Shown here: positions 1 through 64,000 of the stretch, piece after piece
Position numbering within the stretch: position 1 is the stretch's first letter
How the letters are laid out: the number at the start of each line of letters is the position of its first letter
Source: Poseidonibacter parvus
GTDB taxonomy: Bacteria > Campylobacterota > Campylobacteria > Campylobacterales > Arcobacteraceae
DNA length: 64,000 nt
Direction: 5' to 3'
Assembly: GCF_001956695.1 (NCBI RefSeq)
Contig: NZ_CP019070.1
Span: forward strand, 806,001 to 870,000
Made by a program: the position numbers and the translations under genes
The notes under the pieces: generated by a model
Databases searched by the model: none
Told to the model about the DNA's origin: nothing
What the model saw: only the letters and a program-made list of their open reading frames with translations

Positions 1-1588
1 TGGACATGATCCATTAAAAGTTTATGCAGCATACGATGTAGCAGGTAAAACTAAAGATAGACCAACTGTAATTTTAGCTAAAACTATTAAAGGTTATGGA
101 ATGGGTGAAGCTGCTGAGGGTAAAAATATTGCTCACGGTGTTAAGAAAGTTGATTTTGCTTCATTAAGACAATTTAGAGATAGATTTAGAATTCCTTTCT
201 CAGATGAAGAAATAGAAAACTTACCATATTATACTTTTGCTGAAGATTCTGCTGAGTTAAAATATATGAAAGAAAGAAGAGAAGAACTTCATGGATTTGT
301 TCCTCAAAGATTAGAAAAATTCACTCAAAAATTAGAAATTCCAAGCTTAGGTGCATTTGATGCAATTACAGCAGGAAGTAAAGATAGAGAAATTTCTACT
401 ACTATGGCATTTGTAAGAATTTTAAACACTTTAGTAAAAGATAAAAATATTGGTAAACAAATTGTTCCAATTGTTCCTGATGAAGCAAGAACATTTGGTA
501 TGGAAGGTATGTTTAGACAAATTGGTATTTATTCTAATGAAGGACAAAAATATGTTCCTCAAGATAGAGATCAAGTTGCGTACTATAAAGAAGATAAAAA
601 AGGTCAAGTACTTCAAGAAGGTATCAATGAGTTAGGAGCTATGGGTTCTTGGGCTGCAGCTGCAACTTCTTATTCTGTAAATGATGTTCCTATGATTCCA
701 TTCTATATTTATTACTCAATGTTTGGATTCCAAAGAACAGGTGATATGGCATGGGCTGCTGGAGATTTAAGAGCTAGAGGATTCTTAGTTGGAGGAACAT
801 CTGGTAGAACTACACTTAATGGTGAAGGTTTACAACATGAAGATGGACATTCACATATTTTAGCTAATACTATTCCAAATTGTATTTCATATGATCCTAC
901 TTATGGTTATGAATTAGCTGTAATTGTTCAAGATGGTATTAATAGAATGTATGGTGAAAATCAAGAAGATGTATTCTATTACTTAACTACTTTAAATGAA
1001 AACTACAAACAACCAGCAATGCCTACAGGTGTTGAAGAGGGAATTAAAAAAGGTATTTATAAATTAGATACAGTGGAAGCTTCAAATGATTACAAAGTTA
1101 AATTATTAGGTTCAGGTTCAATCTTAGAACAAGTTAGAACTGCTGCTGATATTTTAGCAAAAGAGTTTGATATTAAATCAGAGATTTACTCTGTTACTTC
1201 ATACAATGAATTAACAAGAGAAGCACAAGATGTGGAAAGATATAACTTATTACATCCAAATGAAGAAAATAAAACAGCATTTATTACTAGTACTTTAGGT
1301 GAAGATGAAGATAATATTATTATTTCTGCAACTGATTATATGAAAATTTATTCAGACCAATTAAGAGGATATGTTAAAGGTAACTTTAAAGTTCTTGGTA
1401 CTGATGGTTTTGGTAGATCAGATTCAAGAGCAAACTTAAGAGCTCACTTTGAAGTTGATGCTAACTTTATTGCTTATACTACTTTAGCTTCACTTGTAGA
1501 TGAAGGAAAATTAGATAAAGCTGTATTAGTTGAAGCAATTGCTAAGTTTGATATAAATCCAGATAAAATAAATCCATTATATGCATAA
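1..1588 (+). CDS. aceE: Pyruvate dehydrogenase E1 component, 3' part (5' end outside window)
   Basis: C-terminal 528 residues of a homodimeric-type E1, the thiamine-diphosphate subunit that decarboxylates pyruvate and acetylates the lipoyl groups of E2. The frame is open from base 2 to the window edge, so the gene is cut by the window and the ATG at 101 is internal. The first visible residues include GHDPLKVYAAY, PTVILAKTIKGYGMG and AAEGKNIAH, all typical of AceE. Downstream are GLQHEDGHSH and a transketolase C-terminal-like region. The full protein would be near 890 residues. aceF follows 9 bases after the stop and lpdA after that, so the three form one operon for acetyl-CoA synthesis. Nothing looks broken. 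Confidence is high because motif order matches the family throughout. Confidence 0.97.
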   Translation, partial: GHDPLKVYAAYDVAGKTKDRPTVILAKTIKGYGMGEAAEGKNIAHGVKKVDFASLRQFRDRFRIPFSDEEIENLPYYTFAEDSAELKYMKERREELHGFVPQRLEKFTQKLEIPSLGAFDAITAGSKDREISTTMAFVRILNTLVKDKNIGKQIVPIVPDEARTFGMEGMFRQIGIYSNEGQKYVPQDRDQVAYYKEDKKGQVLQEGINELGAMGSWAAAATSYSVNDVPMIPFYIYYSMFGFQRTGDMAWAAGDLRARGFLVGGTSGRTTLNGEGLQHEDGHSHILANTIPNCISYDPTYGYELAVIVQDGINRMYGENQEDVFYYLTTLNENYKQPAMPTGVEEGIKKGIYKLDTVEASNDYKVKLLGSGSILEQVRTAADILAKEFDIKSEIYSVTSYNELTREAQDVERYNLLHPNEENKTAFITSTLGEDEDNIIISATDYMKIYSDQLRGYVKGNFKVLGTDGFGRSDSRANLRAHFEVDANFIAYTTLASLVDEGKLDKAVLVEAIAKFDINPDKINPLYA

Positions 1589-1597
1589 GGTGTGAAA

Positions 1598-3226
1598 ATG
1601 AGTATTGAAGAAATTAAACTACCAGATGTTGGTGGAGAAGAAGTAGAAATTATTGAAATTAGTGTTAGTGTTGGAGATAAGTTAGAAGAAGATGAAGCAA
1701 TAATTGTTGTTGAAACTGAAAAAGCTTCTATGGATATTCCTGCACCTTATAATTGTACAATTGAATCACTAAATGTAAAAGCTGGTGATAAAATATCTGA
1801 AGGTATGGTTATTGCTAGTGTTAAAAAAGAAGGTGCAGAAGAAGCTACACCTGAAGTAAAAGAAGAAGCAGCACCTGTTGTTGAAGTCGAAGTTACAAAA
1901 GTAGAAGAAAAGTCAATTATTGAAACAAATACAAGTTCAGCAGAAATTACTTCGGTTGTTGAAGATGTTTTTGTTCCTGATATCGGTGGTGAAGAAGCTG
2001 TTGATGTTATTGAAATTCTTGCAAGTATTGGTGATTCTATTCTTGAAGAAGATGGAATTATTACTCTTGAAACTGAAAAAGCAACAATGGACGTTCCTGC
2101 ACCTTTTACTGGTATATTAAAAGAAATTTTAGTACAGCCAGGAGCAAAAGTTAAAACTGGTGATTTAATTGCAAGAATGCAAAAAGATATTGTTGTTGAA
2201 ACTCCAAAAGAAACTGTTAAAAAAGAAGAACCTAAAGCTGAAGTTATTGTTGAAAAAACTGTAGCAGTTGCAACTTCAAGTGAACCTGTTAAAACAACTG
2301 AAAAAGTATATGCTAGTCCAAGTGTTAGAAAATTAGCAAGAGAATTTGGTGTTGATTTAGGAAAGGTTTCAGGAACTGGAAATAAGAACAGAATTTTAAA
2401 AGAAGATGTTAGATTATATATTAAAGCTGAATTAACAAAAGTTAACTCTGGGGCTAGTAAAAATTCTGGCTCAGGTTTAGGTTTTGATTTCCCTGAATTA
2501 AAAGAGATTGATTACTCTAAATTTGGTGAGGTAGAAACTGTTGAATTATCTAGAATTCAAAAAATATCAGGACCATCATTACATAGAAACTGGGTTAGTA
2601 TGCCTCATGTTACTCAATTTGATGAAGCAGATATCACTGAACTTGAAAGTTTTAGAAAAGAGCAAAATGCAGTTTATGTAAAAACAGGTGCTGATATTAA
2701 AATTTCGCCATTAGTATTTGCTGTTAAAGCTGTTGCAAAAGCATTAGAATTACATCCTAATTTCAATTCATCATTAAGCTCAGATGGTCAAAGTATTATT
2801 TTCAAAAAATATGTAAATATTGCAGTTGCAATTGATACTCCAAATGGTTTAGTTGTACCTGTTATTAAAGATGCAAATAAAAAAGGTTTTGAAGATATTG
2901 CTAAAGAATTAAAAGAACTTTCAATTAAAGCAAGAGATGGTAAATTAAAAGCTGCTGATATGCAAGGAGGTTGTTTTACAATTTCTTCATTAGGTGGAAT
3001 TGGTGGAACTTACTTTACTCCAATTATTAATGCACCTGAAGTTGCAATCTTAGGACTTTCTAAATCAGAGATTAAACCTGTTTACAACGGAAGTGAGTTT
3101 GAACCTAAATTAATCTTACCATTATCTTTATCATACGACCACAGAGTTATTGATGGAGCAGATGGAGCTAGATTTACAACAACATTATCTAAATTACTAA
3201 GTAATATTAGATTATTACTTTTATAA
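1598..3226 (+). CDS. aceF: Dihydrolipoamide acetyltransferase, PDH E2, two lipoyl domains
   Basis: Transfers the acetyl group from E1-bound intermediate to CoA and forms the core of the PDH complex. Two lipoyl domains are visible: ETEKASMDIP with lipoylated Lys42 and ETEKATMDVP with Lys161, joined by an Ala/Glu/Val-rich linker. A peripheral-subunit-binding domain follows (residues about 238-275, SPSVRKLAREFGVDL), then the catalytic domain with SYDHRVIDGADG (His515). The GTG at 1592 is only one base behind the AAGG at 1587-1590, whereas ATG 1598 is 7 bases away, so 1598 is chosen (542 residues). E. coli AceF has three lipoyl domains; two is common elsewhere. It sits between aceE and lpdA. Confidence 0.96.
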   Translation: MSIEEIKLPDVGGEEVEIIEISVSVGDKLEEDEAIIVVETEKASMDIPAPYNCTIESLNVKAGDKISEGMVIASVKKEGAEEATPEVKEEAAPVVEVEVTKVEEKSIIETNTSSAEITSVVEDVFVPDIGGEEAVDVIEILASIGDSILEEDGIITLETEKATMDVPAPFTGILKEILVQPGAKVKTGDLIARMQKDIVVETPKETVKKEEPKAEVIVEKTVAVATSSEPVKTTEKVYASPSVRKLAREFGVDLGKVSGTGNKNRILKEDVRLYIKAELTKVNSGASKNSGSGLGFDFPELKEIDYSKFGEVETVELSRIQKISGPSLHRNWVSMPHVTQFDEADITELESFRKEQNAVYVKTGADIKISPLVFAVKAVAKALELHPNFNSSLSSDGQSIIFKKYVNIAVAIDTPNGLVVPVIKDANKKGFEDIAKELKELSIKARDGKLKAADMQGGCFTISSLGGIGGTYFTPIINAPEVAILGLSKSEIKPVYNGSEFEPKLILPLSLSYDHRVIDGADGARFTTTLSKLLSNIRLLLL

Positions 3227-3240
3227 AAAGAAGGTAAAAT

Positions 3241-4671
3241 ATGAGTACAGAAATAAAAGCACAAGTATTAGTAATAGGAGCAGGACCTGCTGGGTATTCT
3301 GCTGCTTTTAGAAGTGCAGATTTAGGTTTAGATGTTGTTTTAGTTGAAAAGCATGATACTTTAGGTGGAGTTTGTTTAAATGTTGGATGTATTCCTTCAA
3401 AAGCCTTACTTCATGTTGCTAAAGTTATTGAAGAAGCAGAAGATATTGCACCTCATGGTGTAAGTTTTGCGAAACCTGAAATTGATATTACAAAAATTGC
3501 TGCATATAAAAGTGGTGTTGTAAAAAAACTAACTGATGGTTTAAGTGCAATGTCAAAAATGAGAAAAGTAAAAGTTGTTCAAGGACTTGCAAACTTTGTA
3601 GATAAAAACACTGTAAGCGTTTCAAAAGATGGTGTTGATACTATTGTTAAATTTGATAATGCAATTATTGCTGCTGGTTCAAGACCAATTGAATTAGGTT
3701 TTATTCCTCATGAAGATCCAAGAGTTTGGGATTCTACTGATGCACTTGATTTAGATAATATTCCTTCTAAACTACTTATTATGGGTGGTGGAATTATTGG
3801 TTTAGAAATGGGTACAGTTTATGGTAAATTAGGTTCTACAGTTGATGTTGTTGAAATGCAAGATCAATTAGTTCCAGTTGCTGATAAAGATGTGATAAAA
3901 GCCTATACTAAAGCAAATGAAAAAAGATTTAATATTATGTTAAATACAAAAGTTGCTAAAGTTGAAGCAAAAGAAGATGGTATTCATGTTTCAATGGAAG
4001 GTGAGGGTGTATCTTCTGAACCTATTGTTTATGATGCTGTTTTAGTTGCAATCGGACGAGCTGCAAATGGTAAACTTTTAAGTTTAGAAAATGCAGGTGT
4101 TAATGTAAATGATTGGGGAATTATTGAAGTTGATAAACAAATGAGAACAAATGTAGATAATATTTTTGCAATTGGAGATATTGTTGGTCAACCAATGCTT
4201 GCTCATAAAGGTGTACATGAAGGACATGTAGCAGCTGAGGTAATAGCTGGTAAAAAGCATTATTTTGAGCCAAAAATGATTCCTTCTATTGCATATACTT
4301 TCCCTGAAATTGCATGGGCAGGTATGACTGAGAAAGAAGCTAAAGAAGCTGGTATTGATTACGAAGTTTCTACTTTCCCTTGGTCTGCATCTGGACGAGC
4401 GATTGCAAGTGATGTTAGTGAAAATGCATTTACTAAACTTATTTATGACAAGAAAGACCATACTTTAATAGGTGGTGCAATTGTTGGAGATAATGCTGGT
4501 GAATTACTTGGTGAAATTGGTCTTGCAATTGAAATGGATTGTGATGCTGAAGATATTGCACTTACAATTCACGCTCACCCAACACTTCATGAATCAGTTG
4601 GATTATCAGCTGAAATTTATGAAGGAAGTATTACAGACTTACCAAATGCTAAGGCTGTTAAGAAAAAGTAA
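3241..4671 (+). CDS. lpdA: Dihydrolipoyl dehydrogenase, PDH E3
   Basis: Flavoprotein that reoxidises the dihydrolipoyl groups of E2 with NAD+. 476 residues, normal for the family. Visible: FAD-binding VIGAGPAGYSAA near the N-terminus, the redox disulfide GGVCLNVGCIPSKALL (Cys45 and Cys50), an NAD-binding GGGIIGLEMG segment, the second FAD contact AIGDIVG, and the C-terminal His-Glu pair in HAHPTLHES. AAGG lies 6 bases before the ATG. No extra N-terminal lipoyl domain is present. Last gene of the aceE-aceF-lpdA operon; a terminator hairpin overlaps its stop codon. Confidence 0.97.
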   Translation: MSTEIKAQVLVIGAGPAGYSAAFRSADLGLDVVLVEKHDTLGGVCLNVGCIPSKALLHVAKVIEEAEDIAPHGVSFAKPEIDITKIAAYKSGVVKKLTDGLSAMSKMRKVKVVQGLANFVDKNTVSVSKDGVDTIVKFDNAIIAAGSRPIELGFIPHEDPRVWDSTDALDLDNIPSKLLIMGGGIIGLEMGTVYGKLGSTVDVVEMQDQLVPVADKDVIKAYTKANEKRFNIMLNTKVAKVEAKEDGIHVSMEGEGVSSEPIVYDAVLVAIGRAANGKLLSLENAGVNVNDWGIIEVDKQMRTNVDNIFAIGDIVGQPMLAHKGVHEGHVAAEVIAGKKHYFEPKMIPSIAYTFPEIAWAGMTEKEAKEAGIDYEVSTFPWSASGRAIASDVSENAFTKLIYDKKDHTLIGGAIVGDNAGELLGEIGLAIEMDCDAEDIALTIHAHPTLHESVGLSAEIYEGSITDLPNAKAVKKK

Positions 4672-4693
4672 ATAAGTTTCCTTATTTACTTTT
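4664..4693 (+). terminator. Hairpin terminator of the PDH operon
   Basis: Perfect 13-bp inverted repeat (4664-4676 with 4681-4693), 4-nt loop, A-rich upstream arm and T-ending downstream arm. The lpdA stop codon lies in the left arm. AT-rich stems of this form recur across the window. Confidence 0.7.
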
Positions 4694-4721
4694 GAACTTT
4701 GGGAATTAACCCAAAGTTCAA
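4692..4721. terminator. Second hairpin between lpdA and the convergent DoxX gene
   Basis: A 12-bp perfect stem containing GGG/CCC (4692-4703 with 4710-4721) and loop AATTAA. It lies between convergent genes and is more GC-rich than the preceding hairpin. No long T tract follows on either strand, so it may be a backup terminator or an mRNA 3'-end stabiliser. Confidence 0.5.
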
Positions 4722-4733
4722 TACAAATCTTAC

Positions 4734-5162
4734 TTAAACAGATTTCTTATTATCTAAACTATACTTTCCTGCTCCAATAAAAAATATCACAATAGATAGT
4801 ACTAAATATAATAAAGGAAGCTCAATAACAGGAGCCCCATTTTTAGTTAACATAAATAGCTTTTCTGAATAAACTAAAAATATTGCAAAACACATAGTAA
4901 TACCCATTCCTAAAGCAGCAAGTCTTGTAAATAATCCTAATATAATTAATATAGGTAAAATAATTTCACCTACATATACTCCATAAGCTAAAAACTCTGG
5001 AAAACCTGATTTAACTAAACCTGCAGCAATTTTATCAACACCACTAGATAATTTTGAAAAACCATGAAATAGCATTAATACAGATATAGAAACTCTTAAT
5101 ATTAATTTTCCTACATCTTCACTCAAAACTGATGCTAACTTTTGATCTATTTTTTTATACAT
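4734..5162 (-). CDS. DoxX-family integral membrane protein
   Basis: 142 residues with about four hydrophobic helices, and a family-typical opening (ISVLMLFHGFSKL, then GLVKSGFPEFLAYGVYVGE). The pattern of a conserved helix ending in FHGFSKL followed by amphipathic and three further membrane helices matches DoxX/YphA-type proteins. Molecular function is not firmly established for bacterial members; some are linked to thiol or sulfur metabolism. AAAGG lies 8 bases before the ATG. It is a single gene, convergent with lpdA and well separated from the methyltransferase gene, which is on the same strand downstream. Confidence 0.8.
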   Translation of the reverse strand: MYKKIDQKLASVLSEDVGKLILRVSISVLMLFHGFSKLSSGVDKIAAGLVKSGFPEFLAYGVYVGEIILPILIILGLFTRLAALGMGITMCFAIFLVYSEKLFMLTKNGAPVIELPLLYLVLSIVIFFIGAGKYSLDNKKSV

Positions 5163-5245
5163 TTTTATAACCTTTATTCTTTAAAAAAAGAATTTTACCT
5201 AAGCAATATTAATGAAATTTAAACAATAAGAAATATATAAAATTA

Positions 5246-6331
5246 TTAGCTTTTTTTAGCAGCTAATACCCAAAGTTCTACTTTTTCATTTGCTCTTTGG
5301 TCTGTACGTTTTGTTTTTCTTGATGAAGCTCTAACTTCTCTTGTCAGATGTAAATCTTTTCTAAATCTTTTATGATTTCTTAATTCATCAATTATAGGAT
5401 GAGAACTGTTTTCATCAACTACTTGTGCTAAATTTGAGAATATTAATACAATTTTTCCATCAGGATTTAAATGTTTTAATGCTTGTTCGAAAAAGTTATT
5501 AAAAAGCTCATCTTCATAATACATAGCTTTATCAATACCTTCTTCAAGTTTGTGTTTTGCTTTTATCCATGGAGGATTAAATACTATTACATCAGCTTTA
5601 ACATCACAATTTTCAAATAAGTTGGCATGATTTAAAGTAAGTTTATCTTCATATCCTAAACGTTTAGCTTCTTCATGTACCCCAATTATTGCATTTTTAT
5701 TTGTATCACTTGCATAAATATCATTAAAGCCATTTTGTATTAATTGAAAAGATAAAATACCACTACCAACTCCAATTTCTATTGCTTTTTGTTTTGAACC
5801 TTCATATTTTTTTAGCCATTTATCAAATAGTTTTAAATGATCGAATCTTGTAGGGAAGTATGTTCCATAATAAGGATGCAATGTAATATCTAAGGTTTTA
5901 ATCTCTATTCCTTTTTTATTCCACTGCCAAGAGCTATTCATACCTTGAACTTCAGGAAATGAAATATAAAAATCACTAAGCTCTGGGTATAAAATATCTA
6001 ACCATCCAATTTTTGGTGCTTTTTTTACAGTGATTTTATTATCAACTATTTTTAATAATAATCTATGAGAAGCTAAACGAAAAGCACTTCTATAATCACG
6101 TTGTGTTTGAAAATCTTTATTAGGAAACTTTTTTAATAATTGTTTTTTAAGCTCTTCTAGAACTTGTAAACCATTGCTAAAATATTCTTCAACAATTACA
6201 TATCTTCCTTCAATCATCTCTTTTACTGTTTGGTTTGTATCCATTTTACGGTAAAAACCAATTGCATTATCAATATTAGTTGTGATTATATTTGGTCTTG
6301 TTGGTTTTAAATCTTGTATATCTTGTGTCAT
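5246..6331 (-). CDS. Class I SAM-dependent methyltransferase (NPPW type)
   Basis: 361 residues. The C-terminal half holds a Rossmann methyltransferase core: SAM-binding motif I AIEIGVGSGILSFQ (about residues 184-196), an acidic second strand ASDTN (about 207-211), and the catalytic FNPPW motif (251-255) typical of enzymes that methylate an amino group in RNA, protein or DNA. The N-terminal 150 residues form a substrate-specific domain I do not recognise. The overall layout resembles rRNA or protein-glutamine N-methyltransferases. The target cannot be assigned from sequence alone. The downstream gap to the DoxX gene is 83 bases. Confidence 0.75.
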   Translation of the reverse strand: MTQDIQDLKPTRPNIITTNIDNAIGFYRKMDTNQTVKEMIEGRYVIVEEYFSNGLQVLEELKKQLLKKFPNKDFQTQRDYRSAFRLASHRLLLKIVDNKITVKKAPKIGWLDILYPELSDFYISFPEVQGMNSSWQWNKKGIEIKTLDITLHPYYGTYFPTRFDHLKLFDKWLKKYEGSKQKAIEIGVGSGILSFQLIQNGFNDIYASDTNKNAIIGVHEEAKRLGYEDKLTLNHANLFENCDVKADVIVFNPPWIKAKHKLEEGIDKAMYYEDELFNNFFEQALKHLNPDGKIVLIFSNLAQVVDENSSHPIIDELRNHKRFRKDLHLTREVRASSRKTKRTDQRANEKVELWVLAAKKS

Positions 6332-6367
6332 TTATTTTCTTTCTATAGTTTTAGTTTTTTGTAATAT

Positions 6368-7093
6368 TTATTTGTGAAAAGCGTAAATAGGGCTATTTGT
6401 AATTTTTATATCTTTTGTTAATTCATTTCCATATTTGTCTAAAACTTTATTAAATTCTGTTAACTCAATTTCATCTTGGCTTGACCATACAATATCAAAA
6501 GTTTTTCTATCTTTTTTGCAAGTTAATACATATAAACTTTTTGCATTTGAAAAGTTTACAATAGTAGCTTTATCAAGATATGAAATCATAGTTTCATATG
6601 CTTGTAAACTTTTTTCATCTTTTAATAACTCTTTATTGAAAAAAAGCTTATCAACTTTTCTTGAAGCAAAGGCTAAAAGTACAGTTCTTAAAAGATTATT
6701 GATTTGAGATTCATTTAACTTATTCTTTTTAATTGATAGCTCTACTTGAATATTATCATTTGGGATTTTAGCTCCTAGCATTGACATTGCATGATAAACA
6801 TTTACAACTTTGAAAAAATCAAAAATATAAGTTTTTACTTCCGGTGCTTTTGAAATATCAACTTGAAACAAAACTTTTGTTTTGTCATAAATTATTGAAT
6901 CTTTATCAAAAAAGTATTTTATATTTTCATAAAACTCATTATTGTTTGATGTAACTTCTAGTTTTTTTTCTTTGTTGTTTTCATTTTCTTTATCATGAAA
7001 AAAATTTGAATAGTCAGTTTTTTTACCTTTTAAAAAATGAGAGAATATTAAAATTAGAGGATATATTAAAGTTGTGTGCAGTTTGTTTTTCAT
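6368..7093 (-). CDS. Conserved-looking hypothetical protein
   Basis: 241 residues; not recognised. The first 20 residues are moderately hydrophobic (TLIYPLILIFSHFL after a basic start) and could be a signal anchor. The rest is soluble, Lys/Asn/Asp-rich, with no Cys cluster or nucleotide-binding motif that I can see. AAGAAG lies upstream of the ATG. It ends 36 bases before the methyltransferase start on the same strand, so the two may be co-transcribed. Possible role: an inner-membrane-anchored periplasmic or cytoplasmic factor; this is a guess. Confidence 0.6.
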   Translation of the reverse strand: MKNKLHTTLIYPLILIFSHFLKGKKTDYSNFFHDKENENNKEKKLEVTSNNNEFYENIKYFFDKDSIIYDKTKVLFQVDISKAPEVKTYIFDFFKVVNVYHAMSMLGAKIPNDNIQVELSIKKNKLNESQINNLLRTVLLAFASRKVDKLFFNKELLKDEKSLQAYETMISYLDKATIVNFSNAKSLYVLTCKKDRKTFDIVWSSQDEIELTEFNKVLDKYGNELTKDIKITNSPIYAFHK

Positions 7094-7174
7094 TTAGCTT
7101 CTTTATTGTTTTATTTATTATAACATCTTCTTAATCTATTTTCTTAACTTAAGCCCTTTAAATAATAACTAGAC

Positions 7175-7180
7175 TATAAT
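7175..7180 (+). promoter_or_regulatory. -10 box (TATAAT) for truD
   Basis: Perfect TATAAT 27 bases before the truD ATG. No clear -35 element, as is usual for sigma-70 promoters of this group of bacteria. Confidence 0.55.
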
Positions 7181-7207
7181 TACAAAAATAAATACAAAGA
7201 TATATAG

Positions 7208-8209
7208 ATGATAAAAAGAGAGTTTTTACAAGATCACAAAAGTTTAGATTTTAAGTTTTACCAAAATGTTGATGATTTTATTGTTGAAGAAGTTCCTATT
7301 AAATTTGCTGGTCGTGGTAACTTTATAATTGCAAAAATAAAAAAGCAAAAGCTTGGAACTTGGGATTTAATAGAAAGTTTAGCAAAGGGTTTACGAATAT
7401 ATGACAATGAATTAGGATATGCAGGACTTAAAGATAAAAATGCGACTACAACTCAATATATTTCAATTCCTAAAAAATATTCAAAAGATTTAAAGCAATT
7501 TAGACACAATAAAATTAAAATATTAGAAACAACACTTCATGGATCTAAACTAAATATTGGTGATTTAATTGGAAATAAGTTTGAAATAAATTTACATGAA
7601 GTTCAAGCTCAAGATGTTGGAAAAATTGAAAAACTTTTAAAGCAAATTTCAAAAGTCGGAATGCCAAATTATTTTGGTTTCCAGAGATTTGGTTATGATG
7701 GCTTAGAAAACTTAGAAAAAGCTAGAAAGTATATTTATGAAGACTACCAAATAAAAGATAGAAAAATATCAAAAATGCTTGTAGCTGCTTATCAAAGTGA
7801 TTTTTTTAATAAATGGTTAGTAGAAAGACTTAAACAATCAGATGATAGTTTTAAAGCCATGGATGGTGATGTATTTAGAGATTATAGAGAAGATAAATTC
7901 TTTACTCCTAAAAACTTCACAGAGATAATGCAAAAAGATTTTGAAGATAAAAAAATAGTACCAACAGGATTATTGCCTGGTCAAAAAGCATTTAGAAGTA
8001 TTAAGGATGCTAGAAAAATTGAAGAAATGTTTGATGATACTTATATCAAAGAAAAAGGTTACAGACGTGATGCAATAGTATATCCAAGTGATATTTCTGT
8101 AAGTTTCGATAAAAATACTAATAAATGTAAAGTTAAATTTACATTACCAAAAGCTTCTTATGCAACTGTTTTAATTGAAAACATTGCAAACAGAAACTTA
8201 AAAGCTTAA
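7208..8209 (+). CDS. truD: tRNA pseudouridine(13) synthase TruD
   Basis: Isomerises U13 of tRNA(Glu) to pseudouridine. 333 residues, close to the E. coli protein. The signature YAGLKDKNATTTQ with the catalytic Asp (residue 76) is intact, and the family motifs NYFGFQRFG and LPG(Q)KAFRS are present. The start follows a good -10 box, though the ribosome binding site is weak. The gene is alone in its transcription unit and convergent with the thioredoxin-like gene, sharing a hairpin terminator. Confidence 0.95.
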   Translation: MIKREFLQDHKSLDFKFYQNVDDFIVEEVPIKFAGRGNFIIAKIKKQKLGTWDLIESLAKGLRIYDNELGYAGLKDKNATTTQYISIPKKYSKDLKQFRHNKIKILETTLHGSKLNIGDLIGNKFEINLHEVQAQDVGKIEKLLKQISKVGMPNYFGFQRFGYDGLENLEKARKYIYEDYQIKDRKISKMLVAAYQSDFFNKWLVERLKQSDDSFKAMDGDVFRDYREDKFFTPKNFTEIMQKDFEDKKIVPTGLLPGQKAFRSIKDARKIEEMFDDTYIKEKGYRRDAIVYPSDISVSFDKNTNKCKVKFTLPKASYATVLIENIANRNLKA

Positions 8210-8223
8210 TATTAATAGGTGAT

Positions 8224-8253
8224 ATTTTAGTAAGTATGATTACTTACTAAAAT
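8224..8253. terminator. Bidirectional hairpin terminator, truD / thioredoxin-like gene
   Basis: Perfect 13-bp inverted repeat (8224-8236 with 8241-8253) with loop TGAT, between convergent genes. The stop codon of the minus-strand gene (8240-8242) lies at its centre. Confidence 0.7.
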
Positions 8254-8605
8254 AGACTTTCTCATAATTTTCTAATTGCTCAACACTTTTAACACCAAGT
8301 TTTTTAGCAACAATTTTTCCATTTTCCATATAAACTAAAGTTGGAATACCTTTAATTTCAAATTGTGCTGTAAGAAGTTTTTGATCTTCTATGTTTAACT
8401 TATAAATTTCTACGTTATCTTGTTTTCTTGTATTATATTTTGTCAAGTTTTTACCTAAAACCTTACAAGATGGTCACCAAGTTGCATAAAAATCAATAAT
8501 TACATTTTTGTTTTCAAGTTTACTTTCTATATTTGCAAGAGTTAAATGCTCAAATGCAAAAAGTGAGTTAAAACCTAAAAATAAAATAGCTATTAACTTT
8601 TTCAT
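8240..8605 (-). CDS. Periplasmic thioredoxin-like selenoprotein (UGA = selenocysteine 44)
   Basis: Read through the in-frame TGA at 8474-8476, this is a complete 121-residue thioredoxin-fold protein. It starts at ATG 8605 behind AGGA. A signal peptide (KKLIAILFLGFNSLFA) comes first, then IIDFYATW-U-PSCK, where U replaces the first Cys of the usual WCxxC active site, then the conserved cis-proline loop GIPTLVY and a normal C-terminus. Only the UGA interrupts the frame; the sequence on both sides is coding and in register. A SECIS-like hairpin follows directly. A conventional annotation would give a 68-residue fragment from TTG 8446, without active site or signal peptide. Likely a periplasmic thiol oxidoreductase. 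Alternative: a pseudogene with a point mutation at this Cys. Confidence 0.85.
8440..8468 (-). promoter_or_regulatory. Bacterial SECIS element downstream of the UGA codon
   Basis: On the minus strand, bases 6-34 after the UGA fold into a 12-pair stem (11 bp plus one A-G mismatch; one G-U pair) with 5-nt apical loop AGGUA. The loop GGU falls at bases 19-21 after the UGA. In E. coli fdhF the AGGU of the SelB-binding loop is at the same distance. The hairpin lies within the coding sequence, as bacterial SECIS elements do. Confidence 0.8.
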
Positions 8606-8756
8606 TTTATGTATCCTTTTTTAAATTTTTCTATTATAGTTTTTGAATGTGTAGTTTTTGTTTAGAAAATTAAAATAAGACATTTTTTATCTTGTTTTAT
8701 ATGTGTTTTTGATATCTTATTTTAAAATTAATATATTATTAAAATAAAGAGAAAAA

Positions 8757-10211
8757 ATGAAATTAAATGACTTAAAAGTTAATATGGAATATTTCCATAT
8801 GGATGATAATTTATACCAAAAATTAGATGCAACACCTTTAAAAAATCCAAAGCTTATTTCCTACAATAAGCAAGCATGTGATTTAATAAATTTAGATTAT
8901 AAAGAGTGTGAAACAAAAGATTTTTTAGACTTTATGAATGGTAGTAAAGTCCTAAAAAATTCTCAACCCTTTTCAATGGTTTATGCAGGTCATCAATTTG
9001 GATACTTTGTACCACAATTAGGTGATGGAAGAGCAATAAATCTAGGAGCTATAAATAAGTGGCAACTACAAACAAAAGGTTCAGGGCTTACTAAATATTC
9101 AAGAAGAGGTGATGGCCGTGCAGTTTTAAGATCATCTATTAGAGAATATATAATCAGTGAAGCAATGCATGCTTTAAAGATACCAACTACCAGAGCTTTA
9201 GCAATAATTGATTCAGAGACTTTTGCACATAGAGAATGGGAAAAAGAATCCTGCTCAATAGTTTTAAGAATGTCTCCTTCTTGGATTAGAATAGGTACAT
9301 TTGAGTTTTTTGCAAATACAAAAAACTCTAAAGAAAATCTTAGAAAGCTTGCAGATTTAGTTATTGAAGAATCATATGTTCACTTAAAAGATGAGAAAAA
9401 TAAATATGAAAAGATGTTTTATTCACTTGTTGATAAAACAGCTTTAATGATAGCTTACTGGCAAAGCTATGGTTTTATGCATGGAGTTATGAATACAGAT
9501 AATTTTTCAATGGCAGGTCTTACTATTGATTATGGTCCCTTTGCTTTTATGGATTATTTTGATAAAAATTGTATTTGTAATCACACAGATGCTGAAGGAC
9601 GATATTCTTACAATAATCAACCATATGTTGCAAGATGGAACTTAATTGTATTAGCAAATGCATTAAAAGAAATTTGTGATGAAGAAAAACTTTTAGAGTA
9701 TATAAATACTTTTATTCCTCAACATGAAAACGTTTATTTAGAGCAAATGAATAAAAGAATAGGGCTTGATGCAGTAAAAAGTGGCGATAATAATTTAGAT
9801 TTAATACTTGAATTATTAGGTGCATTAGAGAGTTCAAAAATGGATTATAATGTATTCTTTTATGAACTTACAAAAATCAAATCTTTTGATGAAATTAGTT
9901 TAATTACAAATTTATGTGTATTTAGACAGCCTTTAGAAGATTGGTTTAAATCATATGAAAAAGTTTGTCAAAACCAAAATAGTAGTTTTACTAAAAGAGT
10001 TGAAATTATGAAAAAAGTAAATCCAAAATATATAATCAAAAACTATATGCTTCAAGAAGCAATAGAATTAGCTCACGAAGGTGATTATTCTCTTGTAAAC
10101 GATTTACTTAATATTGCACAAAACTCATTTGATGAGCATGAAAAGTTTGAAAACTATTCAAAACCAACTCCAATGGAATATGCAAATGTGAAGCTTTCTT
10201 GTTCTTCATAA
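8757..10211 (+). CDS. selO: SelO/YdiU-family protein adenylyltransferase
   Basis: Pseudokinase-fold enzyme that transfers AMP from ATP to hydroxyl side chains of target proteins, including redox proteins, in the studied family members. 484 residues. Motifs: PFSMVYAGHQFG, QLGDGRAINLG, QTKGSGLTKYSRRGDGRAV, HGVMNTDN (242-249) and DYGPFAF (258-264). The protein ends in CSS, with Cys482 at the position occupied by selenocysteine in vertebrate SelO, so this is the Cys form. It is divergent from the thioredoxin-like selenoprotein gene, with about 150 bases between the starts. AAAGAGAAAA precedes the ATG. Confidence 0.94.
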   Translation: MKLNDLKVNMEYFHMDDNLYQKLDATPLKNPKLISYNKQACDLINLDYKECETKDFLDFMNGSKVLKNSQPFSMVYAGHQFGYFVPQLGDGRAINLGAINKWQLQTKGSGLTKYSRRGDGRAVLRSSIREYIISEAMHALKIPTTRALAIIDSETFAHREWEKESCSIVLRMSPSWIRIGTFEFFANTKNSKENLRKLADLVIEESYVHLKDEKNKYEKMFYSLVDKTALMIAYWQSYGFMHGVMNTDNFSMAGLTIDYGPFAFMDYFDKNCICNHTDAEGRYSYNNQPYVARWNLIVLANALKEICDEEKLLEYINTFIPQHENVYLEQMNKRIGLDAVKSGDNNLDLILELLGALESSKMDYNVFFYELTKIKSFDEISLITNLCVFRQPLEDWFKSYEKVCQNQNSSFTKRVEIMKKVNPKYIIKNYMLQEAIELAHEGDYSLVNDLLNIAQNSFDEHEKFENYSKPTPMEYANVKLSCSS

Positions 10212-10241
10212 GATAAGTATTAATTTTATTTCATTTTGTAA

Positions 10242-10247
10242 TATAAT
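10242..10247 (+). promoter_or_regulatory. -10 box (TATAAT) for the radical SAM gene
   Basis: TATAAT 35 bases before ATG 10283; supports a separate promoter from selO. Confidence 0.45.
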
Positions 10248-10282
10248 TAAAAGAGTTTCATTTTTTAATATAAAATTACAAA

Positions 10283-11530
10283 ATGAAAAAAGATATATAT
10301 GAAAAAATGGACATTTTAGCAAATAGTGCAAAATATGATGTTTCATGCTCTTCTAGTGGTAGTGATAACAATTACAAAACGGGAGAACTTGGAGCTACTC
10401 ATAATAGTGGGATTTGTCATACTTTTACAGCCGATGGAAGATGTGTTTCTTTATTAAAGGTTTTACTAACAAATTATTGTATCTATGATTGTTCTTATTG
10501 TGTAAATAGAACTTCAAATAGTGATATTCCAAGAGCTGCTTTTAGTCCTAGAGAATTAGCTGACATTACAATTAATTTTTATAAAAGAAACTATATTGAA
10601 GGACTTTTTTTAAGTTCAGGAATTATAAGTAGTGAAGACCATACTATGGTTATGATTCTTCGGACTTTAAAAATTCTTCGACATGAGTATAAATTTAATG
10701 GTTATATTCATGTTAAACTAATTCCAGGTTCTTCAAATGAATTAACAGAACAAATAGTAAATCTTGCAAATAGAGTAAGCTCAAATATAGAGCTTCCTAG
10801 TGATAAATCTTTAAAACTATTAGCTCCAAATAAAACTAAAAAAAGTGTATTACAACCTTTAAAATTTGCAAGAGATGTAAGTATGGAAAAGGGTAAAAAA
10901 CCAATTGGAATGAGTACACAATTAATTGTAGGCGCAACACCAGAAAGTGATAAAGATATACTAAAACTAAGCTCAGCTTTATATGATAAAGCCTTACTAA
11001 AAAGAGTATATTATAGTGCTTATATTCCTGTAAATGATAATAATAAAAACCTTCCTTCAACAATTACAAAACCACCACTTGTAAGAGAACATAGACTTTA
11101 TCAAGCCGATTGGTTACTTAGGTTTTATGATTTTTCTTACGATGAAATTGTAAATGATGATAATCCAAATTTAGATGAAGAACTAGACCCTAAAACTTTT
11201 TGGGCTTTAAATAATATGTCTTATTTTCCAATGGAAATAAATGCAGTCTCAAAAGAAGAGCTTTTAAGAATTCCAGGTATTGGAGCAAGAGGTGTACAAA
11301 AAATAATAAATGCTAGAAGATTTAAAAGTCTTGATTTCGAGGATTTAAAAAAGTTAAAAATATCTTTAAAAAGAGCCAAGTATTTTATAACTTGCAAAGG
11401 AAAATATCAAAAAGAAGTACCTTTTTATAAAGATGTAATAAAAACAGCAATAATTGAACCCAAAAAGAAAAAGATAATAACTCCTAACTTGTTTGACTTA
11501 GCTTATAGTAATATTACTGGTGAGTTATGA
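10283..11530 (+). CDS. Radical SAM protein, putative DNA modification/repair
   Basis: 415 residues. A radical SAM cluster motif CxxxCxxC is at Cys66, Cys70 and Cys73 (NYCIYDCSYC). A conserved N-terminal stretch (SGSDNNYKTGELGATHNSG, GICHTFTADGRC) follows the family pattern of proteins annotated as putative DNA modification/repair radical SAM protein. The C-terminus has a helix-hairpin-helix (LLRIPGIGARGVQKIINAR) that fits DNA binding. Its stop overlaps the next gene's start (ATGA). In many bacteria these two genes are adjacent and uncharacterised. The reaction is unknown; the HhH and the known linkage support a nucleic-acid substrate. Confidence 0.88.
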   Translation: MKKDIYEKMDILANSAKYDVSCSSSGSDNNYKTGELGATHNSGICHTFTADGRCVSLLKVLLTNYCIYDCSYCVNRTSNSDIPRAAFSPRELADITINFYKRNYIEGLFLSSGIISSEDHTMVMILRTLKILRHEYKFNGYIHVKLIPGSSNELTEQIVNLANRVSSNIELPSDKSLKLLAPNKTKKSVLQPLKFARDVSMEKGKKPIGMSTQLIVGATPESDKDILKLSSALYDKALLKRVYYSAYIPVNDNNKNLPSTITKPPLVREHRLYQADWLLRFYDFSYDEIVNDDNPNLDEELDPKTFWALNNMSYFPMEINAVSKEELLRIPGIGARGVQKIINARRFKSLDFEDLKKLKISLKRAKYFITCKGKYQKEVPFYKDVIKTAIIEPKKKKIITPNLFDLAYSNITGEL

Positions 11531-12261
11531 TATTAGTTTATGATAAAAGTTTTGAAGGCTTTTTAACTCTAGTTTTTAAAGTTTATTATGAAAAGTTAAA
11601 ACCAATTAGAATATTAAAAGAAATGCCAAATGAGCTTTTTTTAGATGATTTTATAGTTATTGAAAACAATGAAGAACACTCACAAAAAGTTTTAGATGCC
11701 TTAAAGAAAAAGTTTTCAAAAGATAATTTTCAAAGGATCTTAAATATTTTTATGTGTGATTCAAAAGATTTTGAACTTGATTTATTAAACTATATAATTA
11801 TAGGTTTTAAAAACCAAAAAGAGCTTGCAAATATTAATAATTCTTCACTTTTTAATATTTTAAATATTGAAAAGGAGCTATTTAGACATATACATAAAAT
11901 GGAAGGGTTTTTAAGATTTGAAGAGCTTGACGATGGAACTTTATATGCAAAAATGCAAACAAAATTTAATGTTGCATATTTTTTAGGAAAGCACTTTTTT
12001 AAAAGATTAAATAATCAAAAATATATAATTCATGATATAAATAGAAAAATAGCATTTATAAAAAACGATGATTTTTTAGGAATTCAAAATATTGCAAGTT
12101 ATGAAGAACCAAAACTTTCAGAAGATGAAGAAAAGTTCAAAAAACTTTGGAGTCAGTTTTTTAAATCTGTATCAATTGAAAGTAAAAAAAATGATAGATG
12201 CCAAAAAAATCAAGTGCCACTACTTTATAGAACTTATATGAGTGAGTTTTATAAAAGATAA
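11527..12261 (+). CDS. Partner of the radical SAM protein, probable DNA metabolism protein
   Basis: 244 residues. It begins ILVYDKSFEGFLTLVFKVYYEK, the typical opening of the family annotated as probable DNA metabolism protein that is encoded beside the radical SAM partner. In some species this domain is fused to a uracil-DNA-glycosylase-like domain; here that domain is absent, since the protein is of the short form. MEGFLRFEEL and a C-terminal RCQKNQVPLLYRTYMSEF are seen. The 4-base overlap with the upstream gene indicates translational coupling and stoichiometric production. Function is not known. It ends at a shared terminator. Confidence 0.82.
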   Translation: MILVYDKSFEGFLTLVFKVYYEKLKPIRILKEMPNELFLDDFIVIENNEEHSQKVLDALKKKFSKDNFQRILNIFMCDSKDFELDLLNYIIIGFKNQKELANINNSSLFNILNIEKELFRHIHKMEGFLRFEELDDGTLYAKMQTKFNVAYFLGKHFFKRLNNQKYIIHDINRKIAFIKNDDFLGIQNIASYEEPKLSEDEEKFKKLWSQFFKSVSIESKKNDRCQKNQVPLLYRTYMSEFYKR

Positions 12262-12282
12262 AGCTTTCGCTTTATCTTTTAT
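12251..12282. terminator. Bidirectional hairpin terminator
   Basis: 14-bp perfect stem (12251-12264 with 12269-12282), loop TTTC. Both convergent stop codons fall in the arms. Confidence 0.75.
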
Positions 12283-12827
12283 TTAAAGGGAATTGTAAAT
12301 TTTATATCTACATCTGAATATGATTTATTTTCATGTAATGCTGCACATTTTTTAGCAAAAGCTAAATATGGAGCTTTCATAGCAAAATCTAAAATTTCAA
12401 TTGTTCCACTTGCTATAATATTTCCATCTTTAATATCAAATGACATAGGAACTTCTTTTGATACTTCATTCATATTTACATTTAAAACTAATGTTTTATT
12501 AGCTTCATCAACACTTTTAATCTTACCTTTAATTACTTTAGACGTTGCAAGTGAAAATAATGTACTTGTAATACTTGCATCTCTTCCTTCATTTTTTGAA
12601 TCAAAAGATGCTGTTTTGATTTCAACATTTGAACTAGTTAGGAATTTTGACAAATCATCATTTTCTTTGATACTAATTTTTATATCTTTAAAAGTACCAG
12701 AAACAGGAATTTTTTTTGCTGTTTTAAAGCCTGTCCATTTTACACCTAAATCACCGTTTATCTCGTATGCACTTAAATTTATACTCAAACCTAAAGCAAG
12801 AATTGAACTTAATATAACTTTTTTCAT
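12279..12827 (-). CDS. YceI-family periplasmic lipid-binding protein
   Basis: 182 residues. A signal peptide (KKVILSSILALGLSINLSA, cleaved before YEI) precedes a YceI-like beta-barrel: VKWTGFKTAKKIPVSGTFKD and alternating hydrophobic strands. YceI proteins are lipocalin-like and bind isoprenoid chains such as polyprenyl phosphate or quinone tails in the periplasm. The two Cys/His residues late in the sequence (KKCAALHENKSY) are of unclear meaning. AAAGG lies upstream of the ATG. Single gene, divergent from the tetR operon. Confidence 0.88.
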   Translation of the reverse strand: MKKVILSSILALGLSINLSAYEINGDLGVKWTGFKTAKKIPVSGTFKDIKISIKENDDLSKFLTSSNVEIKTASFDSKNEGRDASITSTLFSLATSKVIKGKIKSVDEANKTLVLNVNMNEVSKEVPMSFDIKDGNIIASGTIEILDFAMKAPYLAFAKKCAALHENKSYSDVDIKFTIPFK

Positions 12828-12898
12828 TTTAAATCCTTTCTTTGATTATTAAATAATCACTTTTCTAATTATAACTAAAAAAAGTAAATAACTGTTAA

Positions 12899-12911
12899 TG
12901 ACCAGTGGTCA
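12899..12911. promoter_or_regulatory. TetR operator copy 1
   Basis: Perfect palindrome TGACCA-G-TGGTCA. Same half-site core as copy 2, whose first base lies 54 bp further on; it is upstream of the -10 box of the efflux operon. It also lies upstream of the divergent yceI-like gene. Confidence 0.7.
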
Positions 12912-12940
12912 GTTTAAAATACTATTAAGAAAAAAAGCAC

Positions 12941-12946
12941 TATACT
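12941..12946 (+). promoter_or_regulatory. -10 box (TATACT) of the efflux operon
   Basis: TATACT between the two operators; the predicted transcription start falls near 12953, inside operator copy 2. Confidence 0.5.
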
Positions 12947-12952
12947 TTTAAA

Positions 12953-12965
12953 TGACCGACGGTCA
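12953..12965. promoter_or_regulatory. TetR operator copy 2
   Basis: Perfect palindrome TGACCG-A-CGGTCA directly downstream of the -10 box. It overlaps the ATG at 12952 that a naive gene call would use, which argues that translation starts further down at TTG 13000. Confidence 0.7.
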
Positions 12966-12999
12966 GTCAAAAAAGATATTTATAATTAAAGGAAGTTAT

Positions 13000-13599
13000 T
13001 TGCCTAAAATTGTTGATAAAGAACAAAAAAGAAAAGATATAGCAATTTCATGTAGTGATTTAATTCACGAAGTCGGAATTAAAAAACTTACTGTTGCCCA
13101 ATGTGCTAAAACAGCAGGTGTAGGTAAGGGAACTATATATGAATATTTTGAAAGTAAAGAAGACATTATTTTTGAAATAATCAATTTACATATTGAAGAA
13201 TATCATGCAGAATTTTTAAAAAGTATAAAAGATGTAAAGACTACAAAAGAAAAAATATTTCATTTTTTTAAATTTGTTTTAGATGATAGTATTGAAAATA
13301 TGAAACATTTTAATGGATATAAAGAATACTTATCAATTGTATTATCTGAAGATAATGAAAATATGAAAGGTTTTAATAAAAGTTGTGATGTTTTTTTTAA
13401 AGCACAAATTGAATTAATCATTCAGGAAGGAATAAAAAATAAAGAGTTAATTCCAGAATCAATGAATTTTAGTGAAGGTTTATTGGTTTTTGAAAAAGGA
13501 TTAGCTTTAATTAAAATGACAAATGATGAATATGATGTACAAAAAAAATGTGAAGTATTTATTAATAATCTCTTTAAATTAATTGAGGTAAAAAAATGA
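13000..13599 (+). CDS. TetR-family repressor of the adjacent RND efflux operon
   Basis: About 199 residues from TTG 13000. This start is preferred over ATG 12952 because AAAGGAAG (12988-12994) is 5-6 bases before it, while 12952 lies inside an operator without a ribosome binding site. The N-terminal helix-turn-helix region reads GIKKLTVAQCAKTAGVGKGTIYEYFESKEDI, standard for TetR proteins; the C-terminal ligand domain is diverse. Two matching 13-bp palindromes flank its promoter, so negative autoregulation of the whole operon is likely. The inducing compound is unknown. Confidence 0.88.
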   Translation: MPKIVDKEQKRKDIAISCSDLIHEVGIKKLTVAQCAKTAGVGKGTIYEYFESKEDIIFEIINLHIEEYHAEFLKSIKDVKTTKEKIFHFFKFVLDDSIENMKHFNGYKEYLSIVLSEDNENMKGFNKSCDVFFKAQIELIIQEGIKNKELIPESMNFSEGLLVFEKGLALIKMTNDEYDVQKKCEVFINNLFKLIEVKK

Positions 13600-13826
13600 T
13601 TCCTAAAAAATATGAAAGAGTAGTATTTTCATTTTTTATGTCACTGTTTATGAGTTTTATGATGAGTTTTATAATCACATATATAAATCTTGAATTTGTA
13701 GATGGTTTTATATTAATTTGGTTAGAAGCTTTTGTAAAGGCATTTTGCTTTGCCTTCCCAATAATATTTATAGTTGGACCCTTAGTTCAAAAAATAGTAA
13801 AAAAAATAGTAATACAAGGAAATTAA
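13596..13826 (+). CDS. Small DUF2798-like membrane protein
   Basis: 76 residues with two transmembrane helices (FSFFMSLFMSFMMSFIITYI and AFCFAFPIIFIVGPLVQ). The pattern of a basic start, a Met/Ser/Phe-rich helix, and W..AF..AF..A.P resembles DUF2798 proteins, which often accompany efflux genes. The start overlaps the tetR stop by 4 bases (ATGA), so it is co-translated with the repressor. No function is established. Confidence 0.75.
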   Translation: MIPKKYERVVFSFFMSLFMSFMMSFIITYINLEFVDGFILIWLEAFVKAFCFAFPIIFIVGPLVQKIVKKIVIQGN

Positions 13827-13828
13827 TA

Positions 13829-14884
13829 ATGTATAAGAAAATAGGTTTTATACTAGCTTTATTTATAGCTAGTTTTACAAGTTTAAATGCAAAAGGACCT
13901 GCACTTGTTAATACTGATATTATCAAAAAATCAGAAGTTAACCCACTACAAGAATTTGTAGGTTCAGTTGGTTTTGATAAAAAATCAAAGATTGCAAGTC
14001 AAAGTTCAGGTATTGCAAAAAAAATAAATTTTGAAGTTGGTAAAAAAGTTAAAAAAGGTGATGTTTTAGTATCAATTGATTCTGATATTTTAAATGCACA
14101 AATTAAAGCTTCTTCTTCATCTGTTGAAATGTATAAAGTTCAATTAGTAAATGCTAAGAAAAACTATATAAGATATAAGTCTCTATTTGCAAAAAAATCA
14201 ATTGCTCAAAAAGCTTATGATGATTCAAAGTTAGCTTACGATGTTGCAAATTCAAGTTTAATTACTGCAAAAGCTCAATTAAATGAATTAAAAATTCAAA
14301 AATCAAAAAAACTTATTAAAGCACCATTTTCAGGTGTAATAGTTGAAAAAAATGTAAATTTAAATGAATGGTTAAATACAGGTTCACAAGTTGCAACAAT
14401 TGTAAATACAGAAGAGATTGAAGTTGTATTTAATTTGCCATTATCTTTTGTTAATGGTTTAAAGCAAGGTGATATTTATGATATTAATATTGCAGGTAAT
14501 ATTGTAAAAGCAAAACTATATGCTGCAATTCCAAGTGGTGATAAATTAACTAGAACTTTTCCTGTAAGATTTAAAGCAAATGTAGGAAATATGTTTATTT
14601 ATGATGGTGCACAAGCAAAAGTACAATTTGCAAAAAATGCAAAAACTAGTGCTTTAGTAATAAATAGAGATGCAGTTATTAAAAGATTTGATATGGATGT
14701 AGTTTTTGCTGTTGTTGATAATAAAGCTATTATGCTTCCTGTTAAAATTGTTGGTTTTATGGGTATAAATGCAGCAATAGAAGGTAAAGGTTTACTTGAA
14801 GGAATGAATATTGTTGTAAAAGGAAACGAGAGAGTTTTTCCTAATATGGACGTAAAAGTTTTAAATGAAATGAAAGAAAAGTAG
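13829..14884 (+). CDS. RND efflux periplasmic adaptor (membrane fusion protein)
   Basis: 351 residues from ATG 13829, behind AAGGA; an upstream in-frame ATG at 13718 lies inside the preceding gene and would add a non-signal-like stretch, so it is rejected. Signal peptide YKKIGFILALFIASFTSLNA, then a barrel-sandwich/lipoyl half (GIAKKINFEVGKKVKKGDVL), an alpha-helical hairpin (about residues 85-160) and the second lipoyl half (IKAPFSGVIVEKNVNLNEW), beta-barrel and membrane-proximal domain. It links the RND pump to the TolC-type channel encoded two genes later. Confidence 0.93.
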   Translation: MYKKIGFILALFIASFTSLNAKGPALVNTDIIKKSEVNPLQEFVGSVGFDKKSKIASQSSGIAKKINFEVGKKVKKGDVLVSIDSDILNAQIKASSSSVEMYKVQLVNAKKNYIRYKSLFAKKSIAQKAYDDSKLAYDVANSSLITAKAQLNELKIQKSKKLIKAPFSGVIVEKNVNLNEWLNTGSQVATIVNTEEIEVVFNLPLSFVNGLKQGDIYDINIAGNIVKAKLYAAIPSGDKLTRTFPVRFKANVGNMFIYDGAQAKVQFAKNAKTSALVINRDAVIKRFDMDVVFAVVDNKAIMLPVKIVGFMGINAAIEGKGLLEGMNIVVKGNERVFPNMDVKVLNEMKEK

Positions 14885-14890
14885 GAAGTA

Positions 14891-17800
14891 ATGGATTTAA
14901 TTAAGTTTTCAATTAAAAATCCTGTAACTATTATCGTTTCAGTTTTAATTGTGGTTTTATTTGGGCTTATTTCTTTAGATAAGTTACCATATCAATTAAC
15001 ACCAAGTGTTACAAAACCAGAAATTAAAATTACAACTGTATGGCCAGGTGCAACGCCTTATGAAGTTGAGCGTGAAATTATAGAAGACCAAGAAGATGCC
15101 TTAAAAAGTTTAAATAATTTAATAGAGTATGAATCATCTTCAAAAGATAATATGGGTGAAATTACATTAACTTTTTCACTAGGAACTGATATTAGAGCAG
15201 CACTTCAAGATGTTTCGAATAAATTAAATGAAGTAAGTTCATATCCTGTAAATGTTGAAGAACCAATAATTGAAACTGCAAATGCAAGTCCAATTATTTG
15301 GATGATGATGCAAACTAAAGAAAACAATAGCCGACATATTGATGAATACAAAACATTCTTTGATGATGAAGTTATTCCTGCTATTGAAAGAGTTTCTGGT
15401 GTTGCTGGAACTATGACAGCTGGTGGTAGAAAACAGCAAATGCAAATTAATCTTGATTTGTCAAAACTAGCTTCATATAATTTAACAATTGCAAATGTAA
15501 TGAATGTTTTACAAAGTGAAAATGTTGATGTATCAGCAGGTGTTCAAAATATGGGAAGACGTTCTTATAGAATTAGAACAGTTCATAAGTTTGCAAATAT
15601 AGAAGATATCAAAGACATTATTCTTGTATCAAATAGAGAGCAAAGGGTATCTTTAAGTGATGTTGCTGATGTTAACTTTGGATACGCAACAGCTTCTTCT
15701 GTTGCAATGTTCTTAGGTAAAGATGGAATGTTCCTAGGAGTACAACCAACAGCAAATGCAAATGCAGTAGCACTTACAAATGAAGTTGAAAAAGTTGTAA
15801 ATGAATTAAATGCAACAATTCTTAAAAAAGAAGATTTAAATATCATTTGGATTTATGACCAAAGAGGTTATATTGTAGGTTCCGTTGATTTAGTACAACA
15901 AAACATTGTCATTGGTGGTGTATTAGCCATTTTTATGCTAATACTATTTTTAAGAGCAATTTCACCAACTGCTGTTGTTTCTATTGCAATTCCAATATCT
16001 GTAATTGGTACATTTATTATTCTTTCAGCAATGGATAGAAGTTTAAATACTATTTCACTTGCAGGGATTTCTTTTGCAGTTGGTATGCTAGTTGATAGTG
16101 CTATTGTTGTTTTAGAAAATATTGATAGACATAGAAAAGAAGGTATGAGTATACCTGATGCTGCTTATAAGGGTGCTAGTGAAGTTTGGGGTGCATTAAT
16201 TGCATCTGCATCTACAACTATGGCAGTATTCTTACCAATTATTTTCTTAGAAGATGAAGCAGGGCAATTATTTAAAGATATTGCAATTGCAGTTGTATCT
16301 TCTGTATCATTTTCTTTATTTGTTTCGATTGCGGTTATTCCAATGTTATGGAAAAAATTTGCATCTTTATCAATAAAAGAAGTTAAAACTGAAACTGCCT
16401 TAACAAGATTTGGTAATAAGATCGTAAATGTAATGATGAGTTTTGTTCACTGGTCATTAAAATCAGTTCTTACAAAAGTTGTTACAATTTTAGTTTTAGG
16501 AATATTATCTATTTCAACAATTTATGCATTGTTCCCAAAATTAGACTATTTACCACAAGGAAATAAGAACTTAATTTTTAATATTTTGATTACTCCTCCA
16601 GGACTTTCATATCAAGAAAGATATGATATGGGTACATATTTAATGAAAAAAATTGAACCAAATGTTAATAAAGATGTAGATGGAACACCTGGCTTAAATA
16701 GAGCCTTTTTCGTTTCATTTGGAGATTTTAACCTTTTTGGTGGAACATCTATGCATGAAAGTAGAGCCAAAGAATTAATTCCATTCTTTAGACCAATTGT
16801 AAACTCGATGCCTTCAATTTTTGGTGTTTCTTTACAATCAGGTGTATTTGAAAATGGTATTGGTGAGGGTAAAACTGTAAATATTGATATAAGTGGTGAA
16901 AAAATAGAAGATATTGCAGGTGTTGGTATGCAGTTATTTATGGCTTCTCAAGGTGCTGTAAAAGGTGCACAAGTTAGACCAGTTCCATCTATTGAATTAC
17001 TTTATCCAGAAGTTAGAATTAAACCAAATCAAGATGCACTTAAAGCTTTAGGAATGAGTTCATTTGATTTAGGAGTTACTGTTGATGTTTTAATGAGTGG
17101 TAGAAAAATATCAGATTTTGAACAAGATGGAAAAAAGAAAATTGATTTAGTTTTAAAAGCAAATGAAGAACAAATTCAAACACCAGAAGATATTATGTCT
17201 GCACAAATTGCACTTCCTAACGCTTCATTATTACCAATTTCATCATTAGCAACATCACAAAGTGTAACTGGTATTTCAGAGATTAGACACCTTGCAGGAA
17301 AAAGAACAATTACTCTGCAAGTGACACCACCTGCTAATATGACAATTCAAGAAACAATGGTTGCTTTAGATGCTACTATAAAAGGAATGAAAGATTCTGG
17401 GAAAATTTCTAATAATGTTGAAATAGGAATATCAGGAACAGCAGATAAATTAACACAAACAATTGGTATGTTAGAGTTAAACTTTATATTAGCACTTGTG
17501 ATTATTTACTTACTAATGTCAGCGTTATTTGGTAATTTCTTATATCCTATTGTTATTATGTTTACAGTTCCACTTGCTACTGCTGGAGGGTTTATTGGGC
17601 TTGCTTTAACAAATACATTTATAGCACCACAGCCACTTGATATTCTAACAATGTTAGGATTTATTATTCTAGTTGGTATTGTTGTTAATAATGCTATTTT
17701 AATTGTACATCAAAGTCAAAACCTTATTAAAAATGAAGGATATGATCATAAAAAAGCAGTTATTGAAGCAACAAGGTCAAGAATTAGACCTATTTATATG

Positions 17801-18019
17801 TCTTCATTGACTTCAATATTTGGTATGTTGCCTCTTGTATTACTTCCAGGACCTGGAAGTGAATTCTATAGAGGTTTAGGTTCTGTAATTACAGGTGGAC
17901 TTGCACTTTCAACTATATTTACTATTTTTGTAACACCTGCACTTTTAATGTTCTTTATAAAATTAGAGCATAGACTTAGTGGTAAAATAAAAGAACCAGT
18001 TGATGTTAGTAAAGCATAG
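14891..18019 (+). CDS. RND-family multidrug efflux transporter (inner-membrane pump)
   Basis: 1042 residues, usual length for the hydrophobe/amphiphile efflux class. It has 12 predicted membrane helices and two large periplasmic loops. Seen: KLPYQLTPSVTKPEI near the N-terminus, the TM4 motif SFAVGMLVDSAIVVLENIDR with one Asp where AcrB has two, and the C-terminal GIVVNNAILIVHQ segment with RIRPIYMSSLTSIFGMLPL. The VDSA form occurs in several proton-driven RND subfamilies. It lies 6 bases after the adaptor stop and 5 bases before the TolC-like gene. Substrate cannot be inferred. Confidence 0.94.
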   Translation: MDLIKFSIKNPVTIIVSVLIVVLFGLISLDKLPYQLTPSVTKPEIKITTVWPGATPYEVEREIIEDQEDALKSLNNLIEYESSSKDNMGEITLTFSLGTDIRAALQDVSNKLNEVSSYPVNVEEPIIETANASPIIWMMMQTKENNSRHIDEYKTFFDDEVIPAIERVSGVAGTMTAGGRKQQMQINLDLSKLASYNLTIANVMNVLQSENVDVSAGVQNMGRRSYRIRTVHKFANIEDIKDIILVSNREQRVSLSDVADVNFGYATASSVAMFLGKDGMFLGVQPTANANAVALTNEVEKVVNELNATILKKEDLNIIWIYDQRGYIVGSVDLVQQNIVIGGVLAIFMLILFLRAISPTAVVSIAIPISVIGTFIILSAMDRSLNTISLAGISFAVGMLVDSAIVVLENIDRHRKEGMSIPDAAYKGASEVWGALIASASTTMAVFLPIIFLEDEAGQLFKDIAIAVVSSVSFSLFVSIAVIPMLWKKFASLSIKEVKTETALTRFGNKIVNVMMSFVHWSLKSVLTKVVTILVLGILSISTIYALFPKLDYLPQGNKNLIFNILITPPGLSYQERYDMGTYLMKKIEPNVNKDVDGTPGLNRAFFVSFGDFNLFGGTSMHESRAKELIPFFRPIVNSMPSIFGVSLQSGVFENGIGEGKTVNIDISGEKIEDIAGVGMQLFMASQGAVKGAQVRPVPSIELLYPEVRIKPNQDALKALGMSSFDLGVTVDVLMSGRKISDFEQDGKKKIDLVLKANEEQIQTPEDIMSAQIALPNASLLPISSLATSQSVTGISEIRHLAGKRTITLQVTPPANMTIQETMVALDATIKGMKDSGKISNNVEIGISGTADKLTQTIGMLELNFILALVIIYLLMSALFGNFLYPIVIMFTVPLATAGGFIGLALTNTFIAPQPLDILTMLGFIILVGIVVNNAILIVHQSQNLIKNEGYDHKKAVIEATRSRIRPIYMSSLTSIFGMLPLVLLPGPGSEFYRGLGSVITGGLALSTIFTIFVTPALLMFFIKLEHRLSGKIKEPVDVSKA

Positions 18020-18024
18020 GAGAA

Positions 18025-19266
18025 ATGATGAGAAATAAAAAAACAAAATTATTTATTAGTGTATTAACAGCAAGTTTATTTGCTGTTAATTTAAATGCTT
18101 TGAGTTTAAATGAAGCTATTGATATTTCATTAAAAAACAACCATGATATAAAAAGTAAGAACTTTGATTACTTAGAATCACTTGATAATATAGATTTATC
18201 AAAATCTAGTTTTTTACCAAAAGTGAATTTAGGATTTACATATAATAATAGAGATGAAGCAAACTCTTATGTAGAAGAAGATGGAATATTAACTGCAAGT
18301 GCTACATATAACTTATTTAACGGTTTTAAAGATATTGCAAATAAATCAAGTGCAAAGTATTTATCAAAAAGTTCTAAGTACTCACTTGAAGCATTGAAAC
18401 AAGATATTGTTTTAAATACAAAAACTGCATATATAAACTATCTTGATAAACAAAATGCACTTGAAACTTTTAAAAGTGCATATAACTTATTTCAAGAGCA
18501 GTATGAAGATTCAAAAAATAGATTTGATGAAGGTTTAATTGCTAAAAATGATTTACTTCAAGTCCAAGTAAATATGTCAAGTGCAAAACAAAATGTTGTA
18601 AAAGCAAAGGGAGCATTAAAAGTTGCAAAATATTCACTTAGTAATATTTTAGGTGGAAAAGATTTAAGCAATGAAAAAATAGAACCTTTAGAAGACAATA
18701 ATTTAAAAGCAATGAAATATGATGTAAAAGAATTAAAAAATAGAAGTGAAATTCAAGCTTTAAAAATGAGTATAGAAGCTTTAAAACAACAGAAAAAATC
18801 TATTAAAAGTACATATTATCCAAAAGTTGATGCAAGTGCATCACATAATAAATATTATGAAGATGCAGCAAAAATATATGAAGACCAAAATATTTTAGGT
18901 CTTAGTGCTTCATGGAATTTGTATAATGGTGGATATGATCAAACAAATCAAAATATATACAGAACTAGATATTTAAAAGCAAAATCTCAATTAGCAAAAA
19001 CTAATTTAGATATAAAACTTCAATATGAAAATGCAGTATCAAATTTAGATGTTGCTATTGATAATTTAAAAACAGCAAACTTATCCTTAGAGCAATCAAA
19101 CGAAAACTATGAAATAGTTAAAAATAGATTTGATGAAGGAATTGCTACAAGTACAGATTTAACAGATGCAAACTATTTATTAACACAAGCAAAACAAAAT
19201 TTCTCTCGAGCTTATTTTGATAAATATTTAGCAATTGCTACACTTGATAGAATATTTGAAAAATAA
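18025..19266 (+). CDS. TolC-family outer membrane efflux channel
   Basis: 413 residues. Signal peptide (FISVLTASLFAVNLNA), mature start LSLNEAIDISLKNNHDIKS typical of TolC-type channels, then two related long coiled-coil halves: NRFDEGLIAKNDLLQVQ in the first and KNRFDEGIATSTDLTDANY in the second, at matching positions. ATG 18025 and ATG 18028 are adjacent and both follow AGGAGA; the second has the better spacing. Completes the TetR-DUF2798-MFP-RND-OMP operon, which ends at the hairpin 19281-19314. Confidence 0.93.
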   Translation: MMRNKKTKLFISVLTASLFAVNLNALSLNEAIDISLKNNHDIKSKNFDYLESLDNIDLSKSSFLPKVNLGFTYNNRDEANSYVEEDGILTASATYNLFNGFKDIANKSSAKYLSKSSKYSLEALKQDIVLNTKTAYINYLDKQNALETFKSAYNLFQEQYEDSKNRFDEGLIAKNDLLQVQVNMSSAKQNVVKAKGALKVAKYSLSNILGGKDLSNEKIEPLEDNNLKAMKYDVKELKNRSEIQALKMSIEALKQQKKSIKSTYYPKVDASASHNKYYEDAAKIYEDQNILGLSASWNLYNGGYDQTNQNIYRTRYLKAKSQLAKTNLDIKLQYENAVSNLDVAIDNLKTANLSLEQSNENYEIVKNRFDEGIATSTDLTDANYLLTQAKQNFSRAYFDKYLAIATLDRIFEK

Positions 19267-19280
19267 ATCTTAATTAAAAA

Positions 19281-19314
19281 AGTGGTTTTAACTTGAGTTA
19301 AAATCTCTTTTTTT
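19281..19314 (+). terminator. Terminator of the RND efflux operon
   Basis: Hairpin core TTTTAACT/AGTTAAAA extended by G-C, G-U and A-T pairs with one T-T mismatch, followed by a run of seven T (19308-19314). Confidence 0.7.
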
Positions 19315-20214
19315 ATGATATATTACAAAATGATTAATATAAATAAAGAAACATTAAAACTACTTACATTTATTGTTTTAGCTCTAATTTTTCTAGCCCT
19401 TAATTCAATTCTTTGTAAAGCAGCTTTAGTAAACAACTATATTGATGCTTATACATTTACTTTTCTTAGACTTTTTTCTGCAAGTATTACACTTATTGCA
19501 ATTTATCTTTATAAAAATAAAAGATTTAGTATTTCTTTAAAAAGTAATTGGATTACTTCTTTTATGCTTTTTTTATATGCTATTTGTTTTTCCTTTTCAT
19601 TTTTAAGTATAGATGCAGGACTTGGTACTTTATTATTATTTGGAGTTGTCCAAATTATAATGGCTCTTAGTGCAATTTTTTTAAAAGAAAAGGTAAATTT
19701 ACAAAAAATACTAGGAATTGCTGTAGCCTTAGGTGGACTTATTTTTCTACTTTATCCAAAACATGATTTTGAGATATCATATTTTCATGCATTTTTAATG
19801 GCACTTGCTGGAACTTCTTGGGCTGTTTATACAATTATGGGTAAAAAGTCTATTGATGCTCTTAGCAACACTATGGATAACTTTATAAAGGCTACTTTAT
19901 TTATCACTCTTACATATTTTTTGTTTTTAAATGAAGATATGTTTTTTACTACAAATGGAATTTTTCTAGCTTTTATTTCTGGAAGTATTACATCAGCTAT
20001 TGGGTATGTGATTTGGTATGAAGTCTTACCTAAAATGCAGATATTAACAGCAGGTGTTATACAGCTTTTTGTTCCTGTAATTTCAATATTCTTTAGTGTA
20101 GTTTTATTAGGTGAATTATTTACTTTAGATTTATTTTTATCAACTATTATTATATCTTTAGGAATTGTTATTACTTTATTCTCAAGAAAAACTAAAAAAG
20201 AAAAGTTATACTAA
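19315..20214 (+). CDS. EamA/DMT-family transporter
   Basis: 299 residues with about ten membrane helices in two EamA repeats, as in drug/metabolite transporters (RhaT/YdcZ-like); the second half carries GTSWAVYTIMGKKS and SAIGYVIWYEVLPKM. Substrate unknown. The start is uncertain: ATG 19315 abuts the T tract of the preceding terminator, and neither it nor ATG 19330 has a visible ribosome binding site. Leaderless translation from a -10 near 19319 (TATATT) is possible. Last residues overlap no other gene; the cytochrome gene follows after 4 bases. Confidence 0.88.
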   Translation: MIYYKMININKETLKLLTFIVLALIFLALNSILCKAALVNNYIDAYTFTFLRLFSASITLIAIYLYKNKRFSISLKSNWITSFMLFLYAICFSFSFLSIDAGLGTLLLFGVVQIIMALSAIFLKEKVNLQKILGIAVALGGLIFLLYPKHDFEISYFHAFLMALAGTSWAVYTIMGKKSIDALSNTMDNFIKATLFITLTYFLFLNEDMFFTTNGIFLAFISGSITSAIGYVIWYEVLPKMQILTAGVIQLFVPVISIFFSVVLLGELFTLDLFLSTIIISLGIVITLFSRKTKKEKLY

Positions 20215-20218
20215 GATT

Positions 20219-20623
20219 ATGAAATATTTAATATTAACTCTTACTTTTTTACTTTCACTTCATGCTCATTTTGATGAAGAAGACTTATATAATTTTGAAA
20301 AAAAGTGCTCAATTTGTCATGATACTTATGTTCAAAATGATATGGCTCCACCAATAGTAGCTATAAATCAAAGATATAAAAAATTTTATGGGAAAGACCT
20401 TGACTTATCGGTTTCTAAAATAAGAGATTTTTTAATACAGCCAAGTTATGAAAAAGCAATTATGCATCCAGCAATAAAACTTTATGATTTAATGCCAAAA
20501 CAAAAATTAAGTCAAAAAGAGATTGAGGCATTTTCTGAAATTATTATGTTACTAGATTTTGAAGTACCTGAGTGGTTTGATAAACATTATGAATCTCATA
20601 ATCTAAATGACGAGAAGAAATAA
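20219..20623 (+). CDS. Small periplasmic mono-heme cytochrome c
   Basis: 134 residues from ATG 20219; the longer frame from 20165 lies in the transporter gene and is rejected. Signal peptide YLILTLTFLLSLHA, then FEKKCSICHDTYVQND with one CxxCH heme site, and a distal Met likely provided by MPKQKL or MAPP as axial ligand. This is a c-type cytochrome fold, perhaps an electron carrier. AAAAGTTA upstream gives a poor ribosome site, so coupling with the upstream transporter gene is likely. Partner enzyme unknown. Confidence 0.85.
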   Translation: MKYLILTLTFLLSLHAHFDEEDLYNFEKKCSICHDTYVQNDMAPPIVAINQRYKKFYGKDLDLSVSKIRDFLIQPSYEKAIMHPAIKLYDLMPKQKLSQKEIEAFSEIIMLLDFEVPEWFDKHYESHNLNDEKK

Positions 20624-20646
20624 ATCATCATTTAGAAGGAACTTAC

Positions 20647-20892
20647 TTATTCCTTTATATTATCGATTTTTTTAAATGAATCCTGCCATTCTAATTTTGA
20701 GGGAATATGTTTTCCATTTTTACCAATATCACCTTTATATAAAGCAGAAGCAAGTCCCCCTTTGAGTTCTTTTTTTTCTTCTTTCTTTGTTAAAAAGAAA
20801 AAAATTATACATACTATTGGGATAGTTAAAAAGATTAGTGTGTATTTTAATTTACTATTTTTGGGTTTTTTTATTTGAACAATGTCTTCCAT
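20647..20892 (-). CDS. Small single-pass membrane protein, paralogue of the next gene
   Basis: 81 residues; not recognised. Cytoplasmic basic N-terminus (VQIKKPKNSKLKY), one membrane helix (TLIFLTIPIVCIIFFFL), and a short soluble tail with ALYKG and HIPSKLEWQDSFKKI. The tail is clearly related to that of the 64-residue protein upstream (20947-21141): both have LYxG, then IPSKLxWxDSFKxI. The last gene of the suf unit in this direction, 54 bases from its neighbour. No Cys/His metal site. Possibly a membrane tether or regulator. Confidence 0.65.
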   Translation of the reverse strand: MEDIVQIKKPKNSKLKYTLIFLTIPIVCIIFFFLTKKEEKKELKGGLASALYKGDIGKNGKHIPSKLEWQDSFKKIDNIKE

Positions 20893-20946
20893 TTTGGGAT
20901 TATCTCATAATTTGTATTAATTATTAGTTTAAGGAAATAAATAATG

Positions 20947-21141
20947 TTATTTCTCTGAATTACTTATTCCTTTAAAAGAATCAAACCACTTCAATTTTGA
21001 AGGAATTTGTTTTTCATCAGTTTTTACATTACCTGAATATAAAACTGTACTAAATCCTCTATTAGCTTTTTTGTCTGCAGTAAATAAATAAATTAAAGTA
21101 ACAACAATTATAATAAGTAAATATATTACAGTTTTTTTCAT
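20947..21141 (-). CDS. Small single-pass membrane protein, paralogue of 20647-20892
   Basis: 64 residues; not recognised. It has an N-terminal membrane helix (VIYLLIIIVVTLIYLF) and a tail with TVLYSGNVK and QIPSKLKWFDSFKGI, related to the gene downstream. It starts 2 bases after the sufT stop, so it is very probably translated from the suf mRNA. The duplication next to Fe-S genes is intriguing but says nothing specific about function. Confidence 0.65.
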   Translation of the reverse strand: MKKTVIYLLIIIVVTLIYLFTADKKANRGFSTVLYSGNVKTDEKQIPSKLKWFDSFKGISNSEK

Positions 21142-21143
21142 AT

Positions 21144-21488
21144 TTATATAACAGCACCTGATACTGCCATAATTTCTTTTCCTTCTTCACTTACCATTTC
21201 ATTTGTCCATCTTGGAGAAAATGTAATATGAACTTTTGCAGCTTCAACTTCAGGAACTGCTAGTGTTACTAATCTTACTTGCTCCATTATAGTTCCTGCA
21301 ACTGGACATGCTGGACTTGTTAGTGTCATCATAATTACACAATCTAAAATATCATCTTTAATACTTAGATTAATTTCATAAATTAATCCTAAATCATAGA
21401 CATTTACAGGAATTTCTGGATCAAATACTTTTTTTAAATTTTCAATTATTTTTTCTTTTATTTCATCAAAATTATAATCTTCTGCCAT
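21144..21488 (-). CDS. sufT: SufT-like MIP18/DUF59 protein
   Basis: 114 residues. DUF59 fold with PVNVYDLGLIYEI and the conserved Cys in TLTSPACPVAGTI. SufT-type proteins assist Fe-S cluster assembly or maturation of specific Fe-S targets. It lies 11 bases downstream of sufE on the same strand and has AAGGA before the ATG, so it belongs to the suf operon. The name sufT is by context; PaaD-like proteins share the fold. Confidence 0.85.
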   Translation of the reverse strand: MAEDYNFDEIKEKIIENLKKVFDPEIPVNVYDLGLIYEINLSIKDDILDCVIMMTLTSPACPVAGTIMEQVRLVTLAVPEVEAAKVHITFSPRWTNEMVSEEGKEIMAVSGAVI

Positions 21489-21499
21489 TATAAATCCTT

Positions 21500-21907
21500 C
21501 TATGCTTTTTGTGCATACTCTTTAATTTTTTTAATCATTCCAATAACTCCACTTTGTCTATTAGGAGTTACTACTTCACTAAGACCTAATTCATGAACAA
21601 TATCCATATCAATCTCTTTTAATTCTTCAACACTTGAACCAGAGAATATTTGTAAAATCATATATACTAAACCTTTTACAATAATCGCATCAGATGTTCC
21701 ACTAAAGAAAAGTTTTCCATCTTTTTGCTCACAAATTAACCAAACTTGTGAAGTACAACCATGTACTAAATTTAAAGGTATTTGATATTTTTCATTTAAT
21801 GGTTCTAGTTTTTTTCCTAAGTCAATAATATATTCATATTTTTGTAATTCATCCTCAAAAAAATCTAAATCATCTTTAATATCTGCAACTTTTTGTTCAA
21901 TACTCAT
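21500..21907 (-). CDS. sufE: SufE sulfur-transfer protein
   Basis: 135 residues. Accepts persulfide sulfur from SufS and passes it to the SufBCD scaffold. The active-site Cys is in LVHGCTSQVWL (about residue 51), and the family pattern YEYIIDLGKKLEPL and SGVIGMIKKIKEYA is present. Starts 2 bases after the sufS stop, tightly packed in the operon. Confidence 0.93.
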   Translation of the reverse strand: MSIEQKVADIKDDLDFFEDELQKYEYIIDLGKKLEPLNEKYQIPLNLVHGCTSQVWLICEQKDGKLFFSGTSDAIIVKGLVYMILQIFSGSSVEELKEIDMDIVHELGLSEVVTPNRQSGVIGMIKKIKEYAQKA

Positions 21908-21909
21908 TT

Positions 21910-23094
21910 TTAGTCCTCTAACATTTTTAAAGCTTTTTTTAACGCAATGATTAATTTATCTACATCACTATAATCATTATAAAAGCTTATTGATACTCTT
22001 ATTGTACCTTTTATTCCTAGTTGTTTCATAATAGGTTGTGCACAATGATGACCAACTCTAAGTGCTATTTTCATTTTATCAACTAAAATTCCAACATCAT
22101 CATGAATTAAACCCTTGAAGTTAAAACTTCTACTTCCAACACAGTTTTCTAAATCATTATAAAATTGAATATTAGGAAGCTTTGATAACTCTTCATTTAG
22201 ATAATTAAAAACATCTTTTTCTATTAGTTCAATATTTTCATAACCTACACGATTTATATACTCTAAAGCTTTTGCAAAACCAATTATTCCTGCTATATTT
22301 TGTGTTCCTGCTTCAAATTTATAAGGCGAGTCTAAAAGTGTAGATGAATTAAAATCAACTTCATTTATTGTAGCTCCTCCTGTTTGATAAGCATTTACAT
22401 CTTTTAAATACTCTTCTTTAATATAAATTGCTCCAACTCCAGTTGGTCCAAATGTTTTGTGTGCTGAAATTGCAAAAAAATCAACATCAAGCTCTTGCAT
22501 ATCAACTCTTGTATGAGCTAAACTTTGAGCTCCATCAATCATTACTACAGCATTATACTTGTGAGCTAATTGTGTAATTTCTTGTATGTTATGAATTTTT
22601 CCAAAAGCGTTTGAAATATGTGTAATACTCACAAATGCTTTAGGATTTTGTTTTAAAAGTTCTTCAAAATGATGCATATCAAAATCTAAATTATTATCAC
22701 ATTTTACAACTTCTAAGCCATTTCCTAAGCTTCTATTTTGCATGTGCCATGGCACAATATTTGAATGATGCTCTAGTGAAGAAATAATAACAGTTTTAAA
22801 ATCTTTTGCATAAGCTGAAGCTATAAAATTTATAGATTCAGTCACACCTTTTGTAAAAATAATCTCTTCATTTTTAGATGCATTAATAAACTCTTTTAAA
22901 GTTTTTCTTGCATTTTCAAAATTTTGTGTAGCCTTATTAGCATCACCAAAATTACTTCTATGTGTATTAGAACAGTAACTTTCATAATACTCAATTTGAG
23001 AACTTACAACATCTACTGGTTTTTGAGTAGTTGCTGCATTATCTAAATATACAATATCTGAGTTCTCAAAGTATTTAAAATCTTTTTTAAACAT
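21910..23094 (-). CDS. sufS: Cysteine desulfurase SufS
   Basis: PLP enzyme that extracts sulfur from cysteine as an enzyme-bound persulfide. 394 residues from ATG 23094, which has AAAAGG 7 bases upstream; the codon at 23118 lies deep in sufD and lacks this. Seen: YLDNAATTQKP, PLP Lys in FAISAHKTFGPTGVG, and the catalytic Cys in RVGHHCAQPIMKQLG, which identifies the SufS (group II) type rather than NifS/IscS. Overlaps the sufD end by 8 bases. Confidence 0.95.
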   Translation of the reverse strand: MFKKDFKYFENSDIVYLDNAATTQKPVDVVSSQIEYYESYCSNTHRSNFGDANKATQNFENARKTLKEFINASKNEEIIFTKGVTESINFIASAYAKDFKTVIISSLEHHSNIVPWHMQNRSLGNGLEVVKCDNNLDFDMHHFEELLKQNPKAFVSITHISNAFGKIHNIQEITQLAHKYNAVVMIDGAQSLAHTRVDMQELDVDFFAISAHKTFGPTGVGAIYIKEEYLKDVNAYQTGGATINEVDFNSSTLLDSPYKFEAGTQNIAGIIGFAKALEYINRVGYENIELIEKDVFNYLNEELSKLPNIQFYNDLENCVGSRSFNFKGLIHDDVGILVDKMKIALRVGHHCAQPIMKQLGIKGTIRVSISFYNDYSDVDKLIIALKKALKMLED

Positions 23095-24121
23095 AACTTT
23101 GCCTTTTATAAGAATCAATAAATTCTTTAATTAAAGTATCCTCAATATTATCATAAATTTTTTTCTCAAAAGCTTTTAATAGAATCTCATAAGATAATTC
23201 TTTAGAAATTCCACGTGATTGTAAATACAATAGTTGTTCTTTATCTAAAGTTCCAGTTGTTGCTCCATGACTTGCTTCTAGTTCATCTATTAGTATTTCT
23301 AAATGTGGTTGCGCATAAATTGCAGCATCATTAGAAAGTAAAATAGTATTAGAATTTTGAAATGCTTTTGTATATAAAGCCTTATCATTTACAATTGATA
23401 TTGCTTTAAAAACTGCTCTTGAACTGTCTTTTAATGAATGTTTATAGTTTATATTACTTATTGAATTCTCATTATTATGTGTAGTTCTAATTACATTTGC
23501 TGTGTTTGATGCATCAAAAGATTTTACAAGCCCATTTAATTCATAATCACAATTTTTTTCATCTAATGTATTTATATAATTGTTTATAACAACACCCGTA
23601 CCATATTCAAAATTTGTTATTTTGCATTTTGAATCTTTTTTTTGATTAATATCTGCATTAAAAACAAAATAGTTCTTCTCATTTATATCTTGAATTTTTG
23701 CATATTCAAAGTTTGCATTTTCTTCAATATCAAAATTTCTATTCACACTATAAGCACTATTTGTTGATGTATTTGTAAATACCTCAATTACAGATGCTTT
23801 TACATTTTCTTTTACTTCAATTTTTAATGAATTTACAAAAAATGTTTCATCATCTTTAATCTTGTGAATTAAACAAATAGGCTCAGGAATATTTGAATTT
23901 ATTGTTAAAACTACTTGATTTGAATCTATTTTTTTAGAAATATTAAATAAACCATTTCCATAATTTTTTTCATCTTTTACAACTTTTAAACCCATAATAT
24001 CAAGTTCATAAGTTTTAGTATTTTTAAAATCATATGAAAAAAGATCTTCAAAATTTACTTTTATAAATTCTTCGCTTCTTTTTTTAGGAAGTTCTAATCC
24101 TTCTAATTCAATTAGTCTCAT
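23087..24121 (-). CDS. sufD: SufD-like scaffold component
   Basis: 344 residues. Parallel beta-helix protein related to SufB that pairs with it in the SufBC2D complex. Low-complexity start (RLIELEGLELPKKRSEEF) and the C-terminal features typical of SufD: NSNTILLSNDAAIYAQPHLEIL, IDELEASHGATTGTLD, QLLYLQSRGISKELSYEIL. The ELxASHGATxG box with its conserved His is intact. Overlaps sufC by 14 bases, indicating coupled translation. Confidence 0.93.
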   Translation of the reverse strand: MRLIELEGLELPKKRSEEFIKVNFEDLFSYDFKNTKTYELDIMGLKVVKDEKNYGNGLFNISKKIDSNQVVLTINSNIPEPICLIHKIKDDETFFVNSLKIEVKENVKASVIEVFTNTSTNSAYSVNRNFDIEENANFEYAKIQDINEKNYFVFNADINQKKDSKCKITNFEYGTGVVINNYINTLDEKNCDYELNGLVKSFDASNTANVIRTTHNNENSISNINYKHSLKDSSRAVFKAISIVNDKALYTKAFQNSNTILLSNDAAIYAQPHLEILIDELEASHGATTGTLDKEQLLYLQSRGISKELSYEILLKAFEKKIYDNIEDTLIKEFIDSYKRQSYV

Positions 24122-24863
24122 CTTTAATTCCTATTCCTTCATAACCTTTTTCATCAAGTTCTAAAGCTAAACTATAATCACCTGTTTTTACAATTTTTCC
24201 ATCATTTAAAATATGTACATAATCTGGTTTAATTAATTCTAATAATCTATCATAATGTGTAATCATTAATACAGATTTTTTTCCATCTAGCATTGAGTTA
24301 ATTACATTTGCAACTGTCTTAATTGCATCTACATCTAAACCTGAATCAATTTCATCTAACATGATTAAATCTGGATTTAAAAGAAGTAATTGAATTAGTT
24401 CATTTCTTTTTTTCTCACCACCTGAGAAACCTTCATTTAAATCTCTTTGCAATAGTTTTTTATCTAAATCATATTTTGCTGTTTGTTCTTTAATTAACTT
24501 TAAAAAATCCATTGCATCAATTTCTTCTTCTCCTGCATAGGCTCTTTTTTCATTAATTGCAGTTTTTAGAAAATAACTATTATTTACTCCTGGAACTTCA
24601 ACTGGATTTTGGAAACTCATAAAAATTCCTTCATTAGCACGATCTGCTACTTCCATTTCTAGTAAGTCTTTTTTCTTATAAGTAATACTTCCTCCAGTTA
24701 CAACACAGTCATAGTGCGCACTTAAAGTTTTTACTAATGTAGATTTTCCAGCTCCATTAACTCCCATAAGAGCATGAACTTCACCTTCTTTAATATTTAA
24801 ATTTAAACCTTTTAAAATCTCTTTATCATTTATATTAACTTTTAAATCTTTTACTTCTAACAT
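24108..24863 (-). CDS. sufC: SufC ATPase
   Basis: 251 residues. ABC-type ATPase of the SufBCD scaffold. Walker A GVNGAGKSTLVKTL, signature LNEGFSGGEKKRNE, Walker B LIMLDEIDSGLDVD. The SGGEKKRNE form and the short length are typical of SufC rather than transporters. The start has AAAGGAAAAAA upstream. Lies between sufB and sufD. Confidence 0.96.
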   Translation of the reverse strand: MLEVKDLKVNINDKEILKGLNLNIKEGEVHALMGVNGAGKSTLVKTLSAHYDCVVTGGSITYKKKDLLEMEVADRANEGIFMSFQNPVEVPGVNNSYFLKTAINEKRAYAGEEEIDAMDFLKLIKEQTAKYDLDKKLLQRDLNEGFSGGEKKRNELIQLLLLNPDLIMLDEIDSGLDVDAIKTVANVINSMLDGKKSVLMITHYDRLLELIKPDYVHILNDGKIVKTGDYSLALELDEKGYEGIGIKDETN

Positions 24864-24884
24864 TTTTTTTCCTTTAAGTTGGAC

Positions 24885-26330
24885 TTATCCAACACTTCCT
24901 TCTAATGATATATTTAATAACTCTTTTGCTTCTGCCGCAAACTCCATTGGTAGCTCTTTTAAAACTTCTTTACAAAAACCATTTACAATCATTGATATTG
25001 CATTTTCTTCATGAATACCTCTTTGAGAAATGTAAAATAATTGCTCATCAGAAATTTTAGAAGTAGTAGCTTCATGTTCTATAATTGCATTCATATTTTT
25101 TACTTCATGATATGGATATGTATGTGCATTTGATTTATTTCCAATTAAAAGTGAATCACACTCAGAAATATTTCTAGCACCATCAGCATTTTTACCAACT
25201 CGTACTAGACCTCTATATGCATTAACTCCACTCATTGCAGAAATACCTTTTGAAATAATAGTTGATTTAGTATTTTTACCTAAATGAACCATTTTAGTTC
25301 CCGTATCTGCTTGTTGTGATTTTGATGAAATTGCTACTGAGTAAAATTCACCAACACTATTATCACCTTTTAAAATACATGATGGATATTTCCATGTTAA
25401 AGAAGAACCAGTTTCAACTTGAGTCCAAGATATTTTTGAACTCTCGCCATTACAGGCTCCTCTTTTTGTAACGAAATTTAAAATTCCACCTTTTCCGTCT
25501 TTATCACCTGGATACCAGTTTTGAATTGTAGAATATTTTATATGTGCTTTATCAAGTGCTACAAGTTCAACAACTGCTGCGTGAAGTTGTCTTTCATCTC
25601 TTGTTGGAGCTGAACAACCTTCATTATAAGAAACATAAGAGTTCTCATCACAGATAATAATTGTTCTCTCAAACTGTCCAGTATCTAGAGCATTTATTCT
25701 AAAGTAAGTAGATAACTCCATTGGACAAACTGTATTTGGTGGAACATAAACAAATGAACCATCTGTAAATACAGCAGAGTTTAAACAGGCAAAATAATTG
25801 TCAGTTACTGGTACTACTGATGCTAAATATTTTTTTAGTAAATCTGGGTATTTATTTGCAGCTTCACTTACAGAACAAAATATAATACCAAGTTCTTCTA
25901 ACTCAGCTTGATATGTTGTTTTTACTGAAACTGAATCAAATACAGCATCTACAGCAACAGTTTTAACACCTGCTAGTTGTTTTTGTTCTTCTAAAGGGAT
26001 TCCTAGTTTTTCATAAGTTTTTAATATCTCAGGATCAACTTCATCTAAAGAATCTAAAGCTTTTTTAGGAGCTGAAAAGTATGCAATATCTTGATAATCA
26101 ATTTTTGGATATTTTAAGTTTGCCCAAGAAGGTTCTTCCATTTTTAACCATTTAGCATAGGCTTTAAGTCTAAAATCTAATAGCCAAGAAGGTTCTTCTT
26201 TTTTAGCAGATATTGCTTTTATTACGTTTTCATTTAATCCTTTAGGAAAAGTATCACTTTGAACTAACGTTTCAAATCCTAATTTGTATTCACTATTAAT
26301 AACGTCATGAATGTGTTTATTATCACTCAT
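24885..26330 (-). CDS. sufB: SufB scaffold protein
   Basis: 481 residues from ATG 26330, chosen because GGAG stands 6 bases before it; an ATG at 26342 has no ribosome site. Scaffold for Fe-S assembly. Family motifs: [59 protein letters not shown] and [11 protein letters not shown] with the conserved cluster-site Cys. First gene of the suf operon (sufB-C-D-S-E-T). Two candidate operator copies lie upstream, one next to the likely start of transcription. Confidence 0.96.
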
Positions 26331-26363
26331 AATTGACTCCATAATTATTGGTATTTTTTAAAT

Positions 26364-26380
26364 AAGACAATTATTGTCCT
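26364..26380. promoter_or_regulatory. Candidate Fe-S regulator site upstream of sufB (copy A)
   Basis: 17-bp imperfect palindrome AAGAC-AATTATT-GTCCT, lying 34 bases before the sufB ATG and just downstream of a plausible -10 (TATATT on the minus strand). The same half-sites recur upstream of nifS. An Rrf2-type regulator is a guess. Confidence 0.5.
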
Positions 26381-26421
26381 AATTGAAATATAACAGTAAA
26401 ACAATTAAAAAAAACTTAAAG

Positions 26422-26438
26422 AGGACAAAAAAAGTCCT
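26422..26438. promoter_or_regulatory. Candidate operator copy B, or short terminator of the permease gene
   Basis: AGGAC-AAAAAAA-GTCCT, same 5-7-5 spacing as copy A. It overlaps the stop codon of the permease gene, so it may instead be a small hairpin (5-bp stem, 7-nt loop) that ends that transcript. Confidence 0.35.
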
Positions 26439-27228
26439 ATTTAATATTTTTCTCTAATCTATTGGTATAATATGACACAGGATAAGTCAAAGCTAAGTAT
26501 CCAATTGCAAGTGGAATATAACTTTCTAAAGTAGAGTAGGTAATTGCATCAACTTCTTGAGCATTCATTGTAAACTCGCTAATTGCTATTATTGATAAAA
26601 GAGAAGAATCTTTGATAATAGAAGCGAATTGACCAGTTAAGGCAGGAAGCATTCTTTTAAAAGCTTGAGGAAAAATTACATATCTATATGTTTGATAGTT
26701 ACTCATTCCTAAACTAACACTTGTTTCAAATTGGTCTTTTTCAACAGAACCTAATGCTGCTCTAATTATTTCAGATACATAAGCTCCTGAAAATATTGCA
26801 AGTATAAATGTTCCTACAATATATCTATTATCAAAACCTAAGTTATTAGCAAAAACATAAAAGAAAATAAGTATTTGTACAAGTAAGGGAGTACCTCTTA
26901 TTATTTCAATATAAAATCTTGCAAAAAATCGTAGAATTATTAGTTTTGAATTTTGTGCATATGCAAAAAATAGTCCGATTATAAAACTTAAAATAAGTGC
27001 AAAAAATGAAATTGTAATGGTCATAAAAAAACCATTGATGAATTTTTGTTTGTATTCATATACATGAGCCCAATTAAAATCATAAGAGATATTTGAGAAC
27101 ATAATATAAACAGGTGTTATTACAATAATAGCTAGAAAGATTAAGTTAAAAAGATAAACTCCCTTTGAAAGGGAGAAATCTTTTTTAAAAGTTGTTTCGT
27201 TTATAAATAAATTTTTAATTCTAAAGAT
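26437..27228 (-). CDS. Amino-acid ABC transporter permease (probable AUC start)
   Basis: Inner-membrane subunit of a polar-amino-acid uptake system (His/Glu/Gln/Arg family). From ATG 27102 it has 221 residues with BPD transmembrane motifs, GFFMTITISFFALILSFIIG, and an EAA loop EIIRAALGSVEKDQFE. But the frame stays open for 45 further codons to the stop of the upstream binding-protein gene, and codes for a plausible first helix (LFNLIFLAIIVITPVYIMF). This stretch has no ATG, GTG or TTG. The best candidate is ATC 27228, 7 bases after AGGA, giving 263 residues. No ATP-binding subunit is encoded nearby. Confidence 0.8.
   Translation of the reverse strand: MFRIKNLFINETTFKKDFSLSKGVYLFNLIFLAIIVITPVYIMFSNISYDFNWAHVYEYKQKFINGFFMTITISFFALILSFIIGLFFAYAQNSKLIILRFFARFYIEIIRGTPLLVQILIFFYVFANNLGFDNRYIVGTFILAIFSGAYVSEIIRAALGSVEKDQFETSVSLGMSNYQTYRYVIFPQAFKRMLPALTGQFASIIKDSSLLSIIAISEFTMNAQEVDAITYSTLESYIPLAIGYLALTYPVSYYTNRLEKNIK
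27159..27175 (-). other. GC-rich hairpin inside or before the permease reading frame
   Basis: CTCCCTTT-C-AAAGGGAG on the minus strand, followed by a U-rich tail (TTTATCTTTTT). It resembles a partial terminator or mRNA stabiliser between a binding-protein gene and its permease. If the permease starts at 27228, the hairpin is coding. Confidence 0.5.
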
Positions 27229-27237
27229 AGCTTTTTC

Positions 27238-28020
27238 CTAGAAGAAAAATGGAATTTTTAACTCATCAAAAGTAGCTTTTGCTTCAGTTAAATGAGTTTT
27301 TGCAAAAGTTGCAAACGTACCATCAGCTTTAGCTTTTTTGATAAATTCATCAACTTGTTTCTTTAATTCAACATTCTTTTTATTAATTGCAACTCCCCAA
27401 TGTTCAGGATCTTTTTGGAAAGGTTTTAAAAGTGCAACTGTTGTATCTTTATGTTGTGCATAGTTTTTAAATATTGTTAATTGGTCATATAAAAAACCAT
27501 CAACTTTACCTTGAACTACTTCTAAAACACAAGCATTCTCTTTATCAAAAACTAAAATATCTGCATTAGGTAAATTTTTTGTTGCGTAAATATGTCCAGT
27601 TGAACCTTTTTTAACAGCAACTTTTTTGCCTTTTACATTTAATTCATCAATATTTGAAACACCTGATTTTTTATTTGCTAAAATTGCTAAAGATGTTTGT
27701 GCATAAGGAATTGAAAAGTTAATTGATCTTTTTCTCTCTTCTGTTATTGTCATTGATGAAATAATTAAATCAATTTTTCCAGTTTTTAAAGATGGAATTA
27801 ATCCACTCCAAGCTGTATTTTCAATTACAACTTCTCTTCCTAAATATTTTCCAAGAGCTTTTGCAAAATCTACAGAAACACCTTGAGGGTTTCCTTCTTT
27901 ATCACTCATTTCAAATGGAGGGTAAGCTAGTTCCATTCCAACTGTAAGTTTTTCTTTTGCAAATGCTGATATACCTAATGAGATTAATGCAATCATTAAT
28001 ACTGATATGATTTTTTTCAT
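27238..28020 (-). CDS. Amino-acid ABC transporter substrate-binding protein
   Basis: 260 residues. Signal peptide (KKIISVLMIALISLGISAFA) followed by a family 3 solute-binding fold: KLTVGMELAYPPFEMSDKEG, GVSVDFAKALGKYLG, and the hinge region. It would capture a polar amino acid in the periplasm and deliver it to the permease that follows; the permease frame begins immediately after its TAG stop and is in register with it. AAAGGAAAG lies before the ATG. Substrate not assignable by eye. Confidence 0.9.
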   Translation of the reverse strand: MKKIISVLMIALISLGISAFAKEKLTVGMELAYPPFEMSDKEGNPQGVSVDFAKALGKYLGREVVIENTAWSGLIPSLKTGKIDLIISSMTITEERKRSINFSIPYAQTSLAILANKKSGVSNIDELNVKGKKVAVKKGSTGHIYATKNLPNADILVFDKENACVLEVVQGKVDGFLYDQLTIFKNYAQHKDTTVALLKPFQKDPEHWGVAINKKNVELKKQVDEFIKKAKADGTFATFAKTHLTEAKATFDELKIPFFF

Positions 28021-28088
28021 TTACTTTCCTTTAATAATTTTTATTTATTATCTCATATTAATCTTAACATCACTTTAGTATTTAATAA

Positions 28089-28445
28089 CTAAATAGCATA
28101 CTTTAAGAGTATTTCTTTTTCTATAAATTTTGTTGTAGCAATCGATGTAGCTTCTGCAATAATATTTGGAGCACAGTTAGCCTCATAAGACTCTTTCCAT
28201 CTTAAAGCACATAAACACCATTTATCTCCTTCTTTTAAACCAGGAAATCCATACTGGGGCATTGGTGTTGTTAAATCATTTCCTTTTGACTTTGAATATT
28301 GTAAAAAATCATTTGTTAATATTGCACATATTGTATGTGTTCCTGTGTCCTCTTGGCTAGTTCTACATATTCCGTCTCTATAAAATCCAGTAATTGGGCT
28401 TGAACAACATAGTTCTAAATTTGTTCCTAAAATATTTGTTTGCAT
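28089..28445 (-). CDS. DUF2237-family protein
   Basis: 118 residues. Cys-rich conserved sequence: NILGTNLELCCSSPITGFYR, DTGTHTICAILTNDFLQYSK, and EGDKWCLCALRWKESYEA. These match the DUF2237 family, which is widespread and lacks a known function. Five or more conserved Cys suggest metal or redox chemistry but no evidence supports a specific role. Single gene; the ATG lies behind AAAAGGAT. Confidence 0.85.
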   Translation of the reverse strand: MQTNILGTNLELCCSSPITGFYRDGICRTSQEDTGTHTICAILTNDFLQYSKSKGNDLTTPMPQYGFPGLKEGDKWCLCALRWKESYEANCAPNIIAEATSIATTKFIEKEILLKYAI

Positions 28446-28507
28446 TTTTATCCTTTTTATATATTCGATAATTTAAAAATAAAAGCTTATCTATTTTTTT
28501 ATTACAA

Positions 28508-28527
28508 TTGCACTATAATACGTGCAA
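28508..28527. promoter_or_regulatory. Inverted repeat TTGCAC-N8-GTGCAA flanking a -10 box
   Basis: Perfect 6-bp arms whose 8-bp spacer starts with TATAAT. A protein bound here would occlude the promoter. It may serve nifS, the DUF2237 gene (opposite strand TATTAT/TATAGT) or both. Confidence 0.5.
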
Positions 28528-28614
28528 AATTTATAAAATATCTTAATATAAGTTACTTTTATTTTTGCCTTAGTGTTACGATTTGATATAAGCTTTTTAG
28601 AAAGAATTCTAATT

Positions 28615-28631
28615 AAGACAAAATTTATCCT
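28615..28631. promoter_or_regulatory. Candidate Fe-S regulator site upstream of nifS (copy C)
   Basis: AAGAC-AAAATTT-ATCCT, with the AAGAC and TCCT blocks and the spacing of sufB copy A. It lies 80 bp before the nifS start. Confidence 0.45.
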
Positions 28632-28708
28632 ATTTACACTAAAATACAAAATCAATTTAACAAATATATTAATTTAAAATTAAAAATATCAAACAAATAG
28701 GAATATAA

Positions 28709-29911
<1,203 letters not shown>

Positions 29912-29940
29912 AAAATAAAGAATAAATAAAGGAAAATGAT

Positions 29941-30921
29941 ATGGCAAAAAATGATTTAATTAGCGGATCAATTTGGGATGAATACTCAAATCAAGTTGTA
30001 AATAGAATGAATAGCCCTCAACATCAAGGTGAAATCACAGAAGAAAGAGCTAAAGAATTAGGAACAAAACTTATTGTTGCTGATTTTGGTGCAGAATCAT
30101 GTGGTGATGCAGTAAGATTATACTGGGCAGTAAATGAAGAAACTGATGAGATTGTTGAATCAAAATTCAAATCTTTTGGTTGTGGTACTGCAATTGCATC
30201 TTCTGATGTTATGGCTGAATTATGTGTTGGTAAAACTGTTGATCAAGCTGTTAAGATTACAAATATTGATGTTGAAAAAGCATTAAGAGATAATCCAGAT
30301 ACTCCAGCTGTTCCACCTCAAAAAATGCACTGTTCTGTTATGGCTTATGATGTTATTAAAAAAGCAGCATCTGAGTATAAAGGTGTTGATATGGAATCTT
30401 TTGAAACTGAAATTATTGTATGTGAATGTGCAAGAGTTTCATTAGCAACTTTACAAGAAGTTATCAAAATCAATGACTTAACTACAGTTGAGCAAATTAC
30501 TGACTTTACAAAAGCTGGTGCATTTTGTAAATCATGTATTAAGCCAGGTGGCCACGAAGAAATGGATTATTACTTAGTTGATATTTTAGCTGATACAAGA
30601 GCTGAAATGGCAGAATCTAAAATGAAAGAAGCAGCTGATGCTTCTGAATCTGGAGAATTAACTTTTGATAAAATGACTTTAGTTCAAAGAATTAAAGCAA
30701 TTGATTCAGTATTAGATGAAGATATTAGACCAATGTTAGTAATGGATGGTGGAAACATGGAAATTATTGATATTAAAGAAAATATTCCTCATTATGATTT
30801 ATATATCAGATACTTAGGTTCATGTTCAGGATGTTCGTCTGGGTCTACTGGAACTTTATATGCAATCGAATCTGTATTACAACAAAAAATTGATGAAAAC
30901 TTAAGAGTTTTACCAATTTAA
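29941..30921 (+). CDS. nifU: NifU Fe-S scaffold, three-domain
   Basis: 326 residues. An N-terminal IscU-like domain with Cys54, Cys81 and Cys131; a central [2Fe-2S] ferredoxin-like region with Cys161, Cys163, Cys196 and Cys199; and a C-terminal Nfu domain with the CSGC pair (295, 298). All metal ligands are present. Transient clusters built here are passed to apo-proteins. AAAGGAAAATGAT upstream gives a good start. Followed by a bidirectional terminator. Confidence 0.96.
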   Translation: MAKNDLISGSIWDEYSNQVVNRMNSPQHQGEITEERAKELGTKLIVADFGAESCGDAVRLYWAVNEETDEIVESKFKSFGCGTAIASSDVMAELCVGKTVDQAVKITNIDVEKALRDNPDTPAVPPQKMHCSVMAYDVIKKAASEYKGVDMESFETEIIVCECARVSLATLQEVIKINDLTTVEQITDFTKAGAFCKSCIKPGGHEEMDYYLVDILADTRAEMAESKMKEAADASESGELTFDKMTLVQRIKAIDSVLDEDIRPMLVMDGGNMEIIDIKENIPHYDLYIRYLGSCSGCSSGSTGTLYAIESVLQQKIDENLRVLPI

Positions 30922-30944
30922 TTTTATAAATACTATCAAATATT

Positions 30945-30980
30945 AAAAAAGGCTTGTGCTATTTGCATAAGCCTTTTTTT
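30945..30980. terminator. Bidirectional terminator, nifU / CBS-domain gene
   Basis: Strong hairpin: 15-pair stem including GGC/GCC, one G-U pair, loop TATTT, and T7 after it. On the minus strand the arm starting with A6 gives a T6 run too. Confidence 0.85.
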
Positions 30981-31611
30981 ATGACCAAAGTTGTAAATGT
31001 GGTAAGTTAGAAACAGCTTTTATAATATCTGTTTTTGAAACAATACCTATTACTATATCTTCTTCGTCTACAATTGGAATTGCATGAAGTTTGAAATCAA
31101 TCATTACTTTTGAAACTCTTCTAATATCAGATATTGGATCAGCTGTAATTAATTCAGGTAAATAAATATCTTCTATTTTTCTATTTAAAATTTCATCAGT
31201 ATTATCAAGATTTTCAAGTATTAAATTTAAGATAGTCTTATTATCAATTAAACCTTGTATTTTCTTCCCAAAAGTTACTACAGGAACTTGACTAATATTT
31301 AATTCTTTTAAAATATCGTATGCTTCTTTTATAGTTTGTTTAGAATCAATTGTTGCACAATCTCTAGTCATTATGTCTTTTACATGATAAACTGGCTCTG
31401 TTGTATCTATATTTGCCATTTTTTTATAGATATTTAAAGCTTTTTGATTATTTGAACTTTCATTTTTTTTTGAATCCATATAATCTTGAAATAATGTATC
31501 ATCATCTGGTTTTAATTGAATATTTGATGGAGCATCAATTTGTTTTAAATCATATAAATTATCAGCTGTACTTCTCATTGAAACACTACCATTGTTATAA
31601 ATAGCAAACAT
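30979..31611 (-). CDS. CBS-domain protein
   Basis: 210 residues. About 90 N-terminal residues of unclear fold, then two CBS modules: VKDIMTRDCATIDSKQTIKE with ISQVPVV and GLIDNK, and IEDIYLPELITADPISDIRR with LHAIPIVDEEDIVIGIVSK. CBS pairs bind adenosyl nucleotides such as AMP, ATP or SAM and act as energy sensors. No catalytic domain is attached, so it is likely a regulator of another protein. Single gene, facing nifU at its 3' end. Confidence 0.88.
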   Translation of the reverse strand: MFAIYNNGSVSMRSTADNLYDLKQIDAPSNIQLKPDDDTLFQDYMDSKKNESSNNQKALNIYKKMANIDTTEPVYHVKDIMTRDCATIDSKQTIKEAYDILKELNISQVPVVTFGKKIQGLIDNKTILNLILENLDNTDEILNRKIEDIYLPELITADPISDIRRVSKVMIDFKLHAIPIVDEEDIVIGIVSKTDIIKAVSNLPHLQLWS

Positions 31612-31719
31612 TTTAACTCCTTAATTTTTATTCTTTTTAAATAATGACATACTAGAATTAATAGTTAATTAACTAATATGTTATTTTCAGTTATACTCGC
31701 AGAAAAATAAAGAGAAGAA

Positions 31720-32487
31720 ATGGAATTTTTACAAGATATTACATATACATGGATTATTATTTTTATAATTACTGGATTTATAGCAGGTTATATTGATTCA
31801 ATTGCAGGAGGTGGAGGAATGGTTCAAGTTCCTGTCTTGCTATTAAGTGGAATTCCTCCTGTTTTTGTGCTTGCAACAAATAAAATGGCTAGTTTATTTG
31901 GTGTTACAATGGCAACAATTAAATATTATCTTAGTAAAAAAATATCTATAAAAGTTGTAAGTATTGCAATAATTCCTTGCTTAATAGCTTCATATATTGG
32001 AAGTGAACTAGTAATGTTTTTATCAGATGAAATTATTCAGTGGGCTATTTTAATATCAATTCCTATTGCTTTACTTTTTTTATTTAAAAAAAGCAATACA
32101 ATTGTAGAAGAAAAAACTGAACTTACAAGTAAAAATATTGTAGTTGCAACTGCACCAATTGGTTTTTATGATGGACTTTTAGGACCTGGTACTGGAACTT
32201 ATATGACAATTTCTATGAAAAAGTTTTTACATTTAGATTATATTGTATCAACAGCTTCAACTAAACCTTTAAACTTAGCTACAAATTTAGGTTCTGCTAT
32301 TGCTTTTGTAGCTGCAGGAAAGGTTTTATGGATGATTGCTTTGCCAATGGCATTAGCAAATATGGCTGGTTCATGGGTTGGAAGTCACTATGCTATTAAG
32401 GGTGGAGAAGAGTTTATAAAAAAAGTTTTAATAGTTGTTCTTGTTTTTATGCTTTTAGCAAATATTATTAAGATTATTGTTTCATAG
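31720..32487 (+). CDS. TSUP-family (TauE/SafE) membrane permease
   Basis: 255 residues with about eight membrane helices in two repeats: GFIAGYIDSIAGGGGMVQVP at the start of repeat 1 and PIGFYDGLLGPGTGTYM at the start of repeat 2, both TSUP signatures. Members carry sulfite, sulfonates or other organic anions, usually for export or uptake linked to sulfur metabolism. AAAGAGAAGAA precedes the ATG. Not in an obvious operon. Confidence 0.9.
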   Translation: MEFLQDITYTWIIIFIITGFIAGYIDSIAGGGGMVQVPVLLLSGIPPVFVLATNKMASLFGVTMATIKYYLSKKISIKVVSIAIIPCLIASYIGSELVMFLSDEIIQWAILISIPIALLFLFKKSNTIVEEKTELTSKNIVVATAPIGFYDGLLGPGTGTYMTISMKKFLHLDYIVSTASTKPLNLATNLGSAIAFVAAGKVLWMIALPMALANMAGSWVGSHYAIKGGEEFIKKVLIVVLVFMLLANIIKIIVS

Positions 32488-32511
32488 TACTTTATTGATT
32501 GCTATCAATTT

Positions 32512-32529
32512 AAAGTCTTAGGCTTTTTT
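32512..32529 (+). terminator. Weak hairpin terminator after TSUP gene
   Basis: Six-pair stem AAAGTC/GGCTTT with one T-G wobble, loop TTA, short T tail. It lies just before the -10 of the next gene. Confidence 0.4.
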
Positions 32530-32530
32530 A

Positions 32531-32536
32531 TATAAT
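32531..32536 (+). promoter_or_regulatory. -10 box (TATAAT) of the hemerythrin operon
   Basis: TATAAT 26 bases before ATG 32563. Confidence 0.5.
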
Positions 32537-32562
32537 GTTAAAAATTAAAACAAGGCATTATA

Positions 32563-32997
32563 ATGGAAACGATATCATCTTTTTTAACACAAGATCACAG
32601 AGCATGTGATGAAGAGTTTGCAAGTATGGAAAATGAAGTTGCAAGCGAAAACTGGGAAGAAGCTAACACAAAGTTAATCAAATTCTCAAATGATTTATTA
32701 CATCACTTTGATATGGAAGAAAAAGTAATGTTTAGTGCTTTTGAAAGTAAAACAGGAATGACTCAAGGGCCAACGGCAATGATGCGAATGGAACATGAAC
32801 AGATGAGAGGACTTTTAGAAGATTTAAAAAATGATGTAAACTCTACAGATAAAAATCATTTTTTTGGTGTAAGTGAAAGTTTAATGATGTTAATGCAACA
32901 ACATAATATGAAAGAAGAACAAATGCTGTATGCAATGGCTGATGCTCATTTAGGTGATGCGGTAAGCGATGTTGTAGAAAATATGAAAGCTATATAA
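32563..32997 (+). CDS. Hemerythrin-domain protein
   Basis: 144 residues, a single HHE domain. The diiron ligands fit the pattern: DHRACDEEF at His12, LLHHFDMEEKVMF in the second helix, RMEHEQMRG in the third, and MQQHNMKEEQMLY in the fourth. Such proteins bind O2 or NO through a diiron site or repair Fe-S centres. The next gene, encoding an NnrS-like membrane protein, begins 5 bases after the stop. The pair may belong to NO/O2 stress or respiration. Confidence 0.9.
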   Translation: METISSFLTQDHRACDEEFASMENEVASENWEEANTKLIKFSNDLLHHFDMEEKVMFSAFESKTGMTQGPTAMMRMEHEQMRGLLEDLKNDVNSTDKNHFFGVSESLMMLMQQHNMKEEQMLYAMADAHLGDAVSDVVENMKAI

Positions 32998-33002
32998 ATA
33001 TT

Positions 33003-34271
33003 TTGTTCAATCAAGGACTAAGTTTAGATCAAGCCCCTCCTATTAGTGTTCCTTTTAGATTCTTTTTAAGTGCTCCTATTTTTGGAGTACTTTTAGGATT
33101 ATTATTTCTTTTTTCTTCACCTTTAGAAATTACAAATCAATACTCACCTCTTGCTATTGGAGCTGTTCATTTATTTACTTTGGGTATTTTATCTATGATA
33201 ATATTTGGAGCAATGCAACAAATGATGCCAGTTCTTGCAGGTGCTGTTATAAAAAAGCCATTACTCTTTGGTAATATTGTACATTCTAGTTTAGTACTTG
33301 GAACACTTGGGTTTACTTTATCTTTTATCTTTGATATTAAAATGTTTTTGCATATTGGAGTATTGTTTTTATCAATTTCTTTTTTAGTATTTTTTACTCT
33401 ATGTATTAAATTACTATTTAAAGTTGAATTTTTAACTTCAACTGTAAAAGCAATGCGATTATTTTCTATATCAGGTTTGATTACATTTATTTTAGGATTA
33501 ATTCTAGCTTTCTTTCATATAAGCTCTTCTATGCCTGATAATTATTATTCTTTTGTAAATTCACATATATTATTTGCACTTTTTGGTTTTACACTTTTAC
33601 TTATTATGGGTGTTTCTTTTCAAGTAATACCGATGTTTTATGTATCAAAAGATTTTCCAAAATTTGTACAAAATAAACTACCTTTGATTGTCTTTTCACT
33701 TTTATTTATTACAGCTTTTTTCTTCTTCTTTGAGATAAATATTTTTATTTTAAAATTGATTTTTGCAGGAATGTTTTTAAGTTTTTCTTATTTTGGATTA
33801 AACTCTTTAAATAATAGAAGAAGACCCGTATTTGATGTTACTTTGTGGTATTGGAAACTATCTTTATTTATGTTAAGTTTTTCTATGGTTTTATGGTTAT
33901 TTGATATTTTTGAATCAAATTTTATTTTAGCTATTATTTTTGGTTTTGGTTTTGTTTATTCTTTATTACAAGGAATGGTTTATAAGATTATTCCATTTTT
34001 AGCTTGGTTTCATTTAAGTTCAAAGGGATATTTTTCACTTCCTACTATTAGAGAGTTTATTGAAGAAAAAAAGATTAAATATCATTTTTTTATTCATTTA
34101 TCTTCTGTAGTTTTTTTTATTATAGGCTATTTTATAAATATTTTTCTATATTTAGGAGCAATTGCTTTTATTATTTCTAATATTTTATTTTTTATCAACT
34201 GTTTAATTGGTATAAAAAAATACGCAAAAATAGCAAAAACTGATCCTATGGATATGACAGCTTTTAAATAA
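33003..34271 (+). CDS. NnrS-like polytopic membrane protein
   Basis: 422 residues with about twelve membrane helices. The opening (APPISVPFRFFLSAPIFGVL), then AVHLFTLGILSMIIFGAMQQMMPVLAG with conserved His and Met, and isolated intramembrane His residues resemble NnrS, a heme/copper membrane protein linked to NO metabolism, though I cannot exclude a distant heme-copper oxidase-like protein. The start is a TTG at 33003 with no good ribosome binding site, so coupling with the hemerythrin gene is likely. Confidence 0.7.
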   Translation: MFNQGLSLDQAPPISVPFRFFLSAPIFGVLLGLLFLFSSPLEITNQYSPLAIGAVHLFTLGILSMIIFGAMQQMMPVLAGAVIKKPLLFGNIVHSSLVLGTLGFTLSFIFDIKMFLHIGVLFLSISFLVFFTLCIKLLFKVEFLTSTVKAMRLFSISGLITFILGLILAFFHISSSMPDNYYSFVNSHILFALFGFTLLLIMGVSFQVIPMFYVSKDFPKFVQNKLPLIVFSLLFITAFFFFFEINIFILKLIFAGMFLSFSYFGLNSLNNRRRPVFDVTLWYWKLSLFMLSFSMVLWLFDIFESNFILAIIFGFGFVYSLLQGMVYKIIPFLAWFHLSSKGYFSLPTIREFIEEKKIKYHFFIHLSSVVFFIIGYFINIFLYLGAIAFIISNILFFINCLIGIKKYAKIAKTDPMDMTAFK

Positions 34272-34283
34272 TATCACTTATGT

Positions 34284-34289
34284 TATAAT
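34284..34289 (+). promoter_or_regulatory. -10 box (TATAAT) of argH
   Basis: TATAAT 36 bases before ATG 34326. Confidence 0.5.
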
Positions 34290-34325
34290 ACGAAAAATTA
34301 ATGCTTTTCATATATAGGAAAATAG

Positions 34326-35717
34326 ATGTCAAATCAAAATAATCAAATATTAAAAAATACAAATGCACAAATTCTTGATGAATTTAACGCTTCAATTATG
34401 TTCGATAAAGAACTTTATTCACAAGATATAAAAGGTTCAATTGCACACTCACAAATGTTATGTGAACAGGGTATTTTAACAAAAGAAGAACAAGAAGTAA
34501 TAGAGTCTGGTTTACTACAAGTAAAAGATGAAATCGAATCTGGAAAGTTTGAATTTTCACTAGCTTATGAAGATATTCATATGGCAGTTGAAAATAGACT
34601 AACTGAAATAATAGGAGAACCAGGAAAAAGACTTCATACAGCAAGAAGTAGAAATGACCAAGTAGCAACAGATTTTAGACTTTATGTTCAAGAAAAATCA
34701 CTTTCAATAAAAGAGCAATTAAAACAACTTGTTGATACTTTTGTAAATGTTGCTTCAAAACACACAGATACTTTAATTCCAGGAATGACACACTTGCAAC
34801 ATGCACAACCACTTAACTTTGGTTATCATATGCTAGCTTATGCAAATATGTTTAAAAGAGATTTTCAAAGATTTGAAAGTTCATATGAAAGAAACAACTA
34901 TTCACCTTTAGGAAGTGCAGCACTAGCTGGAACTCCACATAATATAAATAGACAAAGTACAAGCGATAAACTAGGATTTACTGCACCAAGTGCACATGCT
35001 ATGGATACAGTTTCAGATAGAGATTTTGCACTAGAAATTTTATTTAATATCTCAACTTCAATGATGCATGTATCAAGAATTTCTGAAGAGCTTGTAACTT
35101 GGTCTTCTTATGAGTTTCAGTTTGTTAGAATGAGTGATGAGTATGCTACAACTTCATCAATTATGCCTCAAAAGAAAAACCCTGATGTACCTGAGCTTTT
35201 ACGTGGTAAAACGGGAAGAGTTTATGGAAACTTGATTTCATTATTTACTGTTATGAAAGGTTTACCATTAGCTTATAATAAAGATACCCAAGAAGATAAA
35301 GAGGGTGTTTTTGATTCTGTAAGAACTATTGAAATTTCTTTAAAGATTTTAAATGAAGTAATAAAAACAATGATTGTAAATGTAGATAAAATGGAAAATG
35401 CTTGTAAAATTGGGCACTTAAGTGCAACTGATTTAGCAGACTTTTTAGTTCAAAAACAAAATATGCCTTTTAGAACTGCATATTATATTACAAAAGATGT
35501 AGTTGAAAAAGCTAATAGTTTAAATAAAGATATTAGTGAATTAACTGTTGAAGAAATTAGAGAATCAAATGATGAAATTAAAAATATTGATGAAGAAATT
35601 GTTATGTATTTAGATTTAAGAAATTCTATGAACGCTAGAACATCAATAGGTGGAACATCAACAAAACAAACAGAAAATCAAATAGAAGATTTTAAAACGT
35701 GGTTAGAAAAAAACTAA
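34326..35717 (+). CDS. argH: Argininosuccinate lyase
   Basis: 463 residues. Cleaves argininosuccinate to arginine and fumarate, the last step of arginine synthesis. Fumarase-superfamily signature [32 protein letters not shown] with the substrate-binding segment, and HLQHAQP. AGGAAAA precedes the ATG. argC is nearby at 37923 but in a separate unit; the other arg genes are not in this window. Confidence 0.97.
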
Positions 35718-35741
35718 ACTAGAAGATTATCTTCTAGTTTA
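35715..35741. terminator. Bidirectional hairpin terminator, argH / cheV
   Basis: 12-bp perfect stem (35715-35726 with 35730-35741), 3-nt loop; overlaps the argH stop. On the minus strand it is followed by a T-rich tail (TTTTTTT). Confidence 0.7.
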
Positions 35742-35758
35742 AAATTAATTTTAATAGT

Positions 35759-36664
35759 TTATAGTAAGAATTTTTTAGTTAATTCAAATAAGTTAGGAAT
35801 ATCAGTTTTTCCAACAAAACCATCAACACCAATTTGATCCATTTTCCCTCGTACTGCATCTGTCGTCATAGAAGAGTTTACAACTACAGGTATGTGACTA
35901 AGTTTAGAATTTGTTTTAATAAATGACGCTACTTGATATCCATCTGTTCCAGGCATTTCAATATCTGTTATAATTAGACCAATTGAATCTGGGTCTAATT
36001 CTTCAACTCTTTTTATAAGTTGTGTACCATTAGTATATATCTCATACTTAACACCAGTTTTTTTGAAGAAGCTATTTAATACTTCTCTTGCAACTCCTGA
36101 ATCTTCAGCTGCTAGTATTACTTTTTCAGAATTAAGTTTACCATCTACATATTTTTGTAAATCATCTTCTCCATCATCAGTCCAACCAATATCTCTTAAT
36201 AATTGTTCTGCATTAAAAGTAGTACATAGTTCATCTTTATCTTGAACTTTTACATAAGTTGTATAAGTGATTTTTGAATTTGTTTCTTCTGTATGTCTTA
36301 ATTGATCTGTAGTTTTTTCTACAATATCAAGCATATCTTTTACTAGGAAACCTATTTTTTTATGATTAAATTCACAAAAAATAATTAATTTATAATCATC
36401 AACAGGTAAAGCTTTTAATCCTAACCATGCATCTAGGTTTATTAAAGTTACTGGTTCTCCTCTAATTGTTGCAATTCCTGCGATTACATCAGAGTCAGTT
36501 GGAGTATCATTAATAGCTACTTCATTAGTGATAATAAAGGCTTTTACCTTTGCTATATTAATTGCGTAAATATTATTGTGACCAGTATAAAACACTGCTA
36601 ACTGTTGAACATTTCTTAAATGCGCTTGTGTCATTTGTTCAACACTACCACTAATTCCGCTCAT
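35759..36664 (-). CDS. cheV: CheV chemotaxis coupling/response protein
   Basis: 301 residues. A CheW-like domain (about residues 15-165: YAINIAKVKAFI, IAGIATIRGEPVTLINLD) couples receptors to CheA. A receiver domain follows (about 180-300) with the phosphoacceptor Asp234 in LIITDIEMPGTDGYQVA and Asp188 in LAAEDSG. CheV paralogues are common in this group; this one is a stand-alone gene convergent with argH. AAGGATTAAT precedes the ATG. Confidence 0.94.
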   Translation of the reverse strand: MSGISGSVEQMTQAHLRNVQQLAVFYTGHNNIYAINIAKVKAFIITNEVAINDTPTDSDVIAGIATIRGEPVTLINLDAWLGLKALPVDDYKLIIFCEFNHKKIGFLVKDMLDIVEKTTDQLRHTEETNSKITYTTYVKVQDKDELCTTFNAEQLLRDIGWTDDGEDDLQKYVDGKLNSEKVILAAEDSGVAREVLNSFFKKTGVKYEIYTNGTQLIKRVEELDPDSIGLIITDIEMPGTDGYQVASFIKTNSKLSHIPVVVNSSMTTDAVRGKMDQIGVDGFVGKTDIPNLFELTKKFLL

Positions 36665-36726
36665 ATTAATCCTTTTAGTTCTTTAGTAATCTATTATATA
36701 TGTTTTATTCTTTAAGTAACTTTAAG

Positions 36727-37377
36727 TTATTTTTTCATTTTACTAAGTATTTTTTGTATAGTCACAGAAGCCATCATTAAACCAAATGAACCCGTAACTC
36801 CCTCAAAACTACCTTTTTCAATACATAAAGGGTTTTCAGATGAAAAAATTACTTTAAACTTTTTCTTAAATCCTTTTTGCTTTAATTCTGTTCTTATCTT
36901 TCTTATAAATGGATCATTAAAAGTATCCCAAATTGATTTATATTCAATCTTACTTGGATCTATTCTTTTAGCTCCTCCACTTGTTGTAATAATCTTTTTA
37001 TAGTGTCTTTGGATTAAATGAACCTTTGGTTTTACATCATCGATTGCATCTAAAATATAATCATAAGATGAAAAATCAAACTCATCAATCCATTCAGTTG
37101 TTATTCTTTCATTTATTGCTATAACATTTGGATATTTTTCTTTCATAACATCAACTTTAACTCTACCAATATTTCCAACACTTCCTAATTGTCTATTCAT
37201 ATTTGATTCTTCATAAGTGTCAAAGTCAACAATGGTAATATTTGTTATTCCAGTGTTATAAAGGGCATCAAGTGCAAAACTTCCAACACCTCCAACACCT
37301 AAAAGTAATAATTTGGTATCTTGAAATTTATTAAATGTCTCATCACCAAAAAGCTTTTTTGTTCTATCATATTTCAT
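36727..37377 (-). CDS. tcdA: tRNA threonylcarbamoyladenosine dehydratase-like protein (TcdA)
   Basis: 216 residues. ThiF/E1-like ATP-binding fold: LLLLGVGGVGSFALDALYNTGI and VDFDTYEESNMNRQLG, with DAIDDVKPKVHLI. This motif set is that of TcdA (CsdL), which cyclises t6A37 in tRNA to ct6A. It is somewhat shorter than the E. coli protein (268 residues), lacking part of the C-terminal end. Other E1-like proteins such as ThiF or MoeB are possible but fit less well. Confidence 0.85.
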   Translation of the reverse strand: MKYDRTKKLFGDETFNKFQDTKLLLLGVGGVGSFALDALYNTGITNITIVDFDTYEESNMNRQLGSVGNIGRVKVDVMKEKYPNVIAINERITTEWIDEFDFSSYDYILDAIDDVKPKVHLIQRHYKKIITTSGGAKRIDPSKIEYKSIWDTFNDPFIRKIRTELKQKGFKKKFKVIFSSENPLCIEKGSFEGVTGSFGLMMASVTIQKILSKMKK

Positions 37378-37437
37378 CTAAACTACTCTTTTAAAAATTT
37401 TCGCTATTATATCATAAATTAAAGATTGGAGATGTTG

Positions 37438-37923
37438 ATGGATAAAGAGCCAATGACAAATGTCGGATACGAAAAAATTACAGGAGAATTAGATTTTCTA
37501 AAATCAAAAGAAAGACCTGAAACAGTAATTGAACTTGATGAAGCAAGACAATTAGGAGATTTAAAAGAAAATGCAGAATACCATGCTGCAAAAGAAAAAC
37601 TTGCTCTTATAGATTCACATGTTGCTGAATTAGGTGCAATTATCTCTAAAGCTGTAATTATTGATCCAGCAACACTTCCACATAATAAAATAAGTTTTGG
37701 TTCAACAATGGAATTAGTTGATGTTGAAACGGATGAAGAATTTAAATATGCAATCGTAGGTGGAGTTGAAGCTAATGTTGATAAAGGTTTAATTTCATTT
37801 AACTCTCCTTTAGCAAAACAACTATTAGGAAAAGAAGAGGGTGATGAAATTAGAGCATCTCTTCCAGGTGGAATTAAAACTTTTGAAGTTTTAAGTGTAA
37901 AATTTGAGGAATTAAAAATATAA
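37438..37923 (+). CDS. greA: Transcription elongation factor GreA
   Basis: 161 residues from ATG 37438. The TTG at 37426 and ATG at 37432 are in frame, but GGAG (37428-37431) is 6 bases before 37438, and the protein then aligns with E. coli GreA (EPMTNVGYEKITGELDFL). It rescues backtracked RNA polymerase. The acidic tip ARQLGDLKENAEYHAAKEK and the C-terminal FKBP-like domain are intact. First gene of an operon with argC. Confidence 0.94.
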   Translation: MDKEPMTNVGYEKITGELDFLKSKERPETVIELDEARQLGDLKENAEYHAAKEKLALIDSHVAELGAIISKAVIIDPATLPHNKISFGSTMELVDVETDEEFKYAIVGGVEANVDKGLISFNSPLAKQLLGKEEGDEIRASLPGGIKTFEVLSVKFEELKI

Positions 37924-38927
37924 TGAACGTAGCAATTATTGGAGCTAGTGGTTATACTGGCTTAGAATTAATTAAATTACTTTTAACTCATCCAAAATTT
38001 ACTATCACTTATATAGCAAACTCAACAGGGGATATAAATGTTCAAGATTTACATCCTTGTTTAAAAGATGTTTTAAATATTGAAGTGTCAAAAGCAAATG
38101 CTAATGATGTTGCAGCAAAAGCTGATTTAGCATTTTTAGCACTTCCTCATAAAACTTCAATGTCTTTTGCCAAAGAGTTATTAGCTTTAGATGTAAAAGT
38201 TGTTGATTTATCAGCTGATTATAGACTAGAACTTGATACTTACGAAGAGCATTATTGTGCTCATGAGGATAAAGATAATATTCCAAATTCAGTATATGGA
38301 TTACCTGAATATTATAAAGAAGAAATTTCAAGTGCAAAGCTTGTAGCAAACCCAGGATGTTATCCTACTGCTTCACTTTTAGCTTTATTACCTTTTGTTG
38401 ATTATATTGAAGAAGGTACACAAGTATTTATTGATGCAAAATCTGGAATAAGTGGAGCTGGTAAAAAACTAACAGAACTTGCGCATTTTGCAAATTTAAA
38501 TGAAAATATGATGGCTTATAATCCTTTCAAACATAGACATATGCCAGAAATTGAAGAAAAAATAAAATTAGTAAAAAACAAAGAGTTTCAAATCAATTTT
38601 GTGCCTCAGTTAATTCCTGTTACAAGAGGAATGCTAATTTCAGTTTATGCAACATTAAAAGATGAAGTTAATGTTGAAGAAATCTTAGAAGAAACATACA
38701 AAAACAATGAATTTGTAAGAGTTAGAAAAAGTGCTGTAGATATTAAATCAACAGCTGGAACAAACTTTTGTGATGTTTTTGTAGCTAGAAATAAAAAGGC
38801 ATTATTCATAAATTCATCTATTGATAACTTATTAAGAGGCGCATCATCACAAGCTGTTGTAAATGCAAACTTAATGTGTGGGTTTGAAGAAAATGAAGGA
38901 ATCCCTAAATTAGCTTATGTTCCTTAA
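37923..38927 (+). CDS. argC: N-acetyl-gamma-glutamyl-phosphate reductase
   Basis: 334 residues; third step of arginine synthesis. NAD(P) loop IIGASGYTGLELIKLL and active-site Cys in VANPGCYPTASLLALLPF. The start overlaps the greA stop by one base (TAATG), so translation is coupled. GreA and ArgC being adjacent is not functional logic but is a conserved-looking arrangement. Confidence 0.96.
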   Translation: MNVAIIGASGYTGLELIKLLLTHPKFTITYIANSTGDINVQDLHPCLKDVLNIEVSKANANDVAAKADLAFLALPHKTSMSFAKELLALDVKVVDLSADYRLELDTYEEHYCAHEDKDNIPNSVYGLPEYYKEEISSAKLVANPGCYPTASLLALLPFVDYIEEGTQVFIDAKSGISGAGKKLTELAHFANLNENMMAYNPFKHRHMPEIEEKIKLVKNKEFQINFVPQLIPVTRGMLISVYATLKDEVNVEEILEETYKNNEFVRVRKSAVDIKSTAGTNFCDVFVARNKKALFINSSIDNLLRGASSQAVVNANLMCGFEENEGIPKLAYVP

Positions 38928-39615
38928 ACTTCAAGACAATGCTATTTTTGTAGCAGATTCTCACTACAACTTAAAGAATAAAGAGTTTTTAGTCTTTTTA
39001 GAACAATTAGATTCTAAGAAGATTGAATGCTCACAACTTATTTTAATGGGTGATAACTTCGATTTTTTATCAGGTGAAAGTAAATACTTTATAAAACAAA
39101 ATGAAATATTAATACAGCTTTTAAATAAACTGTCTTTAAATATAGAAATATTTTATTTAGAAGGTAATCATGATTATAATTTACAAAAACTCTTTCCTCA
39201 TATTCAAGTTTTAAAAAGAGAAGAGCAACCACTTCTTGGAAAATATAAAGATAAAACACTTGCTTTATCTCATGGTGATAATTTTATTAATTGGCAATAT
39301 GATTTATATTGTTCAGTAATTAGAAATCCTATATTATTAAAGTTTTTAAATATGATTGATTTTGGAAATTTTATTTCTAAAAAAATTGATTCTTCACTAT
39401 TAGGTAAAAATATCTGTCATAAAATGAAAGATTTCAATTTATTAGTAAAAAAAAGAATTAATAATTATAAAAGTGATATAATTATTGAAGGTCATTACCA
39501 CCAAGGCTCAACTTTTGAGTTTAAAGATAAAAAATATGTAAATATTCCTTCTCTTTGTTGTGATAAAAAATATATAAAAATAATCAATTATGAATTCATA
39601 GGAGTAAATATATGA
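38917..39615 (+). CDS. Metallophosphoesterase, LpxH-like
   Basis: 232 residues. Calcineurin-like dimetal phosphoesterase with ligands in order: VADSHYN (Asp/His), MGDNFDFLSG, EGNHDYN, SHGDN and IIEGHYHQGSTF. The layout resembles UDP-2,3-diacylglucosamine hydrolase LpxH of lipid A synthesis, but its identity as LpxH versus another family member cannot be settled by eye. The start overlaps the argC end by 11 bases. Confidence 0.82.
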   Translation: MFLKLQDNAIFVADSHYNLKNKEFLVFLEQLDSKKIECSQLILMGDNFDFLSGESKYFIKQNEILIQLLNKLSLNIEIFYLEGNHDYNLQKLFPHIQVLKREEQPLLGKYKDKTLALSHGDNFINWQYDLYCSVIRNPILLKFLNMIDFGNFISKKIDSSLLGKNICHKMKDFNLLVKKRINNYKSDIIIEGHYHQGSTFEFKDKKYVNIPSLCCDKKYIKIINYEFIGVNI

Positions 39616-40157
39616 ATACAATTTTAGTAATAGGAATACTTATATTATTAATTATATGTATTTCTTTACTCGTAATTTTATTAAATATTAATAGTAAGAA
39701 AAAAAATAAATCAAATAAGAATAAAATAGATTATGAAAAATCTGATTACAAAAAATTAAATTTTTCAAATATAGAGATTCCTAAAAAAATTGAAAGAATG
39801 GATGAATACTCTTTAAATAAAGCCGCAAGAGTTGTATTTGATTCTTTTAAATCTTTAGATTATGTAAGTAAACCAGCCTCAAGCCTTGATAAAATAGAAT
39901 GGCATACTTGGCAAGTTTCTTTAATAATGGCTTTAATTAAAAAAAACAAAGGTTCTTTTGTTCCCAATAACAATGAATTATTTCATGAGTTAATTACTAA
40001 TATTAATAATGATTTATTAGTTAATGAAACTCAAAAGATTATAAATAAATTTAATAATAAGGTTGATGTTTTCAAAGGTAGAGAAGAATTATCTCAAGAT
40101 ATTGTATGGTCTAGTAAAGATGTATCAATTTTATTTTATTATATGGCAAGGCATTAA
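39612..40157 (+). CDS. Hypothetical protein with N-terminal membrane anchor
   Basis: 181 residues; not recognised. One strong N-terminal helix (TILVIGILILLIICISLLVIL), a Lys/Asn-rich linker, then a soluble region (IEWHTWQVSLIMALIKKNKG). The ATGA overlap with the upstream gene and direct adjacency to the DUF808 gene downstream (no gap) show that it is part of the operon. No catalytic motif seen. Confidence 0.65.
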   Translation: MNTILVIGILILLIICISLLVILLNINSKKKNKSNKNKIDYEKSDYKKLNFSNIEIPKKIERMDEYSLNKAARVVFDSFKSLDYVSKPASSLDKIEWHTWQVSLIMALIKKNKGSFVPNNNELFHELITNINNDLLVNETQKIINKFNNKVDVFKGREELSQDIVWSSKDVSILFYYMARH

Positions 40158-41015
40158 ATGGCATCAGGAATATTTGCACTTTTAGATGATATAGCAATAT
40201 TAGCAGATGATATTGCAGTTAGTACAAAAATAGCAACACAGAAAACAGCAGCAATACTAGGTGATGATTTAGCAGTAAATGCTGAAAAAGCAACTGGCTT
40301 TAAACAAGATAGAGAATTAAAAGTAATATGGGAAATAACAAAAGGTTCTTTAAAAAATAAAGCTATAATCTTACCTATTGCTTTTATTTTAAGCTCTGTT
40401 GCTCCTTGGTTGATTACTATAATTTTAGTATTAGGTGGTTTATTTCTTTTATATGAAGGTGCTGAAAAAATAGAAGAGTATTTTCATAAAAAATCAAATA
40501 ATAATGATGAAGAAATTTTAAAGAATTCAACAAATGAAAATATTGTAGAAATAGAAAAAGAAAAAATTAAATCAGCTGTTTTTACAGACTTTATACTTTC
40601 TATTGAAATAATTGTATTAGCACTAACTACAGTACTTGATAAACCTTTAACAACTCAAATTATATCTACAACTATAGTTGCGTTAATAGCTACTTTTGGA
40701 GTATATGGAATAGTGGCATTAATTGTACGAATTGATAACTTAGGTTTTTGGTTTATTAAAAAAGAAAAAATTAGTCTTGGAAACTTCTTTATTGCATTAA
40801 TGCCTAAATTAATAATGGTACTATCAATAGTTGGTACAGTTGCTATGATACTTGTTGGTGGCGGGATTTTATCTCATAATATTGATTTAATACATCATTT
40901 TTTACCAACATCTATTCCTTCAATTATAAATGATTTGGTATTAGGCCTTATTATTGGCTTTATTGTTTTATTTGTGGTTCATAAGCTAAAAGGATTAAGA
41001 AAAACATTTTCATAA
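40158..41015 (+). CDS. DUF808/YedI-family membrane protein
   Basis: 285 residues. N-terminal GIFALLDDIAILADDIAVST and DDLAVNAEKATGF are family hallmarks, followed by about six membrane helices. The family is conserved in many proteobacteria without a known role; a transporter function has been proposed only by topology. It closes the greA-argC-phosphoesterase-unknown-DUF808 unit and is followed by a terminator inside the end of the convergent kinase gene. Confidence 0.85.
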   Translation: MASGIFALLDDIAILADDIAVSTKIATQKTAAILGDDLAVNAEKATGFKQDRELKVIWEITKGSLKNKAIILPIAFILSSVAPWLITIILVLGGLFLLYEGAEKIEEYFHKKSNNNDEEILKNSTNENIVEIEKEKIKSAVFTDFILSIEIIVLALTTVLDKPLTTQIISTTIVALIATFGVYGIVALIVRIDNLGFWFIKKEKISLGNFFIALMPKLIMVLSIVGTVAMILVGGGILSHNIDLIHHFLPTSIPSIINDLVLGLIIGFIVLFVVHKLKGLRKTFS

Positions 41016-41018
41016 AAA

Positions 41019-42632
41019 TCATTTAATTGGGAGTGTAATTATGAATTCTACTCCCTTTTGATTTTTACTTTTATATTTGTAACTTAAATTATTTGTATTG
41101 ATTGTTCCTTTCATTCCTTCAACAATTAAACTATAAGTCATATGTAGTCCAATTCCTGTACCTTGTAATTGATGCTTTGTTGTAAAATAAGGTTCAAAAA
41201 TTCTAGGTAAGACCTTATCATCTATTCCCCCTGCATTATCTTTTATTTTTATAATTGCTTTATTATTTTCAATACTTGTTGATATAAAAACAAATTTATT
41301 TTTGATATTGTTTTCTACAAAAGCATCTTTAGAGTTATTAAATATATTTATAAAACATTGTATAAGTTCATTTGGATATCCCATTATTTCAATATTAGAA
41401 CTTGTATCTAAAATAAGATTTATCTTATGGTTTTTTACAACACCTTCAACTAAGTTATTAAAGTTATTAATATTTTCATTTAATAAAAATTTAGTTTTTT
41501 GTCTATCTCCTAGAATAAAATTTCTAAAATCATCAATCGTTTTTGAAAGGTATTGTGCATTGATATTTATATTTTCACATGTTTCATAAAAAGATTCGTC
41601 ATTTAGCACTCCATATTCTTTATTTACTTTCATACCTGTAGCACCTGCTGATATTACAGATAGTGGTTGTCTCCATTGATGAGCGATATTTGATATCATT
41701 TCTCCCATAGCTGCCATTTTTGATTGTTGAAGCATAACTTTTACTATATTTTTTTCTTCATTTAATTTAATGTTTTTATTATTTAATAAAATTAAGAAAT
41801 ATAAAACTACTAATATTGGTAGAGCAAGTAAAGCTAAAAATAGTACAAACCATTTAGAAAAAAAACTTCTGTTTGTATTTATTTGATTTATTCCACGTAG
41901 AATAAAAGGTGTATTTTTAATATTAATATCAAAATAACTATTTTTATTAAGTGAAGATAAATCATTTTCTAAATAACCTTCCATAGAGTATAAAGCTAAA
42001 GTATTATCTAACTGTATTAGTTTTTTAAAGATAGTATTTATATTAATTGAGGCAATTATTTTTGCAGTTGATTGATTTTTAAAATAAATATTCTTGTATA
42101 AATATACATCAATTTTATTTTCATTTTTTTTGATTATAAATCTTGCTTCATTATATTCAGCATCTTCTTTTAAGTCCAAGTTTTTTAAATCTATAAGATT
42201 GTCTATATTACTTGTAGATAATACTTTATTATCTTTTGTGTATATATTGATTTCTTTAAATGATTTAATTCCGTTTATATTTTTTATATCAATATTGTAT
42301 TTTAATATTCTATCAATTCTTAATAAAGAAGCTTTAAGTCCATATTGCATCGACATACCTAAGTCTTTATTCTGAAAATATGTATAAATTTCTTTCTTAT
42401 TACTAATATCATTAAAATCTTTTTTAATAGAATTAAAAAAGTATTCTAGGGTTACAGCTTTAGTTTTTATATGAGATTGTATTTCTTTACTTTGATACTG
42501 TTCAATCTTTTTTTGATCTAAATATGTAGTTGATATTAATAATAGTATATAAGCAATTATAAGTAAACCACCAATAATAATATATAAATTTTTTATCCTA
42601 AAGGATTTAATCATTTTTAAAGAAATCTCCAT
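41019..42632 (-). CDS. Membrane sensor histidine kinase
   Basis: 537 residues. Two membrane helices (about residues 13-33 and 262-286) bracket a roughly 230-residue periplasmic sensor domain with no recognised fold. The cytoplasmic part has the H-box GEMISNIAHQWRQPLSVI, an N-box (NIFNNSKDAF), a G1 box DNAGGIDD, and GTGIGLHMTYSLI. The ATG at 42632 has no ribosome site; ATG 42614 follows GGAG after 12 bases and could be the start. It overlaps the upstream binding-protein gene, and no response regulator is encoded beside it. Confidence 0.88.
   Translation of the reverse strand: MEISLKMIKSFRIKNLYIIIGGLLIIAYILLLISTTYLDQKKIEQYQSKEIQSHIKTKAVTLEYFFNSIKKDFNDISNKKEIYTYFQNKDLGMSMQYGLKASLLRIDRILKYNIDIKNINGIKSFKEINIYTKDNKVLSTSNIDNLIDLKNLDLKEDAEYNEARFIIKKNENKIDVYLYKNIYFKNQSTAKIIASININTIFKKLIQLDNTLALYSMEGYLENDLSSLNKNSYFDINIKNTPFILRGINQINTNRSFFSKWFVLFLALLALPILVVLYFLILLNNKNIKLNEEKNIVKVMLQQSKMAAMGEMISNIAHQWRQPLSVISAGATGMKVNKEYGVLNDESFYETCENININAQYLSKTIDDFRNFILGDRQKTKFLLNENINNFNNLVEGVVKNHKINLILDTSSNIEIMGYPNELIQCFINIFNNSKDAFVENNIKNKFVFISTSIENNKAIIKIKDNAGGIDDKVLPRIFEPYFTTKHQLQGTGIGLHMTYSLIVEGMKGTINTNNLSYKYKSKNQKGVEFIITLPIK
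41029..41060 (+). terminator. Terminator of the greA-DUF808 operon
   Basis: Long hairpin with GGGAGT/ACTCCC outer stem and AATT/AATT inner stem, one mismatch and one G-U pair, then TTTTGATTTTT. Lies within the 3' end of the kinase coding region on the other strand. Confidence 0.65.
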
Positions 42633-43485
42633 AATAATAGAATATATCTGGATAGTATTTTTTTACTAAATCATTATAAGTTCCATCTTTTTTAATTTTT
42701 TCTAAGTAGATATTAAATTCTTTAAGTAGTTCTGGTGAATCTTTTCTAAATCCTACTGCCATATTTTGTTTTTTTGATATTGGACCTATTACTTTTATTA
42801 ATCCTGGCCATTTTTCTAAAGCAACAAGTGCATCTGGAACATCTAATAAAGTCGTTTCTGCTTTCCTACTCATAATTGCTGGTACTAATTCATTTAGTTT
42901 TATTTCTTTTGATTGTAATAAGATTTTAGCATTTGTATTTTTTAAATTATATAATCTTGGATCTAAGCAAGTGTCTTCAATAGCTAGTACAGTTTTATCT
43001 TTTATGAAACTTTTTACCTGTTTTATGTCTTTTTGTATATCTCCAGAAGGTTTGATTGGATTTAGCTTTGATTCTGCTCTTGCGATTAACCAAACTCCAG
43101 AAGGAAATGTTGGTTTAGAAAAATTCACAACTTCTTCTCTCCAATTTAAAATAGTTAATCCACTAGCTATAACATCACCTATAATTGGTGTATTATCTAA
43201 AAGTTTAAGACCATTTTCACTATTTTTAGCATGTTGTCCTGTTAAATCTCCAAAGAATTTTTCTAAGTTTGAAGGAACAAATTTATAATTTACATTTAAA
43301 TGTTTAGCGAAGCCTTTCATAACTTCTACTGATAATCCATCACCTGAACCTGTTACAAAGTTTGCATAAGGCATTCCTAAATGTCTTAATTCACCTTTTT
43401 GTTTTATCTCTTTTAAGTCATAAGAAAACAGTGAAGATGAAAAAATTAATATAATAATTATTAATTGGGATGACAATTTTAATAT
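42607..43485 (-). CDS. Family 3 solute-binding protein (signal/ligand sensor), possible AUA start
   Basis: Substrate-binding fold: GELRHLGMPYANFVTGSGDG, GLSVEVMKGFAKHLNVNY, and AVGFRKDSPELLKEFN. Most likely a periplasmic receptor that feeds the kinase encoded downstream with a 26-base overlap. A TTG at 43476 is the only standard start, 15 bases after the AAGG at 43492-43495; ATA at 43485 is 6 bases after it and would give the start MLKLSSQLIIIILIFSSSLFS, a better signal peptide with a basic residue. No transporter genes adjoin it. Confidence 0.78.
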   Translation of the reverse strand: MLKLSSQLIIIILIFSSSLFSYDLKEIKQKGELRHLGMPYANFVTGSGDGLSVEVMKGFAKHLNVNYKFVPSNLEKFFGDLTGQHAKNSENGLKLLDNTPIIGDVIASGLTILNWREEVVNFSKPTFPSGVWLIARAESKLNPIKPSGDIQKDIKQVKSFIKDKTVLAIEDTCLDPRLYNLKNTNAKILLQSKEIKLNELVPAIMSRKAETTLLDVPDALVALEKWPGLIKVIGPISKKQNMAVGFRKDSPELLKEFNIYLEKIKKDGTYNDLVKKYYPDIFYYYGDFFKND

Positions 43486-43607
43486 GGTGAACCTTGTATG
43501 AGTGTATTAGTTGTATTTTACATCTTATTATATAAAAGATAACTTTTATAAATAATATAAAAATATAAGTAAGTGATATATAAAAGAATTCATAATTAAA
43601 TCTTAGC

Positions 43608-43613
43608 TATAAT
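43608..43613 (+). promoter_or_regulatory. -10 box (TATAAT) of uvrB
   Basis: TATAAT 39 bases before ATC 43647. Transcription then starts around 43620, giving a leader of about 27 bases ahead of the proposed AUC start. Confidence 0.55.
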
Positions 43614-43646
43614 CACAGAAAATAATTCTAAATAAAAGGATTTATT

Positions 43647-45620
43647 ATCACAAAATTTGAAGTAATAAGTGAATATACTCCTTCTGGAGATCAACCACAA
43701 GCAATTAAAGCTTTAAGTGATTCTCTTGATGCGGGAAATCAATACAATACTCTTTTAGGAGTAACTGGTTCTGGTAAAACTTATACAATGGCAAAGGTAA
43801 TTGAAAAAACTCAAAAACCAACGCTTATTATGACACATAATAAAACACTTGCTGCTCAGTTATATTCAGAGTTCAAACAATTTTTTCCAAATAATCATGT
43901 TGAATATTTTATTTCATATTATGATTATTATCAGCCGGAAGCGTATATTCCTAGATCTGATTTATTTATTGAAAAAGACTCATCTATAAATGAAGAGTTA
44001 GAACGATTAAGACTTAGTACTACAGCATCGCTACTTTCTTTTGATGATGTTATTGTAATTGCATCAGTTTCGGCAAATTACGGTTTAGGGAATCCTGAAG
44101 AATACCAAGCAATGGTTCAAAGACTTGAAGTTGGTTTTGAATATTCTCAAAGAGAATTACTGCTAAAACTTGTAGAAATGGGATATAAAAGAAATGATAA
44201 ATTTTTTGATAGGTCTGATTTTAGAGTAAATGGTGATGTAATTGATATTTATCCTGCATATTATGAAGATGAATTTATTAGAGTTGAATTCTTTGCTGAT
44301 GAGGTTGAATCTATTACTAAACATGAGTATTTAACAAATAATAAAACTCAAGATTTAAAAGAGATAATTATTTATTCTGTTAATCCTTTTGTTGTATCAA
44401 ATGATAAGCTTTCTGTTGCTGTAAAGCAAATTGAAGAAGAGTTAGATGAAAGACTTAAAAACTTAAAAGAACATGATAAATTAGTTGAGTACCAAAGGTT
44501 AAAACAAAGAGTTGAATTTGATTTAGAAATGATTGAAGGAACTGGAATGTGTAAGGGAATTGAAAATTACGCTCGACATTTAACTGGTCAAAAACCAGGA
44601 GAAACACCATACTCTTTAATGAACTATTTTGAACAAATTGATAAAGACTTTTTACTAATTGTTGATGAATCACATGTTTCTCTTCCACAGTTTCGTGGGA
44701 TGCATGCAGCTGATAGGTCTAGAAAAGAAGTATTAGTTGATTATGGTTTTAGGCTTCCAAGTGCTTTGGATAATAGACCTTTAAAATTTGATGAGTTTAT
44801 TAAAAAAGCTCCAAGCTTTCTTTTTGTAAGTGCAACACCAAATGAACTAGAACTTGAGTTAAGTTCAGTAGTAGCAGAGCAAGTTATAAGACCAACAGGT
44901 TTAGTTGAACCAGTAATTGAAATTATGGATTCAGAATTTCAAGTTGAAAAACTTCATGATGAAATAAAAAGAGTAATTGCAAAAAATGAAAGAGTTTTAG
45001 TAACAGTGTTAACTAAAAAAATGGCAGAAGAATTAGCTTCATACTACAGTGATTTAGGTATTAAAGTAAAATATATGCACTCTGACATTGATGCAATTCA
45101 AAGAAATCATATTATTAGACAATTAAGACTTGGCGAATTTGATGTATTAATTGGAATTAACTTACTTAGAGAAGGTTTAGATATCCCAGAAGCTTCCCTA
45201 ATTGCAATACTTGATGCAGATAAAGAAGGATTTTTAAGGTCACGTACTGCACTTATTCAAACAATGGGTAGGGGTGCACGTAATGAAAATGGAAAAGTAA
45301 TTCTTTTTGCAAAAAGAATTACAGATTCAATGCAGTTCGCAATTGATGAAACAAATAGAAGAAGAAAAATTCAAGAAGCTCATAATAAAGAACATGGAAT
45401 AACTCCAAAATCTACTAAGAGAAAATTAGATGATAGTTTAAAACTTGAAGAGTATGATGAACTAGCTTGGAAAAAAGAAAAAGTTGAAAAAATGCCAGCT
45501 GCTGAGAGAAAGAAAATTTTAATTGAATTAAATAAACAAATGAAAAAAGCCTCTCATGATTTAAACTTTGAAGAAGCAATTAGATTAAGAGATGAAATAG
45601 AAAAAATTAAGAAAATTTAA
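43647..45620 (+). CDS. uvrB: UvrABC excinuclease subunit B, probable AUC start
   Basis: 657 residues if read from ATC 43647, which lies 6 bases behind AAAAGGA. The first ATG (43788) would remove the conserved start ([17 protein letters not shown]) and Walker A GVTGSGKT (residues 38-45), both of which are intact in the open frame upstream. The frame upstream is closed by TAA at 43629, and between them no ATG, GTG or TTG exists; ATT 43644 is the only other close candidate. Later motifs: [46 protein letters not shown] and a UVR motif at the C-terminus. Damage-loading subunit of nucleotide excision repair. Confidence 0.95.
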
Positions 45621-45638
45621 AAGATATAAAGATTTGAT

Positions 45639-46286
45639 ATGAAAAAAGCCACAAAAAAAGAAATAGAAATACTTAAAGTTGCCTTTGTAGAAAAGTATGC
45701 AGATGCGGTAACAGAGCTAGATTATAAAAATGATTATGAGCTATTAATAGCTATTATACTTTCAGCACAGTGTACGGATAAAAGAGTAAATATAATTACT
45801 CCTGCATTATTTGAAAAGTATCCAAGTGTATATGAGTTAGCAGATGCTTCACTTGATGATGTAAAAGAGTTACTAAAATCATGTTCATTTTTTAATAATA
45901 AATCAAAAAATATTATAAAAATGGCACAAAGTGTTATTGATAATTATGATGGAGAAATTCCCCATATTCAAAAAGAGCTAATGAAATTAGCAGGTGTTGG
46001 GAATAAAACTGCAAATGTATTTATGATTGAGTTTGAGGGTGCAAATTTAATGGCTGTTGATACACATGTATTTAGAGTTGCACATAGACTTGGATTATCT
46101 GATGGTAAAACAGTTGAAATTACTGAAGCTGATTTAGTTAAAAAACTAAAAGGTCATGATTTACATATTTTTCATCAAGCAATGGTATTATTTGGAAGAT
46201 ATATTTGTAAGGCTGTTAAACCTGATTGTGATAATTGTTTATTTCCACAAGTTTGTAAAACAAAAAAGAGTTTTAAACCTGGGTGA
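45639..46286 (+). CDS. nth: Endonuclease III (DNA glycosylase/AP lyase)
   Basis: 215 residues. Removes oxidised pyrimidines. Helix-hairpin-helix LMKLAGVGNKTANV with the catalytic Lys, catalytic Asp in AVDTHVFRVAHRLG, and the [4Fe-4S] ligand spacing C-x6-C-x2-C-x5-C at the C-terminus (CKAVKPDCDNCLFPQVC). Starts 18 bases after the uvrB stop, so likely in one repair operon with uvrB. Its cluster would be assembled by the NIF/SUF systems in this window. Confidence 0.96.
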   Translation: MKKATKKEIEILKVAFVEKYADAVTELDYKNDYELLIAIILSAQCTDKRVNIITPALFEKYPSVYELADASLDDVKELLKSCSFFNNKSKNIIKMAQSVIDNYDGEIPHIQKELMKLAGVGNKTANVFMIEFEGANLMAVDTHVFRVAHRLGLSDGKTVEITEADLVKKLKGHDLHIFHQAMVLFGRYICKAVKPDCDNCLFPQVCKTKKSFKPG

Positions 46287-46305
46287 TAATAAGTTAGGAT
46301 TATAT

Positions 46306-46334
46306 AAAATAAAGTATTATTAATACTTTATTTT
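46306..46334. terminator. Bidirectional palindromic terminator, nth / 46328 gene
   Basis: 29-bp perfect palindrome (14-bp arms and one centre base), AT-only apart from one C/G pair per arm. The stop codon of the minus-strand gene lies in the right arm. Confidence 0.6.
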
Positions 46335-46726
46335 AATCTACAATTCTCATTGTATTTTTTGAAAATATATTCATCTTCAATTTTTTGAACTTCAACATTT
46401 TTTGCTTCACAAACATATTCTTTATCATTCTTTTTTATGATATATAAAAAATCATATACAAATTTTGTACTTCTTAAAACTTCAAAATTTACTTGTGTAT
46501 AGGAAAGTTTAGAAATTTCAATATTTTTTTCTTGTAAGTAATTTGCTTTAAATGCATTTGGTAACTTTTGTTCTTGTGAATTATTGTAGTACGTAATTGC
46601 TATAATTATAGCTGTTATTATTACAAAAAAGATAATAAAATCTTTTTTAGTAAATGATCTTTTAATCTTATAAATTATGTATATCAACACTGCTAAAATT
46701 ATTAACGAAAATAGAATTATTTGCAT
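46328..46726 (-). CDS. Hypothetical membrane protein
   Basis: 132 residues; not recognised. Two N-terminal membrane helices (ILFSLIILAVLIYIIYKI and FIIFFVIITAIIIAITYY) with a short basic turn, and a soluble C-terminal domain with one late Cys pair. The start overlaps the stop of the 82-residue gene by one base (TAATG), so the two are translated together. Role unknown. Confidence 0.6.
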   Translation of the reverse strand: MQIILFSLIILAVLIYIIYKIKRSFTKKDFIIFFVIITAIIIAITYYNNSQEQKLPNAFKANYLQEKNIEISKLSYTQVNFEVLRSTKFVYDFLYIIKKNDKEYVCEAKNVEVQKIEDEYIFKKYNENCRLK

Positions 46727-46974
46727 TATTTAACCTTTTGTAATTTATTTTTGTATTCTGTTTTTGACAAGTATTTACCCATACTTGGTCTTTTACTCAT
46801 AAATTCATCTTCTTCTATATTTTGTTGTTTTAATACTTTTTTTGCTTGCATTCTAGAATTTATATTATTCGAAGTTGTAGATAAATTTTTGATTAAACCT
46901 GGTTTTAGATTATTTAAAATTGTTAATACAGTTTCAATATTTTTATCATCAATATCTAATGTTATTTTACTCAA
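46726..46974 (-). CDS. Hypothetical small protein
   Basis: 82 residues; not recognised. Starts with KITLDIDDKNIETVLTILNN, which suggests a beta-alpha fold, followed by a basic, Lys-rich tail (MGKYLSKTEYKNKLQKVK). AAAGGA lies upstream of the ATG. Pairs with the 132-residue membrane protein gene in a TAATG overlap. An antitoxin-like role was considered but nothing shows it. Confidence 0.55.
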   Translation of the reverse strand: MSKITLDIDDKNIETVLTILNNLKPGLIKNLSTTSNNINSRMQAKKVLKQQNIEEDEFMSKRPSMGKYLSKTEYKNKLQKVK

Positions 46975-47034
46975 ATGATTTCCTTTTTATTTTTGTAATT
47001 ATATCTCATCTTAGCAAAAAATTAAAATTAATTA

Positions 47035-47071
47035 GTTAACAAAGATAAATAAAAGTTAACAGAAAATTAAC
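47035..47071. repeat. Phased TTAAC repeats upstream of the TonB receptor
   Basis: GTTAAC at 47035-47040, GTTAAC at 47055-47060 and ATTAAC at 47066-47071: spacing of 20 and 11 bp puts them on one face of the helix. They lie 45-81 bp before the receptor ATG and resemble a regulator-binding array. Confidence 0.45.
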
Positions 47072-47115
47072 AACTCTTTGAGATAATTACGAATAAATTA
47101 TTTTAAGGAACTTTA

Positions 47116-49101
47116 ATGAAAAAAATTATTGGTTTATCTTTATGTTGTGCAAGTATTATTTTACATGCAAATGAGACTCAAACTTTAGAAACTATAAATG
47201 TAGAAGAAAAAGTAAATACAAAAATAGTAAAAGATGTTAGTAATGAACAAATCAAAAGTGCTGATTTAGCTGAAGCACTTACTAAAAATATTCCTTCAAT
47301 TTCAATTGTAAGAAGAAGTGGTATTGCAAATGATATTATTCTAAGAGGTCAAAAAAAAGATAATATCAATATCTTAATTGATAATGCAAAAATATATGGA
47401 GCATGTCCAAATAGAATGGATCCTCCTACATCTCACATTTTATCAAATAATATTGAAAGTGTAAAAGTTATTGAAGGTCCTTATGATGTAGAGAACTTTG
47501 GAACACTTAGTGGAAATGTAATAGTAAAAACAAAAGAACCAAGTAAAGAAGTAAGTGGTGAGATAAATCTTGGTGCTGGAAGTTTTGGATATAAAAAAGC
47601 TAGTGCTAGTATTAGTGGTGGAACTGATAAATTTAAAGTTCTAGTTTCAACTTCTATAGAAAAAGGTGATCAATATGAAGATGGAAATGGCAATGACTTC
47701 TTAGAACAGCAAATTCAAAATGGGATTACAACTTCTCCTAATCCTTTGGTTAGTGGAAGAGCTTACTCAGAAAGTAATTTAGAAGCTTTCGAAAAAAAAA
47801 CATTATTAACAAAAGTGGTATATAATATAGATGATAACTCAGAAGTAAAGTTATCATATACAGCAAATAGAAGTGATAACGTTTTGTATCCTAATACTCC
47901 AATGGATGCTGCTTACGATGACTCAAATATTTATTCAGTTGCTTATGTTGCTAGAGATTTAGGTGATTTTTCTAAAGATTTAAATATAAATTATTCCTAT
48001 TCTAATGTTGACCATCCAATGGATACGTCTTTGAGATTAGCAGGACTTACAAATTATACTACTAATCATATGAATTCATCAATTTGGGGAACAAAAATAA
48101 AAAATAGTATGGAAGTTGCAGACTCTTTAGTTACTATTGGATTAGATACTAGTGTAAGAAATTGGAAAGGAAATAGTTACTCAACTTCAGTAGCTACTGG
48201 AATAAGCACGCCAATAGCTACTACTTTGGCTTCTACAGATACTACAAATAAGGCAATTTTCACAGAAATAGAAAAATCATTTGGTGAATTAGATTTAGAA
48301 GCAGGGCTTAGATATGATTATACTGATATAGATTCAATTAATTCTACTAAAACTGATAGAAAATATACTGCTTTAAACGCAAATATTTTTGCTATTTATA
48401 ATGCAGATGAAAATACTAAATATTTTGCTGGAATTGGAAAATCATCAAGAGTACCTGATGCAAGAGAATTATATTATGGTGGGAATAATAATGATTTAGA
48501 AGATACTAAAAACTATGAAGCTGATATTGGTTTTGAAAAAACAATAGGTAGTTTTAACATTAGAACAAAAATATTCTATTCTGTATTAAAAGATTATATT
48601 TACAGTAAAAATGGAACAGGAATTTTTGAAAATGTTGATGCAAAAATTTATGGTATTGATGTAAGTGGGTTTTACTATATGAATGATGAATTCTCGATTG
48701 ATTATGGTCTTGCTTTCCAAAGAGGTAAAAAAGATGAAAGTCTTAGCGGACAAAATGATAAAGATTTAGCTGAAGTTCCACCATTAAAAGCAAATATTGC
48801 ATTAAATTATGAATTTGATAGTTCAAAAATTACTTCAGAAATTATTGCAGTTGATAGATGGGATAACTACGATAGTGATAATGGAGAACAAGAGTTAGCT
48901 GGATATGCTGTAGTTAATTTAAAATATAACAATAAACTAAATAAAAACTTTGGATTTACATTAGGGGTTGATAATGTTTTAGATAAAACTTATGCAAGTA
49001 CAAACACATATAATGACATTAAATACATAGGTGTTGGAGATACTGAATTACTAAACGATCCAGGAAGATATTTCTACGCAAACTTAAAATATAGCTTTTA
49101 A
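47116..49101 (+). CDS. TonB-dependent receptor, copper-receptor (OprC/NosA) type
   Basis: 661 residues. Outer-membrane beta-barrel importer. Signal peptide KKIIGLSLCCASIILHA, TonB box region TLETINVEEK, plug domain, and terminal aromatic motif FYANLKYSF. The plug carries GACPNRMDPPTSH (Cys97, Met101) and the barrel carries DHPMD (His300, Met302). A CxxxM plus HxM arrangement is described for the copper-binding site of OprC, and the ACPN-MDPPTS stretch is typical of the TonB copper-receptor group. Copper uptake is thus favoured over siderophores. Regulation may involve the repeats at 47035-47071. No other transport genes adjoin. Confidence 0.85.
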   Translation: MKKIIGLSLCCASIILHANETQTLETINVEEKVNTKIVKDVSNEQIKSADLAEALTKNIPSISIVRRSGIANDIILRGQKKDNINILIDNAKIYGACPNRMDPPTSHILSNNIESVKVIEGPYDVENFGTLSGNVIVKTKEPSKEVSGEINLGAGSFGYKKASASISGGTDKFKVLVSTSIEKGDQYEDGNGNDFLEQQIQNGITTSPNPLVSGRAYSESNLEAFEKKTLLTKVVYNIDDNSEVKLSYTANRSDNVLYPNTPMDAAYDDSNIYSVAYVARDLGDFSKDLNINYSYSNVDHPMDTSLRLAGLTNYTTNHMNSSIWGTKIKNSMEVADSLVTIGLDTSVRNWKGNSYSTSVATGISTPIATTLASTDTTNKAIFTEIEKSFGELDLEAGLRYDYTDIDSINSTKTDRKYTALNANIFAIYNADENTKYFAGIGKSSRVPDARELYYGGNNNDLEDTKNYEADIGFEKTIGSFNIRTKIFYSVLKDYIYSKNGTGIFENVDAKIYGIDVSGFYYMNDEFSIDYGLAFQRGKKDESLSGQNDKDLAEVPPLKANIALNYEFDSSKITSEIIAVDRWDNYDSDNGEQELAGYAVVNLKYNNKLNKNFGFTLGVDNVLDKTYASTNTYNDIKYIGVGDTELLNDPGRYFYANLKYSF

Positions 49102-49113
49102 AAGCTATATTTT
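49086..49113. terminator. Bidirectional palindromic terminator, receptor / HD gene
   Basis: 28-bp perfect palindrome with AGC/GCT in the arms and T-rich end. Stop codons of both convergent genes lie in it. Confidence 0.7.
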
Positions 49114-50338
49114 AATCAAAATCTATTCTAACTTGAGTTTGTCCAGTCGTACCAAACTCTTGGTCAATATTGTTTGCAATCTCTTTAAAATCAATTCCTT
49201 GAATTTCTTTTAGACTTTTTAAAATCTCTTTTTTCCCATTTATAAGTTCTTTTGATTTAATACCATGAGAAATAGATAAACTAGCTTCAACAAATGCTGA
49301 TAATTTATCACACTGTTTTAAAGCAAGTCCATCAATAGGATTGTATTTGTTTTGATTATATTTTGATACATCATCTACAACTTCAATTTTATCTTCATAG
49401 ATTTTATTTTCAAACTCTTCTTTTTTACCATCATAAAGTCCTAAAATATATGAAAATTCATTATGTAACTCCTCTGGTACATTTGGTAAAATATCATCTT
49501 CAATTTTTTCTAATTCATACTCAGCAATAATATCTGATAATTCATCCACGCAATATTTTACTGGTGTTATTATATCTCTTGTTAGTGCTTCTGGTAAATC
49601 ATGAAACAAAGCGGTAAAGAAGTTATTTTGAATTCTTTTATCACAAGCATTTACATCAATTGAGAAAAAGTATCCAAATATTGCAACTGTTAGCATATGA
49701 CCTAAAACTGATGTTTCAGGAACTCTTGGAGTTTGTGCCCAACGTTTTTGAAATCGAAGTCTACCACTTAAATCAATAACTTTTGCAAGCTTTTTATTTA
49801 AAGCAATTTTTCTAACACCAATTAATTCATAATAATCTTCAATTTCTTCTTCAACACTTTTTTTAACATCTTCAATATCTGTTAAAAATTGACTGGTTTG
49901 ATAAACAATTGAAAATTCCCATTTAGTAGCTAAGTAAGAAGCTGCTTTTAAGATAAATCTCTCTTTTTTATAAATCTCAGGATTATTTAAATAGTCTTCA
50001 AATTTTTGTAAAAATGTTCCATTGTCTATATCTTTTAAAGAAGGTGATAGTTTTGAGATAACCCAAGTGTTTATCTCTTTAGATTTTTTTTGTAAGGCTT
50101 TTCTAAATACGTCAGGTCTAATATCAGTTACAACTACACGTCTTAGAAACTCAAAAATACCTGCTTCTATTAAGTGTGTATAGTTTACATCTTTTTCTAG
50201 TTTTGCAATAAAATATGCAATGATAAACTTATGAGCTTGTTTATCAAGCTCAACAAGTTCTACCATTCTTGGATAATCATTCCATCTTTGGATTGATGCA
50301 GAAGAGAAAATTGAATCAATTATTTTTGAATTAATCAA
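49112..50338 (-). CDS. HD-domain phosphohydrolase-like protein
   Basis: 408 residues. An HD-superfamily metal-binding domain lies in the middle: ETSVLGHMLTVAIFGYFF (first His), ALFHDLPEALTRDI (HD pair) and a late Asp in QCDKLSAFVEA. The arrangement is that of HD_3 hydrolases such as the YfbR-like 5'-nucleotidases. The substrate is unknown, and the long N-terminal part is not recognised. It starts at TTG 50338 behind AAGGA (6 bases), overlapping the stop of the upstream 43-residue gene. Confidence 0.82.
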   Translation of the reverse strand: MINSKIIDSIFSSASIQRWNDYPRMVELVELDKQAHKFIIAYFIAKLEKDVNYTHLIEAGIFEFLRRVVVTDIRPDVFRKALQKKSKEINTWVISKLSPSLKDIDNGTFLQKFEDYLNNPEIYKKERFILKAASYLATKWEFSIVYQTSQFLTDIEDVKKSVEEEIEDYYELIGVRKIALNKKLAKVIDLSGRLRFQKRWAQTPRVPETSVLGHMLTVAIFGYFFSIDVNACDKRIQNNFFTALFHDLPEALTRDIITPVKYCVDELSDIIAEYELEKIEDDILPNVPEELHNEFSYILGLYDGKKEEFENKIYEDKIEVVDDVSKYNQNKYNPIDGLALKQCDKLSAFVEASLSISHGIKSKELINGKKEILKSLKEIQGIDFKEIANNIDQEFGTTGQTQVRIDFD

Positions 50339-50466
50339 TTTTTATCCTTAGGCTTATTCTTTTTAGTATCTTCTTTATCATTGGAAAAAAACATCATCTT
50401 TTTTCCAAGAAGTATTAAGATAACAACTACAAACATCATTAAATATATTTGCCAAGGTTCTCTCAT
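50335..50466 (-). CDS. 43-residue single-pass microprotein
   Basis: Open frame from ATG 50466, which has AAAGGA 7 bases upstream. Starts REPWQIYLMMFVVVILILL, a membrane helix, followed by GKKMMFF and a charged, Lys-rich tail (SNDKEDTKKNKPKDKN). Its TGA overlaps the TTG start of the HD gene, whose ribosome site lies inside this frame, so the two are coupled. Not recognised. Short, but the ribosome site, start and coupling make it credible. Confidence 0.65.
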   Translation of the reverse strand: MREPWQIYLMMFVVVILILLGKKMMFFSNDKEDTKKNKPKDKN

Positions 50467-50488
50467 TAATTATCCTTTTTTAATAAAT

Positions 50489-50944
50489 CTAAGCTCTACA
50501 ACTTCCTATTTTACTAATAGCATTGATTTTTTCAACTCTACCTTCATGTCTCCCACCTGCAAATGATGAATCATTCCATGCATCTACAATAGCTTCAACC
50601 ATACCAAATCCAGAAACTCGCTCACCTAAACAAATCACATTTGCGTCATTATGTTCTCTTGCCATTTTAGCTGAGTATTCATTATGACAAAGTGCTGCTC
50701 TAATTCCATCAAATTTATTAGCAGCCATGCTCATTCCAATTCCCGAACCACAAATTAAAATACCTTTGCTTCCTTCATTTTTAAGAACATTTTCACATAC
50801 CTTTGCTGCAAAATCTGGATAGTCAACTCTATCTTTTGTATTTGGTCCTAAATCAATAACTTCATGACCTCTTTTTTCAAATAACTCTTTTACATAAGCT
50901 TTGATATCAATACCTGCGTGATCTGCACCAATATAATATTTCAT
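50489..50944 (-). CDS. rpiB: Ribose 5-phosphate isomerase B
   Basis: 151 residues. Interconverts ribose-5-P and ribulose-5-P. Begins YYIGADHAGIDIKAYVKE; active-site Cys and His are in LICGSGIGMSMAANKF and RAALCHNEYSAKMAREHNDAN, and GERVSGFGMV is present. The stop of the signal peptidase gene lies immediately before its ATG (no gap), so it is in the folD-lepB-rpiB operon. Confidence 0.95.
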   Translation of the reverse strand: MKYYIGADHAGIDIKAYVKELFEKRGHEVIDLGPNTKDRVDYPDFAAKVCENVLKNEGSKGILICGSGIGMSMAANKFDGIRAALCHNEYSAKMAREHNDANVICLGERVSGFGMVEAIVDAWNDSSFAGGRHEGRVEKINAISKIGSCRA

Positions 50945-51730
50945 TTAGTATATACCTTTTTCATGATTTATTTCTATATTTTTTGTATTCATTTTTTCTT
51001 CAATTGTATCAACTTGTTTTAATACTCTATCCCATCTAATTTCTTTTTCATCATTCCATGAAAAATAAATAACCCAAGGAGTTCCAACTACAAACTTATA
51101 AGGAACAGTTCCCCAAAATCTAGAATCATTTGAGTGGTCTCTATTATCACCCATCATAAATGTTTCATCTTCAGGAACCATAATTGGCATCATATTAAAT
51201 AATTCACTTGGATTTAATCCATTATTTACAACACTTGGATCATTGTGAATACCTGGATGTTCTTTTTTATATGGATTTACAACCCATAATTTATCACCAA
51301 CTTCAATAATACTATCTTTATCATAATTAGCTTTTACATACTCATTACCTTCTTTTGGATGAAGTAACAAGTTCTTGTCTTTTAATGCAACGATGTCTCC
51401 ACCCGTTGCTACTGCTCTTTTTACATAATGAATAGCTTCATTTTTTGGATATCTAAATACTACAATATCTCCACGTTTTGGTCTAGGACCTTCAATTAAA
51501 TGGCCATTGTCATTAAAATCAGGAAGCATTTTAACTTCTAACCATGGTATTCTTGGTACTGGAATTCCATATGAAAACTTTTTTACAAAAAGCATATCAC
51601 CAATTAAAAGAGTGTTTTTCATAGATCCACTAGGAATCACGAAAGCTTGTGCAATAAATGACATAATCACAAGAACTATAACAATAGTTCCTGTCCATGT
51701 TGATGACCAATTGTAGATTTTTCTAAACAT
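50945..51730 (-). CDS. lepB: Signal peptidase I
   Basis: 261 residues. Cleaves Sec signal peptides. An N-terminal membrane helix (TWTGTIVIVLVIMSFIAQAF), catalytic Ser in VIPSGSMKNTLLIGD, catalytic Lys in HYVKRAVATGGD, and box E GDNRDHSNDSRFWG. Directly abuts folD upstream and rpiB downstream without gaps. The same enzyme would process the signal peptides of the periplasmic proteins in this window. Confidence 0.96.
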   Translation of the reverse strand: MFRKIYNWSSTWTGTIVIVLVIMSFIAQAFVIPSGSMKNTLLIGDMLFVKKFSYGIPVPRIPWLEVKMLPDFNDNGHLIEGPRPKRGDIVVFRYPKNEAIHYVKRAVATGGDIVALKDKNLLLHPKEGNEYVKANYDKDSIIEVGDKLWVVNPYKKEHPGIHNDPSVVNNGLNPSELFNMMPIMVPEDETFMMGDNRDHSNDSRFWGTVPYKFVVGTPWVIYFSWNDEKEIRWDRVLKQVDTIEEKMNTKNIEINHEKGIY

Positions 51731-52591
51731 TTATTTAGCTTCTCTTTTTTCTCTTAAATTTGCAGCTTTAACTGTATTTTTAAGAAGCATTCCAATAGTC
51801 ATTGGTCCAACTCCACCTGGAACTGGTGTTATAAATGATGCTTTTTCTTTACAATCTTCAAAATCTGCATCACCTGTTAATTTTCCAGTATCTAGTCTAT
51901 TAATACCAACATCAATTACAACAGCACCTTCTTTTATCATATCAGCTTTTAAAAGATGAGGAACACCAACTGCAATAATTACAATATCAGCAGCTAAAGT
52001 CTGAGCTTTTAAATCTTTTGTTTTTGAATTACATACAGTTACAGTTGCTTTTGCATTGATTAAAAGTGATGCCATTGGTTTACCAACAATATCAGAACTT
52101 CCAATAACACAAGCATTTTTACCAACTAAGTCAATTCCATACTCTTCAAACATTCTCATAACACCAAATGGAGTTGCTGGTAAAAATGAATCTAAATTTG
52201 AAACCATTCTTCCTACATTGTAAGGATGGAAACCATCAACATCTTTTAATGGATCAATTGCTTCAAGAACAACAGTTGTGTCAATATGTTTTGGCAATGG
52301 TAATTGAACTAAAATACCATCTAATGATGGGTTTTCATTCATTCTTTTAATTGTCTCTAATAACTCATCTTGAGTAATAGTATCTGGCATTTCATGTACA
52401 ACAGAATAAATGCCAGCATTTTTACAAGATTTTGCTTTACTAGCTACATATGTAGCACTTGCAGCATCGCTACCAACTAAAATAACTGCTAAACCTGGAG
52501 TTATGTGTTTTTCTTTTATAAGTTCTTCAACTTCAACTTTTACTTCATCTTTAATTTTATTCGATAATGCTTTTCCATCTAGTAATGTCAT
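51731..52591 (-). CDS. folD: Methylenetetrahydrofolate dehydrogenase/cyclohydrolase
   Basis: 286 residues. Bifunctional one-carbon enzyme. ILVGSDAASATYVASKAKSC with the catalytic Lys, DGILVQLPLPKHI, and PVPGGVGPMTIGMLLKNT at the C-terminus. First gene of the folD-lepB-rpiB operon, divergent from rplY. Confidence 0.96.
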   Translation of the reverse strand: MTLLDGKALSNKIKDEVKVEVEELIKEKHITPGLAVILVGSDAASATYVASKAKSCKNAGIYSVVHEMPDTITQDELLETIKRMNENPSLDGILVQLPLPKHIDTTVVLEAIDPLKDVDGFHPYNVGRMVSNLDSFLPATPFGVMRMFEEYGIDLVGKNACVIGSSDIVGKPMASLLINAKATVTVCNSKTKDLKAQTLAADIVIIAVGVPHLLKADMIKEGAVVIDVGINRLDTGKLTGDADFEDCKEKASFITPVPGGVGPMTIGMLLKNTVKAANLREKREAK

Positions 52592-52710
52592 GGGATTGAA
52601 CCTTCTAATAATATGTTTTATAATGTAGATGATAATAGCTAAAATTCAATTACAAAAAGTTAAATTAAAAGTCATAATATAGATTAATAAAAAATTTAGC
52701 AAAATTTAAA

Positions 52711-52716
52711 TATAAT
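52711..52716 (+). promoter_or_regulatory. -10 box (TATAAT) of rplY
   Basis: TATAAT 34 bases before ATG 52751, in the 159-bp divergent region between folD and rplY. Confidence 0.55.
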
Positions 52717-52750
52717 TGCGCCCTAAAATAAAAATACAAAAGGATCGTTT

Positions 52751-53287
52751 ATGTTAGAGGGTATCGTAAGAGATAGTATGACAAAACAAGCAACTAAAAC
52801 TTTAAGAAGAGATGGTTATTTAATAGCTAATATCTATGGAAAAGGTTTAGAAAATGTTTCAACTGCATTCAAAAAGAATGAGTTTATCAAATTTTTAAGA
52901 ACAAAAGAAACTATCGCATTTGATGTTACAGTTTCAGGAACAGTTTATAAAGTAGTAGTACAAGAGTACCAAAAATGTCCATTAACTTCAGATTTATTAC
53001 ATGTTGATTTAATGGTTGCACAACCAGGTGTTATTGCATCTTATAAAGTTCCAGTAATTGGAACAGGTACTGCAATTGGTATTAAAAACAAAGGTCTTTT
53101 AATGACTCACACTAAAAGAGTTCCTGTTAAATGTACAATTGAAAATTTACCAGAAAACATTACTATTGATGTAACTGATTTAGATACAGGTGATAATGTA
53201 TTAATTAGAGATTTAAACTTACCAGAAACTGTTAAATGTTTCTTAGATCCAAGAGTTCCAGTAATTGGTATAATTAAAGCTAAGTAA
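52751..53287 (+). CDS. rplY: Ribosomal protein L25 (Ctc form)
   Basis: 178 residues. Binds 5S rRNA. The N-terminal L25 domain ([14 protein letters not shown]) is followed by a C-terminal TL5/Ctc extension ([20 protein letters not shown]), making it the long form. AAAGGA precedes the ATG. The pth gene follows 9 bases after the stop; the L25-Pth pair is a frequent bacterial arrangement. Confidence 0.95.
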
Positions 53288-53296
53288 TTTAACTTT

Positions 53297-53848
53297 ATGC
53301 ATCTAATAATTGGTCTTGGAAATATAGGTGAAAAATATCAGCTAACAAGACACAATGTAGGATTTATGGTTATCGATGAGATGACCAGAAATCTTGCAAC
53401 TACAAATATAAATAAATCAAACTTTCAATCTACACTTTTAAAATCAGGTTATAACTTATTTTCAAAACCAACAACATATATGAATAATTCTGGTGTTGCA
53501 GTTCATTCGATTATGGAATATTATAAAATTGATATTGAAGATATTATTGTAATTCATGATGATTTAGATTTACCTTTTGGTACAGTTAAGTACAAAATAG
53601 GTGGAGGACATGGTGGTCATAATGGATTAAGATCTATTGATGCACATTGTGGAAAAGAATATATTCGTGTAAGAATAGGAATTGGAAAACCTCAAAACAA
53701 AAGTGATGTTGCGAATTATGTACTTAGCAACTTTTCAAAAGAAGAATTAAATAAACTACAAGATATAATAACTCATACTATTAAAGCGATTGACGCACTT
53801 AAAACTGAAGAAATTGATCAGGTAAAATCCAAATTTACATTGAAATAA
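53297..53848 (+). CDS. pth: Peptidyl-tRNA hydrolase
   Basis: 183 residues. Recycles tRNA from stalled peptidyl-tRNA. IIGLGNIGEKYQLTRHNVGF with the catalytic His, KPTTYMNNSG, VIHDDLDLPFG and GGGHGGHNGLRSI all present. One base from the lptG start. Confidence 0.97.
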   Translation: MHLIIGLGNIGEKYQLTRHNVGFMVIDEMTRNLATTNINKSNFQSTLLKSGYNLFSKPTTYMNNSGVAVHSIMEYYKIDIEDIIVIHDDLDLPFGTVKYKIGGGHGGHNGLRSIDAHCGKEYIRVRIGIGKPQNKSDVANYVLSNFSKEELNKLQDIITHTIKAIDALKTEEIDQVKSKFTLK

Positions 53849-53849
53849 A

Positions 53850-54917
53850 ATGAGCATATTAACAAGATATATTTTAAAAAAGTATTTATTAAATTTTATT
53901 GTTGTCCTAATCTCGCTTGAACTATTTTTTGTTGGAATTGATTTCTTGCAAAATTTTAAAAAGCTACCAGATTCTGCGAATTTACAACTTTTATACGTAT
54001 TATATAATGGCTTTTTTACTTTAACATTAGCACTACCTTTATCTATTGTTTTTGGATGGATAGTTACATTAGTGATATTTATTAAAAACAATGAATTAGT
54101 AGCTTTTAATGCACTTGGTAGTAGAAGTAAAGATATTTATGCTCCTGTTGTAAAAATATCACTATTTCTAATATCTTTATTGATTTTAATGCAAGCGACT
54201 CCTTTAGCTTACTCTTATGATCAGAAAAGAAAAATTTTACATGATGAATATTTTACAAGTACAAAAACTGATATTTTTTTAAAATATAATGATAACTATG
54301 TATATTTTAAAAAACTTTTACCATTAGAAAAGAAAGCAGAAGGTATACATATTTATAAGGTAAAAGATAAAGATATTGTACAATCAATTGTTGCAAGAAA
54401 TGCATATTTTCAAAATAATAAATGGTATGTAGTTGATGCAAAAATTATAAATAAACCTTCACAATTAGATTTAGAAACATCAAGATTAGATATTAAATAT
54501 GAAAAGTTTTTAAATACTCTAGAAGGTTTTAAACCAAAAATTCTTGATAATGTATATGAGTCAAAATCAAATTTCTCTATACTTGATGCAGTATCTGCAT
54601 TGGTTTTATTGTCAAACCAAGGTATTAACACTGATAAAATTAGAGCTGCTTTATACAATCAAGTTGTTGTTTCTTTTTTTGTAATACCAATACTTTTATT
54701 AGTATTTGCCTACGCTTCATTAAATAGTAGGTTTTTTAATATGGGTAAGTTTACATCTTTATCTATTTTTGGAACATTGATTGTTTGGGGTGTATTTTTT
54801 ATGCTTTACAAGTTTACAAATGGAGGAATTACAATTCCTGAAGTATCAATTTTATTGCCTTTTATCTTATGGATAATTGGTTCTTTACTATTTTACAAAA
54901 AGAAAATGAATTCTTAG
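53850..54917 (+). CDS. lptG: LPS export permease (LptF/LptG family)
   Basis: 355 residues. Six membrane helices with a large periplasmic beta-jellyroll between the third and fourth, as in YjgP/YjgQ permeases that pull LPS from the inner membrane. Begins SILTRYILKKYLLNFIVVL. LptF and LptG are not separable by eye; the LptG name is a best guess. Starts one base after the pth stop. Confidence 0.85.
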   Translation: MSILTRYILKKYLLNFIVVLISLELFFVGIDFLQNFKKLPDSANLQLLYVLYNGFFTLTLALPLSIVFGWIVTLVIFIKNNELVAFNALGSRSKDIYAPVVKISLFLISLLILMQATPLAYSYDQKRKILHDEYFTSTKTDIFLKYNDNYVYFKKLLPLEKKAEGIHIYKVKDKDIVQSIVARNAYFQNNKWYVVDAKIINKPSQLDLETSRLDIKYEKFLNTLEGFKPKILDNVYESKSNFSILDAVSALVLLSNQGINTDKIRAALYNQVVVSFFVIPILLLVFAYASLNSRFFNMGKFTSLSIFGTLIVWGVFFMLYKFTNGGITIPEVSILLPFILWIIGSLLFYKKKMNS

Positions 54918-54926
54918 AAGGTAATT

Positions 54927-55373
54927 ATGAAATCACATATTAAAGCATACGGTATTGTTCCTTATCTTGTTACAAAAGATGATATAAAAATATTATTATG
55001 TAAATCTATCGCTAGTAAGGAAAAATGGGGATGTTTAAAAGGTCTTAAAGAAAAAGATGAAAACGCTTATGAATGTGCTCAAAGAGAATTATTTGAAGAA
55101 AGTAGTATAAAAGTTGAAATAGGATTATTTGAAGATTATTTTGAACAAATAAACTTAGAAAAAGATATTGGTATTTGGTTAGTTAATGCTTCAAATATTG
55201 AAAACATAAATGAAATGTTTTTTGATGATAAACTAAAAAACAATTTTTTATCTTGGGAGAATTCAAAAGTAAAATTCTTTTCTATTTATGATTTACCAAA
55301 TATAAGAAAGAAACAAATGACTTTAATAAAAGAGATAAAAAGTTTTTTAAAGAATAAAAAACTTCATCCCTAG
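54927..55373 (+). CDS. NUDIX hydrolase
   Basis: 148 residues. The Nudix box reads GLKEKDENAYECAQRELFEE, with the final Gly-type residue replaced by Ser. Starts KSHIKAYGIVPYLVTKDD. The substrate is not deducible; dinucleotide or NTP cleavage is usual. Ends tail-to-tail with the amidase gene: their TAG stops overlap at 55370-55373, and no hairpin terminator is visible between them. Confidence 0.88.
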   Translation: MKSHIKAYGIVPYLVTKDDIKILLCKSIASKEKWGCLKGLKEKDENAYECAQRELFEESSIKVEIGLFEDYFEQINLEKDIGIWLVNASNIENINEMFFDDKLKNNFLSWENSKVKFFSIYDLPNIRKKQMTLIKEIKSFLKNKKLHP

Positions 55374-57103
55374 TCAAATCTTGATTTCATTTCAAAATAA
55401 GCATCAATACCATTAGCCATTCCTTGTGCTAATAACTTTTGATAAGCACTATTATATAGTTTTCTACCTTCTTGTGGATGTGAAATATATCCAAGTTCAA
55501 CTAGTATCGATGCTTGTGGAGCATCTAATAATACCCAGAATGGTCCTGGTCTAGAACCTTTATCTTTTACTTTATGTTTTGTTCGTACAGATGCTAGCAT
55601 CTCTCTTTGTACATCAATTGAAAGTAATCTTGAGTATCTAAGTTTAGGACTATTCAATGATGATAAAAAGGCTTGAGTATTAGAGTTACTCATTTTTCTT
55701 ATATCAGATTTATTCTCTTTTGCTGCAACTCTTTTTGCTCTTTCAGTTTTTGCAGGACTTAAGTAATATGTTTCAATACCACTTACTTTTGCTGCATTTT
55801 TTTTAGCAACTGAGTTTGCATGGATTGATACAAATACATCTGCATTTTTTCTTAATGCTAAATCTGTTCTTTTCCCAACTTTAATAAACTCATCTTTACT
55901 TCTAGTTAAATAGACTTTGTGTCCACGTTGTTTCAAAATAGTATATAAATATTTGGCTACTTTTAAAGTAACAACTTTTTCATATTTCTTGTTTGATCCA
56001 ACTGCACCTGGATCATGTCCACCATGTCCTGCATCAATTACTATAGTTTTACTTTGGAAGTTTTTATATGGAGTTGTTTTTACTTTTTTAGTAGTATTAG
56101 AACTTTTTGAAATCCCAGAGATTTTAATCGTTAATTTTCTTTTATTTAAAATATAGTAAACTTTTAAATTCTTCTTATCTGAAATTCTAATTCTCGTTTT
56201 ATCTTTATCTTTTGAGGAAACAATAATTCTTCTTAATCCATCTATTGATAATTTAATTGGTTTTGTATATTTAAACTTACCTTTTAAATCAAAAACATCT
56301 TCATAATATCCATTGTTTTTATATGCTACATAAGCTAGATCTTTTTTTGAAAAGTTTTTATTAAATTCTATTACTATAGAGTTGTCTTTTGTATTTATTG
56401 ATCTTATTTCATTATCATTATCTATAAAATTATTTGAACTTTGATTTTCTTTTATTGGAACGATTTCTTTTTTAATTTCTTTTTTAATTTCTTTTTTTAC
56501 TTGTTTCTTATTATTTAAATCACGTATATTTATGATTATTTGTTTTTCTTTTACTGTATAAAATGTTTTTAAATTCTTTTCATTTGCTAATACAATCCTA
56601 AGTGTTTTAGCCTTAAATTGACCTATTGATATTTTCTTAATATTTTTTATTTTTAAAACTGTAGGCTGTGCATCTTTAAAATTACCATTTATATCAAATA
56701 CATCTTTGTAAATACTTCCTTGATGTAGTTCAAAAAATCTTATATAATCTTTTGATATCTTATTGTTAAAGTTAATAATAATGGAGTCATTTTGAGTATA
56801 AACCGATTTAATCGTATATTTACTATTTGAATTTGTAGAAGTTGATTTTTGAGTAGTTTTTCTATCTCGTTTTCGTAGTATTTCTAATTTCTTAACATCA
56901 GGTGTAGTATTTTTATTTAGTTTTTTTCCTAATACAATAAGTTTTTCTAACTCTTGTATTTTTGCAGCATTATCTTTTCTAAGCACTGCTTTTAAGTAAG
57001 CCATTTTAGCAGCACGATACTCTTCTTTGTAATCTGCAGCACTAAGTGCTGAGATTGAAAAGATTAAATACGTTAATATTAGAATAAAAAATCTGTTAAA
57101 AAT
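55370..57103 (-). CDS. N-acetylmuramoyl-L-alanine amidase with two AMIN-like domains, probable AUU start
   Basis: 577 residues from ATT 57103, which has AAGGAG 7 bases upstream; from ATG 57004 the protein would lose its signal peptide (FNRFFILILTYLIFSISALSA, coded by the open frame). No ATG, GTG or TTG lies between. Two related AMIN-type modules follow, each ending in an L-K-x-Y/F-Y-x-x-x-x-x-x-x-I-x-I strand; between them is a KKEIKKEIKKEI linker. The C-terminal Amidase_3 domain carries VIDAGHGGHDPGAVG, RSKDEFI, SIHANS and VELGYISHPQEG (zinc ligands and catalytic Glu). It splits peptidoglycan during cell division. Confidence 0.92.
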   Translation of the reverse strand: MFNRFFILILTYLIFSISALSAADYKEEYRAAKMAYLKAVLRKDNAAKIQELEKLIVLGKKLNKNTTPDVKKLEILRKRDRKTTQKSTSTNSNSKYTIKSVYTQNDSIIINFNNKISKDYIRFFELHQGSIYKDVFDINGNFKDAQPTVLKIKNIKKISIGQFKAKTLRIVLANEKNLKTFYTVKEKQIIINIRDLNNKKQVKKEIKKEIKKEIVPIKENQSSNNFIDNDNEIRSINTKDNSIVIEFNKNFSKKDLAYVAYKNNGYYEDVFDLKGKFKYTKPIKLSIDGLRRIIVSSKDKDKTRIRISDKKNLKVYYILNKRKLTIKISGISKSSNTTKKVKTTPYKNFQSKTIVIDAGHGGHDPGAVGSNKKYEKVVTLKVAKYLYTILKQRGHKVYLTRSKDEFIKVGKRTDLALRKNADVFVSIHANSVAKKNAAKVSGIETYYLSPAKTERAKRVAAKENKSDIRKMSNSNTQAFLSSLNSPKLRYSRLLSIDVQREMLASVRTKHKVKDKGSRPGPFWVLLDAPQASILVELGYISHPQEGRKLYNSAYQKLLAQGMANGIDAYFEMKSRFD

Positions 57104-57105
57104 TT

Positions 57106-58188
57106 TTATTCTCCTTGAGTTAATTTTGTAATTAATTCTTTAACTGTAATTATTTTATTTACTTTATAACCATTTGCTCCAGAGAAGAATAATCCTGTAT
57201 CTAAATCTCCATTATATGCAGCACCTAATCTATCAGCAATACAATATCCTACAGCCTTGGCTTCAACACCTCTATTACAAGGTGCTACACAGTTTGAAAT
57301 ACACTGTACTTTTGGAGCTGTATTATTAGCCATTGAAAATTGTAAATTAGTTCTAACTGATCTTGCTGGTAATCCAACAGGAGATTTTCCTAATTTAATA
57401 TCTTCAGATTTTGCATTTAATAATACATTTTTTAAATTAGGATGAGCATCACATTCAAAAGTACCAATAAACCTTGTAGCCATTTGTACACCAGTACATC
57501 CCATAGCTTGGAATTTATCAATATCATTTTTATCCCATACTCCACCTGCTGCAATAATTGGAATATCTTCACCCCAGTTTTTTGCTTCTTCAATAACTGG
57601 ACCCACAATATTTTCTAATTGGAATTCTTCTTTGAAACAATCTTCATATTTGAAACCTTGGTGCCCACCACTTAAAGGACCTTCAACAATAATTGCATCA
57701 GGAACTCTGTTGTATTTTTTCCATTTTTTACAAATAAGTTTTAATGCTCTTGCACTTGAAACAATTGGAACTAGTGCAACATCTGGAAAGTCTTTTGTAA
57801 ATTCTGGCATATTTGTAGGTAATCCAGCACCAGTAATAATAATATTAATACCTGCTTCACAAGCATCTTTTACCATTCTTCCATAGTCATTACATGCATG
57901 TAAAATATTACAAGCTAATGGAGCATCTCCACAAATTTTTCTAGCATTTGCTACAATTTCAAAAAATGAATCTCTTGAGTAAAAGTTTAAAGCATCTTTT
58001 GGCTTATCTTTTCTCATTACAACATTAACATTTTCACTTTTATTTCTGTAGTATCCTGTTCCAACTGAAGAAATAACACCAAGTGCACCTTCTTTAGAAA
58101 CATTTCCAGCTAATTGATCCCAGCTTATTCCTACACCCATACCACCTTGGATAATAGGGTGTTTTATCTCATATTTTCCTATCTTCAA
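57106..58188 (-). CDS. Nitronate monooxygenase/FabK-like FMN oxidoreductase
   Basis: 360 residues. FMN-binding TIM barrel: KHPIIQGGMGVGISWDQLAG, GVISSVGTG, IIITGAGLPTNMPEF, VEGPLSGGHQGF, IIAAGGVWDKNDI, and GVQMATRFIGTFECDAH. Fits the nitronate monooxygenase/2-nitropropane dioxygenase family and, less closely, the enoyl-ACP reductase FabK. The CISNCVAPCNRG segment near the C-terminus (three Cys) is unusual. It overlaps the ribosome binding site of the amidase gene that follows. Confidence 0.82.
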   Translation of the reverse strand: MKIGKYEIKHPIIQGGMGVGISWDQLAGNVSKEGALGVISSVGTGYYRNKSENVNVVMRKDKPKDALNFYSRDSFFEIVANARKICGDAPLACNILHACNDYGRMVKDACEAGINIIITGAGLPTNMPEFTKDFPDVALVPIVSSARALKLICKKWKKYNRVPDAIIVEGPLSGGHQGFKYEDCFKEEFQLENIVGPVIEEAKNWGEDIPIIAAGGVWDKNDIDKFQAMGCTGVQMATRFIGTFECDAHPNLKNVLLNAKSEDIKLGKSPVGLPARSVRTNLQFSMANNTAPKVQCISNCVAPCNRGVEAKAVGYCIADRLGAAYNGDLDTGLFFSGANGYKVNKIITVKELITKLTQGE

Positions 58189-58199
58189 AATTAGCCCTT

Positions 58200-59408
58200 T
58201 TATTTTATAATTATCTTAGCGAAATTCTTTTTACCTTTTTGTAAAATGTACTCACCAATTTGTAAATTTAGTTTATCATCACTTACTTTTTCTTGATTAA
58301 GTGATACAGCGTTCGCTTTTACATCTCTTCTTGCTTGTGAAGTTGAATTTACAAGTTTAGCCTCAACTAAAGCTTGACAAATCCAAATCTCTCCTTCAAA
58401 AGTATATTCATTCATATCTGTAGGGATGTCTTTTTTTGCAAAAACTTTTTTAAACTCTTCTTTTGCTTTTTCTCCACTTCCAACTCCGTGAAATCTATCA
58501 ACAATTTCAATAGCAAGTGAATCTTTTACATCTTTTGGATGTAATGTTTTGTTTTCTACACCTTTTTTTAAAGCAGCTATTTCATTTAACGATTTTGAAG
58601 ATAATAATTCAAAATATCTCCACATTAATTCATCAGAAATAGATAATACTTTTCCAAACATATCAAAAGCTTCATCAGTAACACCAATATAGTTACCAAG
58701 TGATTTTGACATTTTTTGAACGCCATCTAATCCTTCTAAGATTGGCATCATTAAAACAGCTTGTTGTTTCTTACAATTATACGCTTTTTGTAATGTTCTT
58801 CCCATTAAAAGATTAAACTTTTGGTCTGTTCCACCAAGTTCTATATCTGTATTCATAGCAACTGAATCATAACCTTGTAATAAAGGATACATAAATTCAC
58901 TAACAGCAATAGGAGTATTTGACTCATATCTTTTTGAAAAGTCATCTCTTTCAATCATTCTAGCAACTGTTAGATTTGAAGCAAGTGAAATTAAACCACC
59001 TGTACCCAATTCTTTTAACCATTTAGAATTAAACATAACTTCTGTTTTTGATTCATCTAAGATTTTAAAAACCTGTGTTTTATAGCTTTGTGCATTATCT
59101 AATACATCTTGTTCACTTAAAACTTTTCTAGTTTCACTTTTTCCAGTTGGATCACCAATCGTTGCAGTAAAATCTCCAATTAAAAATTGAACAATTCCTC
59201 CAAACTTTTGAAATAGTGCTAATTTTTGGATTAGTACTGTGTGTCCTAAGTGTAAATCAGGTGCAGTTGGATCAAATCCTGCTTTTACATAAAAGTTTTC
59301 ACCTGTTTCATAATATCTTTTAATTAATTTTTCAATTGACTCAATGTCAATAATTTCAGATGTACCTCTTTTAATCTCTTCTAGTGCTTCTTGAACTTTG
59401 TTTTCCAT
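58200..59408 (-). CDS. tyrS: Tyrosyl-tRNA synthetase
   Basis: 402 residues. HIGH-type motif in GFDPTAPDLHLGHTVLI, KMSKS loop in GVQKMSKSLGNYIG, and a C-terminal S4 RNA-binding domain (TSQARRDVKANAVSLN). The TyrRS subtype with a split HLGH is common in this group. Ribosome site AAGG lies about 10 bases before the ATG. Confidence 0.97.
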   Translation of the reverse strand: MENKVQEALEEIKRGTSEIIDIESIEKLIKRYYETGENFYVKAGFDPTAPDLHLGHTVLIQKLALFQKFGGIVQFLIGDFTATIGDPTGKSETRKVLSEQDVLDNAQSYKTQVFKILDESKTEVMFNSKWLKELGTGGLISLASNLTVARMIERDDFSKRYESNTPIAVSEFMYPLLQGYDSVAMNTDIELGGTDQKFNLLMGRTLQKAYNCKKQQAVLMMPILEGLDGVQKMSKSLGNYIGVTDEAFDMFGKVLSISDELMWRYFELLSSKSLNEIAALKKGVENKTLHPKDVKDSLAIEIVDRFHGVGSGEKAKEEFKKVFAKKDIPTDMNEYTFEGEIWICQALVEAKLVNSTSQARRDVKANAVSLNQEKVSDDKLNLQIGEYILQKGKKNFAKIIIK

Positions 59409-59426
59409 TAATTTTATGCCTTTTTA

Positions 59427-61571
59427 CTACTTGTTATATGCATCTTTTTTTGATGAGAATTCTATAACTTTTACTTTTCTTTCTATAATTTTTCTTACTT
59501 CATCAATATTAGATTTATTTATTTCAAATTCAATATCACAATATTGTCTATATAGATGTTGCTGTCTACCATACTCAACAGAAAGGATATATCCTTCATA
59601 TTGTGACATATAAGTAAGAACTCTCGCTAGTTCGCCTTTTGTATTTGGCATACTAACTACCATTTTATATTGGTACAAAGTATCTTTTGTCCATTTACAA
59701 AATAGCATTTGATGTTTATTTTTTATTTTATCATAGGCTTTATCACACATCTTGTGATGAATAACCGCTTCGTTTCCATTTTTAAATGCAACCATATCAT
59801 CGCCAAATTTAGGATGACAACAGTGGTCAAATGATACAGAATTTATACTAAAATTTGAATATATTAAGATATTATCAAACTTAAATTCTTTAATTTTACT
59901 AGTAAGTATTTTAAAACGTGTTAGGATGCCTCTATCTTTAACAATGTTTTTTTCAATTGTCTGCTTTACATGCTTGAAATAATCAAGGATTTCTGATATT
60001 TTATGTGGTGTATCTATATCGTATTTTCTTGAGACTTGTACATTATATCTAGAGAAAACAGTATCAATAATATTCTTTCCATACATCTCATCTATTTCTT
60101 TTATTTTATGTCCACAAAGAAGCTTGATTTGTTTTTTTGCTCTTGATGTTTTAACCATATCTACCCATGAACACCTAGCTATTACTACATCGCCTGTTTC
60201 TATTGTAACAATATCTGTACTTTTAAGTTCAGTTAATAAAGGTTTTCTAATTTTATTAATTAGGCAAGATACTGCACTTTTACCTACATCTGTGTGTACA
60301 GCAAATGCGAAATCATAAGCAGTTGAACCTACTGGTAAATTAAATATTTGCCCCTTAGGTGAATAAACAACTATTTCTTCTGTATATAAATCATCTTTTG
60401 TTTCTTGATAAAATTCTTCAACGTTTTCATTAGAAAATTCTAGAGATTTTAACCAGTTTAAATTTGTAGTCTGTTTAGCACCTGATTTATATTTCCAGTG
60501 TGCAGCAATACCAAATTCAGCTACTTTATTCATTTCAAATGAACGTATTTGAATCTCATAAATTTTTGAATTATAAAAAACAGTTGTATGTATCGTTTGG
60601 TAACCATTTTCTTTAGGTGTTGCAATATAATCTTTAAATCTTGAAATTAATGGCTTATACTCAATATGAATACATCCTAAAACCTTGTAACAATCGATAT
60701 CATCATCGACTAAGATTCTTATTGCAAAAAGATCTAATACTTCATCTATTGAAATACCTTTTCTTTGCATTTTTAAGTAAATAGAATAATGATGTTTAAT
60801 TCTACTATAGATTTTAATTTTGTCTAAGTCATAACCATTTTTTTCAAGTAATTTTTTTGTTGTTGAAATAAATGTATTAAAAGTTAATTGAATTGCATGT
60901 TGTTCTTCTTTTAAAAAATCATCAATTATTTTATATTCTTTTGGATAAATATAATAAAAAGCTAAATCTTCTAATGCATTTTTTAAAGTAGAGATTCCTA
61001 ATCTATTAGCAATTGGAACATAAACTACAAGTGTTTCTTCAGCAATTCTTTTTTGCTTATTAGATGGTAGTGCATCAAGTGTAAGCATATTATGTAGTCT
61101 ATCACATAATTTTACAACTAAAACTCTTACATCATCAATAGATGCAATAAGCATTTTTCTAAATGTTAGTGCTGATGAAATTAGTTTTGAATCATTTGTG
61201 TTATTTGAGGAAATGAACTCATTTTCTCTTATTTCTACAATTTTCGTAAGACCATCAACCATATGAGCAATATCACTTCCCCACCGTTGTTTTACATAAT
61301 CAAGTGAAAAGTTTGTATCTTCAACTACATCATGAAGTAGTGCAGTTGCAATAATTGATTCTTCATTAGAAAAATGTGCAGTAATGGAAGCAACTAAAAT
61401 TGGATGAACACAATAAGGTTCTCCACTTTTTCTATATTGACCTCTATGGGCTTCTATTATAAAATCTATTAAATCTTTTAATTTGGGAGTTATTGTAGTT
61501 TGAGCTTCAAGCTCTTTGATAGCGTCTTCGACATTATTAATATGTCGAACTTTGTTAATAAATGGATCCAT
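59427..61571 (-). CDS. Bifunctional (p)ppGpp synthetase/hydrolase (RelA/SpoT homologue)
   Basis: 714 residues. HD hydrolase domain (YCVHPILVASITAHF, HDVVEDTNFSLD), synthetase domain (YSRIKHHYSIYLKMQRK, ENGYQTIHT), TGS domain (VYSPKGQIFNLPVGSTAYDF) and a C-terminal ACT region (MPNTKGELARVLTYMSQYEG). Both the HD hydrolase motif and synthetase residues are kept, so it is the single long RSH enzyme expected in this group. Lies between rpoZ and tyrS. Confidence 0.95.
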   Translation of the reverse strand: MDPFINKVRHINNVEDAIKELEAQTTITPKLKDLIDFIIEAHRGQYRKSGEPYCVHPILVASITAHFSNEESIIATALLHDVVEDTNFSLDYVKQRWGSDIAHMVDGLTKIVEIRENEFISSNNTNDSKLISSALTFRKMLIASIDDVRVLVVKLCDRLHNMLTLDALPSNKQKRIAEETLVVYVPIANRLGISTLKNALEDLAFYYIYPKEYKIIDDFLKEEQHAIQLTFNTFISTTKKLLEKNGYDLDKIKIYSRIKHHYSIYLKMQRKGISIDEVLDLFAIRILVDDDIDCYKVLGCIHIEYKPLISRFKDYIATPKENGYQTIHTTVFYNSKIYEIQIRSFEMNKVAEFGIAAHWKYKSGAKQTTNLNWLKSLEFSNENVEEFYQETKDDLYTEEIVVYSPKGQIFNLPVGSTAYDFAFAVHTDVGKSAVSCLINKIRKPLLTELKSTDIVTIETGDVVIARCSWVDMVKTSRAKKQIKLLCGHKIKEIDEMYGKNIIDTVFSRYNVQVSRKYDIDTPHKISEILDYFKHVKQTIEKNIVKDRGILTRFKILTSKIKEFKFDNILIYSNFSINSVSFDHCCHPKFGDDMVAFKNGNEAVIHHKMCDKAYDKIKNKHQMLFCKWTKDTLYQYKMVVSMPNTKGELARVLTYMSQYEGYILSVEYGRQQHLYRQYCDIEFEINKSNIDEVRKIIERKVKVIEFSSKKDAYNK

Positions 61572-61609
61572 ACTTAAATAGACAAGTTATAAAAGCTAGG
61601 CTTTTATAA

Positions 61610-61825
61610 CTATTCTTTGTCTACTAAACCTTCAATTTTTAATAAACCACTTGCAATCTCATCAATTGCAATATCAGTATATTTCATTTTTTGAGTGTTT
61701 TGCTCTAATAAAGGCTTTGCACCTTTACTTAATTCATCTGCTCTTTGACCAACAGCAATAGCTAAAATATATCTATCATTATTTACTTGTTTTAAAGCTT
61801 GTGACATTCTTTCTTCTAATCTCAT
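61610..61825 (-). CDS. rpoZ: RNA polymerase omega subunit
   Basis: 71 residues from ATG 61825 behind AAGGA; a longer frame from 61912 overlaps the pyrH end and is rejected. RLEERMSQALKQVNNDRYIL and IAVGQRADELSKG are the omega signature. Omega aids assembly and ppGpp sensing of RNA polymerase; here it directly precedes the RSH gene, as in several bacteria. Confidence 0.94.
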   Translation of the reverse strand: MRLEERMSQALKQVNNDRYILAIAVGQRADELSKGAKPLLEQNTQKMKYTDIAIDEIASGLLKIEGLVDKE

Positions 61826-61847
61826 GTTTTTTCCTTGATTTAAATTC

Positions 61848-62582
<735 letters not shown>

Positions 62583-62616
62583 TTATCTTAATTTTGTTTA
62601 ATTTCTAATTAATAAA

Positions 62617-63684
62617 CTAGCTAAGTGCCCATTCGTAAAATGGAATCACATTGATTTTAAAAGTATCATGAGAAATTTTTTCATCATTTGATACCGTAAT
62701 AATATTTAGTTCTTTAATCTCATATTCATCCATTATTTTATAGATTTTTCTTAGTGTTGATTTGACTAAAAAGCTATTAAAAAAGGGAATTCCTACAATT
62801 GCTAATTTTTTGGATTTTATATAAAAATCGATATTATCAAGATAATAAATATTTTTATATTTATCAATTAGTTCTAAAAAAATCATATTTGTAAACTCAT
62901 TTTTGAACTTTTTATGATGTGAAATAGAGTTTAAAAAAGAGTGATTATATGAATATATTTTTTTATTTGCCTTTTCTTGATTATATTTTTCAACAAAATA
63001 TATTGTTTTATTGATTTCTAAAGTTTTGCATGTTTCATAAAACTTATCTTTTGATATTTTTATTTTATTTTTTAAGTTAGTAAAGAGTTGATATAAAGAT
63101 TTCTTTTCATCAATGTTTTCAAAAAGTAGTTTTAATATTTCAAATTGAGTGTCATTTTGAGCTTGTAACTTTATTATTTCTTGTAGTCTTTGAACTTTTT
63201 TATGTTCTTCATTATTTATTATTTCCGGTAGGTTTCCATATTTGAAAAAGTTATTAAAACTTTGTGTAATATTTTGGTGTCTATTATCGTGAAGTAAATA
63301 TTCTTCAAAATCTAAAGCACTAACAGTAATATTTTTAAATCCTCTTATACTCTTTGGTGTATTTGTAGAAATAATTATATTATCACAATATGGTAGTTCA
63401 AACTCAAATGAAAAATTTTCAAGAACTAAAACTGTAATTTGATTTTGTCTTAAATATTTATCTAAATTATCTGTAATTTCTTCTAAATTATTTCTTGAAT
63501 CTTTTAGGTCTATATAAATATAATCTTTACTTTTGAAATTTGATAAAAAATCATAAATAAGATAACTCTTTCCAGTTTTACTAGCACCTGTTAGAATAGT
63601 TTTTGGATGAGTTATTCTTATTTTACGTTCTATGAAATTTATTTTTGAAAAGTTTAATTCATAACAGTTTTCAAGTGTTTTCAT
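62617..63684 (-). CDS. AAA-type ATPase of unknown function
   Basis: 355 residues. P-loop TGASKTGKSYLIYDFL near residue 33-48, a Walker B-like strand with LVLENFSF, and a domain order like the AAA_14/DUF4143-type ATPases that resemble restriction- or stress-linked modules. No partner is evident. It lies between pdxA and pyrH with only 3 bases to the pdxA stop, so it is probably co-transcribed with pdxA. Ribosome site weak. Confidence 0.7.
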   Translation of the reverse strand: MKTLENCYELNFSKINFIERKIRITHPKTILTGASKTGKSYLIYDFLSNFKSKDYIYIDLKDSRNNLEEITDNLDKYLRQNQITVLVLENFSFEFELPYCDNIIISTNTPKSIRGFKNITVSALDFEEYLLHDNRHQNITQSFNNFFKYGNLPEIINNEEHKKVQRLQEIIKLQAQNDTQFEILKLLFENIDEKKSLYQLFTNLKNKIKISKDKFYETCKTLEINKTIYFVEKYNQEKANKKIYSYNHSFLNSISHHKKFKNEFTNMIFLELIDKYKNIYYLDNIDFYIKSKKLAIVGIPFFNSFLVKSTLRKIYKIMDEYEIKELNIITVSNDEKISHDTFKINVIPFYEWALS

Positions 63685-63687
63685 AAT

Positions 63688-64000
63688 TTATTTTTTGCTA
63701 TTTGCTAAAACTATCGCTTCTTTAATTGCATTTATATAACTTTTTAAATTTACTTTTTCATTTTTGTAAGCAATATTAAAAGCAGTTCCATGATCAACTG
63801 ATGTTCTAATAATTGGTAAGTTTAAACTTACATTTATACTTTGGTCAAAATATAAGGCTTTTAATGGTGCTAATCCTTGGTCATGATACATTGCTACAAA
63901 GTATTTGTAGTTTTTTCTTGACATTGGAGAAAATGCAGTATCTGGAACAAGAGGGCCTGTAAAAATCTTTTCATCAAGCATTTTATTTGCATTTTTTATT
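63688..64000 (-). CDS. pdxA: 4-hydroxythreonine-4-phosphate dehydrogenase, C-terminal part
   Basis: C-terminal 104 residues; the frame is open to the window edge, so the 5' part is missing. Vitamin B6 synthesis enzyme. [28 protein letters not shown] and [17 protein letters not shown] carry the metal-binding residues (His, Asp) of the family. Upstream of the AAA ATPase gene. Confidence 0.93.

Follow-up and report, generated by a model that had tools for sequence, protein, structure and literature searches.

Does the single UGA codon inside a short thioredoxin-like frame of Poseidonibacter parvus encode selenocysteine (Sec), and if so, with which redox pathway would the resulting protein be connected? 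The locus lies in a stretch of 64,000 nucleotides (the window; positions 806,001 to 870,000 of contig NZ_CP019070.1), and all coordinates below are those of the window unless another contig is named. The P. parvus genome comprises 2.87 Mb in one contig, and the genus also includes Poseidonibacter lekithochrous and P. ostreae.

A thioredoxin frame with one in-frame UGA

An earlier note, made from the letters of this DNA, placed a periplasmic thioredoxin-like selenoprotein at 8240-8605 without giving a strand. The coordinates stand, and the strand is minus, as the plus-strand reading of the same interval is closed by many stops. Read from 8605 to 8240, the minus strand yields 121 codons followed by TAA, MKKLIAILFLGFNSLFAFEHL...IIDFYATWUPSCKVLGKNL...GIPTLVYM...VYFSK*, with exactly one in-frame TGA and no further stop, just as the note had described; this TGA, codon 44, occupies the first position of the predicted active site W-U-P-S-C-K (Table 1). 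A mechanical ORF caller returns only 8446 to 8240, a 68-aa product with a TTG start that is without the active site, so that standard gene calling, as the note had anticipated, misses the catalytic center of a predicted redox enzyme. The 77 codons past the TGA are free of stops (p ~0.0002 from base shuffles of this AT-rich stretch). Together with the alignment of the TGA to the catalytic Cys column of the Pfam thioredoxin profile (PF00085, E=1.6e-20) and the presence of TGA at the same codon in homologues, this excludes a chance origin of the open frame past the TGA.

Table 1. Features of the predicted selenoprotein locus and its neighbors (window coordinates).
Feature	Position	Strand	Basis
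Predicted Sec-thioredoxin gene, one in-frame UGA	8240..8605	-	translation; UGA at same codon in homologues
AAGGA, Shine-Dalgarno-like, 8 nt 5' of ATG	8614..8618	-	sequence
Signal-peptide-like N-terminus, residues 1-17, MKKLIAILFLGFNSLFA	8555..8605	-	sequence; low pLDDT in residues 1-20; conservation
Codon 44 (UGA), predicted to encode the selenocysteine that opens UxxC	8474..8476	-	translation; homologues
Cys47, resolving Cys of U-P-S-C, the protein's only Cys	8465..8467	-	translation; invariant in alignment A3
Predicted SECIS hairpin, apical loop AGGUA (8456-8452) on a 7-bp stem, with a 1x1 mismatch and 4 bp below it	8440..8468	-	folding, comparison, model R1
cis-Pro88 of thioredoxin fold (GIPT)	8342..8344	-	invariant in alignment A3
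Divergent neighbor, a SelO/YdiU family member (protein adenylyltransferase family) in its Cys form	8757..10211	+	NF000658, E=2.5e-149
truD (tRNA pseudouridine synthase), convergent neighbor	7208..8209	+	TIGR00094, above cut-off

That the product is thioredoxin-like is borne out by profile and predicted structure alike. It scores 73.5 bits against PF00085 (gathering cut-off 23.5), and the features looked for in a PF00085 protein, namely a thioredoxin fold (here predicted), UxxC and cis-Pro, are all present. The AlphaFold model has a mean pLDDT of 90.8, with low values confined to the first 20 residues and the C-terminal one, and its best PDB matches are thioredoxins (TMq 0.80). Judged by profile score, the protein is related to the cytoplasmic thioredoxin equivalog TIGR01068 but is no member of it, since its 84.9 bits fall below the curated cut-off of 96.8. 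In alignment A3, which holds 29 members and in which U was entered as C, C/U44, C47 and P88 are invariant, bearing out the cis-Pro loop noted past the UGA. M1, F16 and A17 are likewise invariant and K2 and K3 nearly so; the N-terminal MKKLIAILFLGFNSLFA-FE resembles a signal peptide and is similar in kind across A3; the signal peptide proposed in the note is a putative one, judged by eye and by conservation.

Predicted selenocysteine decoding at codon 44

The UGA sits where homologues have Cys, in a host that encodes the means to decode it. Each component named in the earlier note as worth looking for is present above its curated cut-off: selA (559 bits), selB (296 bits), selD (351 bits) and selC, a tRNA-Sec with anticodon tca (47.8 bits). 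The absence of selB or selC, which the note would have taken as refutation, is thereby not observed. The same genome has at least two further predicted selenoproteins (L168 and L018), one FdhA (HQARI-U-HSS) and SelD itself (QAAG-U-AAKMGPG), in each of which the in-frame UGA is followed by a GG-loop hairpin.

Downstream of codon 44 the transcript is predicted to form a SECIS hairpin whose AGGUA apical loop, of the GGU type, begins 17 nt past the UGA and is carried on a 7-bp stem above a 4-bp lower stem. These dimensions lie within published criteria for bacterial SECIS elements, which call for a loop of 3-9 nt with G in the first two positions, a stem of 4-16 bp and a distance of 16-37 nt after the UGA (PMC13188914), and the element resembles the common SECIS of Epsilonproteobacteria, whose loop G is invariant (PMC4607533). 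Folded singly, it gives z=-1.07; single-sequence folding energy being weak evidence, a comparative test was used. In a set of 19 distinct sequences, standard pairs filled 91.9% of the cells, against 34-63% in slid registers, and three pairs had changed on both sides, in 18 cells; relatedness inflates these counts, but the slid-register control retains it. Six Poseidonibacter genes, compared over codons +2 to +12, show not a single synonymous difference, in contrast to the variable remainder of the gene. By comparison of sequences, then, the hairpin is conserved with compensatory pairs.

Stem length by itself is a poor guide. Measured against synonymous shuffles, single hairpins are unexceptional (P 0.08-0.6), 7-bp stems with AG loops also occur in a few Cys forms, and the mechanical stem-length test by itself fails to tell Sec and Cys forms apart. 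The signs that discriminate Sec hairpins in these sequences are energy, loop sequence and conservation: Sec forms fold at -3.6 to -8.6 kcal/mol and Cys forms, with the exception of one P. lekithochrous gene (L023), at 0 to -4.6. The SECIS model R1 scores the window hairpin at 72.3 bits and, when run over the genome, found no other comparable match, fdhA and selD included; R1 is thus specific to this family and unfit to list the selenoproteome.

A UGA at this codon is present in 22 genes of 20 genomes, spread over several genera, among 104 Arcobacteraceae genomes; when 399 genomes of the order were screened, two more UGA genes came up, in another Campylobacterales family and with the same AGGUA hairpin. 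Across Arcobacteraceae, selB was detected in 19 of the 20 UGA-bearing genomes vs 51 of the 84 others (Fisher p=0.003). No selB match was obtained in two UGA-bearing fragmented MAGs, G096, the exception among the twenty (86% complete; selA was also not found there), and G390, one of the two genomes outside the family (92%, ~300 contigs). Orthologues carry UGA at this position in some relatives and Cys in others. Their frames continue intact 3' of the UGA, contrary to the disruption that the earlier note had named as fatal to its claim, and dN/dS past the UGA is ~0.1-0.4 in UGA-UGA pairs of close relatives and similar before it, which indicates purifying selection downstream of the codon. TAG matches in G078 and G079 were read as ordinary gene ends and not as recoded codons, because the frames concerned are unbroken to their end.

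These observations bear on two other explanations. Since UGA is one base away from the Cys codons UGU and UGC, and P. lekithochrous has UGU, a Cys gene broken at codon 44 by a nonsense mutation or a sequencing error might look the same; this is very improbable given the same-codon UGA in 21 other Arcobacteraceae genes of several genera and in two outside, the intact and selected frames past it, the maintained hairpin, and a genome that has selA, selB, selD and tRNA-Sec. General recoding of UGA in this organism, for instance as Trp, would also let an open frame be read through it and is more improbable still, as UGA ends 6 of the 46 window ORFs of at least 200 codons and so acts as a normal stop, homologues carry Cys and not Trp at the UGA column, and tRNA-Sec and selB are encoded. 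Both readings were dropped on the strength of the conserved UGA, the intact frames, the continued use of UGA as a stop and the Cys of the homologues. Codon 44 therefore almost certainly encodes selenocysteine, making the window gene a predicted periplasmic selenoprotein of the thioredoxin type, much as the earlier note had proposed, on the sequence evidence of the Sec machinery, the conserved UGA, the intact frames and a SECIS with compensatory changes.

Exchange between Sec and Cys

On a protein tree built with the U/C column masked, a Cys clade of 25 rows stands apart from the Sec rows, except for two Cys genes nested among the latter; one very divergent Cys row (L027b) is a further exception, and without it three U/C changes suffice. 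This suggests one change from Cys to Sec followed by two from Sec to Cys, a direction that depends on the root. L023 is the main gene of P. lekithochrous (G093), where UGA is found in a second paralogue. L023 has UGU for UGA and from that codon on matches the window gene at 47 of 48 bases; its hairpin is intact, and R1 still gives it 65 bits. It is likely a very recent change from Sec to Cys. The branch on which that change is placed rests on the protein tree, as a nucleotide tree of the seven Poseidonibacter genes, made after removal of the SECIS codons, did not resolve.

P. parvus itself has a second predicted exported thioredoxin paralogue (L144, C1:1323359-1323712; motif GCSAC). This is a Cys form with a decayed hairpin, and its orthologues L141-L143 (G092, G093, G094) keep UGA. 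In G092 the Sec form is followed in tandem by another second member, very divergent and with Cys (WCDIC; L145, C1:911868-912227).

Remnant SECIS structures were reported for only some Cys descendants in an earlier survey of selenoproteins (PMC1794560), in Table 1 of which the Trx family has no conversion entered; a partial search of the literature found no account of a recent exchange of Sec for Cys within a single genus. The likely reversion in P. lekithochrous would be so recent that the SECIS is intact, and selenium use may perhaps be switched by a single base. Closely related Sec and Cys versions occur within Poseidonibacter, in one case with the SECIS still intact after a codon for Cys, and this makes both the benefit of selenium for an exported thioredoxin and the start of Sec/Cys changes directly testable.

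A possible link to DsbD and comparison with known systems

DsbD supplies periplasmic oxidoreductases with electrons that come from cytoplasmic thioredoxin, and in Arcobacter DsbC and DsbD have been reported, with no classical DsbA/DsbB (PMC4460558). In the Cys clade the next gene after the thioredoxin is dsbD (identified by NF001419) in 25 of 25 cases, at a distance of 6-59 nt. In two genomes of another genus (G087, G088) the slot between a rhodanese-like gene and dsbD is occupied by Sec forms (L133, L139), and the dsbD neighborhood is kept with no adjacent trx in the genome of the window and in G093, G094, G099, G062 and G056. The P. parvus dsbD locus (L151, C1:2699500-2707500) has the conserved neighbors but, unlike its counterparts in relatives, no thioredoxin gene ahead of dsbD. 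We infer from this distribution that the Sec form may be the functional counterpart of the DsbD-linked Cys thioredoxin. That DsbD reduces it is fairly probable, given a Cys paralogue always before dsbD, a Sec form in the slot in two genomes and an empty slot in the genome of the window. The support for this step is gene order; against it, many Sec-form genes, that of the window included, lie away from dsbD, and there are genomes (G091, G098) in which both forms are missing.

In the proposed pathway, SelB with Sec-tRNA(Sec) would read the UGA as selenocysteine and the Sec translocon would export the protein, whose U44/C47 pair could then cycle between selenol-thiol and selenenylsulfide. Inner-membrane DsbD, with electrons from cytoplasmic thioredoxin, would reduce it, and in the periplasm it would in turn reduce disulfides or other thiols that have become oxidised, taking the role played in relatives by the Cys thioredoxin of the dsbD locus.

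It is less probable, though a serious contender, that the selenoprotein works independently of DsbD in another periplasmic pathway, for example feeding a peroxiredoxin-like protein or acting with SelO. In 11 loci from three genera, that of the Cys gene L023 included, its gene lies outside the dsbD operon and adjoins selO divergently, and seven genomes, G092, G035, G036 and G059 among them, have both a Sec form and the dsbD-linked Cys form; such independence sits poorly with the replacement of the Cys form in the dsbD operon of G087 and G088, and with the loss of trx from the dsbD slot in several genomes that have only the Sec form. The SelO of the window has Cys, not Sec, near its C-terminus. 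Returning to the DsbD-reduced thioredoxin, we would put at about even the chances of a wider history in which the Arcobacteraceae Sec form arose as a paralogue of a DsbD-dedicated Cys thioredoxin and replaced it in several lineages, and in which Poseidonibacter went back to Cys in two paralogues, in P. lekithochrous with the SECIS intact.

The selenoprotein family of UxxC Sec-thioredoxins is already established, and the window gene thus belongs to a known type. Both PMC13188914 and PMC9312934 list the bacterial Trx selenoprotein (PF00085, UxxC; example WP_010956703.1), which had seven members in 2006 (PMC1794560). The window protein shares with it the thioredoxin family, Sec for the first Cys of CxxC and a SECIS directly downstream, and differs in its occurrence in Campylobacterota, in having a Cys paralogue that shares an operon with dsbD and, perhaps, in its signal-peptide-like N-terminus; a partial search of the literature found no description of the putatively exported, DsbD-linked Arcobacteraceae subfamily. 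One thioredoxin selenoprotein among Epsilonproteobacteria was counted by Cravedi et al. (2015; PMC4607533); it comes from the same phylum and protein class, has a SECIS with an invariant loop G, and may belong to the same subfamily. Sec proteins of thioredoxin fold in periplasmic thiol exchange also include the thiol:disulfide interchange selenoprotein (PF13098, UxxC) and TsoB (NF045694, a rhodanese/DsbD fusion), whereas the window protein fits best with PF00085 and reaches only 36 of 805 bits against NF045694. Also close in kind is the Arcobacteraceae Cys thioredoxin encoded upstream of dsbD (WCPPCK), which likewise has a signal-peptide-like start, a length of ~120 and the same fold, with identity to the window protein of mostly 39-53%, but which differs in having Cys, no stable SECIS-like hairpin and another genomic place.

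Follow-up and report, generated by a model that had tools for sequence, protein, structure and literature searches.

A predicted selenocysteine-containing thioredoxin in Poseidonibacter parvus, its SECIS hairpin and the Sec/Cys history of its family

Selenocysteine (Sec) is at home in the thioredoxin fold: in the available text of PMC13188914, thioredoxins (PF00085) with a UxxC motif are entered in Table 1 as an experimentally verified selenoprotein family. The thioredoxin-like gene described here is a further case of it. It has in common with the family, as far as that text describes it, the PF00085 fold, Sec as the first residue of UxxC and the presence of Cys homologues. It differs in three respects. 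The protein falls below the cut-off of TIGR01068, the NCBIfam equivalog for canonical thioredoxin (84.9 vs 96.8 bits); its N-terminus looks like a signal peptide (MKK, a hydrophobic stretch and LFA, kept in 10 aligned homologues and judged on sequence features only); and among its homologues the x-x residues of UxxC vary widely (PS, GS, YA, PA, GA, FA, SA, HS). For the RNA signal that accompanies the codon, the classical reference is fdhF of Escherichia coli. A 45-nt stretch, 100% identical to fdhF in the E. coli records listed, has GGT at bases 19–21 after the TGA. The hairpin that we describe is alike in being a stem-loop placed right after the UGA with GGU at 19–21, and here the first-pass annotation, which had claimed the same register as in fdhF, was correct. 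It is unlike fdhF in its A/U-rich stem and its five-base loop AGGUA, the fdhF loop being AGGUCU.

A SECIS model made for epsilonproteobacteria (Cravedi et al., 2015; PMC4607533) has, in the text available, an apical hairpin of 5/6 bp and an invariant loop G, both of which the present hairpin shares. That text also has a single annotated Sec thioredoxin for the epsilonproteobacteria, of a species left unnamed; its Arcobacter sequences are Cys homologues of a thiol peroxidase, not the gene studied here. The available text of the open-licence literature on selenoproteins of Arcobacter and Campylobacterota gave us no account of this gene, although it may be listed in the supplementary tables of PMC4607533. 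Finally, a 2006 survey (PMC1794560) describes SECIS remnants left after a Sec-to-Cys change in FdhA and in HesB-like proteins. In its available text such changes mostly concern FdhA and SelD, and none is tabulated for thioredoxin.

The gene occupies positions 8240–8605 on the minus strand of the window, by which we mean the whole stretch of 64,000 nucleotides analysed. With its TGA read through, it would comprise 121 codons followed by TAA, the signal-peptide-like N-terminus of its product being MKKLIAILFLGFNSLFA. The frame opens with the ATG at 8605, closes with the TAA at 8242–8240 and contains a single in-frame UGA. This is codon 44 (8474–8476, minus strand), set in the motif A-T-W-U-P-S-C and predicted to specify Sec from the reading of the frame and from the UGA or Cys that homologues have there. 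The PF00085 domain scores well over the Pfam cut-off (E 1.5e-20; 73.6 vs 23.5 bits). The PDB entries matched by sequence are thioredoxins, as are the best PDB matches of a structure model with a mean pLDDT of 70. An annotation that took the UGA for a stop would end the protein at residue 43.

Base n after the UGA is window position 8474 minus n. Bases 6–34, that is 8468–8440 on the minus strand, are predicted from folding and from comparison with homologues to form a SECIS hairpin of 11 pairs, one of them G-U, with one A.G mismatch and the loop AGGUA at 8456–8452. The first-pass annotation had proposed a hairpin with AGGUA as its loop and a single mismatch, and refolding returned it at exactly the same coordinates, 8440–8468. 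The GGU of the apical loop (8453–8455, bases 19–21) is, from its register, what we take to be the SelB contact. The two strands of the window contain 2587 TGA trinucleotides. The UGA at 8476–8474 is the only one of them with the seven inner pairs and GGT in register behind it, whereas 18 are followed by just the five apical pairs. The folding energy is not significant, with an MFE z of -0.5 to -1.7 against shuffles. When the peptide was held fixed and its codons redrawn, 11.6% of 200,000 recodings kept the seven inner pairs and GGT and 3.0% kept all eleven pairs and GGU; 8% of 3,000 synonymous recodings that were folded did as well as the natural hairpin. An Rfam scan of the whole window gave zero matches. 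In one sequence alone, then, the hairpin is suggestive evidence for a SECIS. Because the single-sequence fold is weak and the peptide by itself makes a hairpin fairly likely, it is the comparative evidence that decides. The earlier interpretation is supported by the comparison, but its ground that a coincidence of codon, active site and hairpin is unlikely was overstated for the hairpin alone, as the recodings tell.

Within the family, 101 of 104 genomes match the protein at E 1e-10. Among the matches listed, at least 22 genes in at least 20 of the 104 genomes carry one TGA at the same site, and this UGA is the only in-frame stop within the matched region of each. The comparison covers the UGA genes and those Cys homologues that score about 69 bits or more. 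Once rows sharing the same DNA near the codon had been collapsed, this gave 83 distinct homologues, with UGA at the site in 21 and Cys in 62; the Cys rows include three thioredoxins of cytosolic type (L011–L013) and the distant L076. The UGA aligns with the first Cys of CxxC.

Hairpin and codon go together in this sample. The five apical pairs are in register in 20 of the 21 Sec rows vs 10 of the 62 Cys rows, and the same pairs together with G20 in 18/21 vs 1/62. The loop G at base 19 is present in all 21 Sec rows and the full GGU in 19, the two without G20 (L046 and L059) having GAG in the loop instead. No orthologue was found to keep UGA and lose the stem, an outcome which the first-pass annotation had held to be damaging: L048, the one Sec row that has only three of these pairs in register, forms its hairpin at a shifted position. 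The rest of the stem is looser. Of the 19 distinct Sec rows, 6 have a non-standard 15–31 pair, and the lower stem is almost missing in the window register in L055 and L056.

Covariation was assessed on 19 of the 21 Sec rows, two being left out as repeats over the 45 bases. Across these rows 91.9% of cells pair. Three apical pairs vary on both sides (GC/AU/GU, UA/CG and UA/CG), which makes 18 cells vs a shuffle mean of 7.2, a value reached in 0 of 500 shuffles with kinship ignored. The covariation score, also with kinship ignored, is 0.293, vs 0.188 +/- 0.020 in shuffles; slid structures score no higher than 0.190. Other measures are less telling: the number of pairs varying on both sides, three, is not above shuffles (382/500 reach it), the further pair types, seven, are below them, and RNAalifold unaided recovers just the five apical pairs. 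Compensatory changes, which the earlier annotation had suggested looking for among orthologues, are thus present in the stem. Codon usage tells a similar tale. Six same-genus orthologues were compared with the window gene; in five of them all ten SECIS codons are identical to it, with 51/74 to 64/79 (69–81%) of the other conserved-residue codons identical, and in the sixth (L046) the figures are 6/7 and 42/61.

Across the phylum, 31 of 397 genomes have a match at E 1e-20, and of these a single one, G418, lies outside the family, in another family of the same order. Its gene has W-U-H-S-C with UGA, the same loop and the full inner stem, and two of the four outer pairs fail. A covariance model, R1, was built from these SECIS elements. 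In the P. parvus genome it gives the window copy 68.9 bits and the next hit 17.9, and its scan of that genome missed the hairpin of selD described below; only the window copy being clear there, R1 is family-specific and no general SECIS finder. A wider contig scan was swamped by ordinary thioredoxins: among its best 80 loci, only L147 and L194 look family-like by identity and E-value.

The genome carries the genes of the Sec machinery. On contig C1, selB (1121905–1123716), selA (1123746–1125062) and a tRNA-Sec with anticodon TCA (1125127–1125223) adjoin one another. At C1:1127127–1128047, selD (L120) has an in-frame TGA of its own, after which comes a hairpin whose loop is GGG, and its product is, on this evidence, probably a selenoprotein too. 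SelB scores over the cut-off in 70 of the 104 family genomes: in 19 of the 20 for which a UGA gene is among the matches listed vs 51 of the 84 others (Fisher p 0.003, kinship ignored). The UGA-bearing genome with no SelB over the cut-off, G096, is 86% complete.

The UGA, the hairpin and its register, the Sec and Cys homologues, the compensatory changes, the purifying selection after the UGA (see below) and the complete sel set, all of them features of sequence, point the same way: the hairpin is very probably a bacterial SECIS that directs Sec to residue 44. SelB with its Sec-tRNA would bind the apical loop while the ribosome stands at the UGA (8476–8474), and Sec would enter at the N-terminal, nucleophilic position of U-x-x-C. 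The 121-residue protein would be secreted via its N-terminal signal peptide and act as a selenol-based disulfide reductase in the periplasm, where DsbD, present once in this genome, would most likely keep it reduced. We regard this periplasmic role as reasonably likely, because of the signal-peptide-like N-terminus, the single DsbD and the situation in G087 and G088, where dsbD directly follows the Sec-thioredoxin gene in the same orientation and an inverted repeat separates the two (Pfam assignment on the G087 protein). As judged by comparison, the SECIS and the selenoprotein gene are very probably real; the mechanism would be an ordinary one and it is the Sec/Cys history that is instructive.

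The neighbourhood of the gene lends itself to a different view of function, in which the protein is a real selenoprotein that works specifically with SelO, or in a single respiratory pathway, rather than in general periplasmic reduction. A gene for a SelO/YdiU-type protein (8757–10211, plus strand) diverges from the thioredoxin gene, the region 8606–8756 separating the two start codons. This SelO ends in ...KLSCSS; it has Cys there, and its gene is free of in-frame UGA. Bacterial SelO proteins with Sec forms are reported in the available text of PMC12013277. The Sec clade has 26 loci, 23 with Sec and 3 read as reverted. At 11 of them, in three genera, SelO is the divergent neighbour, the relatives being L017–L021, L031, L046, L056, L059 and L060, vs none of 56 other loci, the flanks of which are shorter, mostly 0.7–1 kb vs 1.5 kb. 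A Sec-clade thioredoxin and a short SelO occur together in 15 genomes, of which 11 have the divergent pair; SelO itself is found in 84 of the 104 family genomes. For a respiratory link there is L042 (G041), with napD two genes from the Sec-thioredoxin on the opposite strand. Yet seven of the 11 SelO-adjacent loci belong to one genus, so that common ancestry may explain the adjacency, and the thioredoxin looks exported whereas SelO, to our knowledge, is not periplasmic in bacteria. Such a dedicated partnership is therefore unlikely to be the right account, and general periplasmic reduction is preferred. More speculative again, and in our opinion quite improbable, is the idea that the selenothioredoxin–SelO pair is a unit coupling selenium redox state to AMPylation, in a lineage that would toggle between Sec and Cys by one-base changes with the SECIS ready for a return. 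The surroundings show some other features. In G092 (L046) a second, tandem thioredoxin (W-C-D-I-C) sits between the Sec-thioredoxin and SelO. The convergent neighbour at 7208–8209 (plus strand), which we take to be a truD-like gene, adjoins the thioredoxin gene in 7 loci. Further on, a gene at 10283–12261, presumably radical-SAM-like, shares four bases with the beginning of the gene that follows; we assume that the two are a known pair of DNA-related proteins.

Doing without Sec altogether fares worse. Were the UGA a true stop, the frame would be what is left of a decayed thioredoxin gene, or would encode a peptide of 43 residues, the hairpin being a by-product of the peptide sequence. The weak MFE z and the 3% of synonymous recodings that keep the 11 pairs and GGU fit such a peptide, SECIS-compatible anyway. 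But dN/dS against five same-genus orthologues is 0.21–0.41 after the UGA, close to the 0.19–0.27 before it, and the downstream part is therefore kept as protein; recurrence of the same UGA in the genes and genomes counted above, lack of any other in-frame stop in the matched region of the UGA homologues listed and compensatory changes in the stem likewise make a true stop highly improbable. Least credible of all is SelB-independent decoding of the UGA as Trp or some other standard amino acid, which has nothing specific in its favour and against it the aligned residue of the homologues, Cys and not Trp, the tRNA-Sec, SelA, SelB and SelD of the genome, and a hairpin that tracks the UGA rows and not the Cys rows. 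A change of genetic code and a pseudogene were both rejected on the evidence against these two readings.

Sec insertion being the preferred reading, the family can be followed through its exchanges of Sec and Cys. A tree was made of 83 rows (23 Sec, 60 Cys) over 119 columns with the active-site residue masked; it omits L011–L013 and the short loci L022–L045 that repeat fetched ones, adds G418, and leaves many forks unresolved. On it Sec and Cys change four times (4–5 in bootstraps vs 20 with shuffled labels). From where the Cys rows sit in the tree, we infer one gain of Sec and three returns to Cys. The returned rows would be L018 (in G093), L010 (a second copy in the P. parvus genome) and L117, from a genome (G075) that is 61% complete and has no SelB over the cut-off.

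L018 has TGT, as sequenced, at the codon, and the next 42 bases are identical to those of the window gene. It resembles the remnants in the available text of PMC1794560 in having a Cys codon followed by a SECIS, but all 42 bases are unchanged. Outside the SECIS, 64 of 79 conserved-residue codons are identical to the window gene; with this background, ten identical SECIS codons would arise by chance in about 1/8 of cases, so that the intact SECIS of L018 favours a recent change over upkeep. In L010 most of the apical stem and the GGU are gone; its upstream neighbour, presumably an adk-like gene, is common to L048, which has UGA.

The family looks like a compact natural series of related, probably exported thioredoxins, running from Sec, through Cys with an untouched SECIS, to Cys with a decayed one, and in the genomes of some of them the Sec machinery is still present. 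Owing to this series, what a thioredoxin gains from Sec and what it pays for it could be tested in similar backgrounds. In G093, L018 has Cys and the second copy, L049, has UGA; in the P. parvus genome the order is reversed, the second copy (L010) being the one with Cys.
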